Positions 1 to 64,000 of a DNA stretch of 64,000 nt are shown here, piece by piece. Source of the DNA: Desulforamulus ferrireducens. Its GTDB lineage: Bacteria; Bacillota; Desulfotomaculia; Desulfotomaculales; Desulfotomaculaceae. Made by a program: the position numbers and the translations under genes. The notes beneath the pieces are model-generated. The model was given only the letters and a program-made list of their open reading frames with translations, ran no database searches and was not told the origin of the DNA. Numbering within the stretch: position 1 is the stretch's first letter; the number at the start of each line of letters is the position of its first letter. The stretch covers positions 1,054,001 to 1,118,000 of the forward strand of contig NZ_CP019698.1 in the NCBI RefSeq assembly GCF_002005145.1, in the 5' to 3' direction.

Positions 1-1
1 G

Positions 2-1096
2 GCAGAAGCTAAGGAAGTAATAGTAAGGTTGGTGCAACAGTACAACATTGATCTTATAGCCATTGGCAATGGGACTGCCTCCCGGGAGACGGAACAATTT
101 GTAGCCACCGTGATCAAGGAACAGGGCTGGCAGCAGGTGCAATATGTGATTGTCAACGAGGCCGGGGCCAGTGTCTATTCGGCATCGGAATTGGCGGCCA
201 AAGAATTTCCTGATTTAGATGTGGCCCAGCGTAGTGCCGCTTCCATCGCCAGAAGAATTCAAGATCCCCTGGCAGAGTTAGTGAAAATTGAACCCCGTTC
301 CATTGGGGTAGGGCAATACCAGCACGATGTGGCACCTAAAAAACTGGAGGAGAGTTTAACCGCTGTGGTGGAATCGGCGGTAAATATGGTGGGGGTAAAT
401 TTAAACACCGCCTCGCCCTCCCTGCTGTCCTATGTCTCTGGGATTAACAGTACGGTAGCCAACAACATTGTGCAGTACAGAGAACAGAACGGCAAGTTTA
501 CGGAACGAACCCAACTGAAAAAGGTGCCCCGTCTTGGCCCCAAGGCCTTTGAGCAAAGTGTAGGCTTTTTACGCATTTTAGATGGCACCAATCCCTTGGA
601 CAAAACAGGCATTCACCCGGAATCCTATCCTGTGGTTAAACAATTGTTAAAGGAAATTGGCTGCACCGAAGGGGATATTGGGGGAGAGGCAATCAAGGCC
701 AAACTCAAGGAAATACAACCGGAAGCCATGGCCAGCAAGCTAAATACCGGTGTTCCCACCCTAAAGGATATTATCGACGGCTTATTGCGACCAGGCAGAG
801 ACCCCAGGGAAGACTTACCCGGACCACTCTTTCGTACGGATATATTAAAAATAGAAGATCTCCAGCCAGGTCTTGTCTTAAAGGGGACAGTGCGCAATGT
901 GGTGGATTTTGGTGTCTTTGTTGACATTGGCCTGAAAAATGACGGTATGGTTCATCGTTCGGAGCTAAGTGAACGCCGTTTCCGTCATCCCTTGGACGTT
1001 GTTGCCGTGGGTGATGTGGTACAGGTGCGGGTTCTTGCTGTGGATTTGGAAAGACAAAGGGTGGCCCTGAGCATGAAGGGGGTTTCACCGGAATAA
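2..1096 (+). CDS. tex: Tex RNA-binding protein, 3' part (truncated by window edge)
   Basis: The reading frame is open to the first base of the window, so this is the C-terminal part of a longer Tex protein; an internal TTG at 29 is not a real start. It opens with the YqgF/RuvX-like nuclease fold (around DLIAIGNGTASRE). Helix-hairpin-helix repeats follow (VNLNTASPSLLSYVSG and the RLGPKAFEQSVGFLRI stretch), and the C-terminus is an S1 RNA-binding domain (GTVRNVVDFGVFVDIG to RVALSMKG). Tex proteins are cytoplasmic nucleic-acid-binding factors linked to transcription; the exact role in Firmicutes is not settled. Identity is certain from domain order; about half the protein lies outside the window. 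Confidence 0.96.
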   Translation, partial: AEAKEVIVRLVQQYNIDLIAIGNGTASRETEQFVATVIKEQGWQQVQYVIVNEAGASVYSASELAAKEFPDLDVAQRSAASIARRIQDPLAELVKIEPRSIGVGQYQHDVAPKKLEESLTAVVESAVNMVGVNLNTASPSLLSYVSGINSTVANNIVQYREQNGKFTERTQLKKVPRLGPKAFEQSVGFLRILDGTNPLDKTGIHPESYPVVKQLLKEIGCTEGDIGGEAIKAKLKEIQPEAMASKLNTGVPTLKDIIDGLLRPGRDPREDLPGPLFRTDILKIEDLQPGLVLKGTVRNVVDFGVFVDIGLKNDGMVHRSELSERRFRHPLDVVAVGDVVQVRVLAVDLERQRVALSMKGVSPE

Positions 1097-1214
1097 TAAA
1101 AATAATCGTCCCGCCTTTTTCTGAAAATATTTAACTATCAGCGAAAAATATGTATAATATAATCATGAAACTGAGAAGAGTTATAAACCTTCTTCAGAGG
1201 GGTAGGGACGATCC

Positions 1215-1493
1215 ATGATTGCTGACCGCAGGGAATTGTGGTGGAGAATTGAAAGGGCTATGCTTTCCATGCAAGCCCTAGGATATAGTGCAGAACAAAT
1301 CGAGAAAGTTCTACTGGATGTTTTTCATCAGCGTCCGCAGGGTAGTTATACCAAAGAAGAATTACTCCCGCTGGTGCACAATCTGGAAAAACGAGTGAGT
1401 CATGCCAAAAGGTGGATTCTTTATTTAAACAGCGGCGCTTGCGGTTTAGGAAAGCTATCAACAAATCCCAAATCACCTTCCTGCAATGTCTAG
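1215..1493 (+). CDS. Hypothetical protein, 92 aa
   Basis: I do not recognise a family. The N-terminal half is helical and charged (RRELWWRIERAML, then AEQIEKVLLDVF), while the last residues look unstructured. The ATG at 1215 is preceded by a purine-rich GGGGTAGGGA. The stop codon lies inside the downstream terminator hairpin, so the last few codons double as the terminator stem; this suggests the extreme C-terminus is under little constraint, or that the true protein once ended earlier. In several Firmicutes a small sporulation gene (cmpA) lies near tex, but this protein does not show the CmpA sequence. It is probably transcribed alone, since a gap with an AT-rich TATAAT at about 1152 precedes it. 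Confidence 0.6.
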   Translation: MIADRRELWWRIERAMLSMQALGYSAEQIEKVLLDVFHQRPQGSYTKEELLPLVHNLEKRVSHAKRWILYLNSGACGLGKLSTNPKSPSCNV

Positions 1494-1508
1494 GAAGGTG
1501 ATTATTTT
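1471..1508 (+). terminator. Rho-independent terminator overlapping a stop codon
   Basis: The stem AATCACCTTCC (1471-1481) pairs with GGAAGGTGATT (1493-1503), an 11-bp perfect match with an 11-nt loop, followed by ATTTTTA. The stop codon of the preceding gene (1491-1493) falls at the loop/stem junction. Confidence 0.85.
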
Positions 1509-1634
1509 TAGCTGTAAAAATGAGATAATTTGGCTGGATGTAATTCTTTTTTAAGATTTAAGTTATAATATGATAATATTGCTGTGGAAATATTGGCTAA
1601 TTTCAGAGTGGTTGGTTGGGGGGAAGACTAGGGC

Positions 1635-2792
1635 ATGCAGAGACCTGGTAAAGTCCTGATTGTGGATGATGAAAAGAGTAACCGGCAAATTTTAGAGGCT
1701 TATTTGTTATCTGAAGGATATCTTACCTTTCAAGCTTCAGGTGGTCAGGAAGCTATGCAATTGACTAAGGAAATATCTCCGGATATGATCTTATTGGATG
1801 TCATGATGCCGGAACTGGATGGCTTTGCGGTATGTCATTTATTAAAAAATGACCCGACCACGAAAATTATACCAGTGATTATTATTACCGCACTGGACGA
1901 CCGGGAGACAAAAATTCGTGGTCTTGAGGCGGGAGCAGATGATTTTCTGACCAAACCAGTGAACCCTCTGGAGCTAAAAGCCAGGGTTCGCTCTTTAATT
2001 AGAGTAAAGAGGTACTATGAACAAATAGAGGACATGAATCAAAAGCTGATGGCCAATATGGCCAAGGCACAAAAAATACAAAGGGCATTGATGCCCAAGG
2101 AGTTCCCCCAAACAAAGGAATTTCATTTCCAGGCTTTTTACCAAGCAGCGGAAATGGTGGGGGGGGACTACTATAATGTTTTTTCTGTGGATGAAGAAAA
2201 CATTTGCCTCTATGTGGCGGATGTTACCGGACACGGCTTAGATGCGGCCATGTTAACCATATTTATAAAAGAAACCATTAATGGTTATATTCGTCAAACC
2301 TTCACCAAGGGACAGATTTTTAGCCCCCGACTGTGCTTGGTAGAATTAGATGAAAAATTTAAAGCAGAAGATTTTCCAGAGGATATTTTTATTACCATTT
2401 TCCTTGGCTTTATCAATCTAAAGAACAGGACCTTCACCTACTCTTCCGCCGGTTTTGTTGAATTTCCCTATGTCTTTGGGCCAAGGGGTGTTTGGCAACT
2501 CCATTGCCCCGGGAGCTTAATAATTTCCTACGGTAGCCTGGGAGAGTATGAAGAAAAAACCCTGGCCTTACATCCAGGCGATAGAATATTATTCTATACC
2601 GATGGTTTGGTGGAACAGCGGACAACCTCCGGGGAAATTTACGGGCCGGAACGACTGAAAAGGTTATTGGAGAACTATCAAAGCATAGGAAAGGAAAATT
2701 TGCTGTCTGAAATTATTTCTTCTGTGCAATCCTTTGCCGGAGGCAGTACTTTTCAGGATGATATCGTGCTCTTACAACTGGTGGTGGATTAA
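1635..2792 (+). CDS. Response regulator with PP2C (SpoIIE/RsbU-type) phosphatase domain
   Basis: A receiver domain spans residues 1-125, with acidic pocket D11/D12, phospho-acceptor D55 (LLDVMMP) and K107 (LTKPVNP). A linker helix leads to a SpoIIE-type PP2C phosphatase domain (about 165-385) with metal-binding motifs GGDYYN, VADVTGHGLDAAM and FYTDGL, and QDDIVLL near the end. Proteins of this type dephosphorylate a STAS-domain anti-sigma antagonist when the receiver is phosphorylated. The next gene, 19 nt downstream, is such a STAS protein, and the third is a matching kinase-type ATPase, so the three form one signalling operon. No histidine kinase is adjacent. The start ATG has GGGGGGAAG upstream. 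Confidence 0.93.
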   Translation: MQRPGKVLIVDDEKSNRQILEAYLLSEGYLTFQASGGQEAMQLTKEISPDMILLDVMMPELDGFAVCHLLKNDPTTKIIPVIIITALDDRETKIRGLEAGADDFLTKPVNPLELKARVRSLIRVKRYYEQIEDMNQKLMANMAKAQKIQRALMPKEFPQTKEFHFQAFYQAAEMVGGDYYNVFSVDEENICLYVADVTGHGLDAAMLTIFIKETINGYIRQTFTKGQIFSPRLCLVELDEKFKAEDFPEDIFITIFLGFINLKNRTFTYSSAGFVEFPYVFGPRGVWQLHCPGSLIISYGSLGEYEEKTLALHPGDRILFYTDGLVEQRTTSGEIYGPERLKRLLENYQSIGKENLLSEIISSVQSFAGGSTFQDDIVLLQLVVD

Positions 2793-2811
2793 ATAAAGGA
2801 GTGATTGGGCG

Positions 2812-3126
2812 ATGAAGGTTGAAATTGTGGATAAGGTTGCGACCTTATACCCGGAAGGGCGTATTGATATATCTAATTCCACAGAATTTAAAAACAGCGT
2901 AACATCCTTAATAGATCAGGGTATCTTTACCATTTATCTTGACTTTTCCGATGTCTCAGGTATTGACAGCAGTGGCCTGGGGAAAATGCTGTTGTTTCAA
3001 AAAATGTTAAAGGAAAAGGGCGGAGAGTTGGCGGTGAGAAACGTTAAAAGCGATTATGTCAAGAAAATTTTTACACTGGTCCAGCTCTATAAAGTGATCG
3101 ACATTGAAGGACTGCCTGAGGAATAA
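2812..3126 (+). CDS. STAS-domain anti-sigma factor antagonist (SpoIIAA/RsbV type)
   Basis: At 104 aa it is the normal length for a single STAS domain. The conserved loop VSGIDSSGLG places the phosphorylatable serine at S53, matching Ser58 of B. subtilis SpoIIAA in the same DSSGLG motif. When unphosphorylated, this family binds and inhibits an anti-sigma-type kinase; when phosphorylated it is released. The upstream PP2C phosphatase and the downstream HATPase kinase are the expected partners. No sigma factor gene is nearby, so the output could be a distant sigma factor or another protein. GGAGTGATTGGGCG precedes the start. Confidence 0.93.
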   Translation: MKVEIVDKVATLYPEGRIDISNSTEFKNSVTSLIDQGIFTIYLDFSDVSGIDSSGLGKMLLFQKMLKEKGGELAVRNVKSDYVKKIFTLVQLYKVIDIEGLPEE

Positions 3127-3140
3127 AGAGGGGGAAGCGG

Positions 3141-3704
3141 ATGCAAAAAATAACTGGAATTAGAGAAGAGGAATATTGCTGCCCTTGCTCCAAAATAAAT
3201 AATGAAGTTGTCATTAGTGAACTAAAGGAATTAGAGATCAGTAACGATCTTTTTCAACTTCCGGCTATTGTTAACCAGTGTCTTCTTAATGTAACAAAAA
3301 GATTTGGCGATATCGACCTCTTAAAGATTGGCTTACATGAAATATTGGTTAATGCCATTGAACATGGAAACTTGGAAATTACTTCCAAGGAAAAACAACG
3401 AATCAGGGAAACAAATCAAAACTACTACAATTACACCCGGCAGAGGGGTAAGCTGCCGAAATATTTGCAGAGACGGGTATATATCACAGTTGCTCGCTCC
3501 TTAGACAAATTAGTTATTACCATTCGGGATGATGGCAGTGGTTTTGACTGGGTGCAGGAGAAAAAACGGATCAATGAACTTTCGGTGGATGAATATACGC
3601 CCTGCGGTAGAGGGATTTTGATGGCCCAGCGAGCCTATGATCAGGTAAATTTTAACCAGGCAGGAAATGCCGTTGAATTGGTGAAGCTGGCTGTAGAAAA
3701 ATAA
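3141..3704 (+). CDS. ATP-binding anti-sigma-type serine kinase (RsbW/SpoIIAB-like HATPase)
   Basis: This is a GHKL ATPase fold with N box around E67-N71 (GLHEILVNAIEHGN), G1 box DDGSGFDW at 130-137 and G2 region CGRGILM at 155-161. At 187 aa it is longer than SpoIIAB or RsbW (about 145-160 aa). The extra length is an N-terminal segment with three cysteines (EYCCPC) and a basic insert (about residues 84-110) between the N and G1 boxes. It presumably phosphorylates and binds the upstream STAS protein. The cysteine cluster is odd for the family and could be a metal- or redox-responsive addition, but that is inference. It starts 14 nt after the antagonist, with AGAGGGGGAAG as ribosome binding site. 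Confidence 0.87.
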   Translation: MQKITGIREEEYCCPCSKINNEVVISELKELEISNDLFQLPAIVNQCLLNVTKRFGDIDLLKIGLHEILVNAIEHGNLEITSKEKQRIRETNQNYYNYTRQRGKLPKYLQRRVYITVARSLDKLVITIRDDGSGFDWVQEKKRINELSVDEYTPCGRGILMAQRAYDQVNFNQAGNAVELVKLAVEK

Positions 3705-3732
3705 AGGATTTTTTCAAGGAGGATTATAGACA

Positions 3733-4620
3733 ATGGACAAAATTAAGGGAGCAATCTATTTATCTTTGGCGGCAGGGATTTGGGGCGGTATGTATGTGGT
3801 TAGTAAGTATGTCTTGGATTACGTACCACCTCTCACCTTAGTGGTATTAAGATTTATCATAGCAGCAGCGGTACTTGGCGCTATTTTTAAGATTAAGGGA
3901 TATCCTGCTGTGGCGAGGTCGGACATTAAGCTAATGGCTTGCTTGGGACTTATTGGCTATACGGTATCCATAGGTGCGCAGTTTGCCGGTACCTGGTTAT
4001 CTTCGGCCCATATGGGGGCCGTTATTACCTCCGCCTCGCCGGCCTTTATTGTATTGTTTGGCGTAATTTTATTAAAGGAAAAAATCACGGTAAACAAGAT
4101 ATTATCTTTGTTAGTGGCATCAGTGGGTGTTGCTGTGGTGATCGGCTTTGGCACCGGTGATCTTAACCACGGTAGCCTGGCTGGTAATTTATTCTTAGTG
4201 TTGGCAGCGGTGAGTTGGGCTCTTTATTCGGTCCTGGGGAAAATTGCCACCAAAAAATACAATTCCCTCACGGTAACGCTATATGCTGCTGTCTTCGGTG
4301 TGATTTTTACCATTCCTTTTGCCCTTTGGGAGTTAACCAAACTACCTGTGGACCCATTTGCCAATCATCTGGTTTGGTTAGGGATTCTCTATGTAGGAGT
4401 GGTTTCCACAGCCGGAGCTTTTTATTTTTGGAATAAAGGCTTTGAGTTAATGGATGCCTCCTCAGCAGCAGTTTTTTTCTTTGTCCAACCTGTGCTTGGT
4501 TCTTTGCTGGGTTGGCTGGTACTGGGAGAAGTGTTAGAAAGCAACTTTTTTGTGGGAGGCGCCCTGATACTGTTGGGAGTAGCCATTACTTCCTTGACAC
4601 CGGAAAGGGAAAAAGGTTAA
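3733..4620 (+). CDS. EamA/DMT-family transporter
   Basis: At 295 aa with about ten predicted hydrophobic segments, it has the tandem EamA architecture: repeat 1 at about 5-140, repeat 2 at about 150-288. Family hallmarks include AAGIWGGMYVVSK at the start, ITSASPAFIVLFGVILLKE at the end of repeat 1, and AAVFFFVQPVLGSLLGWLVLGE in repeat 2. It is an inner-membrane metabolite exporter or importer of unknown substrate. It follows the partner-switching genes by 28 nt with its own strong site (AAGGAGGATTATAGACA), so it may share their transcript, although no functional link is evident. Confidence 0.88.
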   Translation: MDKIKGAIYLSLAAGIWGGMYVVSKYVLDYVPPLTLVVLRFIIAAAVLGAIFKIKGYPAVARSDIKLMACLGLIGYTVSIGAQFAGTWLSSAHMGAVITSASPAFIVLFGVILLKEKITVNKILSLLVASVGVAVVIGFGTGDLNHGSLAGNLFLVLAAVSWALYSVLGKIATKKYNSLTVTLYAAVFGVIFTIPFALWELTKLPVDPFANHLVWLGILYVGVVSTAGAFYFWNKGFELMDASSAAVFFFVQPVLGSLLGWLVLGEVLESNFFVGGALILLGVAITSLTPEREKG

Positions 4621-4705
4621 TAACCATTTATTGCCGGTTGAAGGAGCAAGTTTATTAGTATATAATTAGTTGTCTAATGGATTAAGAATGGGAGGGGTGC
4701 TTTGT

Positions 4706-4867
4706 ATGTCAGAAGTTCGCGATTATGTATTGACTCCCGAAGAACTGGAAGAGGTCTGGGCCAAGTATGGCAAGCCAGGTGAGCTAGCACCGGGGACCAA
4801 AGCTACCAAAAAGCGGAATTCCAGGCGTAACCAGAATAATATACAAGCCAGCGAAAAATCTGAATAA
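4706..4867 (+). CDS. Small hypothetical protein, 53 aa
   Basis: I chose the ATG at 4706 because GGGAGGGG lies just upstream; an in-frame ATG at 4670 has no ribosome binding site. The protein begins MSEVRDYVLTPEELEEVW and ends in a basic, Asn/Lys/Arg-rich tail (KKRNSRRNQ). There is no membrane segment or known domain. Two terminators directly follow, so it ends its transcription unit. Confidence 0.6.
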   Translation: MSEVRDYVLTPEELEEVWAKYGKPGELAPGTKATKKRNSRRNQNNIQASEKSE

Positions 4868-4873
4868 TTTTAT

Positions 4874-4905
4874 ACTGCCGTCCGGCAAGGCGGCAGTTAT
4901 TTTTT
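4874..4905 (+). terminator. Rho-independent terminator 1
   Basis: ACTGCCG (4874-4880) pairs with CGGCAGT (4891-4897), followed by TATTTTTTT. It lies directly after the small gene ending at 4867. Confidence 0.8.
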
Positions 4906-4910
4906 TGGGT

Positions 4911-4948
4911 CAAGTAACAGTATGCTAACTGTTACTTGTCTTTTTTTT
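4911..4948 (+). terminator. Rho-independent terminator 2 (tandem)
   Basis: CAAGTAACAG (4911-4920) pairs perfectly with CTGTTACTTG (4929-4938), with an 8-nt loop, followed by TCTTTTTTTT. It is a second terminator right behind the first and insulates lysA. Confidence 0.88.
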
Positions 4949-5078
4949 GCCCTTGTCTTTAAGTTGCCCATACTTCGTTACGACTCAACCCGCTGGTTGA
5001 ATGCCCAAAATAAGGCAGTCATTGGGCAGTGTCAGTTATAACAGCAGTGTACGTATAATGGTTTGGGAGGAGTACTAT

Positions 5079-6407
5079 ATGAAATTACAGGGTACCATGA
5101 GAATAAATCAAAATAATCACTTGGAAATAGGAGGTTGTGACGCTGCTGAGTTAGCCAGCAAGTTTGGCACACCTCTTTATGTCATTGATGAAACATTTTT
5201 TCGTCAAAATTGCCGTGCCTATTATCGTGCCTTTACCGAAGAATACGGGGCAGAGGTAATCTATGCCTGCAAAACCTTAATTAATCTAGCCATCTGCACC
5301 ATCATTGCTCAGGAAGGACTTAGTTTGGATGTGGTTTCCGGTGGCGAACTGTCTACCGCAGTGAAGGCTGGTTTTCCCATGCAGCGCGTTTATTTCCACG
5401 GCAATAACAAATCTCCGGCGGAATTACGTTTGGCTCTGGAGCATAAGGTTGGCCGAATCATAGTGGATAATTTACACGAACTAGCCCAATTAAATACTCT
5501 GGCCAAGGAAATGCAGGTCAAAGTGGCTATCATGCTACGTTTAAGCCCTGGTGTAGAAGCCCACACCCATGAGTACATTAAAACCGGTCAAATTGATTCT
5601 AAATTTGGTTTTACCATTGAAAACGGTATGGCCCTGACAGGGGTTAAAAAATCCCTCCAGCTGGAAAATATTGAACTCAAGGGCTTCCATTGTCACATTG
5701 GTTCACAAATATTTGAACTTAACTCCTATGTTTACGCGGCAGAGGTGATGATGAATTTTATTTATGAAGTATACCGTCAGACAGGATTTTTAGCTGACGA
5801 ACTTAATTTAGGCGGTGGGTTCGGTATTTACTATTACCCGGGCGATCAACCCCGAACTGTCAAGGAGTATGCTAATCTCCTGTTGGCAGCGGTTAAAACT
5901 AAAGCTGCGGAGTATCATTTGCCGGAACCTAAAGTGATGGTGGAGCCGGGCCGTTCCATTGCCGGCCCGGCGGGTATTACCCTCTATACGGTTGGTTCAA
6001 TCAAAGATATTCCAGGGGTGAGAAAATATGTAGCGGTGGATGGGGGGATGGGAGATAATCCACGCCCGGCACTCTACCAGGCCAAATACGAAGCCTGTGT
6101 GGCCAATCGTGTGTTGGCTGAATCCACCGAGAAGGTCAGCATAGCCGGCAAGTGCTGTGAATCCGGGGATATGCTAATTTGGGATATTGAGTTGCCGGAA
6201 ATTAAGACCGGGGATATTCTGGCAGTATTCAGTACAGGAGCATATAACTATTCTATGTCCATGAACTATAACAGGTTGCCAAGGCCGGCCATGGTGCTGG
6301 TACAAGAGGGTCAGGCAGATTTGATTGTTCGGCGGGAAGACTATGATGATTTAATGAGAAATGATCTAATTCCGGAACGTTTGCTCAACTTAAAGATGGC
6401 GAAATAG
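5079..6407 (+). CDS. lysA: Diaminopimelate decarboxylase
   Basis: It makes L-lysine from meso-diaminopimelate, the last step of lysine synthesis, in the cytoplasm with PLP. The start at 5079 is chosen over an in-frame ATG at 5001 because GGGAGGAG sits right before it; this gives 442 aa, usual for LysA. The PLP lysine is K65 in YACKTL, the HCHIGSQ motif follows near residue 205, the glycine loop LNLGGGFGI is near 245, and the CESGD substrate motif is near 360. The gene stands alone between terminators. No lysine riboswitch is recognisable in the short upstream region. Confidence 0.96.
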   Translation: MKLQGTMRINQNNHLEIGGCDAAELASKFGTPLYVIDETFFRQNCRAYYRAFTEEYGAEVIYACKTLINLAICTIIAQEGLSLDVVSGGELSTAVKAGFPMQRVYFHGNNKSPAELRLALEHKVGRIIVDNLHELAQLNTLAKEMQVKVAIMLRLSPGVEAHTHEYIKTGQIDSKFGFTIENGMALTGVKKSLQLENIELKGFHCHIGSQIFELNSYVYAAEVMMNFIYEVYRQTGFLADELNLGGGFGIYYYPGDQPRTVKEYANLLLAAVKTKAAEYHLPEPKVMVEPGRSIAGPAGITLYTVGSIKDIPGVRKYVAVDGGMGDNPRPALYQAKYEACVANRVLAESTEKVSIAGKCCESGDMLIWDIELPEIKTGDILAVFSTGAYNYSMSMNYNRLPRPAMVLVQEGQADLIVRREDYDDLMRNDLIPERLLNLKMAK

Positions 6408-6460
6408 GTTGTAAAAGGCAAAGGCCAGTCGTCCGCTTACTTGTGGCTTTGCCACAGACT

Positions 6461-6485
6461 AGGCACCCGGAAGGGTGCTTTTCTA
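6461..6485 (+). terminator. Rho-independent terminator after lysA
   Basis: GCACCC (6463-6468), GGAA loop, GGGTGC (6473-6478), then TTTTCT. A second small hairpin, TGTGGC-TTT-GCCACA, lies just before at 6442-6456. Confidence 0.75.
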
Positions 6486-6570
6486 TTGCGACTTTTCTAA
6501 AGCAAATATTATATGCTATACTGAGAGTATTTAACATAAGAAGTTTTTTCCTTGCTGGGGGTGCAATAAC

Positions 6571-9291
6571 TTGGAGATAATTACCACACACGTTAATACC
6601 GACCTGGATGGCCTGGCTTCCATGGTAGCAGCCCAAAAGCTTTATCCGGGTGCCCAATTGATTTTTCCTGGAAAACTGTCCCGTAATGTGGAAGAATTTT
6701 TAGCCCTGCACAAGGACACCTTGAAACATGTACGTAACATTAAAGACATCGACATTAATAAAGTAAAGCGGCTGATTATGGTAGATACCAAAAGCCCTGG
6801 TCGCGTATCGAAATTAAAAGAACTGTTTAATCGTCCCCAGGTGGAGGTACATATCTACGATCACCATCCCAGGGCAGAAGGTGATGTTTGCGGTAAAGTG
6901 GAGGTGGTGGAACCCATCGGTGCTGCCACTACCTTGTTAATTGAGCGGATAAGGGCTAAGGGACTGGAAATTACACCGCTGGAAGCTACCATTATGATGT
7001 TGGGTATCTATGAAGATACTGGGTGTTTGGTCTTTACCAACACCACACCCAGGGATATTCGGGCTGCTGCCTTCCTGCTGGAGCAGGGGGCCAGTTTAGC
7101 AGTGGTGGCTGATTTTTTGGGACGTCCCTTGACCCAGGATCAAAAAGCCTTGCTGAAGAAACTTCTGGTTACTGCGGAGCATCATCATATTAACGGTACC
7201 AAGGTGCTCATTGCCCGTGGCAGTGTGGATGAATTTGTTGGCGGCTTAGCGCTTTTGACCCATAAACTATCGGAAATTGAAAGGACCGACGCAGTTTTTG
7301 CCGTGGTGGAGATGGAAGATCGGATCCACCTGGTAGGGCGTTGTGCCCTCAAGGAAGTCAACTGTAAAGAAATCATGGAACATTTTGGTGGCGGAGGGCA
7401 TCCGGCGGCGGCTTCAGCAACCATTAAAGGTAAAACAGTGGATGAAGTGGCTAAACACTTGCTGGAGTTAATCAAGAGTATGATTAGACCTCCCATGACG
7501 GTGAAGGATATTATGTCCAGCCCGGTTAAAATGGTGTTCCCGGAGACCACCATTGAAGAAGCGGGTAAAATTATGCTGCGTTATGGGCATACAGGCTTAC
7601 CGGTGATTAAGGATGGTAAGTTGGTGGGTGTTATTTCCCGGCGGGATGTGGAAAAGGCTACCCACCATGGATTGGGTCATGCGCCGGTTAAAGGATATAT
7701 GACCGTCAATGTAGTAACAGTTAACAAAGACATGAATATCAATGATGTGCAAGATTTAATGATAGAAAGGGATATCGGCAGATTACCGGTGGTGGAGGGA
7801 GACAAGGTTATTGGTATAGTTTCCCGTACCGATGTATTACAAACCTTACATGAAGGTTTCCAGGGGCGTTATTCCACCATCTACACAGATAAAACCAGTA
7901 CGAAAATCACCAATATTAAGCCGGATATGCAGCGGGCACTGCCAAGCCGCATTATGAGTCTGTTAACCAAAGCAGGTCAAGTGGCCGAGCGGTTAGGCTA
8001 CCAAGTTTATGCGGTGGGTGGTTTGGTTCGGGATGTTATGCTGAAAGTAGAAAATCTCGATGTCGATCTGGTGGTGGAAGGTAATGGCATCGAAATGGCT
8101 TATGAACTTTCCAAAGAGATTGGCGGACGAGTTCGACCCCATGAAAAATTTGGTACGGCAGAAATTGTCTTTCCCGATGGTTACTGGGTGGATGTAGTAA
8201 CGGCCAGGGTGGAGTACTATGAATACCCGGCAGCTTTACCCCAGGTGGAGCAATCTACCCTCAGACATGACTTATATCGCCGGGACTTTACCATCAATGC
8301 CATGGCCGTGGCCTTAAACCCCAACCGATTTGGTGAATTGGTGGATTACTTTAACGGGCGCGAGGATTTGGAAATCGGCGCTATCCGTGTACTCCATAAT
8401 TTAAGCTTCATTGAGGATCCTACCCGCATCCTACGGGCGGTTCGCTTTGAGCAACGTTACGATATGGCAATTGAACCACAAACGATGCGTCTGATTAAAG
8501 AAGCTGTGCGGGAAAAGGTGCTCTCTCGACTCAGCAATGAGCGTATGTGGGGTGAACTAAAAAGTATTTTAGATGAAGCAGACCCGGAACATATGCTGGA
8601 TCGCTTAGATGAACTGGGGGTTTGGGATTACCTCTTCCCGGAGATTACCTTCTGGGAGGTACAATATGTAATCAGCGAAATGCCCCAGGCCTTAATGATT
8701 TTACGCAACTGGGGTTGGGCTGAACCAGCGGAAAAATGGTTACCATATTTTCTAGGTATTCTCCACCTCACCAATCAGGAGACCGCCTACCAGATATGCC
8801 AACGTTATAATTTGGGGCGGCGGCAAACAGATAAAGTGTTAGATACCATTGCCAATGGTCGGATAGCCCTCAAGAGGCTTTCCACCGAAGGGGATGTGCC
8901 TCTCTCGGAATTAACGAAAATTGTGCAAACCTTGCCCCGGGAGGCTTATCCACTCTTCTTAACTCTCTTGGAAGATAAAAATGCCATTCGCCGTTTCCGC
9001 ATGGTGATGGAATCTGTTCATAAAAATAAACCGGTGATCAATGGTAAAGATATTCGGGCCATGGGTTACCAGCCAGGGCCTATGTACCGGCGGGCCTTAG
9101 ATGCTGTTTGGCGGGCTCGGTTAGACGGTTTGGTATCCACCAGGGAAGAAGAACTGGAGTATATACGTGCTTATTTAGAACAAAACAATGCACCCAAAAT
9201 TCAGCCGAAGCAACCAAAGCCAGCGGATAGTCAGGGGCAACCAACTAACCCTGGCAAGCAGGGGAAAAAGTCGAAAGGAAAGAAAAAGTAA
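6571..9291 (+). CDS. CCA tRNA nucleotidyltransferase with N-terminal DHH/DHHA1 and CBS domains
   Basis: A 906-aa fusion protein. Residues 1-310 are a DHH/DHHA1 phosphoesterase unit (HVNTDLDGLAS, VDTKSPGR, YDHHPRAEGD, GGGGHPAAA). Residues 312-440 are two CBS domains (MTVKDIMSSPV; GYMTVNVVTV). Residues 460-860 are a class II poly(A)-polymerase/CCA-transferase head and body (YAVGGLVRDVML with DVDLVVEG, then RRDFTINAMA and the ILRAVRFE segment). A lysine-rich tail ends the protein. Enzymes of this layout add A, or CCA, to tRNA 3' ends; some bacteria split CC- and A-addition between two enzymes, so this may be only the A-adding one. The start is TTG with GGGGGTG upstream. Confidence 0.93.
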   Translation: MEIITTHVNTDLDGLASMVAAQKLYPGAQLIFPGKLSRNVEEFLALHKDTLKHVRNIKDIDINKVKRLIMVDTKSPGRVSKLKELFNRPQVEVHIYDHHPRAEGDVCGKVEVVEPIGAATTLLIERIRAKGLEITPLEATIMMLGIYEDTGCLVFTNTTPRDIRAAAFLLEQGASLAVVADFLGRPLTQDQKALLKKLLVTAEHHHINGTKVLIARGSVDEFVGGLALLTHKLSEIERTDAVFAVVEMEDRIHLVGRCALKEVNCKEIMEHFGGGGHPAAASATIKGKTVDEVAKHLLELIKSMIRPPMTVKDIMSSPVKMVFPETTIEEAGKIMLRYGHTGLPVIKDGKLVGVISRRDVEKATHHGLGHAPVKGYMTVNVVTVNKDMNINDVQDLMIERDIGRLPVVEGDKVIGIVSRTDVLQTLHEGFQGRYSTIYTDKTSTKITNIKPDMQRALPSRIMSLLTKAGQVAERLGYQVYAVGGLVRDVMLKVENLDVDLVVEGNGIEMAYELSKEIGGRVRPHEKFGTAEIVFPDGYWVDVVTARVEYYEYPAALPQVEQSTLRHDLYRRDFTINAMAVALNPNRFGELVDYFNGREDLEIGAIRVLHNLSFIEDPTRILRAVRFEQRYDMAIEPQTMRLIKEAVREKVLSRLSNERMWGELKSILDEADPEHMLDRLDELGVWDYLFPEITFWEVQYVISEMPQALMILRNWGWAEPAEKWLPYFLGILHLTNQETAYQICQRYNLGRRQTDKVLDTIANGRIALKRLSTEGDVPLSELTKIVQTLPREAYPLFLTLLEDKNAIRRFRMVMESVHKNKPVINGKDIRAMGYQPGPMYRRALDAVWRARLDGLVSTREEELEYIRAYLEQNNAPKIQPKQPKPADSQGQPTNPGKQGKKSKGKKK

Positions 9292-9908
9292 TGTTTGGTG
9301 TACCATCTTGGGAAGAAATATTAGTAAAAGTAATGATCATATTACTGGCTTTACCCCTCCATGAATTTGGTCATGCCCTGGTTGCCTATAAATTGGGAGA
9401 TAATACAGCCTATCGGGAGGGCAGACTTACTTTAAACCCTATTAAGCATTTGGATCCCTTGGGAACCCTGATGATTTTCTTCGGTCCCATTGGCTGGGCT
9501 AAACCGGTTCCTGTGAATCCCTTTTATTTTAATGACCGTAAGCGGGGGATGATGCTGGTATCCCTGGCAGGCCCGGGAGCCAATTTGCTGTTAGCTCTAT
9601 TAGGGGCAGTTTTACTGGGTCTATTTAATAGCTCACCCCTTGTCCAGTATTTTCTGTACTACTTTATGGTGATTAATGTCTATTTGGCTGTTTTTAATTT
9701 GCTGCCCATACCCACGCTGGACGGCTCCAAAATATTAGCCGGCCTGCTGCCCGGCAGTCAAACTTGGTTATATAACTTAGAAAGATATGCCATTCCCATC
9801 CTGCTGTTGTTGATAGTATTCGGTTTATTAACACCCATTATTTCTTTCTTTGCTAAACCTCTTATTCAACTGTTTTATGCCATAGCTAGATTGGTATCAA
9901 TACTATAA
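9291..9908 (+). CDS. Site-2-protease-family (M50) membrane metalloprotease
   Basis: At 205 aa with about five hydrophobic segments, it carries the zinc motif HEFGH (H24, E25, H28) in the first membrane helix and the second motif LPIPTLDGSKIL (about 140-151), where the aspartate completes the metal site. It belongs to the compact FPN/YwhC-like subgroup without a PDZ domain. Its substrate is unknown. The ATG shares one base with the stop of the preceding gene, so translation is probably coupled. Confidence 0.92.
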   Translation: MFGVPSWEEILVKVMIILLALPLHEFGHALVAYKLGDNTAYREGRLTLNPIKHLDPLGTLMIFFGPIGWAKPVPVNPFYFNDRKRGMMLVSLAGPGANLLLALLGAVLLGLFNSSPLVQYFLYYFMVINVYLAVFNLLPIPTLDGSKILAGLLPGSQTWLYNLERYAIPILLLLIVFGLLTPIISFFAKPLIQLFYAIARLVSIL

Positions 9909-9925
9909 AAGAAGGAGTTCTGAAC

Positions 9926-10915
9926 ATGGCAACCAAAGGAGTAATTTTAAGCGGCATGAGACCCACCGGTCGGCTGCACCTGGGCCACCACAGTGTACTC
10001 AATAACTGGGTTCGTTTACAGGAAGAATATAAATGTTTCTTTATGGTGGCCGATTGGCATGCCATTACCACCGGTTGGGAGGAAGCCAAGGAAGTTCATC
10101 CGAACACTTTGGAAATGGTAGCGGATTGGATAGCCACAGGCTTAGATCCGGAGAAGAGTGTGATCTTTCGTCAATCCAGCATACTGGAACATGCGGAATT
10201 GCACCTATTGTTTTCTATGATTACCCCCCTGTCCTGGCTGGAAAGGGTACCTACCTATAAGGATCAAATTCAAAAATTAGGGGAACTGGGTAAAGATATT
10301 AACACCTATGGTTTTCTTGGTTATCCTCTGTTGCAGGCAGCAGATATTTTGATTTATAAGGCCGATGGCGTGCCGGTGGGAGAAGATCAACTGCCGCACA
10401 TTGAGTTAACCAGGGAAGTGGCCCGTCGGTTTAATTATCAGTTTAAACCGGTTTTTCCTGAGCCCAAGGGGATTGTCAATAAAGAAGTGGCTGTTTTACC
10501 TGGCATTGATGGGGCGAAAATGAGCAAAAGCTATCATAACTATATTTCCATTGGTGCCCAGGTGGATGAGATAAAAAATAATGTTAACAAAATGGTCACT
10601 GATCCTGCTCGCATTCGCAAGACCGACCCGGGTAATCCGCAGGTTTGTGTGGTCCATAAATTCCACCGTATCTACAACGCCGGCGTATTGGAGGAGATTG
10701 AAACCCAGTGTAAAGCAGGTGCCATTGGTTGTGTGGCTTGCAAGAAACAGTTAGCCGGTTCTTTAGAGACACAATTAGCGCCTATCAGAGAACGCCGGGA
10801 ACAAGCTTTAGCTAAAAAGGGATATATTGAAGAAATTCTCCGAGCTGGGGATGAAAAAGCCCGTGCTGTGGCCAGACAAACCATGGAAGAAGTAAGGGCA
10901 GCTATTTTTGGCTAG
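9926..10915 (+). CDS. trpS: Tryptophanyl-tRNA synthetase
   Basis: It charges tRNA-Trp. The 329-aa class I synthetase has the HIGH-type motif in GRLHLGHH (about residues 13-20), the KMSKS motif in GAKMSKSY (about 194-201), and the conserved GEDQLPHIE segment (about 151-159). It sits 17 nt after the M50 gene with AGAAGGAG upstream of its ATG, so it is likely in the same transcript. No tryptophan T-box leader is seen because the gap is too short. Confidence 0.97.
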   Translation: MATKGVILSGMRPTGRLHLGHHSVLNNWVRLQEEYKCFFMVADWHAITTGWEEAKEVHPNTLEMVADWIATGLDPEKSVIFRQSSILEHAELHLLFSMITPLSWLERVPTYKDQIQKLGELGKDINTYGFLGYPLLQAADILIYKADGVPVGEDQLPHIELTREVARRFNYQFKPVFPEPKGIVNKEVAVLPGIDGAKMSKSYHNYISIGAQVDEIKNNVNKMVTDPARIRKTDPGNPQVCVVHKFHRIYNAGVLEEIETQCKAGAIGCVACKKQLAGSLETQLAPIRERREQALAKKGYIEEILRAGDEKARAVARQTMEEVRAAIFG

Positions 10916-10962
10916 TGCCAAAAGGAGTCTAATAGTGGATGACGGCCATTTGAGGTGAAATA

Positions 10963-11718
10963 ATGTCCTATGCGGTAAAACTAGCTACTTTTGAAGGCCC
11001 CATGGACTTACTGCTGCACTTAATTGATAAAGACCAAATTAATATTTACGATATTCCCATTGCGGAAATTACCGCCCAATACCTGGCCTATATTGAAGAA
11101 ATGCAGAATCTTGATCTGGATGTGGCCAGCGAATTCTTAGTGATGGCAGCCACTTTAGTGTCTATTAAAGCCCGGATGCTGTTACCCCGTGTCCCTAAGG
11201 GGCAGGGTAATGTGGAGGAAGAAGGTCCGGATCCCCGGGAGGAATTGGTTCAAAGGTTGTTGGAATACAAAAAATTTAAAGAGGTAGCAGCCTATTTAAA
11301 GAGCCAAGAGAGACAGGCTGGTAGGGTCTACACCAGAAACAATTCCCTGGAACTCTACCAACATCTCTTTACCCCCCAGGACCCCCTCCGGGGAGTTACC
11401 TTGGATTTATTACTGGCATCCTTACGGCAGGTTCTCAAGAGGGCCAGCACCGGCCTGACCATCCCCGGTGAAATCACCAGGGAAGAAGTACAAGTACCAG
11501 AGAAGATGCGACAACTGCTAACCTTGCTGGTGCTCCACCCTCAGGGCATGAGCTTCAGCAAAATGTTTTCTAAAGACAGCACTCGCTCAGAAATGATTGT
11601 AACTTTCTTAGCTGTGTTGGAACTGTTAAAAGCGGGTCAGATTTCGGTGGAGCAAAGGGATCCTTTTAGTGATATTATCATTTCCCGTCGCACTCAGGAA
11701 TTAACTGAGGAGGCATAG
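10963..11718 (+). CDS. scpA: Segregation and condensation protein A
   Basis: This kleisin subunit bridges the SMC dimer and ScpB in chromosome condensation. At 251 aa it has the typical opening FEGPMDLLLHLIDKD and the motif DIYDIPIAEIT-like stretch, with the helical region AATLVSIKARMLLP (about 66-79). The C-terminal winged helix binds the SMC head. It is followed after 2 nt by scpB, the normal arrangement. The start ATG follows TTGAGGTGAAATA. Confidence 0.96.
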   Translation: MSYAVKLATFEGPMDLLLHLIDKDQINIYDIPIAEITAQYLAYIEEMQNLDLDVASEFLVMAATLVSIKARMLLPRVPKGQGNVEEEGPDPREELVQRLLEYKKFKEVAAYLKSQERQAGRVYTRNNSLELYQHLFTPQDPLRGVTLDLLLASLRQVLKRASTGLTIPGEITREEVQVPEKMRQLLTLLVLHPQGMSFSKMFSKDSTRSEMIVTFLAVLELLKAGQISVEQRDPFSDIIISRRTQELTEEA

Positions 11719-11720
11719 TC

Positions 11721-12269
11721 TTGGCGGTTTTATTTAAAGAACAAACTAAAGCGGCTTTGGAAACACTTTTGTTCGTGGCCAGTGAACCACTGACGGTGCA
11801 AACCCTGGCCCGTATTGTCGAAGCGGATTTAGATGATGTAACAGAATTACTGCAGGAGTTAGCTGAGGAATATGAGAAAAGGCCCGGTGGACTGAAAATT
11901 ATGGAAACCGCCGGCACCTGGCAAATGTCTACCAAGCCGGAGTATGCACCCTATGTGGAGAGATTGTACCGCAAAAGTGCTACCGGTCTTTCCCGGGCGG
12001 CGGTGGAGACCTTAGCTATTATAGCCTACAGGCAACCCATAACCAAAACCGAACTGGAATTAATCAGGGGTGTCAAGGTAGATTCTCCCATCAGTACCTT
12101 GCTGGAAAAAAATTTGATTGAAGAAAAGGGTAGACGGGAAGGGCCGGGTCGCCCTATTCTCTTTGGTACTACCCGGGAATTTCTTAAGCATTTTGGCCTC
12201 AAGGATCTTAGCGAGCTTCCCCCCTTGGAGGAATTCCTGGTGGAAGAGCTGGAACAGGCGGAAGAATAG
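11721..12269 (+). CDS. scpB: Segregation and condensation protein B
   Basis: At 182 aa it is made of two winged-helix domains. Family signatures are ALETLLFVASEPL at the start and AAVETLAIIAYRQPITKTELELIRGV (central), with GRPILFGTT (about 147-155). It binds ScpA and the SMC complex. It uses a TTG start 2 nt after the scpA stop; GAGGAGG, which overlaps the end of scpA, serves as ribosome binding site. A terminator and a large repeat follow. Confidence 0.96.
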   Translation: MAVLFKEQTKAALETLLFVASEPLTVQTLARIVEADLDDVTELLQELAEEYEKRPGGLKIMETAGTWQMSTKPEYAPYVERLYRKSATGLSRAAVETLAIIAYRQPITKTELELIRGVKVDSPISTLLEKNLIEEKGRREGPGRPILFGTTREFLKHFGLKDLSELPPLEEFLVEELEQAEE

Positions 12270-12270
12270 G

Positions 12271-12566
12271 GAGTGTTGCGGTATTGCGACACTTCTTTTT
12301 TTGCCATTAGCCACAGCTTTTGGGCCATCGGCCATCAGCCGTTAGCCGTCGGCCTAGTTAGATTAAACCCGGTATTCGTAGCGCATGTCCCTGGAGAGAG
12401 GATTATAGGACGCGAAGGGATTGGGGTAGGTACGTTTTTGCCTACTTCCTCGGATGACAGGGTCGCCCCCTCTGGGAAGCAAAGAGGCTTATGGCTTAAG
12501 GCCTAAGGCTTTTAAAGCCGATGGCCGACAGCCAGGTCACATCATCAACTACACAACATCCCCTTT
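12271..12566. repeat. GGCC-rich long palindromic repeat, copy 1 (no inner element)
   Basis: Non-coding repeat between the convergent scpB and the zinc-ribbon gene. The left arm (12323-12354) carries the GGCCATCGGCCATCAGCC-type sequence and the right arm (12512-12534) carries its imperfect complement. Between them, GGTATTCGTAGCGCATG is shared with copies 2 and 3. The place where copies 2 and 3 hold a ~130-bp inner element contains only a short unrelated segment here, including the hairpin GTAGG-TACGTTTTTG-CCTAC. Short reading frames through it are not believable genes. Confidence 0.85.
12272..12301 (+). terminator. Terminator at the left edge of repeat copy 1
   Basis: AGTGTTGC (12272-12279) pairs with GCGACACT (12286-12293) with one G-T pair, followed by TCTTTTTTTT. 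The same hairpin begins repeat copy 3 at about 37885. Confidence 0.8.
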
Positions 12567-12759
12567 ACTTTTCCTCCACCCTGGCCAGGGGAACGCCACA
12601 GGCTGGGCAGCGATACTCACCTGGCTTAGCGGGAATTTGCCCCGCATGTCCACACCTTTTACATTGGATAGGATAACCCTCTGCTGAACGAATAGCCAGG
12701 CAGAGCATCACCAAGGCTCCCACTAAACCTAAGAGTAATAACAAAACACCAATGGTCAT
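12565..12759 (-). CDS. Small membrane-anchored zinc-ribbon protein
   Basis: About 64 aa from the ATG at 12759; GTG at 12765 is an alternative start and the ribosome binding site is weak. One membrane helix (VLLLLLGLVGALVMLCLAI) is followed by a zinc ribbon with CKRCG and CPACG, giving two CxxC pairs. It likely sits in the membrane with the ribbon in the cytoplasm. Function is unknown. It converges on scpB across repeat copy 1. Confidence 0.6.
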   Translation of the reverse strand: MTIGVLLLLLGLVGALVMLCLAIRSAEGYPIQCKRCGHAGQIPAKPGEYRCPACGVPLARVEEK

Positions 12760-12796
12760 GATCACAACATATCCCAACCTTAAGTAAGTTTTAAGC

Positions 12797-12840
12797 AAAA
12801 AGGCCAAGGGCTAAATGGCCTTTGGCCTATTGGCTATATA
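12797..12840. repeat. Short GGCC-rich palindromic remnant
   Basis: AAAAGGCCAAGGGC and AATGGCCTTTGGCC resemble the arm units of the large repeats but stand alone in the divergent gap between the zinc-ribbon gene and the lipoprotein gene. It may be a decayed repeat end. Confidence 0.5.
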
Positions 12841-12929
12841 TTACCATAAAAAGAGAATGTTTGCCTAATAACGCATATTTCTCCAAAAATTGCTAAGAAT
12901 AGTAACTAAAAAGCTTTGGAGGGAAAACT

Positions 12930-13796
12930 ATGCGTAAGATTGCTTGGCTTTTATGTTTAGGATTATTGTGTTCTATACCCTTGGGCTGTTCCGCTGCTAA
13001 AAAGCCCGAACCGGAAGCAAAACCTGAAACCATTGTTGTGCCGGATGTTTCCCGCTTGTCCTTTGAAACCATAGATTACGATCAATCTCCGGAAATTGTG
13101 CAAAGTTTGGCCCAAACCCTTAAAGATAAGCACTTTGCCACCTGGACCACCGTCAATGACCGTAATTATGTGGTGATAAGTCAGAAAAACCTACCCGCCG
13201 GCAGTGGTATACAAGTTACCGAAATTGAACGTCGGATACCAGCCAATGATTTTGATTGGATTAATGTGAAACTGCGGTATATGTCCTCGGTTCCCAATCT
13301 GCCCACGGGAGAGAAGGTTAATACAGACAAACCACTGGTGGTAGCTTTTAGCATTGATCGACCGGTTAAAGCTCTTGGTTTTGAGATAGAAAAGGAAAAT
13401 GCCCCGGCTAGGACACCTGTAACCCCCACGGCACCGACAACTCCTCAAGGTGCTAATAACGAAACGGCAGAGAAGGGCATAAGGTTGGATACACCTAAAC
13501 CTGGTCAACAAATAAAAGGACCGTTGGAGGTATCCGGTACTGCCAATGGAGTTCAGGGTACAGTAAGGGTTCGTCTGAAGAACGCTGCAGGCGTAACCCT
13601 GGCGGAGAAACCCGTATCTCTGCAAAATGGTAAATTTACTACTGTTCTTAGCTTTAGTGCACCGCTCAAAGAAGAAAGGGGTACCGTAGAAGTCTTTATA
13701 TTGGGTGAAGGCGGTGTGGAGAAGGATATGGTTGCGGTGCCGGTGACTCTATTGCCCAGCACCATCACTGAACCGGAAACACCCGGAGCTCCGTAG
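12930..13796 (+). CDS. Lipoprotein with C-terminal Gmad2 domain
   Basis: At 288 aa it has a signal peptide with lipobox IPLGC (lipidated C20), a Pro/Glu-rich linker, and a middle region without recognised domain (about 38-150). A second Pro/Thr-rich linker follows, then a domain matching the immunoglobulin-like Gmad2 fold (about 175-280; RLDTPKPGQQIKGPLEVSG, FILGEGGVEKDMVAVPV). Gmad2 occurs in spore-germination-related and sporulation lipoproteins such as GerM relatives. I infer an envelope role in the sporulating or germinating cell. GGAGGGAAAACT precedes the ATG. Confidence 0.8.
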   Translation: MRKIAWLLCLGLLCSIPLGCSAAKKPEPEAKPETIVVPDVSRLSFETIDYDQSPEIVQSLAQTLKDKHFATWTTVNDRNYVVISQKNLPAGSGIQVTEIERRIPANDFDWINVKLRYMSSVPNLPTGEKVNTDKPLVVAFSIDRPVKALGFEIEKENAPARTPVTPTAPTTPQGANNETAEKGIRLDTPKPGQQIKGPLEVSGTANGVQGTVRVRLKNAAGVTLAEKPVSLQNGKFTTVLSFSAPLKEERGTVEVFILGEGGVEKDMVAVPVTLLPSTITEPETPGAP

Positions 13797-13798
13797 GG

Positions 13799-13890
13799 CT
13801 GACGGATGATGGCTAAAGGGTCAGGTTATCGGCTTTTGACCAAAGGACAAAAAGCCTAGGATCGGCTGACGGCCAGACCTTATCAATACC
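13799..13890. repeat. Partial GGCC/GCCGA-type repeat remnant
   Basis: GCTGACGGATGATGGCTAAAGG and GGATCGGCTGACGGCCAG echo the arms of the large repeats but lack the conserved centre. The wider gap from 13797 to 13916 holds no gene. Confidence 0.5.
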
Positions 13891-13916
13891 CCAAAGCAGA
13901 AAGGAGTGACCAAAGT

Positions 13917-14588
13917 CTGTTACCTATTCTTATATTGGTTGTTATTGCTTTACTGCTGGCTTTGGTCTCCCTTTCTTGGCTTAAAATTTACCTGAAATAT
14001 CAACGTACCGAGGATGATGACAGACTAAGTTTGGAAATAGTTTTCTGGAGGTTTTTCAATTATAAAATAGATATTCCGATAATTATGCTCAAACAAAAAC
14101 TAACCAGTGTTTCCTTAATAACTCGTACAGAACTGGAAACAGGTGGTATAGACTCTAAAGAATTGCGGGGGCAGTCAAGGGAATACAAGGTGGATAGCCT
14201 GCGGGATATCCAGCATATTATTGAACATTTACCCTACTTAAAAATGATTATTATCGACTTCAGTCAATTCCTGAGACATTTGAGGTTGGAACGTTTTGTT
14301 TGGCGCATCGGCATTGGTACCCCGGATGCTGCTGCCACAGGTATATTAAGTGGCATTGTCTGGGCGCTTATGGGGAACGTTACGTCTTTTTTTTATCAAC
14401 AAATTGCTGCCGGTTGGGCTGCACCGGAACTTAAGGTGGAACCCAATTTTAAAAAAGAAGGCTTTACAACCTCCCTGGACTGCATATTTAAAATTCGAGT
14501 TGGTAATATTATGGTTACAGGTTTGAAATTATTGAAAAAAAAGGTATTAAGACGGGGGGTGAAAAACCTTGGCAGAACATCCGATTGA
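13917..14588 (+). CDS. DUF2953 protein (YtfI-like)
   Basis: One N-terminal membrane segment (about residues 5-25) precedes a soluble domain rich in basic and hydrophobic residues, as in YtfI/DUF2953. In B. subtilis ytfI lies just before ytfJ, as here. The start is uncertain: AAGGAG at 13901-13906 points to a CTG codon at 13917, while the first standard start in frame is TTG at 13935, 28 nt downstream. A CTG start would be unusual. The 3' end overlaps ytfJ by 20 nt, so the two are co-translated. Function is unknown; partnership with a spore protein suggests a sporulation role. Confidence 0.78.
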   Translation: MLPILILVVIALLLALVSLSWLKIYLKYQRTEDDDRLSLEIVFWRFFNYKIDIPIIMLKQKLTSVSLITRTELETGGIDSKELRGQSREYKVDSLRDIQHIIEHLPYLKMIIIDFSQFLRHLRLERFVWRIGIGTPDAAATGILSGIVWALMGNVTSFFYQQIAAGWAAPELKVEPNFKKEGFTTSLDCIFKIRVGNIMVTGLKLLKKKVLRRGVKNLGRTSD

Positions 14589-15000
14589 AGGTTTAATGAA
14601 AACTGCCATGGAGAGCATCAAAGAAATGGTTGATGTTAATACAGTGGTAGGTGATCCCGTAGAAACCCCTGATGGCAGTGTAATTATTCCGATTTCCCGA
14701 GTAGCCTGTGGTTTTGCCGCCGGTGGTGGTGAATACGGTATGGGTAGAGGTAAAGAAGGTGAGTCCAGTGGCGGACCCTTTGGCGGCGGTAGTGGTGCAG
14801 GGGTCTCGGTGCAGCCCATGGGGTTTTTGGTAGTTGGCAATGGCCAGATCAGGCTGCTCCCTGTGGCTGATAATCATGCGCTTTATGACCGTTTAATCGA
14901 TGCAGCACCTCAAATGCTTAATCAGATACAAAGCATGTTTAACCGCTGTGGCAATAAAAGTGAGTCCAAGGGAACCAACGGCACACAACCAATTGTCTAA
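14569..15000 (+). CDS. ytfJ: GerW-family sporulation protein YtfJ
   Basis: At 143 aa it matches YtfJ/GerW: GDPVETPDGSVIIPISRVACGFAAGGGEYG-type core (about 24-60), a glycine-rich stretch (GGPFGGGSGAGVSV), then PMGFLVV. In B. subtilis it is a forespore protein needed for proper germination with some germinants. The start is TTG with ACGGGGGGTG upstream and lies inside the end of the preceding gene. A strong terminator follows. Confidence 0.93.
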   Translation: MAEHPIEGLMKTAMESIKEMVDVNTVVGDPVETPDGSVIIPISRVACGFAAGGGEYGMGRGKEGESSGGPFGGGSGAGVSVQPMGFLVVGNGQIRLLPVADNHALYDRLIDAAPQMLNQIQSMFNRCGNKSESKGTNGTQPIV

Positions 15001-15004
15001 CGGC

Positions 15005-15030
15005 AAAAAGTGGGGCAACCCACTTTTTTT
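15005..15030 (+). terminator. Rho-independent terminator after ytfJ
   Basis: AAAAAGTGGG (15005-15014), loop GCAA, and CCCACTTTTTTT (15019-15030). Confidence 0.88.
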
Positions 15031-15116
15031 ATTGTCAGAATAAAGGTAAAATTAACCCATTTGTCGAAACAGGATAAAATTCCAGTTATGTCAAGAAGTG
15101 CTAGTGGAGGTCTTTC

Positions 15117-16853
15117 ATGATTGATAGATTAATATCCATCCCCCGGTTAAACCAATCGCTGTTATATGAAAAATGGGAAAGATTTATTAATGGCGAAACC
15201 ATTGAAGAAGATAGTGTTTTTGTGGAAACTGTGAGGGGTTGGCAAAGATCCAAGGAGTTCGGGATAGATCCTCATCGGCTATCCTTAGAACCGTTATCGG
15301 AGGAAGAACTGTCGGTCAGAAGGGCAAAGCTGGAGGAGCTGTTTTCCCTCTGGGAGCCTCACATACAAACTATTAAACGGACAGTAAGTACCCACAGTTT
15401 AGCTTTTCATATTATTTTTGCTGACCATGACGGTTACATACTCCATGTACATAGCGACAATCAACTGAACTGGGATGTTCCTTTCAGGCCAGGGGTTTGC
15501 TTTTCTGAAAGGTGTGTGGGTAACAATGCCATTGGTTCAGTATTGCACACCGGTGTCCCTCTGTCTGTGATTGGGGTGGAGCACTTTGCCAAAGACTTAC
15601 ACCAATGGACATCAGTGGGTGCTCCCATACAGGACGAGCAAGGCAACATCCTTGCTGTTGTACAGGTAAGTGTACCCTGCGGCATGGAAAGCCCCTACAC
15701 CTTTAGCATCACTGTGGCAGCCGCCAAAGCTGTGGAAGCCAGGCTTATTCAAATGCAAATGGCCAAGCAATTGCAAACAATTAAAAATAATTTAAGTCAA
15801 TTAGTTCAACAAAGTGAAATTATCTTTAATGCCATGTCCCAGGGAGTCTTTATTATCAATAAAGACTGTGTAGTTACCTTTTTTAATAAAGCAGCGGAAA
15901 AAATATGGGGTGTTCCAGCCAGTGAGGTAGTTGGCAAAAGGTTTGACTGCCTGAGTGCTCCCAAATGTCCACTTAAGGAATCTTTACTGGTCCGTACTAT
16001 TAAGGAACAAAAAACCTTTACCAACATGGAGTGTACTTGCAAAAATGGTCATCAACAGGATATTAACCTGTTAGTTAATACCAATTTATTTTGGGATGAT
16101 AATAATAATGTGGCCGGAGCCATTGGCATCTACACCGATGTAACCTTAATGCGCAGGCAGGAAGCACGCATCCAGGAACAAAAAAAATTAGCTATGGTAG
16201 GTCAGATGGCAGCAGGTGTGGCACATGAAATTCGCAATCCCCTGACCTCTGTAAGAGGGTTTGCCCAACTGATACGTGAAAAAGTAGGGATGGATAATAG
16301 CGAATTAAGAGAATATATGGAGATTATGATTCAAGAAATTGATCAGGCGGATAGCTTTATTAATAATTTTCTTCAATTAGCCAAGCCTAAACCACCTCAT
16401 ATGCAACAGTGTTCTTTAAATGATGTGATTACACAATTTATCCGTATTTTTGAGTCCCAGGCTTTTTTGCAGGGAGTAAAGATAATTACCCAATTACAGG
16501 AGTTACCCCCCATTATTATAGATAAAGATCAAATCAAACAGGTTCTCTTAAACCTCTGTCAGAATGCTCTGCAGGCCATGGAATTGGGAGGGACTATTAC
16601 CATAACAACGGAGCATTTGGTTGAGGAAGAGGAGATTCGTCTAAGAGTAACGGACAATGGACAGGGTGTATCCCCGGAGAATATTGAAAAATTGGGCATC
16701 CCCTTTTATACCACCAAAGACACAGGTACCGGCCTGGGACTATCGATTACCTATGCCATCATAGACAGGCATCAGGGACGCATTGAGGTAGCCAGTCAGC
16801 TGGGGGAAGGTACAACTTTCTCCATTTACCTGCCGCTGGACAAACAGTTCTAA
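15117..16853 (+). CDS. PAS-domain sensor histidine kinase (sporulation-kinase type)
   Basis: At 578 aa without membrane segments, it is a soluble sensor. Residues 1-220 resemble the GAF-type sensor region of AcoR-like regulators (VCFSERCVGNNAIGSVLHTG). A coiled segment and PAS domain follow (about 235-345), then HisKA with phospho-acceptor H370 in GVAHEIRNPL, and HATPase_c (about 460-577) with N box LLNLCQNALQAM, DNGQGV and TGTGLGLSITY. Such kinases often feed the Spo0A phosphorelay in spore formers; no response regulator is adjacent, which fits an orphan kinase. The ligand is unknown. spmA follows immediately, but whether they share a transcript is not clear. Confidence 0.92.
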   Translation: MIDRLISIPRLNQSLLYEKWERFINGETIEEDSVFVETVRGWQRSKEFGIDPHRLSLEPLSEEELSVRRAKLEELFSLWEPHIQTIKRTVSTHSLAFHIIFADHDGYILHVHSDNQLNWDVPFRPGVCFSERCVGNNAIGSVLHTGVPLSVIGVEHFAKDLHQWTSVGAPIQDEQGNILAVVQVSVPCGMESPYTFSITVAAAKAVEARLIQMQMAKQLQTIKNNLSQLVQQSEIIFNAMSQGVFIINKDCVVTFFNKAAEKIWGVPASEVVGKRFDCLSAPKCPLKESLLVRTIKEQKTFTNMECTCKNGHQQDINLLVNTNLFWDDNNNVAGAIGIYTDVTLMRRQEARIQEQKKLAMVGQMAAGVAHEIRNPLTSVRGFAQLIREKVGMDNSELREYMEIMIQEIDQADSFINNFLQLAKPKPPHMQQCSLNDVITQFIRIFESQAFLQGVKIITQLQELPPIIIDKDQIKQVLLNLCQNALQAMELGGTITITTEHLVEEEEIRLRVTDNGQGVSPENIEKLGIPFYTTKDTGTGLGLSITYAIIDRHQGRIEVASQLGEGTTFSIYLPLDKQF

Positions 16854-16904
16854 TTGGTCACCCCCCTTCATAATACTGGAGTAAGAGGACAAGGGGGGAT
16901 GGAT

Positions 16905-17492
16905 ATGGTAAACTATGTTTGGTTATTTATGATGGTTTTTGGTATACTGGTAGCTGGTTTCCAGGGCAACATAGAAGTTGTAACCAAGGCTGCCTTAGAC
17001 GGTGCCCAAGTGGCTGTTAAAACGTCACTGAGCTTAATTGCTATCATTACCTTTTGGCTGGGCATTATGAAATTGGCAGAGGCCGCTGGCCTGGTACGGG
17101 CATTGGCCAAATTGGTTAGGCCGATTACGGCCTTTTTATTTCCCAGTGTACCTAAGGATCACCCGGCTATGGGTGCCATTGTCATGAATCTCAGTGCTAA
17201 TATTCTTGGCCTGGGCAATGCAGCCACTCCCATGGGCTTAATCGCCATGCAGGAGTTACAAAAGCTAAATCCCAAAAAGGATACCGCTTCAGATGCCATG
17301 TGCACCTTTTTAGCCATCAATACAGGCTGTATCACCTTAATACCTACCACCATCATTGGCATTCGTGTCTTATATGGCAGCCAGAACCCTACAGAAATAG
17401 TGGGAACCACGGTGTTTGCCACTTGCTGTGGTATGCTGGTAGCCATTTTGGCAGACAGGCTGCTGCGCAGCTTGTATCGGAACAGGTGGTGA
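16905..17492 (+). CDS. spmA: Spore maturation protein A
   Basis: At 195 aa it is a nucleoside-recognition (Gate)-type membrane protein with several hydrophobic helices. Conserved stretches include MNLSANILGLGNAATPMGL (about 100-118) and CTFLAINTGCITLIP (about 139-153). SpmA and SpmB act together in spore core dehydration. I chose the ATG at 16905 because AAGGGGGG at 16891-16898 gives a normal spacing; the ATG at 16899 touches that site and the ones further upstream lack one. Confidence 0.93.
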   Translation: MVNYVWLFMMVFGILVAGFQGNIEVVTKAALDGAQVAVKTSLSLIAIITFWLGIMKLAEAAGLVRALAKLVRPITAFLFPSVPKDHPAMGAIVMNLSANILGLGNAATPMGLIAMQELQKLNPKKDTASDAMCTFLAINTGCITLIPTTIIGIRVLYGSQNPTEIVGTTVFATCCGMLVAILADRLLRSLYRNRW

Positions 17493-17498
17493 TCTAAG

Positions 17499-18029
17499 GT
17501 GTATGAACTGATCAACCAGATATCCCGTTGGGCCATACCCACTATGCTGCTGGTAATTCCCTTGTTAGCCTTTATCCGAAAGGTACCGGTCTTTGAAACC
17601 TTTGTGGAAGGTGCAGAAGCCGGTTTTTCTACTGCTATTAAGACTATCCCCTTTCTCACGGCTATGCTGGTGGCGGTTAGCATATTTCGTGCCTCCGGTG
17701 CCATGGAGTTGCTGGCTTCTTGGTTATCCCCGGTACTGAGCATGATTGGCATTCCGGCAGACATCTTACCCCACGCTGTGATGCGTCCCCTGTCCGGTGG
17801 GGCAGCTTTGGGTATTGCCACAGAAATTATTAAAACCCACGGGCCGGATAGTTTTATTGGGCGGCTGGTTTCCACCATGCAGGGAAGCAGTGATACCACC
17901 TTTTATGTCTTAACCCTTTACTTTGGCTCGGTGGGCATTAGGAAATACCGCTATGCTGTGGCTTCTGGCCTGGCAGCGGATTTTACCACATTAATCGCCT
18001 CTATTATCATTTGCAATCTGATGTTTTAG
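17499..18029 (+). CDS. spmB: Spore maturation protein B
   Basis: At 176 aa it is a partner of SpmA, a membrane protein with the same fold. Conserved segments are FVEGAEAGFSTAIKTIPFL, MRPLSGGAALGI and STMQGSSDTTFYVLTLYFGSVG. It uses a GTG start 6 nt after spmA, with AGGTGGTGA as ribosome binding site. Its role is in lowering spore core water content, known from the B. subtilis pair. Confidence 0.95.
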   Translation: MYELINQISRWAIPTMLLVIPLLAFIRKVPVFETFVEGAEAGFSTAIKTIPFLTAMLVAVSIFRASGAMELLASWLSPVLSMIGIPADILPHAVMRPLSGGAALGIATEIIKTHGPDSFIGRLVSTMQGSSDTTFYVLTLYFGSVGIRKYRYAVASGLAADFTTLIASIIICNLMF

Positions 18030-18083
18030 CACCCCTGGGGACGGGCATGATATTGACAGCACTTAGTAAGGAGAAATCAATCT

Positions 18084-19058
18084 ATGGAAATTAGGTTACA
18101 AAAAGCGCTGGCTATGGCCGGTGTGGCTTCCCGCAGGCATGGGGAAGAACTGATTATTAACGGCCGAGTAAAAGTTAACGGTAAAGTTGTCAAAGAATTG
18201 GGTACCAAGGTAGATTTATCCAGGGATAAAATTATGGTGGATGGTCAACCGTTGCCACCGGTGGAAAGTAAGGTTTACTATCTCTTAAATAAGCCTCGGG
18301 GTTATGTGACAACCCTGCGTGATGAACGGGGTCGCAAGACGGTCATGGATTTATTAGAAGGGGTAGAGCAGCGGGTTTATCCGGTGGGACGGCTGGATTA
18401 CGATTCCGAAGGACTATTGTTATTAACCAATGATGGCGAACTGACCCAAGCCCTTACCCACCCCAAGCATAAGGTAAAGAAAACCTATCGTGTGCGGGTG
18501 GCGGGGATACCACGACCGGATGAACTGGAAAAAATGGCGCGGGGTATAGAGTTATCCGATGGCTTGACCGCCCCTGCGGATGTAAAATTAGTAGATATTT
18601 TAGAAGGCAGGGCTTTGTTGGAAATCTCCATTCACGAAGGCCGTAACCGCCAGGTGAGGCGGATGTGTGAACACATTGGACAACCTGTGCTCAGGCTGAA
18701 AAGAATTCGCTTTGGTCCACTGGAATTAGGGGATCTTAAGCCAGGTGAATTTAGACCGCTAAATGTTCATGAATTAAAGGCATTAATGGCTTTGGTGGGA
18801 AGAAAAGTGGATCCTGCGGTCCTGCAAGCTGCCAGTGGCAGAAGATCAAGCAAATCCGTTCAATTCCGGTCTGAAGATAGAAAAACTGTGCTTGGCAGAA
18901 CAACGGGGCAAGGCGGATGGAAATCTGCAGGTAAAAAAGCGGCTGATAGACCTAATGGAACGCCCTCCGAGGGTAGAAAGCCCTTTGGTGTGACAAAGGT
19001 TGCAGGAACTAAAAACGGCAAAGCTGCGAAGTTTGGCCATAGGAGGGCAAAGGCCTAG
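18084..19058 (+). CDS. rluB: 23S rRNA pseudouridine synthase, RsuA/RluB family
   Basis: An N-terminal S4 domain (about 3-50, RLQKALAMAGVASRR) is followed by the RsuA-type catalytic domain with the active-site aspartate in GRLDYDSEGLLLLTND (about 98-113) and motif HEGRNRQVRRMCE (about 180-192). At 324 aa it is longer than the usual ~240; the extra ~85 residues form a basic, Gly/Lys/Arg-rich tail with no fold, probably contacting rRNA. Within the RsuA family, RluB is most likely because of sporulation-locus context, but RluE/F-like specificity cannot be excluded. Confidence 0.9.
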   Translation: MEIRLQKALAMAGVASRRHGEELIINGRVKVNGKVVKELGTKVDLSRDKIMVDGQPLPPVESKVYYLLNKPRGYVTTLRDERGRKTVMDLLEGVEQRVYPVGRLDYDSEGLLLLTNDGELTQALTHPKHKVKKTYRVRVAGIPRPDELEKMARGIELSDGLTAPADVKLVDILEGRALLEISIHEGRNRQVRRMCEHIGQPVLRLKRIRFGPLELGDLKPGEFRPLNVHELKALMALVGRKVDPAVLQAASGRRSSKSVQFRSEDRKTVLGRTTGQGGWKSAGKKAADRPNGTPSEGRKPFGVTKVAGTKNGKAAKFGHRRAKA

Positions 19059-19129
19059 GCGCGAAGGCATAAACAATCCTCCGCTCTGGCAATATTATAA
19101 GTTAAGCCAGAAAAAATGGAGGGTATGTT

Positions 19130-19369
19130 ATGCCTTATTGTCTTGTTTGCGGTAATGCCAGCAGTTTGGCCAGTTCTAAGTTTCCACCCAGTAGCGATAC
19201 TGCCAACGCCCCACCCTATGGCCTGTTGGGCAATTTTAATGAGGATGGTACCTTAGAAACCATGGAGTGTCAGGGGGCCAGTTTGGATGATGCCCAGGAA
19301 GCCTTTGAGAGACCCCATCAATATTTTGATATCTGTCCAGTTTGTGGATCACAGGAGATACGTTGGTAA
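19130..19369 (+). CDS. Hypothetical protein with two CxxC motifs
   Basis: At 79 aa it has CLVCGN near the start and CPVCGS near the end, which together could bind one zinc ion, with a hydrophilic middle. I do not recognise a named family. The ATG has ATGGAGGG upstream. It is the first of three small, unrecognised genes between rluB and the HutP-family gene, in the same direction with short gaps. Confidence 0.68.
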   Translation: MPYCLVCGNASSLASSKFPPSSDTANAPPYGLLGNFNEDGTLETMECQGASLDDAQEAFERPHQYFDICPVCGSQEIRW

Positions 19370-19438
19370 TACTTAGCAGGAATTTTACCCGCCGGAGAGA
19401 ATTGTTTTAGAGTTAGGCACCGGTGGGGAGGTTTTGAT

Positions 19439-19897
19439 TTGAGTACTATTAACGAAGATAATATGTACCGACCATTAAGGGTTAAAGTACGCATGGATTT
19501 TAAAGGAGTTGGCAAACCTGGGCGCTTTTTGTTTGGGGGTAAGCCCAGCGATAAAGCTGCAGAGGACCTGAGAGAACAGCAGGTGTCTGTGTTTAGAAAT
19601 GTTCCCATCCAGGGTATTCAGGTGGAAGACATTGATATGAGTGCAGAAGTTTACACGGTGCATGATGAGGTTAATAATGCGGAAGTGGCCTATGCACCGG
19701 TGATCCTTCAATTGCGGGCAGAAACATTGGAGGATGTGGTGCGTTTCATTGCCAGGGATGATTTTCGTAAGATTGAGATCATTGACCCGCCCAACATGTC
19801 CCTCAGTAAATATGATGTAGAAAGACTATTGTTTAGAGTGGCGGAGGAAATGCGAGTATACCGTAGCCTGTTGGAGCGAAAGTTAAACAACCGTTAA
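19439..19897 (+). CDS. Hypothetical protein, 152 aa
   Basis: The protein is soluble and mixed alpha/beta, with segments QLRAETLEDVVRFIARDDF and IEIIDPPNMSLSKYDVERLL; the C-terminus is a helical, charged stretch. No family is recognised. It starts with TTG after GGTGGGGAGG at normal spacing. Its neighbours suggest co-expression with the gene ending at 19369, which it follows after 69 nt. Confidence 0.65.
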   Translation: MSTINEDNMYRPLRVKVRMDFKGVGKPGRFLFGGKPSDKAAEDLREQQVSVFRNVPIQGIQVEDIDMSAEVYTVHDEVNNAEVAYAPVILQLRAETLEDVVRFIARDDFRKIEIIDPPNMSLSKYDVERLLFRVAEEMRVYRSLLERKLNNR

Positions 19898-19948
19898 CTG
19901 GTATAATTTAACATATCATCGCATAGTGTCTGGGTAGGAGGCGGTGAT

Positions 19949-20401
19949 ATGATTAAATTTGTTTCCCCAAAAGCTTTAGAAAGACTTTTATTTACAATAA
20001 TTGTCCTGGCAGCAGTATTTCTGCTCTATTATCAAACAGTTTTAGCAGGGTCTACCACTGCTAGAGTCACGCCTAGAGTCGGGTCCGATGCTGAGCAGGT
20101 AATGGTTCCTATTACAGACCAAAAAGCGACCATTGTTCTGCAATTGGTCAACTTTTCTACTTTACCCAAGGCAAGAATACTGGTTAACGGTCAGTACCAG
20201 GGGGATTTTACCCACCCCTATAGTACTGTAGCTGTGTCCGAGGGGGACACTATTGAAGTGGATAGTACCTTTTACGAACATCCTGTAACCATTAAGGTTT
20301 TAGATGGTTCCAAAGCTGTAATCAGTCCTAGTAAGGGTAAGGAGTATTCCGGTCAGAAAACCATTATCACCATTGGCACAGTAAAACTGTCTGGTAGATA
20401 A
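19949..20401 (+). CDS. Exported or membrane-anchored hypothetical protein
   Basis: At 150 aa it has an N-terminal membrane segment (about residues 13-33, LLFTIIVLAAVFLLYYQTV) after a short basic lead, followed by a beta-rich domain (ARILVNGQYQG, VSEGDTIEVDSTFYEHPVTI), so it is probably anchored outside the membrane. The compact fold looks like a small beta sandwich. Function is unknown. GTAGGAGGCGGTGAT precedes the ATG. Confidence 0.65.
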   Translation: MIKFVSPKALERLLFTIIVLAAVFLLYYQTVLAGSTTARVTPRVGSDAEQVMVPITDQKATIVLQLVNFSTLPKARILVNGQYQGDFTHPYSTVAVSEGDTIEVDSTFYEHPVTIKVLDGSKAVISPSKGKEYSGQKTIITIGTVKLSGR

Positions 20402-20447
20402 AGGACGTTGCTGGTTATATTTACACGAACTTTAGGAGGTTTTTTGG

Positions 20448-20867
20448 TTGGTTCTCTACGGTAGCAGAAAGGTAACCAGGGTGGCCATTGAAATGGCCAT
20501 GACTGAAAGCAGAGAACAAGAAAAGGAATACAAAGCCAAGTTCCTTAGCGAAGGTATTCGTACAGCTGCTGTTGATTATGGCGGTGATTTTATTTCATCG
20601 GTAAACCGAATTATCGAAAGGGCTGTTGTTGCCGCCAAAAGGGAAGGTGTTATTAAAGAGCTCCATGCCGATGAAGGGGCAGTGGCGGGAGCTGCTCGGG
20701 AAGCCCTTTCTATGGTTATGCCCAAGGCTATGGGCTTAAATGTAGGCGGTAAAATTGGTATAGCTCGCCAAAATGATCATATTGTGGTAGCTGTCTTTTT
20801 TGGCGTAGGGCTATTACATTTGGACGAGGTGGCCATTGGTTTAGGACACAGGGCAGTATCCAGTTAG
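20448..20867 (+). CDS. HutP-family protein
   Basis: At 139 aa its sequence resembles HutP, the hexameric, histidine- and Mg2+-dependent RNA-binding antiterminator of the B. subtilis hut operon (GSRKVTRVAIEMAMTESREQE at the start, GLNVGGKIGIARQNDHIVVAVFFGVGLLHL at the end). No histidine-utilisation gene is in the window, so the target here is likely different; in many clostridia HutP-like proteins stand alone. The start is TTG at 20448 with TTAGGAGGTTTTTTGG upstream. Confidence 0.85.
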   Translation: MVLYGSRKVTRVAIEMAMTESREQEKEYKAKFLSEGIRTAAVDYGGDFISSVNRIIERAVVAAKREGVIKELHADEGAVAGAAREALSMVMPKAMGLNVGGKIGIARQNDHIVVAVFFGVGLLHLDEVAIGLGHRAVSS

Positions 20868-20883
20868 GACGGGAGGTTTAGCC

Positions 20884-21249
20884 GTGGCCTTTGTGAGGGG
20901 TATTCGAGGAGCCATTACTGTAGAACGGAATAACAGTGAAGAAATTGGGGCGGCAACCAAGGAATTATTGCAAACCATTGCTGAGCGCAATCAATTGGAT
21001 TTAGAGGATGTAGTCAGTGTGTTTTTTACTGTTACTGAGGACCTGACTGCCTCCTACCCGGCTAAAGCAGCGCGGGAGATCGGCTGGCATAATGTGCCCT
21101 TGTTTTCTGCTCTGGAGCCGCCCATCGAGGGTGCTTTGCCGAGATGTATTAGAATATTGGTGCATGTCAATACAGGTAAATCCCAACAGGAAATAAAACA
21201 CGTGTTCCTGCGGGAAGCGGCTTGTTTAAGACCTGATTTGGCTGGGTAG
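20884..21249 (+). CDS. aroH: Chorismate mutase, AroH type
   Basis: It converts chorismate to prephenate on the way to Phe and Tyr. At 121 aa it has the usual AroH length and trimeric barrel features: RGIRGAITVERNN at the start with the conserved Arg, SVFFTVTEDLTASYPAKAAR in the middle and IRILVHVN (about 94-101). It uses a GTG start. The TyrA and AroA enzymes that work with it lie in a separate operon about 3 kb away. Confidence 0.95.
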   Translation: MAFVRGIRGAITVERNNSEEIGAATKELLQTIAERNQLDLEDVVSVFFTVTEDLTASYPAKAAREIGWHNVPLFSALEPPIEGALPRCIRILVHVNTGKSQQEIKHVFLREAACLRPDLAG

Positions 21250-21745
21250 AAAACAGCCGTCGGCGGCTTAATCAATATTGGCCTTTGGCCGTTAGCCATT
21301 GGCTTAGTTGGCTCTAAAATGGTATTCGAAGCACATTCCCCTGGAGATGGGATTATCATAGCCCCCCTCCGAGGAGAGCACTGCAAAAGGGGTACATTAA
21401 TAAAATAAAATTAAGCACCACTACAACTTCTAGTGGTGCTTTTATCATGCCTGGCATAAATGTAGTATGTCTAAGTACAATTTAGGTGTTTTGCAGTGCT
21501 CTCCCGAGGGGTCGAGGGTCGTGGCGCGCAGCACCCGGGGGAGTTGCTTTTTATGCCCACTCCCTCTGGCGGTTAAGCCACCACCTACACCAGAGGAAGG
21601 CCCTTAAAAGGCCAATGGCCAAGAGCCAAAGGCTAAAGGCCAATGGCTTACGGCCTATGGCCTAAGGCCAATAAGCCGAAGGCCGATGGCTGATGGCCGA
21701 CGGCCAGTTGCACATCATCCCTTTTTTGTGTAACAGACCCTTTAT
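21250..21745. repeat. GGCC-rich long palindromic repeat, copy 2 (with inner element)
   Basis: It fills the convergent gap between aroH and the aminotransferase gene. The right arm (21681-21705, GGCCGATGGCTGATGGCC...) and an array of GGCC/AAGGCC units (21597-21680) pair imperfectly with the left arm (21255-21305). Segments GGTATTCGAAGCACATTCC and GTGGCGCGCAGC match copy 3 in the same orientation. The inner element at 21374-21503 interrupts it. Confidence 0.88.
21374..21503 (+). mobile_element. Small inner inverted-repeat element (MITE-like), orientation A
   Basis: A 130-bp unit bounded by perfect 15-bp inverted repeats: GAGAGCACTGCAAAA at 21374-21388 and TTTTGCAGTGCTCTC at 21489-21503. It holds a hairpin AAGCACCACTA-CAACTTC-TAGTGGTGCTT followed by a T-run (about 21412-21444). 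Its reverse complement is about 90% identical to 38029-38157. No open reading frame of note. It looks like a miniature inverted-repeat element inserted in the larger repeat. Confidence 0.8.
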
Positions 21746-21767
21746 TCGTTGGCAAGCAACGTAGACT

Positions 21768-22958
21768 TTAATCCACCAGCCCCAATTCTTGAGCTAAGGC
21801 TGTCCAGGCCGGCAGAGATCTCTGGATAATAGCCATATCAATACAATAAGCAATGCGGAAGTAGCCCGGAAGTCCAAAACCACTGCCAGGAACCAGAAGA
21901 AGATTATACTTGAGAGCCCTCTGGATAAACTCCTGATCATCGGGTAGAGGAGATTTCGGGAAAAAGTAAAAGGCACCGGCGGGTTTTACCATTTCAAAAC
22001 CTAAGGAAGTTAAATGATTATACAGCAGGTCCCGCTTGGCTTGATATTCAGCAATATCGACAGTCTCCCGCTGGAGACCGGTCACCAGTCGCTGCATCAG
22101 GGCAGGGGCGTTAACAAAGCCTAAGGTGCGGTTGCAAAAAATTAGACCATTAACCAGGGTTTCTACACCGGGAATGCGGGGGTTAACGGCGAGGTAACCG
22201 ATTCGTTCCCCGGGTAAAGCTAAATCCTTACTATGGGAAGTAACCAGCACGGAGTTGGTTATGTATTTGAAAACAGAGGGTACCTCAGCACCATCATAAA
22301 CGATTTTAGCATAGGGCTCATCGGATAACACAAAAATAGGTCGGCCAAACTCCAGGGATTTTTTCTCCACTAATTGACCCAATTGTGTTAAAATTTCTGC
22401 AGGATAAATGACCCCGGTGGGATTGTTAGGGGAATTGATAATAATTGCTCTGGTTTTGGCGTTAATAGCCGCCTCAATGGCTGGTAAATCTGGCATAAAT
22501 TGTTCGTCAGTGGGAACAACCTTAAGCACGCCGCCATGATTATCTACGTAAAAGCCATACTCCACAAAATAAGGGGCAAGGGCAATAACCTCATCCTGGG
22601 GATTTAAAATTGCCTTTAAGACAACGTTTAAGCCACCACCGGCCCCCACCGTCATGACCACATGATTGGCATCAAAGGAGAGACCGGATTGTTCCGACAG
22701 TACCTCGGCCACAGCTGCACGGGTTTCCGGGTAACCTGCATTGCTCATATAGCGGTGCATACCGGGAATGGGATTTAAGGCCAGCTTCTTTAATTCTTCC
22801 CTAAATTTTTCCGGAGGTTCCACCGAAGGGTTGCCAATGGTAAAATCAAATATTTTATCAGCACCGTGGATCTTGGCCAGGCGGTCCCCTTCCTCAAACA
22901 TTTTTCTAATAAAGGAACCACCTCCTAAAAAGGATGCAACCTTATCAGATAACAGCAT
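21768..22958 (-). CDS. PLP-dependent aminotransferase, class I/II
   Basis: At 396 aa it is a fold-type I aminotransferase with MTVGAGGGLNVVLKAI (phosphate-binding Gly loop), NSPNNPTGVIYP (about 170-181), DEPYAKI and the PLP lysine in TSHSKDLALPGERIGYLA (about 240-257). The final arginine that binds carboxylate is in GYFRIAYC. The substrate is not set by sequence; nearby aro genes make an aromatic or aspartate-type substrate possible. It is transcribed alone on the minus strand, with GAGGAGAG upstream of its ATG, and ends at repeat copy 2. Confidence 0.92.
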   Translation of the reverse strand: MLLSDKVASFLGGGSFIRKMFEEGDRLAKIHGADKIFDFTIGNPSVEPPEKFREELKKLALNPIPGMHRYMSNAGYPETRAAVAEVLSEQSGLSFDANHVVMTVGAGGGLNVVLKAILNPQDEVIALAPYFVEYGFYVDNHGGVLKVVPTDEQFMPDLPAIEAAINAKTRAIIINSPNNPTGVIYPAEILTQLGQLVEKKSLEFGRPIFVLSDEPYAKIVYDGAEVPSVFKYITNSVLVTSHSKDLALPGERIGYLAVNPRIPGVETLVNGLIFCNRTLGFVNAPALMQRLVTGLQRETVDIAEYQAKRDLLYNHLTSLGFEMVKPAGAFYFFPKSPLPDDQEFIQRALKYNLLLVPGSGFGLPGYFRIAYCIDMAIIQRSLPAWTALAQELGLVD

Positions 22959-23160
22959 AAATACTCTCCTCTCAAAAAAGCTTTTGTTTTTATTGTAGCA
23001 CTATTAAGGGAAAGTTATTAGAAAATTTTGGTTTAGTCAAGACTGAATAAGTTTAAAAGTAAATGAAAAGATTTATACCTAATTGCCATTTTTCCTTGGT
23101 AGTGGTAACATAAAAGTTGTAGCACAGTGATTAGTTTTCTCGTAGGATGGTAGAATGGTA

Positions 23161-23220
23161 GAGGAGGGATAGCTATGTCCAATTTTCTGACGTGACACTC
23201 CTTTGCTGGGTGTCTTTTTG
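23161..23220 (+). promoter_or_regulatory. Short leader ORF plus terminator hairpin upstream of aroF
   Basis: GAGGAGGGA (23161-23169) is a strong ribosome binding site for a six-codon ORF, MSNFLT (23175-23195). Its stop codon is followed directly by a hairpin, GACACTC (23194-23200) with GGGTGTC (23208-23214), and a T-run TTTTT. This is the layout of a leader-peptide attenuator or a premature terminator about 80 nt before aroF. The rest of the 22959-23301 gap is AT-rich and holds no gene; a TATAAT lies at 23251. Confidence 0.5.
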
Positions 23221-23301
23221 TGTTTTCTATAGTGTTAACAAATTTTAGGGTATAATTATAGAATGGTAGGAGCCCAAATCCGTGGGCAGAAGGAGGATCA
23301 T

Positions 23302-24315
23302 ATGATTGTGGTTATGCGTCCCAAAGCGGATGAGAATAAGGTTAATACGGTGTTAAACCGATTGAATAAAGCCGGTTTCCAAACCCACCTTTCCCAGGGG
23401 GTTGAAAGGACCATTATTGGTGCCATTGGCGATAAAACCAGAATGGGCGATTTGGCGCTGGAGGCTATGCCGGGGGTGGAAAGGATTGTCCCCATTCTGC
23501 AGCCCTATAAACTGGCCAGCAGGGCCTTTAAGGAAGAGGATACGGTTATTTCCGTGGGAGATATTAAGATTGGTGGCGAGCAAATTCATATCATGGCTGG
23601 TCCCTGTGCCGTGGAAAGCCGGGAGCAGTTGTTTGAGGCTGCGGAAATAGTTAAAGCAGCAGGTGCTACCATCCTCAGAGGCGGAGCCTTTAAACCCCGC
23701 ACCTCCCCCTACTCCTTCCAGGGCTTGGAAGAGCAAGGACTTAAATATTTAGCCGAAGCCCGGGAGAGGACAGGGCTAAAAATTGTTACCGAAGTGATGG
23801 ATGCCAACACCTTACCCATGGTAGCCGAGTATGCAGATATTTTACAAATTGGCACCCGCAATATGCAGAACTTCTTCCTCTTGCGGGAAGTGGCCAAGGT
23901 GGATAAGCCGGTGCTCTTAAAACGAGGCGCTTCGGCCACCATTGAGGAATGGTTAATGGCAGCGGAATACATCATGGCCGGTGGCAACTACAATGTTATT
24001 TTGTGTGAACGGGGCATCCGTACCTTTGAAAATTACACCCGTAATACCCTGGACCTTTCCGCAGTTCCTGTGGTGAAGCACTTATCCCACCTGCCGGTTA
24101 TTGTTGACCCCAGCCATGCCTTGGGTAAGTGGCGGTTTGTACCCTCCATGGCGGTGGCAGCGGTGGCTGCGGGAGCCGATGGTTTGTTAATTGAAGTTCA
24201 TCCCAACCCGGCGGAGGCCCTCTGCGATGGTCCCCAATCCCTCACACCGGAAAATTTCCAAGCCCTGATGAAGGACTTAGGCAAAGTGGCAGAGGCTGTG
24301 GGGAGAAAATTATAG
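23302..24315 (+). CDS. aroF: 3-deoxy-7-phosphoheptulonate synthase (DAHP synthase)
   Basis: First step of the shikimate pathway, from PEP and erythrose-4-phosphate. The ATG at 23302 follows AAGGAGGATCAT; the in-frame ATG at 23263 lacks such a site. The 337-aa protein has a ferredoxin-like regulatory domain (about 1-70) and a type I-beta barrel with GPCAVES at 100-106, [13 protein letters not shown] and the KPVLLKRG segment. The N-terminal domain is the feedback site in related enzymes. It opens the aroF-tyrA-aroA run. Confidence 0.96.
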
Positions 24316-24353
24316 CCGTCAGCGCAGGCTGATGGAAAAATGGAGGAAACCCT

Positions 24354-25235
24354 TTGTTATTTAAAAAAGTTGTCATCGCCGGTGTCGGTCTGATAGGCGG
24401 CTCGCTGGGACTTGCATTATGTAAACGTAATATTGTTCCGCAGGTGGTTGGGGTGGATCCCGACCAAGATAATCTCGAACTAGCTGTTCAGCTAGGGGCT
24501 GTCCACCAGGGAGCAACCCTGGCCGAGGCATTAACGGGGGCTGATTTGTTTATTATCGCCACCCCCATTGGTGTATCCTTGGGAGTGCTGGAGATGGCTC
24601 TGCCCTACCTGCAGCAGGGTACCATCGTGACGGATGTTGGCAGTGTTAAAGGGCGTTTGGTGGAACGGGCAGAGGCGATGCTGCCAGCAGGCATACATTT
24701 TATCGGCGGTCATCCCATGGCCGGCCTGGAGGTAGCAGGGGTGTCCGGTGCCAGGGAAGACTTATTTGAGGGTGCTTGCTATTTGCTCACCCCTACCGAG
24801 AAAACCGAACCAGCAGCACTGATTAGGTTAAGGGGCCTCATTGAGTGTCTGGGAGCCACGCCCATGGAATTGGATTACCGGGAGCATGACGAAGCTGTGG
24901 CGGTTATTAGTCACTTGCCCCATCTTTTATCCGCCGCCCTGGTGAATACCGTTTCCTACGATGCCAAGGAGCAACTATTATTAACCCTGGCTGCCGGAGG
25001 ATTTCGCGATACCACGCGGATAGCTGCTTCCAATCCCCTGATGTGGCGGGACATTTTACTTACCAACCGCTCCATGGTGCTGGCGGCCATTAATAAATTT
25101 CGCGTGCAACTTGATAAAATAGAGCAAAGCATTGAGCAATTTGACCCGGATATTTTGGTGGATGCTTTGACCAGGGCACAAAATTTGCGAAGTACTTTGC
25201 CTGAGAATCGCAAGTACCGTTTGAGAGATAAATGA
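24354..25235 (+). CDS. tyrA: Prephenate dehydrogenase
   Basis: It forms 4-hydroxyphenylpyruvate from prephenate with NAD+, towards tyrosine. At 293 aa it has the Rossmann motif GVGLIGGSLGLAL (about 9-21) and the GGHPMAGLEVAG catalytic stretch (about 119-130), and the C-terminal helical domain starts near 165 (HLPHLLSAALV). There is no C-terminal ACT domain, so it is a short form. It uses a TTG start after TGGAGGAAACCC. Confidence 0.95.
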   Translation: MLFKKVVIAGVGLIGGSLGLALCKRNIVPQVVGVDPDQDNLELAVQLGAVHQGATLAEALTGADLFIIATPIGVSLGVLEMALPYLQQGTIVTDVGSVKGRLVERAEAMLPAGIHFIGGHPMAGLEVAGVSGAREDLFEGACYLLTPTEKTEPAALIRLRGLIECLGATPMELDYREHDEAVAVISHLPHLLSAALVNTVSYDAKEQLLLTLAAGGFRDTTRIAASNPLMWRDILLTNRSMVLAAINKFRVQLDKIEQSIEQFDPDILVDALTRAQNLRSTLPENRKYRLRDK

Positions 25236-25292
25236 GACCCGAGCATGAGTTTGGAGGCCCGGAATTAAGTAAGTGTAGTTCAGAGGTGAAAA

Positions 25293-26582
25293 ATGAGGCT
25301 AACCATTAAGCCGGTACGACAACTGAAAGGTCAAATTACTGTCCCTGGTGATAAATCCATCTCTCACAGGGCGGTTATGTTAGGTGCCCTGGCCCGAGGC
25401 ACCACAGTGGTGGAAAATTTCCTAATGGGGGAAGACTGCCTGGCTACGGTTAATTGTTTTAAAGAGCTGGGAGTTCACATAGAGGGGCCGGTGGATGGCC
25501 GGCTAACCATTCAGGGAGCAGGTTTAGATGGCCTGAGGGAACCAGCCAGGGTACTGGATGCAGGTAACTCGGGTACCACCACGCGGCTAATGCTGGGCAT
25601 TTTAGCGGGGCAGCCCTTTTGCAGTGTTATTACCGGCGATGAATCTTTAAATAAACGTCCCATGGCCAGGGTCACTAAACCTTTGTCCCAAATGGGGGCA
25701 GTATTCCTGGGACGTCAGGATAATAACCTGCTGCCCCTGGCTGTCCGGGGAGGTAAATTAAAACCCATAGATTTTATTTCGCCGGTGGCCAGTGCACAAA
25801 TAAAATCGGCGGTACTGCTGGCAGGTTTATTTGCCCATGGGCAAACCTCGGTAACTGAGCCAACGGTCAGCAGGGATCATACCGAGCGAATGTTAAGATA
25901 TTTTGGCGCCGAGGTAACCACCTCGGGCACCACAGTCACGGTCCAAGGCCGTCCCCGGTTGGAGGGTAATAGGCTCAGGGTACCAGGGGATATATCCTCA
26001 GCGGCCTTTTTCATGGTTGCCGCGGCCATTATCCCGGACTCACAAATCACCCTGGAGGGTGTGGGGATTAATCCCACCAGATCTGGTATTATTGAGGTTT
26101 TACAGCAGATGGGTGCTCAGGTGCGGCTGATTAATCAACGCCAATATGGCCAGGAACCGGTGGCGGACATTATCATTGCCGGCGGAGAACTGAGGAGTAC
26201 CGAGATAGCCGGGGCCATGATACCTAAGCTAATCGATGAAATTCCTGTACTGGCAGTGGCTGCGGCCTGTGCTAAGGGTACCACTGTGTTTCGTGACGCC
26301 GGTGAGCTAAGGGTTAAGGAAAGCGACCGCATAGCAGCACTGGCGACGGAATTGGCCAAATTTGGCACGGCAGTTGAGGAGTTGCCCGATGGACTGATGA
26401 TCCATGGCGGTACCACCTTAACCGGCACCACCTGCCGCAGCTATGGTGATCATCGCATGGCCATGGCCATGGCAGTGGCCGGGCTGGCTGCCCAAGGTCA
26501 AACTGTTATAGAGGATGCAGGTTGTATGGCAGTGAGTTATCCTGGTTTTGTAGATGCATTAAATAAATTATCGGTAGAATAA
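25293..26582 (+). CDS. aroA: 3-phosphoshikimate 1-carboxyvinyltransferase (EPSP synthase)
   Basis: It adds PEP to shikimate-3-phosphate, the sixth shikimate step. At 429 aa it has the hallmarks PGDKSISHRAVMLGALA (about 18-34), DAGNSGTTTRLMLGIL, LNKRPM and VKESDRIAALA, and the closing YGDHRMAMAMAVAGL. It belongs to the class with an Ala or Gly at the glyphosate-sensitive site by general layout; the exact class cannot be set by eye. A terminator follows, so it ends the aro transcript. Confidence 0.97.
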   Translation: MRLTIKPVRQLKGQITVPGDKSISHRAVMLGALARGTTVVENFLMGEDCLATVNCFKELGVHIEGPVDGRLTIQGAGLDGLREPARVLDAGNSGTTTRLMLGILAGQPFCSVITGDESLNKRPMARVTKPLSQMGAVFLGRQDNNLLPLAVRGGKLKPIDFISPVASAQIKSAVLLAGLFAHGQTSVTEPTVSRDHTERMLRYFGAEVTTSGTTVTVQGRPRLEGNRLRVPGDISSAAFFMVAAAIIPDSQITLEGVGINPTRSGIIEVLQQMGAQVRLINQRQYGQEPVADIIIAGGELRSTEIAGAMIPKLIDEIPVLAVAAACAKGTTVFRDAGELRVKESDRIAALATELAKFGTAVEELPDGLMIHGGTTLTGTTCRSYGDHRMAMAMAVAGLAAQGQTVIEDAGCMAVSYPGFVDALNKLSVE

Positions 26583-26583
26583 T

Positions 26584-26615
26584 AGCCAGAAGAGACCTCC
26601 CTCTTCTGGCTTTTT
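26584..26615 (+). terminator. Rho-independent terminator after aroA
   Basis: AGCCAGAAGAG (26584-26594) and CTCTTCTGGCT (26601-26611) form an 11-bp perfect stem, with TTTTAA after. Confidence 0.9.
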
Positions 26616-26698
26616 AATTGTGAAAAAAAGGTATTTTTGGTCCGATGTCGAAAGACCTATAAGGTGTTTTCTAGGTTAATCAATTGGAGGTTAATTGT

Positions 26699-27367
26699 TT
26701 GCTGGATAAAAAATGTATTGCCATTGATGGGCCGGCAGGAGCCGGTAAAAGTACGGTAGCTAAACTGGTGGCACAGGCCCTCAATTTTCTCTATATAGAT
26801 ACCGGGGCCATGTATCGTGCCATTACTTTAAAGGCTTTGCGACAAAATTTGGACTTGCAAGATGAAGAAAGCTTAACTCAGTTGGCTAAGGATAGTATCA
26901 TTAAATTGGTGCCGGGTTCCCAGCAAAGGGTGCTGCTGGATGATGAGGATGTAACCGAGGAAATTCGTTCGCCCGAGGTTACCGGTCAGGTTTCCACAGT
27001 GGCTAAAATTGCCGGAGTTAGGGAAGTGATGGTGCAACGCCAAAGGGAAATGGCACAGGAGACCAGTGTTGTCATGGATGGCAGGGATATTGGCACTGTT
27101 GTCCTGCCGGATGCCAATGCCAAGTTTTTTCTGACCGCCTCTGCCGAGGAACGGGCCAACCGGAGAGCTAGGGAATTAAGAGCGAAAGGTTATCAGATAG
27201 ATATAGAACAATTGACCAAGGAAATAAAGGAAAGAGATTACATGGACAGCAACCGTGCGGTATCACCGCTGGTACCGGCGGATGATGCCATTACCATTGA
27301 TAGTACCGGCATGACTATTGAGGAAGTGGTTGCTACCATCATTGACATGGTGGAAAAGGGAAAATAG
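26699..27367 (+). CDS. cmk: Cytidylate kinase
   Basis: It phosphorylates CMP/dCMP. I place the start at TTG 26699, since GGAGG at 26685-26689 lies 9 nt upstream; the earlier in-frame TTG at 26684 overlaps that site. The 222-aa protein has the P-loop GPAGAGKST at 11-19, DTGAMYRAITL (about 32-42), and the DGRDIGTVVLPDA segment (about 126-138). The order cmk-plsC-ispH/rpsA is common in this group. Confidence 0.96.
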   Translation: MLDKKCIAIDGPAGAGKSTVAKLVAQALNFLYIDTGAMYRAITLKALRQNLDLQDEESLTQLAKDSIIKLVPGSQQRVLLDDEDVTEEIRSPEVTGQVSTVAKIAGVREVMVQRQREMAQETSVVMDGRDIGTVVLPDANAKFFLTASAEERANRRARELRAKGYQIDIEQLTKEIKERDYMDSNRAVSPLVPADDAITIDSTGMTIEEVVATIIDMVEKGK

Positions 27368-27376
27368 GAGGAGATC

Positions 27377-27958
27377 ATGTTATTATATCGTGTACTCCGG
27401 GTGATTATCCGTTGGATATTACTCATCTGGCGTAGATGGGAAGTAATTGGTGTCAACCACTTGCCAGTCAAGGGCGGTGTGGTGGTGGTCAGTAACCACA
27501 GTAGCAACCTGGACCCGGTGGTGGTAGGTTGTGCCTTAACCAGACCTATTCACTTTATGGCTAAACAAGAATTATTCCAAATCCCCATTCTAGTTAACAT
27601 AATTAAATTACTACTGGCCTTTCCGGTAAATAGAGAAAAATCAGACCGTAATGCCATTCGTACCGCTTTGAAAATACTACAGGAAGGTGAGCTGGTGGGC
27701 ATCTTTCCGGAAGGAACCAGAAGTAAAACCGGGGAATTACAAAAGCCTCATATAGGGGCGGCAATGCTGGCAATTAAAGCTGATGTCCCTATTTTACCAG
27801 TGGCCCTGAAGGGTACCAGAGGCCTGTTTAATAAAGTAACTGTGGTGGTGGGAAAACCCATCTATATTCCCGAAATCTGGAGCAATCGTCCTGGCAAAGA
27901 GGAAATGGAGGCCCTTAGCGAACGGGTAATGAAAGAAATCGCGGCATTATTGAAGTAG
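27377..27958 (+). CDS. plsC: 1-acylglycerol-3-phosphate acyltransferase
   Basis: It makes phosphatidic acid from lysophosphatidate at the membrane. At 193 aa, it has the catalytic HX4D motif in SNHSSNLDPV (about 39-48) and the second motif FPEGTRSKTG (about 113-122). It starts 9 nt after cmk with TAGGAGGAGATC, and its stop codon adjoins the ispH-S1 gene; all three are probably co-transcribed. Together with plsY and gpsA (8 kb away) it covers the early phospholipid steps. Confidence 0.95.
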   Translation: MLLYRVLRVIIRWILLIWRRWEVIGVNHLPVKGGVVVVSNHSSNLDPVVVGCALTRPIHFMAKQELFQIPILVNIIKLLLAFPVNREKSDRNAIRTALKILQEGELVGIFPEGTRSKTGELQKPHIGAAMLAIKADVPILPVALKGTRGLFNKVTVVVGKPIYIPEIWSNRPGKEEMEALSERVMKEIAALLK

Positions 27959-27972
27959 TGGAGGGTGATTTT

Positions 27973-29991
27973 TTGCAAGTCAAGGTAGCCAACAAAGCAG
28001 GTTTTTGCTATGGTGTAAAAAGGGCCATTGATTTAGCCTTAACCCAGGCTAAAAAAGATGATGGTCCGGTCTATACCCTAGGTCCTCTGATCCATAACCC
28101 ACAAGTGGTCCAGGATTTGGCCCAGCGGGGAATTCAAGAAATAAACAGCCTTGATCATGTGCAAACTGGTACTGTAATTATTCGTTCCCACGGCGTGGGA
28201 CCTGACATATTAAAAAAAGCTGCGGAGAAGAATCTTAAAGTATTGGATGCAACCTGTCCCTTTGTGGCAAAAGCCCAGAAATATGCCCGGGAAATGGCGG
28301 AAGAGGGTCTTCCGGTGTTTATCCTGGGTGACCCTGGACATCCAGAGGTGCAAGGTATTTTGGGCTGGACCAATGGTAAGGGTATCGTGGTTGAAAGTGC
28401 TGATGAAATAAGTCGGGTGGAACATCCAAAGGTAGGAGTGGTGGCACAAACAACTCAGCCACTGGCTAACTACCAGAGATTGGTGGAAGCCCTTCAAGAA
28501 CAAGGAGTCCAAGTGGATGCCCGTAACACCATTTGTCATGCCACTGGGGAGCGCCAGCGAGCTGCGTTGGAGTTGGCTCAAGAGGTGGACGTGGTAGTGG
28601 TGGTAGGGGGAAAGACAAGTGCCAATACCAAAAAATTAGCCAAACTCTGTGAAGAGACCGGGACTCCCACCTACCATATAGAGTCTGCAGAGGAACTGCA
28701 ACAGGAATGGTTCAGGGATTGCCGGAAGGCTGGACTTACAGCGGGCGCTTCAACACCTGACGCAATTATAGAGGAGGTTAAAAGAAGGATGAACGAACTG
28801 GATCAAATGACCAATGGCGACGAGACAATGAACCAAGCAATGGAGGTAAAGTCCCCCAGAACCGGCGAACTGGTAAAGGGTGTTGTGGTTCAAGTGAGCA
28901 ATGATGAAGTGCTGGTGGATATTGGGGCAAAGTCGGAGGGTGTTATCCCCCGCAAAGAACTGGCCTTTTATGGTGTAGATAATCCCCAGGAAATAGTAAA
29001 ACTTGGGGATGAAATAGAGTGTGTGGTCATCAAGGCTGAGGATAACGAAGGTAAGATTCTCTTATCCAAAGTCCGGGCCGATGCTGAAAAGGCCTGGGAT
29101 AACTTGGAACAAGCTATGGAAAATGGCACCATCATTAAAGGCACTGTTCGTGAAGTTGTCAAGGGTGGCCTACTGGTTGATGTGGGAGTACGTGCCTTCA
29201 TGCCTGCTTCCCTGGTGGAAAGGGGTTATGTTGAGGACCTGTCCCAATATCTCAATCAGGAAGTAGAAGTAAAAATTATTGAAATGAGTAAGCCCCGTAA
29301 AAAAGTAGTTGTCTCCCGTAAGGTTGTTCTAGAAGAAGAAAGTGCTCGTAAACGCGAAGAACTGCTGACTACCTTGCAAGAGGGACAGGTGGTAAAGGGT
29401 ATTGTTCGTCGTTTAACCAATTTTGGTGCCTTTGTGGATCTAGGCGGCCTGGATGGTTTACTGCACATTTCTGAAATGAGCTGGCATCGGATTAACCATC
29501 CGCAGGAAGTTGTTAAAGTAGGCGATGAATTAGAAGTTGCTGTTCTCAAGGTGGATCGGGAAAACGAGAAGATTTCCCTTGGTCTTAAGCAGGTATTGCC
29601 CAACCCCTGGGATACCGTTGAAGAAAAATATCCCGTTGGTAGTATTTTCCCGGCCAAGGTTGTCCGCTTAGCGCCCTTTGGTGCCTTCGTTCAATTGGAA
29701 CCTGGCATTGAAGGCTTGGTACACATCTCCCACCTGGCTAACCACCATGTGGAAAAGCCCGAAGACGTGGTTAAAGAGGGAGAAGAAGTTAAGGTTAAGG
29801 TGCTCAGCATCGATAAAGCCGAAAAACGTATTCGCCTGTCCATCCGGGAAGCCAATAAAGAAGAACGTTCCCGTGAAGCCAGTGCCATTAAACAGGAAGA
29901 ACCGGCGGTGGAGCCGGAAACTTTACCAGCCCCGGAAGAAAAGATTACCTTGGGCGACATTGTTGGGGATCAGTTAAAGGAGATTGAGTAA
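27973..29991 (+). CDS. ispH: IspH (HMBPP reductase) fused to ribosomal protein S1
   Basis: The first ~285 residues are IspH, the last enzyme of the MEP isoprenoid pathway, with the [4Fe-4S] cysteines in AGFCYGV (C12), DATCPFV (about 95) and NTICHA. Residues about 300-640 hold four S1 RNA-binding repeats (KGVVVQVSNDEVLVDIG, KGTVREVVKGGLLVDVG, KGIVRRLTNFGAFVDLG, PAKVVRLAPFGAFVQLE). An acidic tail ends the protein. This fusion is known in clostridia; how the two halves cooperate is unclear. I chose TTG at 27973, preceded by GGAGGGTGA; GTG at 27958 overlaps that site. Total 672 aa. Confidence 0.96.
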   Translation: MQVKVANKAGFCYGVKRAIDLALTQAKKDDGPVYTLGPLIHNPQVVQDLAQRGIQEINSLDHVQTGTVIIRSHGVGPDILKKAAEKNLKVLDATCPFVAKAQKYAREMAEEGLPVFILGDPGHPEVQGILGWTNGKGIVVESADEISRVEHPKVGVVAQTTQPLANYQRLVEALQEQGVQVDARNTICHATGERQRAALELAQEVDVVVVVGGKTSANTKKLAKLCEETGTPTYHIESAEELQQEWFRDCRKAGLTAGASTPDAIIEEVKRRMNELDQMTNGDETMNQAMEVKSPRTGELVKGVVVQVSNDEVLVDIGAKSEGVIPRKELAFYGVDNPQEIVKLGDEIECVVIKAEDNEGKILLSKVRADAEKAWDNLEQAMENGTIIKGTVREVVKGGLLVDVGVRAFMPASLVERGYVEDLSQYLNQEVEVKIIEMSKPRKKVVVSRKVVLEEESARKREELLTTLQEGQVVKGIVRRLTNFGAFVDLGGLDGLLHISEMSWHRINHPQEVVKVGDELEVAVLKVDRENEKISLGLKQVLPNPWDTVEEKYPVGSIFPAKVVRLAPFGAFVQLEPGIEGLVHISHLANHHVEKPEDVVKEGEEVKVKVLSIDKAEKRIRLSIREANKEERSREASAIKQEEPAVEPETLPAPEEKITLGDIVGDQLKEIE

Positions 29992-30012
29992 ATTATAGGG
30001 CGATGCCCTGGT

Positions 30013-30049
30013 AAAACGACTGTCTTGAGAGGCAGTCGTTTTTTTTTCA
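30013..30049 (+). terminator. Rho-independent terminator after ispH-S1
   Basis: AAAACGACTG (30013-30022) pairs with CAGTCGTTTT (30033-30042), followed by a long T-run. Confidence 0.92.
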
Positions 30050-30064
30050 GCCATTTGCTTATCA

Positions 30065-30079
30065 GACAGACGGTCTGTC
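30065..30079. promoter_or_regulatory. 15-bp palindrome, candidate operator
   Basis: GACAGAC, one central G, GTCTGTC: a perfect 7-bp inverted repeat of the kind bound by TetR-family dimers. It lies between the terminator and the DUF1614-spoIIP genes, about 90 nt before the start. No TetR-type gene is in the window. Confidence 0.35.
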
Positions 30080-30170
30080 CCGGAGGAATGCCATAAGCTT
30101 GCATATTTTGACCAGCAGAGGGAAATCTATTTTTTAGATATCTACTTTGAATACACAAGGGGGCAAGTTT

Positions 30171-30944
30171 ATGGATCGTTTTCCACTGGGACTTATTGTC
30201 TTAATTGTCGTATCCCTACTAATTTTCTTTGGTGTAGCCCAAAGGGCTTTGGATCGGATGAGACTGTCAGACAAAGGGGCCCTGGCGGTAATACTGGCTA
30301 TTATTGTCGGTAGTTTTATTGATATTCCCATTCCAGGCATGAGGGTTCCTTTGGAAATTAACCTTGGCGGGGCGCTGGTACCGGTAGCCTTGGCCATTTA
30401 CCTGCTAGCCAAAGCTGGTACCGGTAAGGAGGTAACCAGGGCGCTACTATCTTCCTTAGTAACCTTTGGCGTGATCTGGTTTTTAAGTACCCGAGTAATG
30501 ACAGGTATCACTGAGCCGGCGGGTGGCTTAAATTTTATCGATGCTCTTTATGTCTTTCCCATTGTTGCTGCCATTATTGCCTATGTTGCCGGACGTTCCC
30601 GAAGAAGCGCCTTCATTGGTGCCACCCTGGGGGTTATTTTGTGGGATGTGGCTAACTATATTTACTTTCTCCAAAATAACGCCACCAATGCTGTGAAGAG
30701 TATCGGGGGAGCCGGTGCCTTTGATACCATCGTCATTTCCGGCATTTTGGCGGTTCTCCTGGCGGACTTAATTGGGGAAACCCGGGAGAGACTACAGGGT
30801 GGCCCGGTCTCTGAAGGTAAACCCGATGCTTTGTTAGCCGGTTTAAGGAAACCAGAGTTTGATCAAAAGGTGAGCAAGAAAACCGAAGAACCAGATAAGC
30901 ATGCCAGTGAGACAAGGAAGGAGGGTGACCGCCTTGAAGACTAA
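30171..30944 (+). CDS. DUF1614 membrane protein
   Basis: I place the start at the ATG at 30171, which follows AAGGGGGCAAGTTT; an in-frame ATG-like codon at 30147 has no site. The 257-aa protein has about six hydrophobic helices (residues 3-25, 35-52, 62-80, 90-105, 120-145, 150-175 and 185-205), the conserved segment GSFIDIPIP (about 44-52), and a hydrophilic, charged C-terminal tail from about 210. DUF1614 proteins have no known activity. Its last codons overlap the start of spoIIP, so they are translated together, which suggests a sporulation link. Confidence 0.85.
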   Translation: MDRFPLGLIVLIVVSLLIFFGVAQRALDRMRLSDKGALAVILAIIVGSFIDIPIPGMRVPLEINLGGALVPVALAIYLLAKAGTGKEVTRALLSSLVTFGVIWFLSTRVMTGITEPAGGLNFIDALYVFPIVAAIIAYVAGRSRRSAFIGATLGVILWDVANYIYFLQNNATNAVKSIGGAGAFDTIVISGILAVLLADLIGETRERLQGGPVSEGKPDALLAGLRKPEFDQKVSKKTEEPDKHASETRKEGDRLED

Positions 30945-32229
30945 AAGGTTCACGATAGTTCTCAGCATTTGTCTAATGTTAGTGGGAATCGGTGTCATCA
31001 CACAGTTAACAACTGCCGATTCGGTACGCCCGGCTTGGAATCCGGCATCCATATTATCCGGTCAAGGTTTAGAACACCAGGTGGGTGAGGCCATCAAGAT
31101 TGTTGATAACAAAGGAAATGTTATCAGCCAGGCTTGTCAGGGTGTTTCCGTGGGTGATGAGATTATCAGTGCGGATGGTAAACACTACCGCATTGTCAAA
31201 CTGAATAAAGATCGAGCCATTGTAAAATCTCTGGGTATGGACAAGGAATTCCTGGCCTGGAACGAATACTTTACCGATGAACGCCTGGCCATGGCAGCGG
31301 CAACTAAAAAAACCGGTAAGGTGGGTATTTATCATACACATTCCGATGAATCTTATGTACCTTCCGATGGCAGTGAGAGCAAACCCTTCAAGGGGGGGAT
31401 TTATGATGTAGGTCAATCCCTGTCAACACGGCTACAAGAAAAATCAGGCACTGAGGTTCTCTATGATAAAACCCCCCACGACCCCCATGATAATGCTGCC
31501 TATCAAAGGTCGCGGCGTACTGCCACTAAGTTAATGAAGGAAAACCCCATTGCCTTAATCGATGTCCACCGGGATGGTATACCGGACCCAGATTATTATT
31601 CAGCCAAAGTATCCGATACCAATGTAAGTAAATTAAGACTGGTAGTGGGGAGACAAAACCCCAATATGCAGGCCAACCTGAGTTTTGCCAAAAAAATGAT
31701 GGCTTATGCCAACAAGGTGCATCCAGGTATTGTCAAAGAAATCTTTATGGCCAAGGGTAATTATAACCAGGATTTAATGCCCACAGCCCTCTTAATTGAA
31801 GCCGGTACCCATACCAATACCAAAGGACAGGCCGAAAGAGGCGTTGCCCTGTTTGCCGATGCCATACCTATTGTGCTGGGCATTGAAGGGGGACCTGCGG
31901 AAGCCCAGGGTAAAACCGGCTTTAAAGGTATCACAGACAGAGGAGCTACTGCTGAAAATAGCGGCGGTTGGAAGGCAGTGGGCTGGATCTTAGGTTTAAC
32001 CCTCCTGTTAGGTGGTGGTTTCCTGTTAATCAGTACCGGTAGCCTAAAGGGTGTGGGTGAACGCATTGGTGCCTTTGGTAAGGAATTTAGTAATTACCTG
32101 GGACCTCTCAAGAAAAGGATGCAGGGCAAGAAAAGAGCCACCAAAGACACATCCGAGACCACTAAAGCCAGTTATGACCAAGCAGATCGTGCTGTTATTG
32201 ACCATAGGGATGACGTAACAGAAGATTAA
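30934..32229 (+). CDS. spoIIP: Stage II sporulation protein P
   Basis: A cell-wall amidase/endopeptidase that acts in engulfment with SpoIID and SpoIIM. I chose TTG at 30934 because GGAGGGTGACC lies before it. The 431-aa protein has an N-terminal membrane segment (about 6-27) and the amidase domain with VGIYHTHSDESYVPS (about 128-142), HDPHDNAAYQRSR, IDVHRDGIP (about 210-218) and LLIEAGTHTNT. A second hydrophobic stretch (about 350-372) with a basic tail follows the catalytic part, which is unusual for the best known SpoIIP and could be a second anchor. No spoIID or spoIIM is in the window. Confidence 0.93.
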   Translation: MKTKRFTIVLSICLMLVGIGVITQLTTADSVRPAWNPASILSGQGLEHQVGEAIKIVDNKGNVISQACQGVSVGDEIISADGKHYRIVKLNKDRAIVKSLGMDKEFLAWNEYFTDERLAMAAATKKTGKVGIYHTHSDESYVPSDGSESKPFKGGIYDVGQSLSTRLQEKSGTEVLYDKTPHDPHDNAAYQRSRRTATKLMKENPIALIDVHRDGIPDPDYYSAKVSDTNVSKLRLVVGRQNPNMQANLSFAKKMMAYANKVHPGIVKEIFMAKGNYNQDLMPTALLIEAGTHTNTKGQAERGVALFADAIPIVLGIEGGPAEAQGKTGFKGITDRGATAENSGGWKAVGWILGLTLLLGGGFLLISTGSLKGVGERIGAFGKEFSNYLGPLKKRMQGKKRATKDTSETTKASYDQADRAVIDHRDDVTED

Positions 32230-32232
32230 AAG

Positions 32233-32259
32233 TACTGCCGCCTTCTTAAGGCGGCAGTA
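32233..32259. terminator. 12-bp perfect hairpin without T-run
   Basis: TACTGCCGCCTT (32233-32244), loop CTT, AAGGCGGCAGTA (32248-32259). No T-tract follows on the plus strand (ATTGCGATATTC), so it may stabilise the mRNA 3' end or pause polymerase rather than terminate. The arm AAGGCGGCAGT also occurs in the terminator at 4887-4897. Confidence 0.5.
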
Positions 32260-32296
32260 TTGCGATATTCGGCTTGGCATGGCAAGGAGTGATTTA

Positions 32297-33187
32297 ATGG
32301 AACACTACCTGGCAGTCTCACTGGCAGGAATTGTAACTGGTTTCATCACACGTATAGTTTTGTTACGGGTGGATTACCGACAGTATCCCGGTTATCCCCA
32401 TGGTTTTGTTACCCATCTGTCCCTGGGGTTTATAGCTGCGGCCTTAGGTGCCATTGCAGTGCCTGCCTTATTAGAGCCAGACTATGCGGCCTTTACCTTC
32501 CTGGCCTTAGCCGCGCAACAATTCCGCGAAATTCGCAGCATGGAAAGACAAACTCTGGAGAGTCTAGAGGAAAGTGAATTGGTGCAGCGGGGTAAGGATT
32601 ATATCGAAGGCATTGCCCGAACCTTTGAGGCGAGAAATTTCCTGGTCATGGGAACTGCCTTTGTAACCTCTCTGATTACGGAATATCTAGGACTTTTGGC
32701 CGGTGGGGCGGCGGGTATTGTCTTGATTTTATTAAGCCTGTTATTAAAAAGTGGTAGCTCCATTGGCGACATTTGTGAGGTAGTGCCTGCCAAACTACAC
32801 TTCAAAGATACTATCCTCTATGTGGATCATATTAATATCATGTCTGTGGGTTTAAAGTCCACCCGGGAAAAGATTCTGGAACAGGGTCTGGGTGTTCTGA
32901 TTAAACCCAAAAATGATGATGCCAGAGCCACCATTCATGATATCGGTCAGAGGCTGGCCATTGCCCACACAGCGGCCACCATTTTAGGTACCAAAAAGGA
33001 TGTGGATTTACCGGAGTATACCCCCATGCTCAGAAAAGACCCGGATACCGGAGCAGTTGGATTTTATATTGTGCCCAACGAACCAGACATGGAGGCCCTA
33101 ATTGAGGCTGTCAAACAAGCTCCGGTGCTGGAAAGTGCAGCATCCCGACCTCTTAAATCCAGAGCCGGCCGTTATGCTGCGGATTAA
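32297..33187 (+). CDS. YIEGIA family membrane protein
   Basis: The 296-aa protein begins at ATG 32297 after AAGGAGTGATTTA. It carries the family's name motif YIEGIA at residues 102-107, preceded by hydrophobic helices (about 3-22, 40-75) and followed by another pair (about 112-155). The C-terminal half is soluble with a possible regulatory fold. The family is common in endospore-forming Firmicutes, of unknown function. The following 60-aa gene is its usual small partner. I infer a complex of the two, probably in sporulation, from spoIIP upstream. Confidence 0.88.
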   Translation: MEHYLAVSLAGIVTGFITRIVLLRVDYRQYPGYPHGFVTHLSLGFIAAALGAIAVPALLEPDYAAFTFLALAAQQFREIRSMERQTLESLEESELVQRGKDYIEGIARTFEARNFLVMGTAFVTSLITEYLGLLAGGAAGIVLILLSLLLKSGSSIGDICEVVPAKLHFKDTILYVDHINIMSVGLKSTREKILEQGLGVLIKPKNDDARATIHDIGQRLAIAHTAATILGTKKDVDLPEYTPMLRKDPDTGAVGFYIVPNEPDMEALIEAVKQAPVLESAASRPLKSRAGRYAAD

Positions 33188-33211
33188 CTCCTAAAAGGAA
33201 GGCGGACAATC

Positions 33212-33394
33212 TTGTCAAAAGGTACTATTGTGGCAGCGGTAACGCTCAACACCGATTACATAACAGGGGATCTGCCCATTATTATCGCCAGGGATGAGGA
33301 AGAACAGGAGAAACTGGCCCGTCATATCGCTAACATTCTACAAAGCACCATTCATGATTTAGGTAACGGAACCTTTTTGATAGTGCAACACTAA
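33212..33394 (+). CDS. Small partner protein of YIEGIA protein (capping-complex subunit type)
   Basis: At 60 aa it is soluble, with hydrophobic strands VAAVTLN and PIIIAR and the ending HDLGNGTFLIVQH. It is the small protein typically encoded next to YIEGIA genes and named a capping-complex subunit in databases as I recall; the biochemistry is unknown. It starts with TTG after AAAAGGAAGGCGG, 24 nt downstream of its partner, so the two are probably made together. Confidence 0.78.
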   Translation: MSKGTIVAAVTLNTDYITGDLPIIIARDEEEQEKLARHIANILQSTIHDLGNGTFLIVQH

Positions 33395-33456
33395 TCCTTG
33401 ACTAAGATTGGCAAATGGTGGATAATTTATGAAGTACGTCCACGGGGAGATATTAC

Positions 33457-34767
33457 ATGGCAGACAATGGATTATTAATAACTGGTGTAGAAGAACAAAG
33501 CATCGGTGAGGAACTGGGTCTTAAACCCGGTGATAAACTGGTGGCCATCAATAACCAGCCGGTAAGGGACATTTTGGATTACCGCTTTCTCTGTGCCGCC
33601 GAGGAACTGGTGGCCAGGGTGATTACCCAGACTGGCGAGGAATGGGAACTGGAAATTGAGAAGGAGTACGAGGAAGACCTGGGGTTAGATTTTGGCGAGC
33701 ATTCCTTTGGGCCAACCAGGCGGTGCCACAATCGCTGCCTCTTTTGCTTTGTGGACCAAATGGCGCCCAAGATGCGAGAAACCCTTTATATTAAAGACGA
33801 TGACTATCGTCTTTCTTTTTGGCAAGGTAACTTTGTTACCCTTACCAATGTAAAGGAGGCCGAACTACAAAGAATTATTGAGCAGAGATTGGGGCCACTT
33901 TATATTTCCGTTCATACCACCAATCCAGAATTACGTGTGCGAATGCTGAATAATCGTTTTGCCGGTAAAATTATGGAGCAGCTAAAGGCACTGGCTCAGG
34001 CCGGCATTACCATGCATACCCAGGTGGTTTTATGTCCCGATATTAACGATGGACCAGAGCTAAAACGTACCATTGAAGATCTGGCGAGTTTATGGCCGGA
34101 GGTACAATCGATGGCTGTGGTGCCGGTGGGGGTTACCAAATATCGTGAGGGACTGTACAATTTAAGAACTTTCACACCGGAAGAAGCCGGGCAAGTTATT
34201 GAACTGGTAGAAAGCTACCAGGAGGAATTTATGGAACGCTATGATTACCCCTTTGTCTTTGCTTCGGACGAATTTTATGTTATGGCAGGAAAAACAATTC
34301 CAGCCACCGAAAAATATGGTGATTTTCCTCAAACTGAAAACGGTGTGGGGTTAGCCAGGTTATTTTTAGACCAGTGGGAGGCAGTTAAGGATGAGCTGCC
34401 CGAGAGCCTGCCCTTTAACCGCATTGTGACTTTGGTGACTGGCACCTCCGGTGCAGCCATCCTGCAGCAGGTGGTGGACAGACTTAACCAAATAAAAGGC
34501 TTACAGGTTCACCTGGCAGTGGTGAAGAATCACTTCTTTGGTGAAACTGTGACCGTGACCGGACTTTTAACCGCCAGTGATATTATTAATGCCCTCAAGG
34601 ATAAAAACCTGGGAGATGCCTTAATCTTGCCTTCTGTGATGCTGCGTGAGGGGGAAGAAGTGTTTCTGGACGATCTAACTGTTTCCGATGTGGCCAAGCA
34701 ACTCCAGGTCAAGGTGGAAGTGGTGGATGGTCCTATAGATTTGGTAGAAGTGGTACTAGGGGACTAA
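33457..34767 (+). CDS. DUF512 protein with PDZ and radical-SAM-like cysteine motif
   Basis: The 436-aa protein has an N-terminal PDZ-like domain (about 5-75, GLKPGDKLVAINNQPV) and a cysteine motif C90xxxC94xxC97 (RRCHNRCLFCF), which is the radical-SAM 4Fe-4S signature. The rest matches DUF512 (about 225-425). Members occur in most anaerobic Firmicutes and are thought to bind an iron-sulfur cluster; the reaction is unknown. It follows the YIEGIA pair and precedes der, so it may connect them with ribosome-related functions, but this is only context. Confidence 0.9.
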   Translation: MADNGLLITGVEEQSIGEELGLKPGDKLVAINNQPVRDILDYRFLCAAEELVARVITQTGEEWELEIEKEYEEDLGLDFGEHSFGPTRRCHNRCLFCFVDQMAPKMRETLYIKDDDYRLSFWQGNFVTLTNVKEAELQRIIEQRLGPLYISVHTTNPELRVRMLNNRFAGKIMEQLKALAQAGITMHTQVVLCPDINDGPELKRTIEDLASLWPEVQSMAVVPVGVTKYREGLYNLRTFTPEEAGQVIELVESYQEEFMERYDYPFVFASDEFYVMAGKTIPATEKYGDFPQTENGVGLARLFLDQWEAVKDELPESLPFNRIVTLVTGTSGAAILQQVVDRLNQIKGLQVHLAVVKNHFFGETVTVTGLLTASDIINALKDKNLGDALILPSVMLREGEEVFLDDLTVSDVAKQLQVKVEVVDGPIDLVEVVLGD

Positions 34768-34838
34768 GGTCTGACAAAAAAGGTGAAACTGTTAGAGTAA
34801 AAAGGTTTAACTAAGATAGAGAGAAGGGGGAAGACCCT

Positions 34839-36164
34839 TTGCCGAAACCAATTGTTGCTATTGTGGGGCGCCCCAATGTGGGAAAGTCAAGTTTATTTAA
34901 CCGCATTGTCGGTGAGCGTATCGCCATAGTTGAAGATATGCCTGGGGTTACCAGGGACCGCCTGTATCAAGATGCCGAATGGCAGGGGCGGGAGTTTACC
35001 CTGGTGGATACAGGTGGTTTGGATTTTGCGGAAGATATCATTACCTCGCAAATTAGAAAACAGGCAGAAATGGCCATGGAAGAAGCTGATGCCATTTTGT
35101 TCGTGGTGGATGCTCGCCAAGGAATCACCACCATTGATGAAGAAGTGGCGAAATCCCTGCGTAAAACAGATAAGCCGGTGTTGCTGGTGGCTAATAAAGT
35201 AGAGGATTTTCATAAGATTCCCTACTACGAGTTTTATGCCTTAGGTTTGGGGGAACCCATTCCGGTTTCTGCTGCAGAAGGACTCAATACCGGTGATTTA
35301 TTAGACAGCCTGGTAAATGTTTTGCCCCAACCAGAGGAAGATCCCTATTCCCCTGACACCATTCGCATTGCTGTAATTGGGCGTCCCAATGTGGGTAAAT
35401 CTTCCTTGGTCAATGCCATTTTGGGTGAAGAAAGGGTTATTGTTAGCAACATTCCCGGCACCACCAGGGATGCCATAGATTCACCCTTTGAAAGAAATGG
35501 TAATAGCTATGTTATTGTGGATACAGCCGGTATGAGGCGACGCAACCGCATTGATTTACCTGCCGAAAGGTATAGTGTGGTGCGGGCTTTACGGGCGGTG
35601 GACCGCTCGGATGTGGTTTTGATGGTTTTTGATGCCACCGAGGGGGTTGCTGAACAGGATAAGAGAATTGTTGGTTATGCCCACGACAAAGGAAAAGCAA
35701 TTATCTTGGTGGTAAACAAATGGGATCTCATCAAAAAAGATGATAAGACCATGCACAAATTTGAAAGGAAAATTAGAGAGGAACTGGCCTTTTTACCCTA
35801 TGCCCCGATCATTTTTGTGTCTGCTTTAACCAAGCAACGCTTACCCAAGATTTTAGAGCTGGTAGATTTTGTGGCGGATGAGGCCAGCAAAAGAGTTGCT
35901 ACGGCGGATCTTAACAACCTCATACGGGATGCTGTCCAGGCTACCCCACCACCGGCGGACAAACATCGGCGGTTAAAGATATTTTATGCCACCCAGGGCG
36001 GGGTAAAGCCACCTACCTTTATCTTATTTGTTAATGATCCGGAGCTAATGCATTTTTCCTATGAGAGATATCTGGAGAACAAGATTCGCGAAACCTATGG
36101 TTTTGAAGGTACGCCCATTAGAATTTACCTGCGTCAAAGGGAAGCCAGGGATGAAAAAGTTTAA
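34839..36164 (+). CDS. der: Ribosome biogenesis GTPase Der (EngA)
   Basis: It is needed for 50S ribosomal subunit maturation. At 441 aa it has the two tandem GTPase domains that are unique to Der: [12 protein letters not shown] (about 9-20) with DTGGLD, and [12 protein letters not shown] (about 184-195) with DTAGMRRRN and NKWD. The C-terminal KH-like domain spans about 350-435. It starts with TTG after GAGAAGGGGG. plsY and gpsA follow in the same direction. Confidence 0.97.
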
Positions 36165-36202
36165 GTTCACTATTTCTCTGTAAGGATTCGGGGGAGTAAG
36201 GT

Positions 36203-36802
36203 TTGTTAACTGCAACTAATTTTTTGCTGATTATCGGTGCTTATTTAATTGGTTCCATTCCCTTTGGTTTTTTACTGGCACGACTTTGGAAAGGTATTGA
36301 CATTCGTCAACATGGCAGCGGTAATATAGGTGCCACCAATGTTTGGCGAACCCTGGGCAAAGGGCCGGGCATTATTGTTTTGCTGCTGGACGCTCTCAAG
36401 GGTATCGCCGCTGTTATGCTGGCTAAACAGCTAGGAACTACCGAGTATGTCGTCTTAGCTGCTGCCTTGGCTGTGATGATGGGGCACAGCTTTCCTATCT
36501 GGCTGGGCTTTAAAGGCGGCAAGATTATTGCCACCGGTGCTGGGGCAGTGTTGGCTATTACACCAGTGCCCCTGCTGTTAGCTTTACTGGTATGGATAAT
36601 TACCGTAGCCCTGAGCCGCTATGTTTCCTTGGGCTCTATTCTAGCGGCCATTTCTCTGCCCATTTGGGTATTTCTTTTTGAGCAAAATAATTCAATTTTT
36701 GTTTTTACACTACTGGCGGCAAGCTTTGCCGTATGGAAACACAGATCTAATATTAAACGCCTCTTAAACGGCACAGAATTTAGATTTGGACAAAAGAAAT
36801 GA
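36203..36802 (+). CDS. plsY: Glycerol-3-phosphate acyltransferase PlsY
   Basis: It transfers the acyl group from acyl phosphate to glycerol-3-phosphate at the membrane. At 199 aa it is polytopic, with [16 protein letters not shown] (about 34-49) and the [14 protein letters not shown] segment (about 93-106), both PlsY active-site motifs. It uses a TTG start after CGGGGGAGTAAGG. gpsA, which makes its substrate, follows. Confidence 0.97.
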
Positions 36803-36815
36803 TAGGGGGATAGGA

Positions 36816-37838
36816 ATGGCCAAGGTTGCAATTGTCGGGGCTGGTAGCTGGGGAACTGCTCTGGCCCAGGTATTGGCGCAAAATGACCATTCTGTGGCTC
36901 TCTGGTCCCGCAGAAAAGAATTAGCCCAGATGATTAATGAAGGGGTAAACAACAGGTACTTACCAGGGATTAAACTTCATCCTAATATATCTGCCTCTAC
37001 AGATTTAGCCAAGGTTCTCCAGGGAGCACAGGCGGTGGTCTTTGGGGTGCCTTCGCACGGTTTTCGGGAAATATTGAAGAACTCTCTGCCTTACATGCGG
37101 GATGATACAGTGGTTATCAATGTAGCCAAAGGGCTAGAAGAAAGTTCCTTACTAAGACTCTCCGATGTCTTTGCCCAGGAAGCCGGTGCAGCTGCCCTGG
37201 GTCGCTATGCAGTGCTTTCCGGCCCCAGCCACGCTGAAGAAGTAGCTCGCAATATTCCCACCGCCTTGGTGGCGGCTTCCCAGAATATGGCCACTGCCGA
37301 GTATGTCCAGGATTTGTTCATGTCCCAGGATTTTCGGGTCTACACCAACCCCGATGTCATAGGGGTAGAATTAGGTGGGGCCTTAAAAAATATTATTGCC
37401 CTGGGTACCGGTATTGCCGATGGGTTGGGCTTTGGTGACAATACCAAAGCAGCCATGATGACCCGTGGCCTGGCGGAAATTACTCGTCTGGGACATAGTA
37501 TGGGTGCCAATCTCCTAACCTTTGCCGGTTTAGCCGGTGTGGGGGATTTGATTGTCACCTGCACCAGTATGCACAGCCGTAATCGCCGCTGTGGCATTGA
37601 GATTGGCAAGGGTAAGTCCCTGGCAGAAGCGGTGGAGAGTGTGCAAATGGTGGTGGAAGGGGTCAGAACCACCAAAGTGGCTTACCAGTTGGCTAAACGG
37701 CAGGGTGTGGAAATGCCCATCACCGATCAGACCTATAAAGTATTGTTTGAAAACCTCTCGCCCCGGGAAGCGGTTTTGAATTTAATGGGCAGGGGGAAAA
37801 AGCTAGAGGTTGAGGAAATTGTACTGCGTCAGGGTTAG
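36816..37838 (+). CDS. gpsA: NAD(P)H-dependent glycerol-3-phosphate dehydrogenase
   Basis: It makes glycerol-3-phosphate from dihydroxyacetone phosphate. The ATG at 36816 follows AGGGGGATAGGA; this gives 340 aa. The Rossmann motif is [14 protein letters not shown] (about 4-17), then [28 protein letters not shown] (about 187-205, containing the catalytic lysine) and [13 protein letters not shown]. It ends at repeat copy 3, whose left edge is a terminator-like hairpin. Confidence 0.97.
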
Positions 37839-37882
37839 TGCTTATATTGCTCAAGTTTTGTATAAGGCTTACAACCAAAAGG

Positions 37883-38360
37883 GGAGTGTCGCAAAACTAC
37901 AGTGATGCGGCACTTTTCATTTTTGGCCATCGGCCATCAGCCGTCGGCCCTCGGCTTAGTTGGATTAACCTGCTACTCGTAATACATTCCCTTGGCGAGG
38001 GGACTTTATATGAGCCCCCTTGCTGAGGGAGAGACTGCAAAATACCTAAATTGTACTAAGACTTACTATGTTTATGCCAGGCATGATAAAAGCACCACTA
38101 GAAGTTGTAGTGGCGCTTAATTTCATTTTATCAAAGTACCCCTTTTGCAGTGCTCTCTGAAGGGTTGGGTCCGCGTGGCGCGCAGCGATTGAGGGAGTTG
38201 AGTTTTGGGTCAACTCCCTCCGTCGGCTCCGCCGACACCTCAGTGAGGTCAAAAAAGGCCAATGGCCAAAGGATAAAGGCCAAAAGCCAAAAGCCGAAGG
38301 CCGACGGCTGATGGCCGATGGCCAATACGCATCATCCCCTAATAGCGCAACAGACTCTTT
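37883..38360. repeat. GGCC-rich long palindromic repeat, copy 3 (with inner element)
   Basis: It fills the convergent gap between gpsA and a small minus-strand gene. The left arm 37925-37949 and right arm 38299-38323 are exact reverse complements over 25 bp, built from GGCCATCGGCC and GCCGTCGGCC. The left edge (37884-37913) has an AGTGT...GGCACTTTT hairpin that can terminate gpsA transcripts. The same conserved centre as copies 1 and 2 is present (TACTCGTAATACATTCC, GTGGCGCGCAGC). The inner element at 38029-38157 lies in the opposite direction to that of copy 2. Confidence 0.9.
38029..38157 (-). mobile_element. Small inner inverted-repeat element (MITE-like), orientation B
   Basis: A 129-bp unit with end repeats GAGAGACTGCAAAA (38029-38042, one base short) and TTTTGCAGTGCTCTC (38143-38157). 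Read on the minus strand it matches 21374-21503 at about 90%. It keeps the hairpin AGCACCACTA-GAAGTTG-TAGTGGCGCT. The flanking sequence is in the same orientation as in copy 2, so only the inner part is flipped. Confidence 0.8.
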
Positions 38361-38364
38361 CATA

Positions 38365-38387
38365 TAAAAAACCGCCACAGAGGCGGT
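38365..38387 (-). terminator. Terminator of the small minus-strand gene
   Basis: Read on the minus strand: ACCGCC-TCTGT-GGCGGT followed by TTTTTTAT (stem at 38371-38376 and 38382-38387). Confidence 0.8.
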
Positions 38388-38391
38388 ATAA

Positions 38392-38541
38392 TTAAAGGTA
38401 CTTCTTCTCAGCAATTTTCTCCAAGGAGTTGACAATCCTTTTGGTGTAACCTAAAAATGGCAGTGTCAGTAATATTGAGGTTAAAATCATAATCATAAAA
38501 CCCATTCTATGATGCCGATGCCGCTGATGGTAATATAACAT
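38392..38541 (-). CDS. Small membrane protein, 49 aa
   Basis: Starts with ATG at 38541 after a near-perfect AAGGAGGTG and ends at 38392, just before its own terminator. The N-terminus is His/Arg-rich (MLYYHQRHRHHRM), followed by one membrane helix (GFMIMILTSILLTLPFLGY) and a charged C-terminus (KRIVNSLEKIAEKKYL). No family is recognised. The gene is short, but ribosome binding site, composition and terminator all support it. Confidence 0.7.
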   Translation of the reverse strand: MLYYHQRHRHHRMGFMIMILTSILLTLPFLGYTKRIVNSLEKIAEKKYL

Positions 38542-38675
38542 AAATCTACACCTCCTTGTCCATATTTTTAGCTCTTTTAGAAAATTAACTCGAAGAAGTT
38601 CATGGTATCTAAACCAAATTCAAAACCTTAGTTTTGTTAAAATTTCATCATAGAAAACACATGTTATAAAAAGTA

Positions 38676-38707
38676 GCAAAAAATGACCCCTGAGGGTCAT
38701 TTTTTGC
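38676..38707. terminator. Bidirectional terminator
   Basis: GCAAAAAATGACCC (38676-38689) and GGGTCATTTTTTGC (38694-38707) form a perfect 14-bp palindrome with loop CTGA; A- and T-runs on both sides let it work in either direction. On the minus strand it ends the small gene 38744-38920. Confidence 0.85.
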
Positions 38708-38743
38708 TTCACGGTTCTATGAATTTAATAAAGGTCGTCAGCC

Positions 38744-38920
38744 TTACCTTCTTTTGCCGGTAAGATACTTTAATAAATCCTCCAAGGAAAAAGGACCGGA
38801 AAACTGGGGGTGGGGATTTTTATTTGAGGGAGCAGTGGGTGACTGAGGTTTTTCCTTTGGCTGCTTCTGAATTGGCTTTTGGCCAGGCTGCCCCGTGCCG
38901 GGGCCCATTCCGTAACCCAT
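38744..38920 (-). CDS. Small Pro/Gly/Gln-rich protein, 58 aa
   Basis: Starts at ATG 38920 with AAAGGAGG upstream. The first 40 residues are low-complexity and rich in Pro, Gly, Gln and Lys (MGYGMGPGTGQPGQKP); the end is a short helix-forming patch (FSLEDLLKYLTGKRR). It has no membrane segment. I do not recognise it. A disordered head with a C-terminal docking helix is one reading. Confidence 0.65.
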   Translation of the reverse strand: MGYGMGPGTGQPGQKPIQKQPKEKPQSPTAPSNKNPHPQFSGPFSLEDLLKYLTGKRR

Positions 38921-39091
38921 TATAGCAATCCTCCTTTAACTTTACTCCCTAGTCAATATATGGAAGAATGCTAAAATAAGTTAAGTCCTTATAATTGTGT
39001 AAAAAGGTTTTCTGAAAAATAAAAGGAGCCATTACCAAATTCCTCAGTTAGAATAAAGGTGTGAACAATACCTAAAGAGAGGAGATTTGAA

Positions 39092-40321
39092 ATGGCTCAA
39101 TATCAGATTACCGTAAATCAGGAACTTTTGCACCGTTTATTTTTAAGCGATAACAAAGATTCCGGTGTAGCAGCTCTGCTGGAATCCGTATTGAACCAAA
39201 TTTTGCAGGCTCAGGCTACCGAGCAACTAGAAGCCGAACCATATGAGCGCACTGAAGAAAGGAAGGGGTATCGCAATGGGACTTATCCACATAAGCTAAC
39301 CACTCGCGTCGGCACCCTTACCCTGAGAATTCCTCGGTTTCGCAATGGCAAATTCTCCACAGAACTGTTTGCCAGATACCAGCGCAGTGAACAAGCTCTG
39401 GTACTGGCTCTAATGGAGATGGTAATCAATGGGGTCTCAACCCGTAAGGTGAGCCAAATCACCGAAGAACTTTGTGGAACCGAGTTTTCCAAATCTACCG
39501 TTTCCGAACTGTGCAAGAAGCTAGACCCGGTAGTACATGGCTGGAACAATCGGAATCTGCATGATATGCGCTACCCTTTTATCCTTGTGGATGCCCTTGT
39601 TCTCAAGGTTCGTGAAGAAGGGCGTGTTCGCGCACGTAGTGTGATGATTGCCATTGGTGTTAACACTGATGGTTACAGAGAAATTCTCGGATTGATGCTG
39701 GGTGATAGTGAATCTGAGTCCAGTTGGGGCGAATTCTTTACCTGGTTAAAATCCCGTGGCTTACGGGGTGTTGATATCATTGTTTCAGATAATCACGGTG
39801 GGTTGGTGAAGGCCGTACGCAGCCATTTTCAGGGTGTTACCTGGCAACGTTGTCAAACCCACTTCATGCGCAACATCCTAGATGTTACCCCAAAGTCAAT
39901 ACAAGATGAACTCTATCCACATCTAAGAGCTATTCTAGATGCACCGGACGTAGATACCGCCCGTGTGTTATTAAATCAAACCCTAGAGGCTTATGAGAAC
40001 AGGGCTCCAAAGGCCATGAAGGTGTTGGAAGATGGCTTTGATGATGCTACAGCTATTCTTATTCTGCCAGAACGTTATCGCCGTCGGTTGCGTACCACAA
40101 ACGGTGTAGAACGCCTTAACGAAGAAATTCGGCGCAGGGAGCGAGTTATTCGCATTTTCCCCAACCGCGAATCCGTGATCCGTCTAGTAGGTGCCCTCCT
40201 TATGGAGTTTGATGACAAATGGGCCAGTGGTAGAAAGTATCTGGATATGAGTGAATACCTGCAATGGCAGGAATCTCAGAGACAAGCCCGTGCTTTTTCT
40301 AAGGTAACACCGATTCGGTAG
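39092..40321 (+). CDS. IS256-family transposase
   Basis: The 409-aa protein is full length with the family's Transposase_mut domain. Features include TVSELCKKLDPVVHGW, the catalytic aspartate region LVDALVLKVREEGRVR (about 165-180), DNHGGLVKAVRSHF (about 231-244) and QRCQTHFMRN (about 252-261), with the final glutamate in TTNGVERLNEEIRRRERVIRIFPN. No frameshift or stop, so it may be active. The ATG follows AGAGAGGAGATTTGAA. Confidence 0.95.
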   Translation: MAQYQITVNQELLHRLFLSDNKDSGVAALLESVLNQILQAQATEQLEAEPYERTEERKGYRNGTYPHKLTTRVGTLTLRIPRFRNGKFSTELFARYQRSEQALVLALMEMVINGVSTRKVSQITEELCGTEFSKSTVSELCKKLDPVVHGWNNRNLHDMRYPFILVDALVLKVREEGRVRARSVMIAIGVNTDGYREILGLMLGDSESESSWGEFFTWLKSRGLRGVDIIVSDNHGGLVKAVRSHFQGVTWQRCQTHFMRNILDVTPKSIQDELYPHLRAILDAPDVDTARVLLNQTLEAYENRAPKAMKVLEDGFDDATAILILPERYRRRLRTTNGVERLNEEIRRRERVIRIFPNRESVIRLVGALLMEFDDKWASGRKYLDMSEYLQWQESQRQARAFSKVTPIR

Positions 40322-40323
40322 AT

Positions 40324-40458
40324 TAACCTGAACACCACCTAAATAACCAAACCATCGGAGCCAGGCGGCTGTCAAGGGGCCGCGAAGCGGCGGCGAAGCC
40401 TTTACCCTTGACGGGCGACTGGGGAGATGGATAATTACAATGGTGGTGTTCAAGGTTA
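40324..40458 (+). ncRNA. Long nested stem-loop at the 3' side of the IS256 transposase
   Basis: Three nested inverted pairs: TTAACCTGAACACCACC (40323-40339) with GGTGGTGTTCAAGGTTA (40442-40458), CCATC (40352) with GATGG (40426), and GTCAAGGG (40371-40378) with CCCTTGAC (40405-40412). The top is GC-rich (CCGCGAAGCGGCGG). As a transcript this would fold into one extended hairpin just after the transposase stop. It could protect the mRNA or act as a terminator; whether it is a separate RNA is unknown. Confidence 0.4.
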
Positions 40459-40600
40459 CCTAGCTGAGGAATTTTACACATAAATTAGGACTTGATCCTA
40501 AAATATGTGCCCAAATAGTCATAAAGGGACAAATCTTAAATATGTTTTAGCAATGGGATATAACTTAAGGGTTGTTGCTAGTAACATAATAAATTTTTCC

Positions 40601-40630
40601 GTCATAAAATAACTTTCTAGTCATATATAT
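40601..40630 (+). promoter_or_regulatory. Candidate sigma-E-type promoter of spoIVA
   Basis: GTCATAAAA at 40601 and CATATATAT at 40622 resemble the -35 and -10 elements of mother-cell sigma-E promoters, which drive spoIVA in B. subtilis. The spacing is slightly short, so confidence is low. The region from 40495 to 40736 otherwise holds no gene. Confidence 0.3.
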
Positions 40631-40736
40631 ATAATGTTAATATCTGTCATTGGAAAAAAATTCAGGATAAAGGGACTACCTTTCTCCTGCCAAGATCAAT
40701 TTTTCATTCTCTACGGTCCATTATCGCGGAGGAGGG

Positions 40737-40781
40737 ATGCAGTATTTCAATTTAATAATCCCTATATATAAGAACTTTTGA
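40737..40781 (+). CDS. Short leader ORF before spoIVA, 14 aa
   Basis: GCGGAGGAGGG is an excellent ribosome binding site for ATG at 40737; the peptide is MQYFNLIIPIYKNF. Its TGA stop at 40779-40781 lies next to the spoIVA ribosome binding site AAGGAGGG, so ribosomes on it may open or block the spoIVA start. It could be a leader peptide for translational coupling. The peptide itself may have no function. Confidence 0.45.
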   Translation: MQYFNLIIPIYKNF

Positions 40782-40799
40782 AGGAGGGAGTAAATGCTT

Positions 40800-42278
40800 A
40801 TGGAAAAGATGGATATCTTCCGCGATATAGCGGAACGGACCGGGGGAGACATCTACCTCGGTGTGGTAGGTGGTGTGAGGACCGGTAAATCCACTTTTAT
40901 TAAAAGATTTATGGAATTGGCAGTGATACCAAACATTAAGAATGTGTATGATAAAGAGCGGGCTAAGGATGAGCTTCCCCAGAGTGGTGCCGGTAGGACC
41001 ATTATGACTACCGAGCCTAAATTTGTACCCAATGAAGCCATTGAAATCACTGTCAATCCCAGTCTAAAAGTAAGGATGCGTTTGGTTGACTGCGTAGGTT
41101 ACCGAGTTCTAGGTGCCCTGGGTTATGAAGAGGAAGAGGGGCCTCGGATGGTAACCACTCCTTGGTACGAAGAACCCATTCCCTTCCAGGAAGCAGCTGA
41201 AATTGGTACCCGTAAAGTAATATCCGAGCATTCCACCATTGGGGTTGTAGTTACCACCGATGGTAGTATTACCGACATCCCCAGGGAGAATTATGTGGAT
41301 GCAGAAGAGAGAGTGGTGGAAGAACTAAAGGATATTAACAAACCCTTTATCATCCTGCTTAACTCATTAAAGCCCCAGGCCAGTGAAACCGTACAATTGG
41401 CAGCGGAATTGGAAGAAAAATATGATGTACCGGTTTTACCCATTGATTGTGCTGAACTAAAGCAGCAGGACATTCTTAAAATCCTGGAGCAAGTCCTTTA
41501 TGAATTCCCAGTTAACGAAGTAAATATCAGCCTGCCTCTTTGGATTGAAGAATTAGATGGTAAGCATTGGCTCAGACAAAGCTTTGAAGACGCTGTGCGG
41601 GATACTGTGCGCCATGTACGCCGTTTAAGAGATATCGAAAGTGCCGTGACCACTCTGGATGGCTATGATTTTGTCCAGCAGGTAAACTTAAAGCATATGG
41701 ATATGGGTACTGGCTCAGCCTCTATTGATATGGTAGCAAAACCAGACCTGTTCTATCGGGTACTGGCTGAGGAGACCGGTTTTGAAATTGAGGGCGATCA
41801 CCACCTGTTCCGCTTAATGAAGGACTTGGCTGTGGCCAAGCGGGAATACGATAAGGTTGCCACCGCCTTGCAGGAAGTGCGGGAAACTGGCTATGGTGTG
41901 GTAACTCCCAGACTGGATGAGATGAATCTGGAAGAGCCGGAATTAATTCGTCAGGGCAATCGCTTTGGTGTAAAACTAAAGGCCAGCGCACCCTCCCTGC
42001 ATGTGATTCGGGCGGATATTACCACCGAAATTACGCCAATCATTGGTACCGAAAAACAATGCGAAGAGTTGGTACAATATATGCTGGCCGGTTTTGATGA
42101 AAATCCACAAAAGATCTGGGAATCAGAGATTTTCGGCAAATCGTTGCATGATCTGGTCCGCGAGGGCATCCAAAATAAGCTGCATCGGATGCCAGAAAAT
42201 GCCCAGATTAAGCTGCAGGAAACCTTACAAAGAATTGTCAATGAAGGAAGCGGCGGCCTAATTTGTATCATTATATAA
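40800..42278 (+). CDS. spoIVA: Stage IV sporulation protein A (spore coat ATPase)
   Basis: It polymerises on the forespore surface as basement layer of the spore coat, using ATP. The start at ATG 40800 gives 492 aa, the length of B. subtilis SpoIVA, and the opening MEKMDIFRDIAERTGGDIYLG aligns with it; ATG 40794 is an alternative. Walker A is GGVRTGKST (24-32), and VDCVGYRVLG (about 98-107) and the C-terminal end NEGSGGLICIII are conserved. The protein needs SpoVM for localisation; spoVM is not in the window. Confidence 0.97.
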   Translation: MEKMDIFRDIAERTGGDIYLGVVGGVRTGKSTFIKRFMELAVIPNIKNVYDKERAKDELPQSGAGRTIMTTEPKFVPNEAIEITVNPSLKVRMRLVDCVGYRVLGALGYEEEEGPRMVTTPWYEEPIPFQEAAEIGTRKVISEHSTIGVVVTTDGSITDIPRENYVDAEERVVEELKDINKPFIILLNSLKPQASETVQLAAELEEKYDVPVLPIDCAELKQQDILKILEQVLYEFPVNEVNISLPLWIEELDGKHWLRQSFEDAVRDTVRHVRRLRDIESAVTTLDGYDFVQQVNLKHMDMGTGSASIDMVAKPDLFYRVLAEETGFEIEGDHHLFRLMKDLAVAKREYDKVATALQEVRETGYGVVTPRLDEMNLEEPELIRQGNRFGVKLKASAPSLHVIRADITTEITPIIGTEKQCEELVQYMLAGFDENPQKIWESEIFGKSLHDLVREGIQNKLHRMPENAQIKLQETLQRIVNEGSGGLICIII

Positions 42279-42289
42279 ATAAATCAGTT

Positions 42290-42322
42290 AACCCCACCGA
42301 CTAAAGGTCTGTGGGGTTTTGT
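42290..42322 (+). terminator. Rho-independent terminator after spoIVA
   Basis: AACCCCAC (42290-42297) with GTGGGGTT (42311-42318), then TTGTGTTT. Confidence 0.85.
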
Positions 42323-42419
42323 GTTTAGATGGAAATTATCGGGTAGGCGTTAAGGCGAGTAAAACAGCGATAGATGGTATTTTTCTGTTTGTAGAACAAA
42401 TAATAAGTATAATTAAGGC

Positions 42420-42448
42420 TTGAAGGGTTATTTCGAGGGTGTTATAAT
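42420..42448 (+). promoter_or_regulatory. Sigma-A promoter of pheB-hom-thrB
   Basis: TTGAAG (42420-42425), 17-bp spacer, TATAAT (42443-42448): an almost consensus vegetative promoter 55 nt before the first gene of the threonine operon. Confidence 0.8.
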
Positions 42449-42502
42449 GTCCTTTGTAGAAGGATAATTATCCACTGAAAACGGACAATGGCGAGGTATC
42501 AA

Positions 42503-42949
42503 ATGTCAAAAAGAGAACCTAAATACTATCTAGTAGAAGAAGATATACTACCTGAAGCAATTTTAAAAACGGTTATGGCTAAGGAACTTCTCCTCAAAGG
42601 GGCTGCCAATACTGTTAATGAAGCGGTGGAAAAGGTGGAATTAAGCCGCAGTGCCTTTTACAAGTATAAGGATAAGGTCTTTCCCTTTCATCAGTGGAGC
42701 AAGGGGAAGATTGTTACCTTGGAACTGGTAATGCAGCATCAACCCGGTGTACTTTCTACAGTATTAAATATTATCGCCTCTGTCAAGGGCAGTATTCTAA
42801 CCATCAACCAGAACCTACCGCTGCAAGGCTTGGCCAATGCCACCCTCTCCATTGAGACGGCAGAAATGAACCAGGATTTAGAGGAGTTATTGAAGATTAT
42901 CAGTGAGGTAACGGGAGTACAGGATGTTCGTTTGATTGGGCAGAATTAA
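42503..42949 (+). CDS. pheB: ACT-domain protein PheB (UPF0735)
   Basis: The 148-aa protein starts best at ATG 42503, close behind GCGAGG, matching the family's usual beginning ([13 protein letters not shown]). A helix-turn-helix-like head ([16 protein letters not shown], about 49-64) precedes a C-terminal ACT domain (about 72-146), a small-molecule binding fold that usually binds amino acids. Its name comes from an old link with phenylalanine synthesis in Bacillus. The gene leads the hom-thrB operon here, so it probably responds to an amino acid of this pathway. Confidence 0.9.
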
Positions 42950-42971
42950 TGTTGGGGAAAGGGAGATTATG

Positions 42972-44264
42972 ATGGAACAGGTTATTAAAATCGGTCTTTT
43001 AGGTTTAGGCACCGTAGGCCGTGGAGTATATCGCATCCTACAGGAAAACCAGGATAGCATTCAAAAACGTGTGGGAGTTAAATTGGAAGTAAAAAAGGTC
43101 CTGGTAAGAAGCCTGGGCAAGGATAGAGGAATTAATCTACCCGAAGGAATTCTAACCACTAATTTAGCAGACATTACCCAGGACCCGGAGATTAAAATTG
43201 TGGTGGAGGTCCTAGGGGGGATTAACCCTACACTAGATTATGTACTGGAAGCCTTAAATCAGGGCAAAAGTGTAGTAACTGCCAATAAAGATATGATTGC
43301 GGAACATGGTCAGAGGTTATTTGCCGCGGCTCAGAAAAACAACTGCGATTTGTTATTTGAAGCCAGTGTAGCAGGTGGTATTCCCATTATTAGAACCCTC
43401 AAACAGAGTTTAGCGGGCAACCAGATTGAGGAAGTCTTTGGCATTATTAACGGAACAACTAACTATATGCTGACTAAAATGACGCAAGACGGTTCGGATT
43501 TTGCTGATGTATTACAAGAAGCCCAGGCCAAGGGTTATGCGGAAGCCGACCCCACGGCCGATGTGGGTGGTTATGACGCAGCCAGGAAGATTGCCATTTT
43601 AGCGTCCATTGCCTTTAACTCGCGGGTTCCTTTAAATCAAGTCTATACCGAGGGAATCACCAAGATAACCGCTGATGATATCGCCTATGCCAAGGAATTA
43701 GGCTATGTTATAAAATTACTGGGAATTGCTAAGGATCGTCCGGAGGGTATTGAGGTAAGGGTTCATCCAACCTTTATTCCCCAAAACCATCCCCTGGCTG
43801 CGGTGGGGGATGTGTTTAATGCGGTCTTTGTAAGGGGCAATGCCGTGGGAGATACCATGTTTTATGGTAAAGGAGCCGGCGAATTACCCACCGCCAGCGC
43901 TGTGGTGGCGGATATTATGGATGCAGCCCGGGATATTATCAGGAATGTCCCTGGCATCATTGGTTGTACCTGTTTTCAAACAAAGCCTGTGTTAGATATT
44001 GGGGAAACCTATAGCAAATATTATATTAGGCTGCAGGTAGCCGATAAGCCAGGGGTGCTGGCTTCCATTGCCCTGGTCTTTGGTAACAAGGAGGTAAGTC
44101 TTAAATCTGTTATTCAAAAAGAGGCCACGGGGAAAACCGCAGAGGTGGTACTGGTAACCCACCGAGTATTGGAACAAAACGTTTCCGATGCCTTAATGGA
44201 TATTAAACAGCTTTCTTCTGTGATGGAGATTGCCAATGTGATACGGGTCGAAGGAGAAGAATAG
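42972..44264 (+). CDS. hom: Homoserine dehydrogenase
   Basis: It reduces aspartate semialdehyde to homoserine. Two neighbouring ATGs (42969 and 42972) are possible; the second has better spacing to GGGAG. The 430-aa protein has NAD(P)-binding GLLGLGTVGRGVY (about 7-19), the EASVAGGIPIIRTLKQSL catalytic region (about 127-144), the GTTNYMLTKM segment and a C-terminal ACT domain (about 345-425) for threonine feedback. It lies in order pheB-hom-thrB. Confidence 0.97.
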   Translation: MEQVIKIGLLGLGTVGRGVYRILQENQDSIQKRVGVKLEVKKVLVRSLGKDRGINLPEGILTTNLADITQDPEIKIVVEVLGGINPTLDYVLEALNQGKSVVTANKDMIAEHGQRLFAAAQKNNCDLLFEASVAGGIPIIRTLKQSLAGNQIEEVFGIINGTTNYMLTKMTQDGSDFADVLQEAQAKGYAEADPTADVGGYDAARKIAILASIAFNSRVPLNQVYTEGITKITADDIAYAKELGYVIKLLGIAKDRPEGIEVRVHPTFIPQNHPLAAVGDVFNAVFVRGNAVGDTMFYGKGAGELPTASAVVADIMDAARDIIRNVPGIIGCTCFQTKPVLDIGETYSKYYIRLQVADKPGVLASIALVFGNKEVSLKSVIQKEATGKTAEVVLVTHRVLEQNVSDALMDIKQLSSVMEIANVIRVEGEE

Positions 44265-44265
44265 C

Positions 44266-45171
44266 GTGCAGAATAATCAACAGATAGTTGTCAAGGTACC
44301 CGCCACCACTGCCAACCTTGGTCCCGGCTTTGATTGCCTGGGCATGGCACTAAACCTCTATAATGAAATTCATATGTCCCTGGCTCCCTCCACCACCATT
44401 ATAGTGGAGGGGCAGGGGGCTGATAATATTAGTACGGATGAAAGCAACATTGTTTGGCAGGCTGCCCGACGGGTCTATGAGAAATTGGCGCTGCCCATGC
44501 CGCAGATTTCTCTCAAATTGGTGAACCAGATACCCACCTCCCGAGGCTTGGGTAGCAGTGCGGCAGCCATAGTGGGGGGGTTGGTGGCAGCCAACCAATT
44601 AGCCGGTAATCAATTATCCCAGGAAGAGTTATTGGCTCTGGCTACCGAGATGGAAGGACATCCGGATAACGTTGCTCCGGCTCTGCTGGGTGGTATTGTT
44701 ATTTCTGTGGTAGCGGAGGGGAAGGTACACTACCTTAGGCTAGAACCGCCGGAAGATTTAAGCACGGTGGTAGCCATTCCGGATTTTGAATTATCCACCC
44801 GGGCAGCCAGGGAAGTATTGCCCCAGCTGGTCAGCCTGCAAGAGGCCATTTTTAACTTAAGCCGCACCGCCTTGATGGTGGGGGCTTTATGTCAAAAACG
44901 CCTGGATTTGTTGACCGTGGCAGCCCAGGATGTGTTGCATCAACCCTATCGGGCACCCCTGGTACCAGGCCTGGTACAAGTTATTGAAGCTGCCCAAAGG
45001 GCAGGGGCCTTGGGTGTCATGCTCAGTGGCGCAGGGCCTACCGTGATTGCCTTGACTGGTAATTGCCAGGAGGAAGTGGCAGCTGTGATGGAGAAGACTT
45101 TTTTAGAGTCTGGGGTAAAGTGCCACACTAAGATATTAAAACCGATAGTTGATGGAGCAGTAGTTTTGTGA
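44266..45171 (+). CDS. thrB: Homoserine kinase
   Basis: It phosphorylates homoserine in threonine synthesis. The 301-aa GHMP kinase has PATTANLGPGFDCLGMAL near the start, the ATP loop PTSRGLGSSAAAIVGG (about 87-102), and LSGAGPTVIAL (about 247-257). It uses a GTG start after GAAGGAGAAGAATAGC and follows hom by 1 nt. No threonine synthase is in the window, so thrC must be elsewhere. Confidence 0.97.
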   Translation: MQNNQQIVVKVPATTANLGPGFDCLGMALNLYNEIHMSLAPSTTIIVEGQGADNISTDESNIVWQAARRVYEKLALPMPQISLKLVNQIPTSRGLGSSAAAIVGGLVAANQLAGNQLSQEELLALATEMEGHPDNVAPALLGGIVISVVAEGKVHYLRLEPPEDLSTVVAIPDFELSTRAAREVLPQLVSLQEAIFNLSRTALMVGALCQKRLDLLTVAAQDVLHQPYRAPLVPGLVQVIEAAQRAGALGVMLSGAGPTVIALTGNCQEEVAAVMEKTFLESGVKCHTKILKPIVDGAVVL

Positions 45172-45224
45172 TTTAATATTTTATGTAGATAAAGAACTAC
45201 AGAATCAGAGAGGCAGGTTACAGC

Positions 45225-46466
45225 ATGCTGGTAGTAAAAAAATTTGGTGGCAGCTCTGTGGCTGACCCTGAACGCATTAAAAGGGTAGCCAGAAGAGTGG
45301 TAGAGGAACATCAAAAGGGCAATCAAGTTGTGGTCACTGTTTCAGCCATGGGCGATACCACCGATGACTTAATTTCCCTGGCGAAGCAGGTTACCAATAA
45401 TCCACCGGAACGGGAAATGGACATGCTCCTTTCTACGGGAGAACAAATATCCATCGCTCTTTTATCCATGGCCATTCGTGACCTGGGTTCGGATGTAATC
45501 TCCCTTACCGGAGCTCAGGTGGGTATTTATACTGATGATGTACATACAAAGGCCAAAATATTAAAGATTGAAACCGACCGTGTGCGGGCAGAGCTTAATG
45601 CCAACCGCATAGTGGTGGTAGCCGGTTTTCAAGGCATTAACCCCAATAACGATATCACCACTCTGGGACGGGGTGGTTCAGATACCACCGCGGTGGCCCT
45701 GGCAGCAGCCCTCAAAGCCGATGTCTGTGAGATTTTTACCGATGTAGATGGTGTTTATACCGCAGATCCCCGGCTGGTACCGGAAGCCAGCAAGCTGTCC
45801 CATATATCCTATGATGAGATGTTAGAGCTGGCCAGTTTGGGTGCCCAGGTATTGCACCCCCGTTCAGTGGAATTGGCCAAGCAATATGGCATACCCATAC
45901 ATGTTCGTACCAGCTTTAATTATAATGAAGGAACTATTGTTGAGGAGGCTCCGAATATGGAAAATGCACCTGTGGTCAGTGGAGTTGCCCATGATTATAA
46001 TGTGGCAAAAATTGGTTTGTTTGATGTGCCGGACAAGCCAGGTGTGGCCAAAAAAATCTTTAAGGCTTTATCCTCCCAAAATATAAATGTGGATATGATT
46101 ATCCAAAGCGCCATGCGCAATAATATGAATGACATCGGTTTTACCATCACCCAAAATGATTTAAGAAAAGCCCTGCAAACCATTGAAAGCATCCAAGAGG
46201 AAGTGGGCTTTAAAGGTTATACCCATGATGAGGATGTAGCCAAGGTTTCCATTGTCGGTGCCGGTATGATTTCTCACCCAGGGGTGGCGGCGGATATGTT
46301 TGAAGCTCTGGCTGATGAAGGAATTAACCTGGAGATGATTACCACCTCGGAAATTAAAGTTTCCTGTGTCATTAAGAGGGCAGACACCGAAAAGGCTGTG
46401 CGTGCCCTGCATAAAAAGTTTAGACTGGATGACTTAGAAGCAGCGAAGAATTATGAATTGAAATAA
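45225..46466 (+). CDS. lysC: Aspartate kinase
   Basis: It starts lysine/threonine/methionine synthesis by phosphorylating aspartate. The 413-aa protein is a single-function kinase with [10 protein letters not shown] at the start, [13 protein letters not shown] (about 172-184), and two ACT domains in the C-terminal ~140 residues (about 268-410) for feedback control. It is close to the hom-thrB operon (53 nt) and may share its transcript. A strong terminator follows. Confidence 0.97.
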
Positions 46467-46467
46467 C

Positions 46468-46494
46468 AAATCCCCGCAACTGCGGGGATTTTGC
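46468..46494. terminator. Terminator shared by lysC and the convergent small gene
   Basis: AAATCCCCGCA (46468-46478) with TGCGGGGATTT (46481-46491), loop AC; T- and A-runs on both sides. Confidence 0.85.
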
Positions 46495-46502
46495 TATTTG
46501 GG

Positions 46503-46631
46503 TCAGCCGTCGGAACCCTTGGCCACATAGACGCTACCTTCGCCACAGTTCGTGGGAGCGTTAATCTGCTCTTGGCGTTTATAAATTACCTGTGTGGGCT
46601 TTTTGAGTTCCTTGGTTGTTTTATTTACCAT
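46503..46631 (-). CDS. Small hypothetical protein, 42 aa
   Basis: Starts at ATG 46631 with AAGGGGGTGAG upstream and stops at 46503, just before the shared terminator. The sequence (MVNKTTKELKKPTQVIYKRQ..., then TNCGEGSVYVAKGSDG) is basic and soluble, with one cysteine. I do not recognise it. It reads in the opposite direction to a plus-strand frame of similar length that lacks a ribosome binding site. It may be co-expressed with nothing else; proC lies downstream of its promoter side in the same direction but after its start. Confidence 0.6.
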   Translation of the reverse strand: MVNKTTKELKKPTQVIYKRQEQINAPTNCGEGSVYVAKGSDG

Positions 46632-46698
46632 TTGGCTCACCCCCTTGCTGATAGAGTGTCAAGGGGATGCCAGATTTAAACGTTAAATGACTTGTTAA

Positions 46699-47544
46699 TT
46701 ACTGGTTGGCCAATTGACGGTCAATGATTATTTTACCCAATTCTTTGGAACGCTGGGTGGCCCGTAAAATGGCTCTGCGAATAAGGGGTTGGAAATTACC
46801 TTTATTCAATTCATTAAGACCTGCCATGGTTGTGCCATTGGGGGAGGTTACCTGCTGGCGCAATACTTCCGGTTGTTCACCGGTTTCCATGAGCATTTTT
46901 GCTGCCCCCATGAGGGTTTTGAGAACCAGGGGGCGGGCCAGTTCTCTGGGAATGCCGGCAGCCTCACCGGCTTTTTCCATGGCCTCCACCAGGTAGTAAA
47001 TATAGGCCGGGCCGCTGCCTGACAGGCCGGTTACAGCATCCAGTAGATGTTCCTCCACTACCACAACCTCACCCATCAGGCGGAAAATTTCCTCCGCCAG
47101 GGCCAATTGTTCCGGGGTGGTATAACGCCCTCGGCTAAGGCCGGTGGCCGATTCCAGTACGGCACAGGAAGTATTGGGCATGGCCCGCACCACCGCGACT
47201 TCACAGGACAAACCTTCCTCGATGAGAGCAGTGGGGACACCGGCTAATACCGAGATGACCAGCTGGTTTTTCCCGATACAGCCATTTAGCTCGGTTAAGG
47301 CAGCAAAGACATCCTGGGGTTTCATGGCCAAGATAATTACATCGGATGCAGCGGCCATGGCCTTTTTATCTTGCACCGGCACAATGCCGTAATAATTTCT
47401 CAAAAAAGTTAAGCGCTCCTGGTTACTGCGGTTGGCCACCCGGACTTCACCTGGTCGCACACTGCCAGTGGAAAGCAGACCCTTTATCATAGACTCGCAG
47501 ATATTGCCGGCACCGATGAAGAAAAAGGTTTTACCGTCTAACAT
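46699..47544 (-). CDS. proC: Pyrroline-5-carboxylate reductase
   Basis: The last step of proline synthesis, reducing P5C with NAD(P)H. The 281-aa protein has IGAGNICESMIKGLL (Rossmann, about 11-25), ILAMKPQDV (about 71-79), ESATGLSRGRY and the GLSGSGPAYIYYLVEAM segment (about 170-186), plus VTSPNGTTMAGL (about 228-239). It is last in the order proB-proA-proC on the minus strand, so all three proline genes are together. Confidence 0.97.
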   Translation of the reverse strand: MLDGKTFFFIGAGNICESMIKGLLSTGSVRPGEVRVANRSNQERLTFLRNYYGIVPVQDKKAMAAASDVIILAMKPQDVFAALTELNGCIGKNQLVISVLAGVPTALIEEGLSCEVAVVRAMPNTSCAVLESATGLSRGRYTTPEQLALAEEIFRLMGEVVVVEEHLLDAVTGLSGSGPAYIYYLVEAMEKAGEAAGIPRELARPLVLKTLMGAAKMLMETGEQPEVLRQQVTSPNGTTMAGLNELNKGNFQPLIRRAILRATQRSKELGKIIIDRQLANQ

Positions 47545-47561
47545 ATTAGTTTCCTCCTTGT

Positions 47562-48809
47562 TTAAGAACGTACCTGGCCGGTTCCTCTGACCACATACTT
47601 ATAACTGGTCAATTCTCTTAAGCCCATGGGGCCTCGGGCGTGAAGTTTCTGAGTGCTGATGCCTATTTCGGCACCAAAGCCATATTGAAAACCATCGGTA
47701 AAGCGGGTGGAGGCGTTATGATAAACAGCAGCGGCATCCACCTGACGTAGGAATTTCTCGGCAGTTTCCCCATCCTCGGTAATGATACTTTCCGAGTGGC
47801 CACTGCCATAGGTTTGGATATGTTGTAATGCTTCCTCCAGATTGGCCACGATTTTAACGGAAATAATCGGGGCCAAAAATTCCGTGGCCCAATCTTCCTC
47901 AGAGGCAGCTGTTAAACCAGGCACCAGCTCTAACACAGACCGGCAGCCCCGTACCTCCACACCCTGGGCTTGTAACTCCGCCAGAGCGGTGGGTAACCAG
48001 CTGGGGGCCAGGGCCTGGTGAACCAGCAGTGACTCCGCAGCATTACATACACCGTAGCGCTGACACTTGGCATTTAAGAGTATTTGCAAAGCCATGGTGG
48101 GGTCGGCGGCTTGATCCACATAGATATGACAGTTCCCTACCCCGGTTTCAATAACCGGTACGGTGGCTGTTTCCACCACCCGGCGAATTAATCCCGCGCC
48201 GCCCCGGGGAATCACTAAATCCAGTAAACCGTTCAGACGCAGCATTTCGTCTACATCTTTCCGATCCTCACTATCAACAAATTGTATAACATCCACAGGT
48301 ACAGCGGTTTTGGCCAGCCCCTTCTTAATGGATGCCACTAAAGCTCGGTTACTGTTGAGGGCAGTGGCACTGCCCCGCAGCAGGACGGCACTGCCTGCTT
48401 TCAGGCAGAGGGCAAAGGTATCCACAGTTACATTGGGCCTTGCTTCATAAACCATACCCACCACACCCATAGGTACTCTAACCTTATCAATGCTTAAACC
48501 GTTGGGTCTGGTCCAGGTTTCTATAACTTCACCAACGGGATCCGGCAGTTCGGCCACTTGGCGCAGCCCCTCCACCATATCCTTTAAACGGCTTTCATTT
48601 AAGGCCAGACGATCCAGCAGGGCGGGGCTAAGGCCGGCCTGCTGACCATTTTGCAAATCCAGTTGATTGCCATGTAAAATGCTGTGCTGATCTGCCAGTA
48701 ACTGCTTTGCCACCGCTTCTAAGGCCTCATTTTTAGCAGCGGTAGAAAGACCTGCTAAAATTCTGGAAGCACCCTTGGCCTTCTTGGCCAGTTCCTTTAC
48801 TAATGACAT
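47562..48809 (-). CDS. proA: Glutamate-5-semialdehyde dehydrogenase (gamma-glutamyl phosphate reductase)
   Basis: The second step of proline synthesis. The 415-aa protein is an aldehyde-dehydrogenase-fold enzyme with the PNVTVDTFALCLKAGSAVLLRG stretch (about 128-149), VIPRGGAGLIRRV (about 200-212), and the active-site cysteine near AKCQRYGVCNAAESLLVH. Its ATG at 48809 follows AAAGGAGTTTTCTC and overlaps the proB end by 10 nt, so the pair is co-translated. Confidence 0.97.
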   Translation of the reverse strand: MSLVKELAKKAKGASRILAGLSTAAKNEALEAVAKQLLADQHSILHGNQLDLQNGQQAGLSPALLDRLALNESRLKDMVEGLRQVAELPDPVGEVIETWTRPNGLSIDKVRVPMGVVGMVYEARPNVTVDTFALCLKAGSAVLLRGSATALNSNRALVASIKKGLAKTAVPVDVIQFVDSEDRKDVDEMLRLNGLLDLVIPRGGAGLIRRVVETATVPVIETGVGNCHIYVDQAADPTMALQILLNAKCQRYGVCNAAESLLVHQALAPSWLPTALAELQAQGVEVRGCRSVLELVPGLTAASEEDWATEFLAPIISVKIVANLEEALQHIQTYGSGHSESIITEDGETAEKFLRQVDAAAVYHNASTRFTDGFQYGFGAEIGISTQKLHARGPMGLRELTSYKYVVRGTGQVRS

Positions 48810-49897
48810 GTGAGAAAACTCCTTTCACAGACCAACCAGTCTCGATTAATCACTTCTAAGCCGCGACGGGGTTTCTTAATTACCAGGCGTAAATCTGCTG
48901 CGGATAGGTTGGTGATACCCTTGGCTAACTCATTGCCCTGTTCATCTGCCACTGCTACCACACTGCCGGTAGGGAAATTTCCCCTTACCTGCTTGACGCC
49001 AACGGCAAGCAGACTTTTATTATCCACAGTAATGGCTTTGACAGCACCCTGGTCAATTAGCAGTGTACCCCGGGCTATACTGTTAAAGGCAATCCATTGC
49101 TTCCTGCTTCTCAGGGAGTTTGCGGCGGGCTCAAAGCTGGTGCCAACCTGTTCACCGGCGGCAATACGTTGAATGATGGCAGGCTCCTGGGCGCTGGCCA
49201 CCACCGTTCGTAAGCCGCTGCGGGCGGCGATGCGGGCCGCGGCTAACTTTGTGCGCATACCACCGGTACCCACCGGGCTGCCGCTGTCCCCAGCAATCCG
49301 GAGAATTTCTTCATCAATTTGTTGCACCACCGGTATCAGCCGGGCAGCCGGGTCTTTACGGGGATCACCGCTGTAAAGACCGTCAATATCCGTGAGAATA
49401 ATCAATAGTTCTGCATCCACCAAGCCCGCCACCAGGGCGCTGAGGGTATCATTATCCCCAAAACGAATTTCCGCAAAGGCCACGGTATCGTTTTCGTTGA
49501 CGATGGGTAAAACGCCCCGGTCCAGCAGGACATGCAAAGTGTTGCGGGCGTTGAGGTAGCGTTTGCGATCGGCCAAATCCTCCTTGGTTAAGAGAACCTG
49601 GCCCACCTTAATATGTTGTTGAATAAACAATTCATTATACTTCTCCATCAATAGGCCCTGACCAACGGCAGCAGCCGCCTGCCTTTCGGGCATGGTGAGG
49701 TGGGCGCGACTCCAGCCCAGATGCCCCAGCCCGGCTGCCACCGCCCCAGAGGAAACCAATACAGGTTGCCACCCCTCCTCGATTAATGCGGCAATGGCCT
49801 TAGTTAAAGCTGCCATGCGTACTTCATCCAATAGTCCTTGGCTATTTGTCAGGCTACTGCTGCCTATCTTGATAACTAGTCTTTTATGATTTTCCAT
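48800..49897 (-). CDS. proB: Glutamate 5-kinase
   Basis: The first, feedback-controlled step of proline synthesis. The 365-aa protein starts at ATG 49897 after AAGGAGGCTGCAGTC; a frame extension to 49921 has no site. It has VIKIGSSSLTN (about 7-17), NENDTVAFAEIRFGDND (about 131-147), GTGGMRTKLAAARIA (about 209-223), and a C-terminal PUA domain (about 275-355). A T-box leader controls it. Confidence 0.97.
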   Translation of the reverse strand: MENHKRLVIKIGSSSLTNSQGLLDEVRMAALTKAIAALIEEGWQPVLVSSGAVAAGLGHLGWSRAHLTMPERQAAAAVGQGLLMEKYNELFIQQHIKVGQVLLTKEDLADRKRYLNARNTLHVLLDRGVLPIVNENDTVAFAEIRFGDNDTLSALVAGLVDAELLIILTDIDGLYSGDPRKDPAARLIPVVQQIDEEILRIAGDSGSPVGTGGMRTKLAAARIAARSGLRTVVASAQEPAIIQRIAAGEQVGTSFEPAANSLRSRKQWIAFNSIARGTLLIDQGAVKAITVDNKSLLAVGVKQVRGNFPTGSVVAVADEQGNELAKGITNLSAADLRLVIKKPRRGLEVINRDWLVCERSFLTCH

Positions 49898-49921
49898 GAC
49901 TGCAGCCTCCTTAAAAAACAA

Positions 49922-50158
49922 AAACCTTTCGCCCCAAAGGACGAAAGGGAAACTTTCGTGGTACCACCTTTATTAATGCATAGAAAACTATGCATTCACT
50001 TTGCGCCCTGTATCGGGGGCCACCGGTTCGGTTAAAATCCCGAACAGCTCCGGAGTGGGTTTCAAAATCTATAACCTGAGGGATCTCACAGCCGACGAAT
50101 CCCACTCTCTGTCAGGTTAACGGATTTTTACTAGCTCCATCATAGCCGATTATGTTGT
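49922..50158 (-). promoter_or_regulatory. T-box riboswitch leader, proline-type, before proBAC
   Basis: On the minus strand the conserved T-box core AAGGTGGTACCACG (49959-49972) is followed by a terminator hairpin CCTTTCG (49942-49948) with CGAAAGG (49925-49931) and TTTTTGTTTTT. Upstream lies Stem I with the AGAGA-type box (ACAGAGAGTGGG). In the specifier region GAAACCCACTCC (complement of 50051-50065), CCC followed by A, or CCA, are proline codons. Uncharged tRNA-Pro should favour the antiterminator and so turn on proline synthesis. Confidence 0.88.
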
Positions 50159-50165
50159 TGCTACA

Positions 50166-50195
50166 ATTATAGACATCTTTTAATTATGCTGTCAA
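50166..50195 (-). promoter_or_regulatory. Sigma-A promoter of the proBAC T-box transcript
   Basis: Read on the minus strand: TTGACA (50195-50190), 18-bp spacer, TATAAT (50171-50166). Near-consensus, 8 nt before the start of the T-box leader. Confidence 0.85.
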
Positions 50196-50280
50196 GGGTT
50201 CAAGCATATTTACAAGAAGCACCTTAAACTTCCTTCAAACATAATATACAATGACTAATTATTTGGAGGGGATATTTTTG

Positions 50281-51375
50281 GTGCAAATAGTTAAGGTGTC
50301 TGAACCCCATCACTGGCACTGTTTTTTTGAGTTTCCCCGCCGCCTCTATTTCCGTGATCCCTTGTGGACACCACTACCGCTAAGTGCTGAGCAGCAGTTA
50401 TTTAACCCCCAAACCAATCCAGTTTTGCGCCATGTTAATTATGAATGTTTCCTGGCCCTAGACAAAGGTTCCCCCGTGGGAAGAATTGCCGCCATTACTG
50501 ATGATTTACTGCCGGATCAAAGGATAGGATTATTTGGCTGCTTCGAAACAGTAAATAACTCAGAGGTGGTGGAACAGTTACTCAAGGCAGTGGCTCATCA
50601 TTTAAAAAGCAAAGGTAAGCAGCAAATGCAAGGTCCGGTAACCATGAACACCTCCCAGCAGGTGGGCCTTTTGGTGGAGGGTTTTCATCTCCCACCCCAG
50701 GCTCAGATGCCCTACAACCCACCCTATTACGGTGATCTTTTGGAGCAGCAGGGCTGTTCCCAACTGTTAGACCTTTATTCCTACCTGTGGGATCCCGGTC
50801 AAATTAAGGCGCTGGCTAAACTAAAGGCTATTGCCAAGCGGGCTGCCAAAATTCCTGGCATCCGCTTCCGTACCATTAACCTTAATGACCCTTGGGGGGA
50901 GGGAAAGCGATTTGCTGCGATTTACAACCAAACAATGACCAACCAATGGGGTTTTGTACCCATGGATCAGACAGAAGCGGCCGCCTTTCTGGCCGGCTTA
51001 AGAGGCTCTGGGGACCCGGAACTCCTGTTTTATTGTGAAGTAAAGGGTGAAGCAGTGGGTGTTTGCCTGATGATGCCGGATGTAGGACCAGAGTTGCGGG
51101 CTGCCCGGCGGTTTGGCTTTGCTCCTTTATTACCTCTCCCGAGGTCCAGAAAGCTACGGGTGGGGGTATTGGCAGTGGTTCCTGAGTATCGGCGCCGCGG
51201 TGTGGTGGCCTTACTCCTGGAGCGGGCTTTACAAGTCATTTTAAGGAAGGGCTATCGGCAAGCTGAGCTATCGCTAATTATGGCCAGTAATAAAGAGATG
51301 AATAGCATTATCAATAATGTCGTAGGAAATTCCGGTAAAAAGGTTTTTAGGATCTATCAAAAACCGATAGAATAG
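50281..51375 (+). CDS. GNAT-family N-acetyltransferase
   Basis: The 364-aa protein starts at GTG 50281 (or TTG 50278); GGAGGGG lies 10 nt upstream. An N-terminal GNAT-like half (about 1-160) is followed by a second acetyltransferase-like region (about 210-360) with the CoA-binding pattern RRRGVVALLLERALQ (about 305-319). Proteins of this size with this order often transfer acyl groups from acyl-CoA to unknown acceptors. No neighbour helps. Confidence 0.72.
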   Translation: MQIVKVSEPHHWHCFFEFPRRLYFRDPLWTPLPLSAEQQLFNPQTNPVLRHVNYECFLALDKGSPVGRIAAITDDLLPDQRIGLFGCFETVNNSEVVEQLLKAVAHHLKSKGKQQMQGPVTMNTSQQVGLLVEGFHLPPQAQMPYNPPYYGDLLEQQGCSQLLDLYSYLWDPGQIKALAKLKAIAKRAAKIPGIRFRTINLNDPWGEGKRFAAIYNQTMTNQWGFVPMDQTEAAAFLAGLRGSGDPELLFYCEVKGEAVGVCLMMPDVGPELRAARRFGFAPLLPLPRSRKLRVGVLAVVPEYRRRGVVALLLERALQVILRKGYRQAELSLIMASNKEMNSIINNVVGNSGKKVFRIYQKPIE

Positions 51376-51456
51376 ATGATTTTATGGAAAAATTTGTGAC
51401 CCTTTGCAAGTCACACACGTATGATGAAAAAAAGATCTTCTGAAAGGAGTAAAGAT

Positions 51457-51903
51457 ATGTTTAGATTACCACCCCTTAATGATCCCAGAGTGGCTTTATT
51501 TGGACTTACCATGCTCAGTCAAAAAAATCCGGCCATGGAACAACAATTGGAAATTCTAGCAAACTTATTGGAAACCACACGGAATTCCCTGGCAGTTATT
51601 CGGTCGGAGATGCATAATTTTCATACTTCAGTACACTCCCTGGCCTCACAACCCAATGTAAATTATACCACCCAGCCGGTGCAACCTACTGAGGAAGAAC
51701 CAGATGTTACCATGAGCTACGACAATCCACCCATTTATACTAATCCCAATTATATTCCCTCCGTGGACCAAGAAGAGCAACCTCCCATGGTGGAAACAAT
51801 GAAAGTAAAGGGTGAGTTAGAACGTTTTATGAAGGAAAAACCCGCTAATATCAATGCTTTTCTTGATGAATTAGAACAACTGATTAAAAAATATCGTAGA
51901 TAA
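51457..51903 (+). CDS. Hypothetical protein, 148 aa
   Basis: The start at ATG 51457 has GAAAGGAGTAAAGAT upstream; an in-frame ATG at 51421 has none. The N-terminal half is helical (ALFGLTMLSQKNPAMEQQLEILANLLETT), the middle is Pro/Glu/Thr/Tyr-rich and probably disordered (about 75-110), and the end is a charged helix (INAFLDELEQLIKKYRR). I do not recognise it. A terminator follows. Confidence 0.65.
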   Translation: MFRLPPLNDPRVALFGLTMLSQKNPAMEQQLEILANLLETTRNSLAVIRSEMHNFHTSVHSLASQPNVNYTTQPVQPTEEEPDVTMSYDNPPIYTNPNYIPSVDQEEQPPMVETMKVKGELERFMKEKPANINAFLDELEQLIKKYRR

Positions 51904-51912
51904 AAGGGAAAG

Positions 51913-51950
51913 ATCCACAACAGTTGAAAAAACTGGCTGTGGATTTTTTT
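51913..51950 (+). terminator. Rho-independent terminator
   Basis: ATCCACA (51913-51919) pairs with TGTGGAT (51938-51944), and CAGTT with AACTG inside; TTTTTT follows. Confidence 0.82.
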
Positions 51951-52073
51951 GGGAGGTTATTGGCAGTCTGTCTTGGGCAATACTATTAAGTGGCTTTAGT
52001 ATTATTGGCAGGAATTTAAAGGCAACTGTCGAATATCATAAACTTCGTTAAAGACATAAAGTGAGGTGAGAAC

Positions 52074-52304
52074 ATGCCTATCTTTGAATATGCCTGTCAG
52101 TCCTGTGGCAAGGTATTTGAAAAGCTGCAATTGGTAGGTCGGGAAGAACAAGTAAAATGTCCTGCCTGTGCCAGCGAGAAGGTGGAGAAAAAGATTTCCG
52201 CCCCTTTCCTGCCCAGTTCCGTAGGTAGACCTGCCGATAGTGCTTCCTGTGCTGCTCCAGCCAAGTCCGATGGCTGCTCCTCTGGTTGCGCCTCTGGCGG
52301 TTGA
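52074..52304 (+). CDS. FmdB-family zinc ribbon protein
   Basis: At 76 aa it shows the family's opening MPIFEYACQSCGKVFEKLQ and the second pair CPACAS, which together hold one zinc; the end is a Ser/Cys/Gly-rich tail. The exact role is unknown; FmdB proteins are thought to be putative regulators. GTGAGGTGAGAAC precedes the ATG. Confidence 0.9.
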   Translation: MPIFEYACQSCGKVFEKLQLVGREEQVKCPACASEKVEKKISAPFLPSSVGRPADSASCAAPAKSDGCSSGCASGG

Positions 52305-52353
52305 GGCATATAAGTAAAACCATTGCGGTCGCAATTTGATAAACACATGCAGA

Positions 52354-52375
52354 AACCGGGACTCCCGGTTTTTTG
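52354..52375 (+). terminator. Rho-independent terminator after fmdB-like gene
   Basis: AACCGGG (52354-52360), ACT, CCCGGTT (52364-52370), then TTTTGC. Confidence 0.82.
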
Positions 52376-52438
52376 CTTTTTAATTCTAACTTGTCCGCCA
52401 GGGAATATGATAATGAAAAAGGGTCAAGGAGGGCGGGT

Positions 52439-53341
52439 ATGTATCTGCCGGAGGTGTTCAACAGCTTTGCGGTATTATTTGTTCTCCTGGGGACATTGCT
52501 GCTTTTTGTTCATTCCCTGGGTCCCATCCAGGTTAAAAATCCCTTTGGGTCTAAAAACCTGGGGGAGAGAATAGGTTTTTCGGGTTATCTTTTTAGATTT
52601 TTTAAATACCCACTGTTTTCCATTACCCAGATGCCGGTACCCATGTTGGCTTTTTTAGTGGGCTATGGCTTAATCCTGTCTTTTTATTTTTGGCATCAAA
52701 AAATTACCTCTGGGTTAGCCGGGCTGGTGGGTCTAAGTATCCTGACCACTGTCTGTTCTCTGGTTTGTGTTTCTTTAATGATGTCGCCGGTGTTGTACTT
52801 AACCCAAAAATATTTTTTCGACTATGTTTTAGAATCGCGCATCTTTCGTATCGCCATTTATGCGGTTTTAGTACCGGTACTCTATATCTTCATTATTCAC
52901 GACCATATCCCCGGCTCGCTGGTGCGAGGAATTATGCTGTCGGGATTGATCTTAAGTTTTTACCAAATTTTTCGGGGGATTATTCTTTGTCTTAGGACAC
53001 CGAGCAGTGCCTTTAATTATTTGGATAGCCGCTTTCTGCCCATTCTTATGATCATCTCCTGGTTATTAATTATTCTGTTTAATCTGTTCACCATGGTACT
53101 GCTGGTGTCGGGCACCGATCCCTATTCCTTTGTGGATAGTATGGGCCCGGTGACCGAACCCTTAAGACTTTTATATTTCACTGTCATTACCTTTACCAGT
53201 GTGGGCTATGGGGATATTACCCCACGGGGCAGCTTTGCTGTGTTTATCACCATACTGGTATCGGTAACCGGCTTTCTTTATTCCGCCCTCTTTATTGGGG
53301 GTATTTTAGCTGTTTTTACCAATCGGGGCAGAAAACTATAG
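52439..53341 (+). CDS. Ion channel (potassium-selective pore) protein
   Basis: The start at ATG 52439 follows AAGGAGGGCGGGT. The 300-aa protein has about seven hydrophobic segments, and the C-terminal pair carries the K+ selectivity filter TSVGYGD (251-257) between the last two helices, as in two-TM channels. The first ~200 residues form membrane helices without recognised voltage sensor charges. No RCK or cNMP domain follows, so its gating is not evident. Confidence 0.88.
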   Translation: MYLPEVFNSFAVLFVLLGTLLLFVHSLGPIQVKNPFGSKNLGERIGFSGYLFRFFKYPLFSITQMPVPMLAFLVGYGLILSFYFWHQKITSGLAGLVGLSILTTVCSLVCVSLMMSPVLYLTQKYFFDYVLESRIFRIAIYAVLVPVLYIFIIHDHIPGSLVRGIMLSGLILSFYQIFRGIILCLRTPSSAFNYLDSRFLPILMIISWLLIILFNLFTMVLLVSGTDPYSFVDSMGPVTEPLRLLYFTVITFTSVGYGDITPRGSFAVFITILVSVTGFLYSALFIGGILAVFTNRGRKL

Positions 53342-53407
53342 AGGGCAGGATTAAAAGTAAGTGCAGAGAAATGAGTACTATAAATAGAGCAACTGGGAGG
53401 AATTTCT

Positions 53408-55030
53408 TTGCAAATTGCAACCCTGGCACCGCACTACCCACAACCCCTGGCACGGGCCTATCTCACTGATTTTTCCAGGGTTAGTGGTTTTTTTGAATAT
53501 AATCCACGCCAGAACAGTGATTTTACCAGCCGGCTGAATTACTTAGCTGCTAGGAAAAGCACCATTGCGCCATCCTTGGCGCTTCACCTCAAGGAGTATA
53601 ATAGGCAGTTGGGCTGCCACCAGAAGACCTTGGAAAATATTGAGCTGCTTGCCGCCGGTAAGGCGGTGGCGGTTGTCACCGGCCAACAGGCAGGGCTCCT
53701 GACAGGCCCCTTATATACCATTTATAAAGCCATGGGTGCTATCCGGCTGGCGGCAGTGCTTGCTAAGCAGTGTCAACACCAGGTGGTGCCGGTTTTTTGG
53801 ATTGGCTCAGACGATCATGACTTTGCAGAAATCAACCATATTTTTGTTCCCACCTCCCAAGGCCCCCAAAAAATAGCGGTACAGGACAAAGGGGCAGGTC
53901 GGCAGTCCATTGGTCATTTGCCAGTGCCGGAGGATATTACGGACTTTTTGCAGCGGTTGGAGGAATTGACACCGCCCATGGGCTGGCAGCAAGAAGGCCT
54001 TGCCTTATTAAAGGAAACTGCCCGGCAGGCCACGAATCTGGCGGATTGGTTTGGTCAATTAATGACCTTTCTCTTTAAGGATTGGGGCCTGATAATCATT
54101 AATCCAGTGCACCAACCGGTCCGCCAACTTTCGGTGGAAGTATTTCAGAGAGCCATAGAAACAGCTCCGGCCACCGCCAATCTATTGGCCGTGGCCAGTG
54201 AGGAAGTAAGCAAAGCAGGTTTTACTCCCCAGATACAGGGAGAAAAGGACAAACTGCATCTTTTTTACTATCTCAATCAACAAAGAACGGCATTATACCA
54301 AAGGGGAAATTTAATTACCGATCGCCAAGGCAGCAGGTCCTGGGAGAAAAGTACCTTGGCTGAATTATCTCGGCTTAGTCCAGCGTCCTTTAGTCCCGAT
54401 GTGGTACTGCGACCGGTGGTGCAGGAAATACTGCTGCCGGTGCTGGCCTATGTGGCGGGACCAGGGGAAATTAGCTATTTTGCCTTGCTGCGGCAAATTT
54501 TTACCCATTTTCAGCAGCGGATGCCTATTATTTATCCCCGTCCCAACATTACCTTGGTGGAACCCCTGGTAAAAAAACTAATGACCAAATATGAGTTGCC
54601 ACTAGATCTTATTACTATGGGTTTTGCCGGTTATACCGATAGCTACCTTCAACAAAGGGATACCGTAGGTGTAGAAAGTAGGTTTAGAGACTTGCGGCAA
54701 ACAATAAGGCAAAACTTTGGGGTGGTTGTGAACGAGGTAACAAAAATAGATGCGGAACTAAAGGGTTTAGGCAAGGATCAGCTCAAAAGGTTACTGAAAA
54801 TAATTGATTCCTTTGAGGAGAAAGTGCAGCAACGTCACCGTAAAAAGCACCAGATTGCCCTAAGGCAACTGCAGAAACTGGAATATATGCTGCATCCCCA
54901 GGGCCAGTGGCAGGAGAGGGTCTACAATTTCTTTCCTTACTTGCTAAAATATGGGCCAGCCTTGGTGCCAAGTATTCTGGAAACCCTTGATCCCCTGGAT
55001 TGGAGCCATAAAGTATTGTTTTTAGATTGA
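53408..55030 (+). CDS. bshC: Bacillithiol biosynthesis cysteine-adding enzyme BshC
   Basis: It is the last step of bacillithiol synthesis, adding cysteine to GlcN-malate. The 540-aa protein matches BshC with VVTGQQAGLLTGPLYTIYKA (about 89-108), PVFWIGSDDHDFAEI (about 131-145), and the coiled-coil C-terminal half (about 410-510). A TTG start follows TGGGAGGAATTTC. The partner genes bshA and bshB are not in the window, so whether bacillithiol is made here is not shown. Confidence 0.95.
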   Translation: MQIATLAPHYPQPLARAYLTDFSRVSGFFEYNPRQNSDFTSRLNYLAARKSTIAPSLALHLKEYNRQLGCHQKTLENIELLAAGKAVAVVTGQQAGLLTGPLYTIYKAMGAIRLAAVLAKQCQHQVVPVFWIGSDDHDFAEINHIFVPTSQGPQKIAVQDKGAGRQSIGHLPVPEDITDFLQRLEELTPPMGWQQEGLALLKETARQATNLADWFGQLMTFLFKDWGLIIINPVHQPVRQLSVEVFQRAIETAPATANLLAVASEEVSKAGFTPQIQGEKDKLHLFYYLNQQRTALYQRGNLITDRQGSRSWEKSTLAELSRLSPASFSPDVVLRPVVQEILLPVLAYVAGPGEISYFALLRQIFTHFQQRMPIIYPRPNITLVEPLVKKLMTKYELPLDLITMGFAGYTDSYLQQRDTVGVESRFRDLRQTIRQNFGVVVNEVTKIDAELKGLGKDQLKRLLKIIDSFEEKVQQRHRKKHQIALRQLQKLEYMLHPQGQWQERVYNFFPYLLKYGPALVPSILETLDPLDWSHKVLFLD

Positions 55031-55098
55031 GAAAGTATTCACATTTGCCTCCAAATCAAATAAAATATAGAAAAGGGGACAAAAGGTGGTGAACAGGG

Positions 55099-55323
55099 AT
55101 GAAGCAGCGGATCAACCTCATAGAAGCGATCAATAGATTCCGAGCCCTGAATTTGTCAGTTTCACCAGTACCGGGTACCAGTAAATACTGTATTTCCTTT
55201 CCCAATGGGCACTGCACCCTGTTAGATGAAAAAATGCTTTTAGAAATGGCCCGTGATTTAAAGGGTGAGGGGGCAAAGGAAATTTATGAGCGTCTCCAAG
55301 CCTTTGCCAGTAGCGTTATCTGA
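55099..55323 (+). CDS. Small hypothetical protein, 74 aa
   Basis: A soluble alpha/beta protein (INLIEAINRFRALN, CISFPNGHCTLLDEKMLLEMARDL) with two cysteines, unrecognised. The ATG follows AAAGGTGGTGAACAGGG. A terminator directly after it shows a short single-gene unit or the end of the bshC transcript. Confidence 0.65.
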   Translation: MKQRINLIEAINRFRALNLSVSPVPGTSKYCISFPNGHCTLLDEKMLLEMARDLKGEGAKEIYERLQAFASSVI

Positions 55324-55327
55324 ATCT

Positions 55328-55364
55328 AAAAAATCTTCACCTAGCTTTGGGTGAAGATTTTTTA
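55328..55364 (+). terminator. Rho-independent terminator
   Basis: AAATCTTCACC (55331-55341) with GGTGAAGATTT (55350-55360), then TTT. Confidence 0.88.
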
Positions 55365-55400
55365 TGCTATAATCAAATAAAGATAAGTAAGGAGTAGGCT

Positions 55401-55577
55401 ATGCTGGCAGTAAGTTTTTTCTTTGTTTTGGTAGGAGTGTCCCTAATGGTGGTGGGCATCCTGGGATTATTTTTAAAACAGTTGCAGGTGGTAACAACTA
55501 GGCCAAAGACCTGGTTGCTTTTATCCGGTGGTGGTTTTGTTTGCCTATTACTGGGTCTCTTAATCGCCACCACCTAA
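55401..55577 (+). CDS. Small two-helix membrane protein, 58 aa
   Basis: ATG 55401 follows TAAGGAGTAGGCT. The sequence has two membrane helices: VSFFFVLVGVSLMVVGILGLFL-type (residues 4-25) and WLLLSGGGFVCLLLGLLIA (38-56), joined by a short loop (KQLQVVTTRPKT). No family is recognised. A shared terminator at 55588-55617 follows, with a gene converging from the other strand. Confidence 0.68.
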   Translation: MLAVSFFFVLVGVSLMVVGILGLFLKQLQVVTTRPKTWLLLSGGGFVCLLLGLLIATT

Positions 55578-55587
55578 AGGAAGGTAA

Positions 55588-55622
55588 AAGTGCTTAGCCC
55601 TGAAAAGCTAAGCACTTAATTC
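55588..55622. terminator. Bidirectional terminator between convergent genes
   Basis: AAGTGCTTAGC (55588-55598) with GCTAAGCACTT (55607-55617), loop CCTGAAAA. It serves the small membrane gene and overlaps the stop of the LCP-like gene on the minus strand. Confidence 0.8.
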
Positions 55623-56321
55623 ATTCATAATGTTTTTCCAGGTGGCAGGTTCTACATAACGGTAGCGGAGGCCATCACGATAATAGTCCTTACCCCGTAA
55701 GGCTTTTTTGGTTAAAATTGTGGGACCATCATGACTCAGGACACGATAAATACCCAGCATTACCTCGGGCCTGATGTCGGTATGCACTTCTGAGGTAAAT
55801 ATCCACAATAACTTTGGAACCTTTTTTATTCCGGCAGGAGAAATAATGTCGGCAGCTATGGCACGTAAGATAGCCTGGTCGTCCTTACGCCTATCCATCC
55901 GGGTGTCCTCGAAGGCCTGTAAGATGGTAATTTTAGATCCATTCAGATTTACTGCGCCCACTAATTGACTGGCCTTTTCTATAACAGGTTGGTCGAATGA
56001 TATATGACCATTAATTTTTATTTGTAAGGCTGTCTCCAAGCGCTTGGTTAAACCCACTCGTCCCTCCTTCTTCCAAACCAACCCTACGGTTGTCTGTGAA
56101 CCTTGGCCGTCCAGATGGGCAAAAACCGGTACGCTTAAAATACCAATTTTCCCGGTTGCAGCATCAATACTCATAATAGTGACTGCCTTTAAGTGATTGC
56201 CGTCTGTCCAGATACACAAGATATTGGTTTTGTTTTGGTGTAAGTTGGCAGTTTCCCCGGGGTAAGGGTGGCACAAGAGTAAAGATAGAAACAGGGAAAA
56301 TAAATATAGCACCTTTTTCAT
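55608..56321 (-). CDS. LytR-CpsA-Psr (LCP)-like protein, short form
   Basis: The 237-aa protein has a signal peptide (residues 1-22) and an LCP-like domain with ILCIWTDGN, VTIMSIDAATGKIGILSVP (about 47-65), and DTRMDRRKDDQAILRAI (about 139-155). LCP enzymes attach polymers to peptidoglycan. It lacks the usual extra N-terminal membrane helix, and two of the usual arginines are not obvious, so the match is to a divergent branch; it may not be a ligase. It ends at the bidirectional terminator. Confidence 0.7.
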   Translation of the reverse strand: MKKVLYLFSLFLSLLLCHPYPGETANLHQNKTNILCIWTDGNHLKAVTIMSIDAATGKIGILSVPVFAHLDGQGSQTTVGLVWKKEGRVGLTKRLETALQIKINGHISFDQPVIEKASQLVGAVNLNGSKITILQAFEDTRMDRRKDDQAILRAIAADIISPAGIKKVPKLLWIFTSEVHTDIRPEVMLGIYRVLSHDGPTILTKKALRGKDYYRDGLRYRYVEPATWKNIMNELSA

Positions 56322-56388
56322 AAAAGATAGTATATCTATCAGAAAAAGATTTTATCCAAAAAACTGAGTAAATACAAAAAAATACCAA

Positions 56389-57240
56389 CTAATTTCCAAA
56401 ATTTGCCAGCTTATTGGCAAAGTCCTTTAATTCATCGGCCATGTGACCCAGTTGTTCCACCGCTAGGTTAACCTGTTCAGTGGTATTGCTTTGCATTTGG
56501 GCGATACCAGAGGTTTCCTCAACCCCATCAATGATGGTTTTCATGGATTCTTCAATATTGGCTAAAATAGTACTGATTTTCTTAGCTGAAACAACACTAT
56601 CCTCTGCCAACTTGCGCACTTCATTGGCCACTACACCAAAGCCCTTCCCGTGATTCCCTGCTCGGGCCGCTTCTATGGCAGCATTAAGACCCAATAATTT
56701 CGTTTGATCCGCAACTTTCTTGATAAATTCTATTACTTCATCTGTATCTTTTAAATGCTTCTCAGCCTCGATCACAGCGGAATTGAGTTTTTCACAGTGG
56801 ACTCCTAAAACCTTGGTAACTCCATCAATGGCAGCAGGTACCTTTTGTATGGTAATATTTAATTCTTCTGCCATGGTTGCTAACTGTTGCGCTTGATTTC
56901 TTAATGCTTCCGCAGTTTCTTCCTGACCGCGGGCCACAGTATACATTAATTTAGATACCATGGCATCTGCCAAATGGGTATGCTCTTGTTTATTTTCCAA
57001 TAGGGCCTGATTAACCTGGGCATTTCCTGTTACATCTAAAACCACATCTAAATTGGGAATTTTTAAAAGCTCTTTAAAGTCCAAGTAGGTAGGAATACCA
57101 GCTTCCCTGGCTACTTTTAAGGCAGGGGCATTCTCATTGATATCGGCTATACCAACTAGTTTTACATCGGAAAGTGATGACATCAGACGTAACATGGCTA
57201 AGCCACCTCGTCCGCCACCTACAATCCCCACTGTAGTCAT
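56389..57240 (-). CDS. Soluble NAD-binding domain fused to chemoreceptor signalling domain
   Basis: The 283-aa protein has a Rossmann fold (residues 1-100) with GIVGGGRGG (5-13) and [14 protein letters not shown] (28-41), as in oxidoreductase or homoserine-dehydrogenase-type NAD(P)-binding domains. A coiled-coil (about 105-140) leads to an MCP signalling domain with [11 protein letters not shown] (185-195) and the hairpin tip [14 protein letters not shown] (202-215). No membrane segment is present. I infer a cytoplasmic receptor that senses NAD(P)H, a nucleotide or a metabolite. The ATG follows GAGGAGGTTATTAATA. No chemotaxis genes are near. Confidence 0.88.
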
Positions 57241-57526
57241 TATTAATAACCTCCTCTGAAATAACCTTAGGCCAATTTTCGCAGTTATTCTCCACTTTTG
57301 CGTAATTATCCTACTAATTTTTCAAAAATTATGTCATTTTCTAAAAATAGTGTTTTGTTAAATGACTAAAGAATTTTATTTAACACATGGGAATCTTATT
57401 TTTTTCTGGGCAATATGTTTTCCTAAAATCTTTATTGATTTATGCATTTCCTCCGCAACCTTTTTCCATCTTTGGCGTCTTAACAGTAACAAACTTATTA
57501 ATCTGCCCTAGAAAGGGGTGGTTATC
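57241..57526. other. AT-rich divergent intergenic region
   Basis: A 286-bp gap between the divergent chemoreceptor and VanW genes. It holds promoters for both but I cannot place them. One possible minus-strand ORF of 38 codons (57376-57492, TTG start, sequence beginning MLLLRRQRWKKVAEEMHK) has a plausible basic helix but no clear ribosome binding site, so I do not list it as a gene. Confidence 0.4.
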
Positions 57527-58987
57527 TTGACAAAGCAAATCAAAACTAAATTATTCCCCTGTTTGTTATTATGTGGACTCCTATTGGTTATGGCAGCACT
57601 GTCCTACGGCCTAATATTTAAAATGCAGCCGGCGGAGGCTACCAGAGTACCGTCCGGTGTCCATGTTCAGGATATTGATTTATCCAACCTGGAAAAAGAA
57701 CAGGCCCGGCAAAGGATAGAGGAATTTGCCCAAGAACTGCTCCAGAAAAAAGTTACCTTTACCTATGGGGAGCAAACTTGGTCCAAGACCCTGGAGGAGT
57801 TAGGCTTTGTTTTCAATGTTGAAGACATGGTAAGGCAGGCTATGGAGCATAACTCCTCTTTTCTGCAACAGGTTAAGACCTATTTTCAACCGGTGGAAAA
57901 GAACATTAATCTCTCCCTTAATTTGGACAAGCCACAGCTACGGCAAGTTTTGCATCCCCTGATGCAAACCATTGAACGTCCGGCCATTGATGCCCAATTT
58001 ATGATCAATCACCAGGATGAGGTAGTGATTGTCCCGGAACAAACCGGACTGAGGGTAAATCTAGACCTTTTACAGGAAAAACTAATGCAGATGGATTTAA
58101 GTCAACCGGAACTATTCATGTCCCTGCCATTATATGAAGTGAAGGCAGAGAAAACCCTAGAGGATATAAAGGTTATGGGCATTAATGGCAAGCTCAGTGA
58201 ATTTACCACCTTCTTTGATGGAAAAAATGAAAACCGTACCACCAATGTTAAAACAGCTGCGGCTAAAATTGATGGTTTGCTGTTAGCCCCTGAGCAGGAG
58301 TTCTCTTTTAACCAAACAGTTGGGGAACGTAGCCAGCAAGCTGGCTATCGCCCGGCGGCAGTGATTATTGGTAATAAATTTGAGGAGGCTTTAGGAGGTG
58401 GCATTTGTCAGGTATCTAGCACCCTTTATAACGCCATTCTACTGGCAAATCTTACCCCCCTTGAACGTCACAATCACTCCCTGGCCATAGGCTATGTACC
58501 CCTGGGACGTGATGCAGCGGTGGCCTGGAATCAGTTAGACTTTAAGTTTAAAAATAATCTGCCCTGTTACATCTACCTGAGGACGCTGGTGGCTAAGGAT
58601 CACATCACTGTTCAGGTTTACGGAGATACAACTCTGAAAAAGGATGTTACCATCCGCAGTTGGGTAACTGAAACCATCGAACCGGAACAAATAATAAGGG
58701 AGGTGGACCCTCAACTGGCGCCGGGAGAAGAGATTATCATCGCTCCCGCCTATAAGGGCTTCCGGGCCAAGGCGGAAAGAGTTATTCGTGAAGATGGTGT
58801 GGTTGTTGCCCGGGAACCCCTGGGGGACAGCTTTTATCGGTCCAGTCCTAAACGGATCAAAGTTGGTCCGGATGTAGCTGAACCCAAGGATTTAGAACAG
58901 GAAGGCCTGGAACAGGGTGAACTTAAGCAGGAAAACCAATATCTTCTCTTAGAAGAGCAGGATAGTATAGTGCAAACCGAATATTAA
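57527..58987 (+). CDS. VanW-family protein with peptidoglycan-binding and G5-like domains
   Basis: The start at TTG 57527 follows GAAAGGGGTGG. The 486-aa protein has a membrane anchor (residues 10-31), a PG_binding_4-type domain (about 45-200), the VanW domain (about 240-360; EQEFSFNQTVGERSQQAGY, GGGICQVSSTLYNA, NHSLAIGYVP), and a G5-like domain (about 375-450). The tail is Glu/Gln-rich. Such proteins sit at the outer surface and probably bind or act on cell wall. It is named after a glycopeptide-resistance cluster gene but is common in spore formers without resistance. Confidence 0.88.
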   Translation: MTKQIKTKLFPCLLLCGLLLVMAALSYGLIFKMQPAEATRVPSGVHVQDIDLSNLEKEQARQRIEEFAQELLQKKVTFTYGEQTWSKTLEELGFVFNVEDMVRQAMEHNSSFLQQVKTYFQPVEKNINLSLNLDKPQLRQVLHPLMQTIERPAIDAQFMINHQDEVVIVPEQTGLRVNLDLLQEKLMQMDLSQPELFMSLPLYEVKAEKTLEDIKVMGINGKLSEFTTFFDGKNENRTTNVKTAAAKIDGLLLAPEQEFSFNQTVGERSQQAGYRPAAVIIGNKFEEALGGGICQVSSTLYNAILLANLTPLERHNHSLAIGYVPLGRDAAVAWNQLDFKFKNNLPCYIYLRTLVAKDHITVQVYGDTTLKKDVTIRSWVTETIEPEQIIREVDPQLAPGEEIIIAPAYKGFRAKAERVIREDGVVVAREPLGDSFYRSSPKRIKVGPDVAEPKDLEQEGLEQGELKQENQYLLLEEQDSIVQTEY

Positions 58988-58993
58988 ACCAAG

Positions 58994-59016
58994 GGAGGCA
59001 TGAGGCCTCCTTTTTC
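58994..59016 (+). terminator. Rho-independent terminator after VanW gene
   Basis: GGAGGC (58994-58999), ATGAG, GCCTCC (59005-59010), then TTTTTC. Confidence 0.8.
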
Positions 59017-59142
59017 ATTATTTGCCAAGTCAAAGCCACAAAGGTAATCTTGCTTTCTAGTATCTGGTCATAAATTCTGATACAATAGTGGTTAAAAGTA
59101 AAAAAAGGAATTAAAGTAACACTGCCGAAACGGGAGGAACTT

Positions 59143-60669
59143 ATGTCAAAAAATATAGGAATCATTGACCTAGGCTCCAATTCTATCAGACTAATCCTTA
59201 TGAGAATTGAAGCTAACGGATCCTATAGGTTGTTGGACGAAATTAAGGAAACGGCGAGAATTGGAGAAAGCATGGGACCCGAAAGGGTAATTAAGCTGCC
59301 TGCCATTGAACGGGCGGTGCAAACCATTAAACTCTTCCAAAAATTTTGTCGAGCCAATAAAGCTGATAATGTTTATGGTGTTGGTACCGCCGCGGTGCGG
59401 GACGCTGTAAACGGTGTGGAAGTTTTAGAAAGAATAATGAAGGAAACCGGAGTATCCTTTAGAGTTTTGGACTGTGAGGAAGAGGCGCGCTATGATTATT
59501 TGGGTGTAGTTAATAGCATGGAATTTAACGACGCCTTAATTGTTGATATCGGTGGCGGCAGTACCGAATTAATTCTTTGCCGCGACCGGGAAATAGCCCA
59601 TTGGACCAGTCTCCCCCTGGGTGCCGTAAACCTTACCGAAGAGTTTCTTTCCTCACCCATACCCCAGGCCGAAGAGATTAAGAAAATGGAAACCTACATC
59701 AGGAACCAATATGCCACAGTACCTTGGTTAGAAGCGGCAAAGGGTATGGAGATTATTGGTGTGGGGGGGACCATTAGAAACTTAGGCCGCATTGATCGAA
59801 AAAGAACCCGCTATAGTTTGAATCTTTTACATAACTACCGTATTCATAAGGAACGTATCAAAGAGATTTATCAAAGTTTACAACAGAAATCCATTGATGA
59901 AAGAAAAGCTACCCCGGGACTTTCCAAGGAAAGGGCGGATATTATTTTAGGCGGCTTTGCAGCGGCATCCACCCTGGTGGATTATATCGGCGCACCGGGT
60001 ATTCGCATCAGTGGCTCTGGTTTACGGGAGGGTGTTTTTTATGAACATCTCTTCAGAGAATGGCCCAGACCTATAGTTGAAAACGTAACAGAGCATAGTG
60101 TACAAAATTTCATGGACTTGTATCAGGTACGTCGTCATCATGCTGAGCACGTGGCCAAACTCTCATTATCTTTATTTGATCAACTAAGGCCTCTCCATGG
60201 TTATGGCCTCTGGGAACGCAAGATTTTGCGCGTGGCTGCTCTGCTGCACGATGTAGGGAATGTGGTAAGTTACTATAATCACCATAAACATACCATGTAT
60301 GTCTTGCTTAATGCGCGGTTAAACGGTTTGTCCCACAGGGAATTGGTCCTGGTTGCCCTTATAGCGGCCTGCCACGGGAAAATTGATCTGAAATTTAAAC
60401 TGCAGCAGCATTCCGATGTATTGTTTCCCCAGGATGGTATCCTGGTACGAAGGCTGGGTGTTTTGCTTCGCATGGCGGAAAACTTAGATCGCACCGAAGC
60501 CGGGGTGGTAGAGGACGTGATTTGTACTATTAAAGAAAAAGAAGTGCAAATTGATTGTATCTCCTCGGAAAATGCAGACTTGGAAATACGTGAACTTTAT
60601 AAGAAAGTAACAAACTTTAATAAAGTCTTTGGCCTGAAATTTAAGTTTCCGAAAAGCGATGTAATATAG
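59143..60669 (+). CDS. Ppx/GppA phosphatase with HD domain
   Basis: Exopolyphosphatase or pppGpp phosphatase. The 508-aa protein has IIDLGSNSIRLIL near the start (about 6-18), IVDIGGGSTELI (about 132-143), GVGGTIRNLG (about 207-216), the actin-like fold to about 310, and a C-terminal HD-type domain with LLHDVGNVVSYYNHHKH (about 369-385). Which phosphate it favours cannot be told from sequence. The ATG follows CGGGAGGAAC. Confidence 0.92.
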   Translation: MSKNIGIIDLGSNSIRLILMRIEANGSYRLLDEIKETARIGESMGPERVIKLPAIERAVQTIKLFQKFCRANKADNVYGVGTAAVRDAVNGVEVLERIMKETGVSFRVLDCEEEARYDYLGVVNSMEFNDALIVDIGGGSTELILCRDREIAHWTSLPLGAVNLTEEFLSSPIPQAEEIKKMETYIRNQYATVPWLEAAKGMEIIGVGGTIRNLGRIDRKRTRYSLNLLHNYRIHKERIKEIYQSLQQKSIDERKATPGLSKERADIILGGFAAASTLVDYIGAPGIRISGSGLREGVFYEHLFREWPRPIVENVTEHSVQNFMDLYQVRRHHAEHVAKLSLSLFDQLRPLHGYGLWERKILRVAALLHDVGNVVSYYNHHKHTMYVLLNARLNGLSHRELVLVALIAACHGKIDLKFKLQQHSDVLFPQDGILVRRLGVLLRMAENLDRTEAGVVEDVICTIKEKEVQIDCISSENADLEIRELYKKVTNFNKVFGLKFKFPKSDVI

Positions 60670-60763
60670 TCCAATAACAGAAATATAAGACCAACTACCT
60701 GAATAAGATAGTGCTATAGGTAGCTGCATTGAGCTATGGGCTGAGGGGAGTGAAAGACTCTAC

Positions 60764-60835
60764 ATGTGGTTGGTTTTTGGATTATTTCTAATCCTGGCCG
60801 GTTGTCTAAGACTTGTTTTGTTCCCATTGCGGTAA
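60764..60835 (+). CDS. Candidate 23-aa hydrophobic peptide gene
   Basis: A frame of 24 codons from ATG 60764, encoding a short hydrophobic helix with Arg at both ends of its second half (MWLVFGLFLILAGCLRLVLF). GAGGGGAG is 13 nt upstream, farther than ideal. The stop lies inside a strong terminator. The region is otherwise an unannotated 265-bp gap (60670-60934), so this could also be a small RNA. Confidence 0.35.
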   Translation: MWLVFGLFLILAGCLRLVLFPLR

Positions 60836-60853
60836 TCTACCGCAATTTTTTTA
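60826..60853 (+). terminator. Rho-independent terminator in the ppx-xth gap
   Basis: ATTGCGGTA (60826-60834), ATC, TACCGCAAT (60838-60846), then TTTTTTT. Confidence 0.88.
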
Positions 60854-60934
60854 TACCGCCCGTGGCTAAAGATAACAGCAGGAATTAGATCATGGGACAA
60901 AGAAGTAGTAATAAAGACTGATTAAGGACTGATA

Positions 60935-61720
60935 ATGATGAATTTTCGGGTAGCCAGCTTTAATATCAATTCTATCCGCAGCCGCAAGGAAATGCTGCTG
61001 CAATGGCTGGAGCAGAACCAGCCGGATGTTATCTGTTTACAGGAAACCAAAGTAAAGGATGAGGATTTCCCTGCGGCAGATTTTCACGCCGCCGGTTATC
61101 AAACATTATTTAAGGGGCAAAAGGCCTATAACGGAGTTGCTATCCTGACGCCCCACGAAATTACACCCTTAGATAGTAACCTGGGTGATGTGGCCGAGCC
61201 GGGGGAAGCCAGGTTAATTGCTGCTGCCATTAAAGGAATAAATGTTGTCAATACCTATATACCCCAGGGACAAGCCCCGGATAGCGAACGCTTTCGCTAT
61301 AAAATCAATTGGCTCAAGGCCTTGCGAGGTTATTTTGAACGTAACTTTACACCTGATCAACCGGTACTCTGGATGGGTGATTTCAACGTAGCACCGACAC
61401 ATTTGGATGTCCATCATTCGGAAAAAATGCTGGGTAAGGTGGGTTTTCACCCGGCGGAGCACGAAGCTTTACAATATGTCAAGGACTGGGGCTTTGAGGA
61501 TGTCTTTCGTCTCCACCAACCCGATGGTAATCAGTATACCTTTTGGGATTACCGTATCCCCAAGGTCTTGGAGAGAAACCTTGGTTGGCGCATAGATCAC
61601 ATTTGGGCCACCAAACCCTTGGCCAAACTCTCTACCAAAGCCTGGATTGATGTGGAGCCAAGACGCAGACCCAAACCATCCGATCATACCTTTATTTTAG
61701 CGGAATTTGCCCTGTCGTAA
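60935..61720 (+). CDS. xth: Exodeoxyribonuclease III
   Basis: An AP endonuclease/3'-exonuclease in base excision repair. The 261-aa protein has the family set NINSIRSR, CLQETKVKDEDFP (with the metal-binding glutamate, about 34-46), WMGDFNVAP, DHIWATKPL and final SDHTFILAEF with the catalytic aspartate-histidine. Two adjacent ATGs (60935, 60938) could be used; AAGGACTGATA precedes the first. Confidence 0.97.
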   Translation: MMNFRVASFNINSIRSRKEMLLQWLEQNQPDVICLQETKVKDEDFPAADFHAAGYQTLFKGQKAYNGVAILTPHEITPLDSNLGDVAEPGEARLIAAAIKGINVVNTYIPQGQAPDSERFRYKINWLKALRGYFERNFTPDQPVLWMGDFNVAPTHLDVHHSEKMLGKVGFHPAEHEALQYVKDWGFEDVFRLHQPDGNQYTFWDYRIPKVLERNLGWRIDHIWATKPLAKLSTKAWIDVEPRRRPKPSDHTFILAEFALS

Positions 61721-61738
61721 AAATTGATAAGATTTATG

Positions 61739-61767
61739 TTGACTTTTGCATAGCCATTAGCTATAAT
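61739..61767 (+). promoter_or_regulatory. Sigma-A promoter of the tRNA-Pro gene
   Basis: TTGACT (61739-61744), 17-bp spacer, TATAAT (61762-61767). Near-consensus, 48 nt before the tRNA. Confidence 0.88.
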
Positions 61768-61815
61768 AACATTTGTCGACAGGGCGAGCTGCTCTGAAAA
61801 CAGATAATTACAGAT

Positions 61816-61892
61816 CGGGGCGTAGCTCAGTTTGGGAGAGCGCTACCTTGGGGTGGTAGAGGTCGCAGGTTCAACTCCTGTCGCTCCGACCA
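61816..61892 (+). tRNA. tRNA-Pro (anticodon GGG), 3' CCA encoded
   Basis: All arms fold: acceptor CGGGGCG with CGCTCCG (one G-T), D-arm GCTC/GAGC, anticodon stem CTACC/GGTAG with loop TTGGGGT (anticodon GGG), T-arm GCAGG/CCTGT with TTCAACT. The gene encodes ACCA at 61889-61892. Its own promoter and terminator flank it. Confidence 0.96.
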
Positions 61893-61900
61893 GTAAAATC

Positions 61901-61934
61901 AAGGCTTCCGAGAAATCGGAGGTCTTATTTTTTT
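61901..61934 (+). terminator. Terminator of tRNA-Pro
   Basis: AAGGCTTCCGA (61901-61911), GAAA loop, TCGGAGGTCTT (61916-61926), then ATTTTTTT. Confidence 0.85.
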
Positions 61935-61938
61935 GTCT

Positions 61939-61960
61939 GGTACAGCAACGGTACAGCAAC
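61939..61960. repeat. Tandem 11-bp direct repeats beside the tRNA
   Basis: GGTACAGCAAC occurs twice in a row (61939-61949 and 61950-61960). Such tandem repeats near an integrase gene could be arm-type recombinase sites of a lost element. Confidence 0.5.
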
Positions 61961-61987
61961 CGCAGTTAAAAACAAAAAATCCTCTTG

Positions 61988-62391
61988 TTATTTAGAGGAT
62001 GCTTTAACTGATAGCAGCTTGTCCAATTTGGAGGCTGCTTTTCTTTTTACTTCTGGAGAGACATGGGAGTAAGTATTAGCGGTGGTTGATATGTCTGTGT
62101 GTCCCATTAGTCCTGTACTGTCTTTAAGTTTTCCCCTTCTTCCAGAAGCCTGGTGGTAAAAGTGTGCCTCAAGGCATGGAGGTTTACGTCCTTTGGAACA
62201 CTTGCCTTATCAAAACTTACGGGTAAACTCTCTCGGATAGATAGGGGTTCCTTTACATGTGCAAAATACCAGATCGTCGTCCTGCCATTTCCTTATTTCA
62301 ATTTGTTTGTCTGTTCTTCATATTTTTGAATCATAGAGTTTACAATACTTAATTTCCTCTTTAGTAAAGCAATCTTATGAACCCTTCGGTA
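61988..62391 (-). pseudogene. Tyrosine recombinase (phage/ICE integrase), C-terminal remnant
   Basis: Read on the minus strand, three frames in turn spell the end of a Tyr recombinase: IALLKRKLSIVNSMIQKYEEQ, then WQDDDLVFCTCKGTP, then LHALRHTFTTRLLEEG with the H-x-x-R box, and last GHTDISTTANTYSHVSPE with the catalytic tyrosine. Frame breaks lie at about 62293 (stop), 62210 and 62107 (an apparent one-base deletion). The N-terminal part is missing. Its place just after tRNA-Pro, pointing to the tRNA, fits a decayed integrative element. Confidence 0.82.
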
Positions 62392-62728
62392 ATCTATAAT
62401 AAATATCAACCTGAAATATTCATAGCCATAATAGGCCATGGAAATTTTGTAACAAAATGGTGTTAAGATATATCTTGCTTTCTCATGTTGGCCCTGTAAC
62501 CTGTTGTAAAAAACACGCACAAGGCATTGACATGGTATACGATGTAAGAGATGCATAAAACTGGATGATTTGAAGCTATAGCTGCCCCTTGTTTCTTAAT
62601 TACGGCTTAAAACTAGTTTTTTTAGTAATTTATTTATTTGAGCCTTTTGCAATTTTGTAATCCCGTAAATACCAAGGTTTCTAGGAGCATAAAAAAGGAC
62701 TTCACCCCAAATACGGAGAATTTTCCAA

Positions 62729-63982
62729 GTGACCAAACCCGAAAAATCCATAAAAGGAAGTGAAGTCACTTTGTATATTCTCCAACAAAACCTATTTTCC
62801 TTTGAACAATGGTTGGAAATTGAATCAGAATACCGGCTAGAACCTTTTTTTAGTGTATTGGACTTACGTCCGTATTCTCAAGCGCTTTGCTCTGATACGA
62901 AACGGGGAAGAAAGCCCGAGAACCGAGAGGCTATTCTTAGAGCGCTCCTCGTAGCACCTTTCGAAAATATCTCAGAATTCACCGCCCTTCGAGATCGCCT
63001 GGTCAGCGATATTCGTTTTCGGTATCAGTGTGGTTTCGAACTCGCTAAGCGGGTTCCTTCAATCTCTACATTCAGTCGGGTATTTGGTCAGATTATGGAA
63101 AAAGAAATAGCCCAAAAGTTATTTAATGACTTAGTACAACAGTGTTTAGACGAAAAGATTATAGTGGCTGATACCATTGCAATTGACAGTACGGCAATTG
63201 ATGCTTATGAGAAAAAGCAACCCAAGTCTAAAAGCCAAGAAACAGGTAATGCAACTTGGGGAGCCAAATACGATACGTTTAGAAACAAAATTACCTGGTT
63301 TGGCTACAAGATTCATTTAGCTGTTGATACATCAAGCGAATTACCTATAGCCCTTGAGGTTACGCCTGCAAATATTAATGACGGCGATATGGGGCCTACG
63401 CTGATTGAGAAAGTAGCGGCACAAATCCCTGAAGGAAGGTTAAAATATGTCATTGAGGATTCAGGCTACGATCAACAAAAGAACTATGAAGCTGCGAAAG
63501 CCCAGAGAGCGCAGGCAATTATCCCTTTAAACTTAAGGAATGCCCAGGAACCACCGGAAGGGTTTTCATTTAATGGAACTCCCAAGTGCTCTATGGGTTA
63601 TGAAATGGTATATTGGGGTTGCGATAAAAACTTCCTTAAGTTTCGATGTCCACATGCACTGGGTAAAGTGGATTGTCCCAATGGAATGGCTTGGTGCTCC
63701 TCTTCAAACTATGGGATGGTTGTAAAGATAAACGTAAAGGACGATCTAAGGCGTTTTTCCCTGCCCCATAGAGGAACTAAGCGATGGGAAGAGCTATATG
63801 ACAAAAGAACTTCTGTGGAACGTTGCAATTCTAGGCTTAAGGAGAATCTTACTGCGAATGACCTCCATATAAGGGGAATTAAAAAGGTTACGGCATATAT
63901 TTACCTTAATGCCATAGTGCTATTAGCAACGGCTTTAGCATCCAAAAAAATAAACTGCTCACCCCAACAAAAAGTAGCTTAA
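62729..63982 (+). CDS. DDE transposase (IS4/IS5/IS1182-like)
   Basis: The 417-aa protein starts at GTG 62729 with a weak GGAG. An N-terminal DUF772-like region (about 60-130; REAILRALLVAPFENISEF) is followed by a DDE catalytic domain: first Asp in VADTIAIDSTAID (about 147-159), second in VIEDSGYDQ (about 241-249), and Glu in TSVERCNSRLKE (about 361-372). A cysteine-rich insert (CDKNFLKFRCPHALGKVDC, about 301-319) lies between. No frameshift. The element's ends are not clear: the left end is likely near 62690 (GGACTTCACCCC), the right end lies beyond or at the window edge. Confidence 0.88.
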   Translation: MTKPEKSIKGSEVTLYILQQNLFSFEQWLEIESEYRLEPFFSVLDLRPYSQALCSDTKRGRKPENREAILRALLVAPFENISEFTALRDRLVSDIRFRYQCGFELAKRVPSISTFSRVFGQIMEKEIAQKLFNDLVQQCLDEKIIVADTIAIDSTAIDAYEKKQPKSKSQETGNATWGAKYDTFRNKITWFGYKIHLAVDTSSELPIALEVTPANINDGDMGPTLIEKVAAQIPEGRLKYVIEDSGYDQQKNYEAAKAQRAQAIIPLNLRNAQEPPEGFSFNGTPKCSMGYEMVYWGCDKNFLKFRCPHALGKVDCPNGMAWCSSSNYGMVVKINVKDDLRRFSLPHRGTKRWEELYDKRTSVERCNSRLKENLTANDLHIRGIKKVTAYIYLNAIVLLATALASKKINCSPQQKVA

Positions 63983-64000
63983 AGCACTTAAAAAATCGGG

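What the first reader, a model, noticed from the sequence alone, without database searches (positions are those of the whole stretch)
30171..34767. Uncharacterised spoIIP-linked module: DUF1614, YIEGIA, its 60-aa partner, and DUF512/PDZ radical-SAM-like protein
Four proteins without known activity are encoded in a row around spoIIP, with the DUF1614-spoIIP coding overlap pointing to joint translation. YIEGIA proteins occur in spore formers and have a dedicated small partner here. The DUF512 protein has a PDZ domain and C90xxxC94xxC97. The set could be one membrane-associated system of the developing spore.
Basis: partly seen in the sequence, partly recalled or inferred. Interest (0 to 1): 0.55.

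Follow-up and report, generated by a model that had tools for sequence, protein, structure and literature searches.

The report
Forespore locus with second SpoIIP amidase
This spore-forming bacterium carries a conserved set of membrane-protein genes, including a second, differently anchored copy of a wall-cutting sporulation enzyme, that looks switched on inside the developing spore; the radical-SAM gene at the end is a separate, already partly characterised enzyme.

Summary
The genes are as described, but they make two units. Unit 1 is DUF1614, SpoIIP, YIEGIA and the 60-aa protein (Pfam YIEGIA_cap). Its SpoIIP belongs to an ancient second clade (support 100/99) with catalytic residues intact and a C-terminal membrane segment in 65 of 65 locus copies, 0 of 21 others. 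DUF1614 tracks it: 140 of 144 genomes with two or more SpoIIP matches, 4 of 31 with one. Their frames overlap in 52 of 60 loci. A forespore-type promoter precedes DUF1614 in 32 of 60 loci, 0.9 in shuffles. YIEGIA and cap occur in exactly the same 92 of 199 genomes. DUF1614 is homologous to YphA. Unit 2, DUF512, has its own sigma-A-type promoter, occurs in 13 of 26 SpoIVA-less genomes, and is a structurally known cobalamin radical-SAM family (PMC11659888). The DUF1614-SpoIIP-YIEGIA neighbourhood was reported in 2015 (PMC5898192); the SpoIIP split, promoter and pairing were not found in the papers searched. Best reading: a forespore membrane unit with its own doubly anchored SpoIIP. Activity, side and binding are inferred.

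The parts
30013..30042 (+). intrinsic-terminator-like hairpin with T run that closes the cmk-plsC-ispH-rpsA side
   Evidence: 13 pairs, loop 4, T-rich tail
30101..30129 (+). forespore (sigma-F type) promoter-like site GCATA-N14-GGGAAATCTA before DUF1614
   Evidence: block GYATA-N14-GGG in 8 of 8 Desulforamulus genomes; pattern in 32 of 60 loci, shuffled mean 0.9 and maximum 4, reversed 0. Sigma-F consensus recalled
30171..30944 (+). DUF1614 membrane protein, 257 aa, homologous to B. subtilis YphA
   Evidence: PF07758 6.4e-16; hhalign to YphA alignment 98.9%, E 3.8e-17; model pLDDT 84.3
30934..32229 (+). second-clade SpoIIP, TTG start, 431 aa; N-terminal TM, amidase domain, C-terminal TM (about 31975-32031), positive tail
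   Evidence: PF07454 5.9e-61; TIGR02867 over its cut-off; tree; TM
32233..32259 (.). 12-pair hairpin between spoIIP and YIEGIA; similar hairpins at this place in some genus members
32297..33187 (+). YIEGIA, 296 aa, five long helices then an alpha/beta domain (reading frame open from 32279)
   Evidence: PF14045 9.4e-125; model pLDDT 90.7, pTM 0.85
33212..33394 (+). YIEGIA_cap, 60 aa, TTG start
   Evidence: PF21835 2.6e-20; same 92 of 199 genomes as YIEGIA
33398..33426 (+). sigma-A-type promoter-like site TTGACT-N17-GATAAT before DUF512
   Evidence: 10 of 12; equivalent site in 8 of 8 genus members
33457..34767 (+). PDZ - radical SAM - DUF512 (cobalamin-binding) protein, a separate unit
   Evidence: 9cg1 E 7.7e-129

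Best explanation
The finding spans two units. Unit 1 (DUF1614, second-clade SpoIIP, YIEGIA, cap) is an ancient forespore transcription unit of spore-forming Bacillota, read by sigma-F-type RNA polymerase. DUF1614 and SpoIIP are translated in a coupled way and form a membrane complex in which SpoIIP, anchored at both ends, cuts peptidoglycan between the two membranes while DUF1614 holds or gates it, much as SpoIIM holds canonical SpoIIP in the DMP engulfment machine; it would be a forespore-side counterpart of the canonical SpoIIP. YIEGIA is a five-helix protein of the forespore (later spore inner) membrane whose alpha/beta domain faces the core and works with the small cap protein. Unit 2, DUF512, is a housekeeping cobalamin-dependent radical-SAM enzyme of unknown substrate. 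Shown here: gene order, clade, catalytic residues, C-terminal TM, overlap, promoter motif, pairing, separation of DUF512. Inferred: enzyme activity, side of the membrane, complexes, timing.
For: Second SpoIIP clade 66 rows, 100/99; H136, E139, H212, E289 invariant on both sides; C-terminal TM 65 of 65 locus copies, 0 of 21 others; DUF1614 in 140 of 144 genomes with two or more SpoIIP matches, 4 of 31 with one, 2 of 24 with none; frames overlap in 52 of 60 loci; promoter 32 of 60 against 0.9 shuffled, but 2 of 60 before DUF512, 1 of 62 before YIEGIA and 0 of 21 before the other spoIIP genes; YIEGIA and cap in the same 92 of 199 genomes and both doubled in G079, G119, G154, G187; co-divergence; sigma-A-type site before DUF512 8 of 8. 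Papers (passages): B. subtilis YphB sigma-F regulated (PMC12017682); a YIEGIA protein in the B. cereus spore inner membrane (PMC8624511).
Against: The full motif is not before spoIIR (1 of 8) or gpr (0 of 8) of the genus, nor above chance before Bacilli yphA (2 of 28); only the -35 half GYATA is (8 of 8, 7 of 8). 28 of 60 loci lack the pattern. A scan of the own genome with the pattern brought up no forespore gene that I recognised. In C. difficile the likely homologous operon is marked 'sigma-G?' and not sigma-F (PMC3789822, passage). YphB is described as not essential (PMC12017682). Half of the SpoIVA-positive genomes lack YIEGIA (82 of 173). DUF1614 counts include a second subfamily elsewhere in some genomes. 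No complex was modelled.
Confidence: 0.5

Rival explanations
1. Neighbours by old synteny: the second SpoIIP with DUF1614 is one unit (a back-up amidase), YIEGIA-cap is another with an unrelated role, and they stay together because the rpsA-der region is conserved as a whole.
For: The region around is conserved too (cmk, rpsA, der, gpsA, spoIVA). YIEGIA-cap is missing while DUF1614-SpoIIP stays in 11 loci chosen for that (L172-L182), and occurs without DUF1614 in 6 of 92 genomes and as a lone pair in L147, L151, L155, L157.
Against: Co-divergence of SpoIIP and YIEGIA is the highest of all pairs (0.67 partial); short junctions between them in many loci and one shared upstream promoter; YIEGIA has no motif of its own.
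Confidence: 0.3
2. The unit acts late, not in engulfment: forespore SpoIIP trims the germ-cell wall or cortex side, or works in germination, with YIEGIA-cap as an inner-membrane sensor or transporter.
For: YIEGIA proteins found in spores (PMC8624511, passage); C. difficile authors suggest a germination role for membrane proteins such as CD2635 and CD2636 (PMC3789822, passage); in L171 the unit lies directly before a gerA gene (PF03323 7.1e-176).
Against: Promoter type is the early forespore kind by recalled consensus; the gerA neighbour was seen in one locus only; SpoIIP is known from engulfment.
Confidence: 0.16
3. One reading: all four families including DUF512 are one spore system, for example DUF512 modifying the C-terminus of YIEGIA or cap through its PDZ domain.
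For: Adjacency in many genomes; PDZ domains bind C-termini (PMC11659888, passage); cap ends in His in 49 of 61 members.
Against: Own sigma-A-type promoter; DUF512 in 13 of 26 SpoIVA-negative genomes and in non-sporulating controls; the cap C-terminus is kept where DUF512 is absent (L171; G092 has no DUF512 match); DUF3189 genes lie between cap and DUF512 in many loci; C. difficile DUF512 listed as essential (PMC12548448).
Confidence: 0.04

Closest known systems
DMP engulfment machine (SpoIID-SpoIIM-SpoIIP) with canonical LepA-linked SpoIIP
   Same: Same amidase family and the same invariant catalytic residues; activity of SpoIIP and need of two His shown in C. difficile (PMC6221140, passages)
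   Different: Separate clade, C-terminal membrane segment, DUF1614 partner with overlapping frames, different upstream motif
DUF1614 (arCOG02159)-SpoIIP-yphB neighbourhood of Makarova and colleagues 2015 (PMC5898192, section 3.7 read)
   Same: Same three families together; they already suggest a membrane-remodelling complex
   Different: They do not separate the second SpoIIP clade, and name no cap, promoter, overlap or YphA kinship in that section
YphA-YphB of Bacillus subtilis
   Same: DUF1614 is homologous to YphA, YphB is YIEGIA; YphA and YIEGIA are side by side in 31 of 34 YphA-positive genomes; B. subtilis rings for cap too
   Different: No SpoIIP in between (L153); motif before yphA at chance level
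C. difficile operon CD2636-CD2634 (PMC3789822, passages)
   Same: Two membrane proteins and a small hypothetical protein in one forespore-controlled operon near spoIVA; two of the three found in spores
   Different: Identity inferred from order and gene numbers only; sigma-G with a question mark in their table
Two spoIIP genes of B. anthracis, read by sigma-F and sigma-E (stated in PMC3789822, passage)
   Same: Idea of a forespore and a mother-cell SpoIIP
   Different: Not compared by sequence here
csDUF512 of Clostridium sporogenes, 9cg1 (PMC11659888)
   Same: Same three domains, E 7.7e-129 over almost the whole length
   Different: No relevant difference seen; substrate unknown in both

Membership tests
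SpoIIP (PF07454 / TIGR02867) | score over the curated cut-off | tested here: met
   PF07454 206.8 against 24.4 bits; TIGR02867 179.9 against 123.15
SpoIIP (PF07454 / TIGR02867) | conserved His and Glu of the amidase site | tested here: met
   H136, E139, H212, E289 invariant in 65 locus and 21 other rows
SpoIIP (PF07454 / TIGR02867) | peptidoglycan amidase/endopeptidase activity | not testable with these tools
   needs protein
canonical DMP SpoIIP | same clade as the LepA-linked SpoIIP | tested here: not met
   separate side of a 100/99 branch
canonical DMP SpoIIP | complex with SpoIID and SpoIIM | not testable with these tools
   no complex prediction on hand
DUF1614 (PF07758) | score over the curated cut-off | tested here: met
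   59.2 against 23.9 bits
YphA (PF24124) | score over the curated cut-off | tested here: not met
   18.8 against 28 bits; but 49 of 60 relatives match at E up to 1, best 2.7e-10, and the profiles align at 98.9%, E 3.8e-17: homologous, not filed as YphA
YIEGIA (PF14045) | score over the curated cut-off | tested here: met
   415.6 against 27 bits
YIEGIA_cap (PF21835) | score over the curated cut-off | tested here: met
   72.3 against 24.1 bits
YIEGIA_cap (PF21835) | physical binding to YIEGIA | not testable with these tools
   co-occurrence 92 of 92 only
sigma-F regulon | GYWTA and GG-containing -10 box (recalled consensus) upstream | tested here: met
   window 30101-30129; 32 of 60 loci
sigma-F regulon | same full motif at known forespore genes of the genus | tested here: inconclusive
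   spoIIR 1 of 8, gpr 0 of 8; only GYATA shared, 8 of 8 and 7 of 8
Cobalamin radical-SAM DUF512 proteins | CxxxCxxC, radical SAM and DUF512 domains | tested here: met
Cobalamin radical-SAM DUF512 proteins | binds cobalamin and a 4Fe-4S cluster | not testable with these tools
   shown for four relatives in PMC11659888 (Results, part read)
TIGR03279 (cyanobacterial equivalog) | score over the curated cut-off | tested here: not met
   500.6 against 574.7 bits

The most novel reading that the evidence does not exclude
Most spore-forming Bacillota outside Bacilli carry a second, forespore-made engulfment hydrolase: a doubly anchored SpoIIP with DUF1614 as its membrane partner, linked to a core-side YIEGIA-cap regulator. 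The textbook DMP machine would be only one half of an older two-sided apparatus, of which many Bacilli keep YphA, YIEGIA and cap.
Probability: 0.3. Interest if true: 0.72.

Novelty: new variant of a known kind. Interest (0 to 1): 0.5.

Why it matters
How wall and membrane are remodelled from the forespore side is open, and most work rests on Bacillus, where the second SpoIIP seems to be missing (the six genomes of the phylum sample that were also drawn in the class of G176, namely G062, G105, G143, G176, G205 and G229, have at most one SpoIIP match; but PMC3789822 mentions two spoIIP genes in B. anthracis). A second SpoIIP with its own membrane partner and a forespore-type promoter is a concrete, testable candidate; it ties the B. 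subtilis orphans yphA and yphB to a function, and gives YIEGIA an obligate small partner to look for.

Tried and rejected
DUF512 as a member of the spore system: rejected (own promoter, distribution, literature). Cap as a duplicated piece of YIEGIA: hhalign probability 0.4%, rejected. Known fold for YIEGIA: Foldseek 0 of 377 matches at E up to 0.001; the second look gave at best Z 6.7, rmsd 2.8, 93 aligned (9evf_B, on the C-terminal domain) and several MscS-type rows with rmsd over 20, too weak to use; an MscS-like channel was considered and dropped, without a test of its own. Known fold for DUF1614: 0 of 111; best rows are FtsX of FtsEX (Z 5.7, rmsd 4.4, 130 aligned), below the level that means kinship, told only as a lead. 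No solved relative by sequence for YIEGIA, cap or DUF1614, nor a significant one for SpoIIP.

The own-genome scan with the promoter pattern gave 29 sites against 15 for the reversed pattern; the genes behind them held no forespore gene that I recognised. Neighbours of the stand-alone YIEGIA-cap pairs gave no shared theme. Papers searched for terms and empty of them in the main text: PMC4703394 (yph, SeaA), PMC9600426 (yphA, yphB, seaA), PMC12700454 (yph, YIEGIA, ypz). That a second SpoIIP clade was not found in print rests and on passages of PMC7924749 and PMC3533761 only.

Rows dropped: L188 (frameshifted assembly) was left out of alignments A1-A3 and its two SpoIIP fragments out; a short DUF1614 frame of L164 was left out of A3; one search used 45 loci that hold all six families, without L188, L164 and L169. 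Starts were chosen by my own score for a ribosome site; in 8 of 60 loci no overlapping start was chosen. The label 'lepA' means 'not at this locus': of the 21 rows, 16 show a GTPase hit of the Der profile nearby and L163 holds LepA by its sequence; L199, L207, L209 and L211 show none, and L207 falls inside the locus clade although it lacks the C-terminal TM. The loci were chosen by hand.

Full report
What is there. Families: DUF1614, SpoIIP, YIEGIA, Pfam's 'capping complex subunit for YIEGIA', and a PDZ - radical SAM - DUF512 protein. The genus is probably Desulforamulus: the nearest named relatives in YIEGIA are D. aeronauticus (89%) and D. putei (88%). Upstream lie cmk, plsC and a fused ispH-rpsA; downstream der, plsY, gpsA and spoIVA. 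In 49 YIEGIA loci that I chose over the phylum, cap stands directly behind YIEGIA in 49, and DUF1614-SpoIIP-YIEGIA-cap is complete and in order in 37.

The SpoIIP of this locus is not the canonical one. The genome has two SpoIIP matches; the other lies beside LepA. In a tree of 86 SpoIIP rows, the 65 rows from this locus and one stray copy (L207) lie on one side of a branch with support 100/99, the other 20 on the other side. Both sides keep H136, E139, H212 and E289 without exception (window numbering from the TTG start), so both should be enzymes. All 65 locus copies have a C-terminal membrane segment and none of the 21 others has one, L207 included. The tails behind it are positive on average (+2.8), which suggests a tail inside the cell and the enzyme domain outside, anchored at both ends (inference).

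DUF1614 goes with this second SpoIIP. Of 199 genomes of the phylum, DUF1614 is in 140 of 144 with two or more SpoIIP matches, 4 of 31 with one, and 2 of 24 with none. The count includes a second DUF1614 subfamily elsewhere in some genomes, so the link is coarser than the number says. The coding overlap is old: in 52 of 60 loci the SpoIIP start that my score chose overlaps the DUF1614 stop by 1 to 47 nt. DUF1614 is homologous to YphA of Bacilli: hhalign 98.9%, E 3.8e-17. YphA has the same place: in 31 of 34 YphA-positive genomes of the class of G176 it lies directly before YIEGIA (coordinates).

Promoters split the finding in two. In eight Desulforamulus genomes an otherwise diverged upstream region keeps one block, GYATA-N14-GGG, 8 of 8. 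The pattern G[CT][AT]TA-N13-16-GGnnAnnnT stands within 160 nt before DUF1614 in 32 of 60 loci over the phylum; shuffled controls give 0.9 on average and 4 at most, reversed sequence 0; before DUF512 it is 2 of 60, before YIEGIA 1 of 62, before the other spoIIP genes 0 of 21. This is the B. subtilis sigma-F consensus as I recall it; PMC3789822 (passages seen) says that a G upstream of the -10 element marks sigma-F promoters in C. difficile, and that its sigma-F and sigma-G elements resemble those of B. subtilis. Against it: spoIIR and gpr of the same genus do not carry the full motif (1 of 8, 0 of 8), only its -35 half (8 of 8, 7 of 8); Bacilli yphA has it at chance level (2 of 28); and a scan of the own genome did not lead to forespore genes that I recognised. 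DUF512 instead has TTGAC[TG]-N17/18-GATAAT in 8 of 8 genus members.

YIEGIA and its cap. The two families occur in exactly the same 92 of 199 genomes and are both doubled in G079, G119, G154 and G187. YIEGIA is in 91 of 173 genomes with SpoIVA and 1 of 26 without (G116, a draft with two SpoIIP matches). The YIEGIA model is good (pLDDT 90.7, pTM 0.85): five long helices, then an alpha/beta domain. No close solved structure was found. Because 82 of 173 SpoIVA-positive genomes lack the pair, it is an accessory and not a core sporulation function.

DUF512 is a different matter. It is in 159 of 199 genomes, 13 of them among the 26 without SpoIVA, and in the controls Synechococcus elongatus and Deinobacterium chartae. 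A close homologue is solved (9cg1), and the family binds cobalamin and methylates it from SAM (PMC11659888: abstract, part of Results, and Conclusions read). In C. difficile it is listed as essential (PMC12548448, passages). Over 45 loci, with Der distances taken out, DUF1614-SpoIIP, DUF1614-YIEGIA and SpoIIP-YIEGIA co-diverge with 0.59, 0.58 and 0.67, and the three against DUF512 with 0.34 to 0.41; cap is too short to tell (0.34 to 0.36 with all).

Outside evidence for timing. B. [quoted passage not shown] A YIEGIA protein is among the spore inner membrane proteins of B. cereus (PMC8624511, passage). In C. difficile the operon CD2636-CD2634 (two membrane proteins and a hypothetical protein) is among forespore-controlled genes; the text says that CD2635 and CD2636 are down in the sigG mutant, the table gives two ratios per gene that I read as sigF and sigG, marks the promoter 'sigma-G?', and marks CD2635 and CD2634 as found in spores (PMC3789822, passages). 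The DUF512 gene is CDR20291_2521 and a response regulator is CDR20291_2526 (PMC12548448, passages); CD2637 is a sensor kinase (PMC3789822). If that response regulator is CD2638, CD2634 lies next to DUF512, in the place of cap. This equation rests on numbers and order and was not tested by sequence.

How it would work. The evidence supports an old forespore unit with an intact wall enzyme tied to one membrane partner, and a second obligate pair behind it. I think it most likely that SpoIIP and DUF1614 act together on the wall between the two membranes during or just after engulfment, from the forespore side, while canonical SpoIIP works in the DMP complex; YIEGIA-cap would sit in the same membrane and act on the core side. 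Side, timing, binding and activity are inferred.

What is known already. The neighbourhood DUF1614-SpoIIP-YIEGIA and the idea of a membrane-remodelling complex are in print (PMC5898192, section 3.7 read). Two spoIIP genes under sigma-F and sigma-E are reported for B. anthracis (stated in a passage of PMC3789822). I did not find the second clade, its C-terminal anchor, its overlap with DUF1614, the promoter, the YphA kinship or the YIEGIA-cap counts in the searches, which cover open-licence papers only.

Noticed in passing
between cap and DUF512 in other genomes, e.g. L131:6526-7450, L136:8726-9658, L189:6713-7683: Two tandem frames of about 155 aa lie there in 31 of 49 loci; six of them from three loci, tested, are all DUF3189. 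The window genus has none at this place.
   Followed up: partly
L171:6274-12202 (genome G092): SpoIIP-YIEGIA-cap stands directly before a gerA gene (PF03323 7.1e-176) followed by what look like gerB and gerC frames.
   Followed up: partly
L147, L151, L155, L157: Stand-alone second YIEGIA-cap pairs far from the locus, with caps that lost the inner and final His.
   Followed up: partly
L128:10508, L190:10596, L191:10572: One family (f3) has a further SpoIIP copy between rpsA and DUF1614, all within the locus clade.
   Followed up: no
phylum sample, e.g. L063-L090: A second DUF1614 subfamily (E near 1e-50, full-length match) lies elsewhere in some genomes and was not studied.
   Followed up: no
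window 33398-33457: Beyond the two promoter hexamers, nearly the whole stretch up to the DUF512 ribosome site is conserved in the genus, more than a promoter needs.
   Followed up: no
window 32233-32259: Hairpin between spoIIP and YIEGIA, similar in several genus members; might attenuate or end transcription between the two.
   Followed up: no
L188 (genome G008): Many genes of the locus are split by frameshifts in this assembly, probably sequencing errors.
   Followed up: no
window 27958-29991: ispH and ribosomal protein S1 (rpsA) form one 677-aa reading frame.
   Followed up: no
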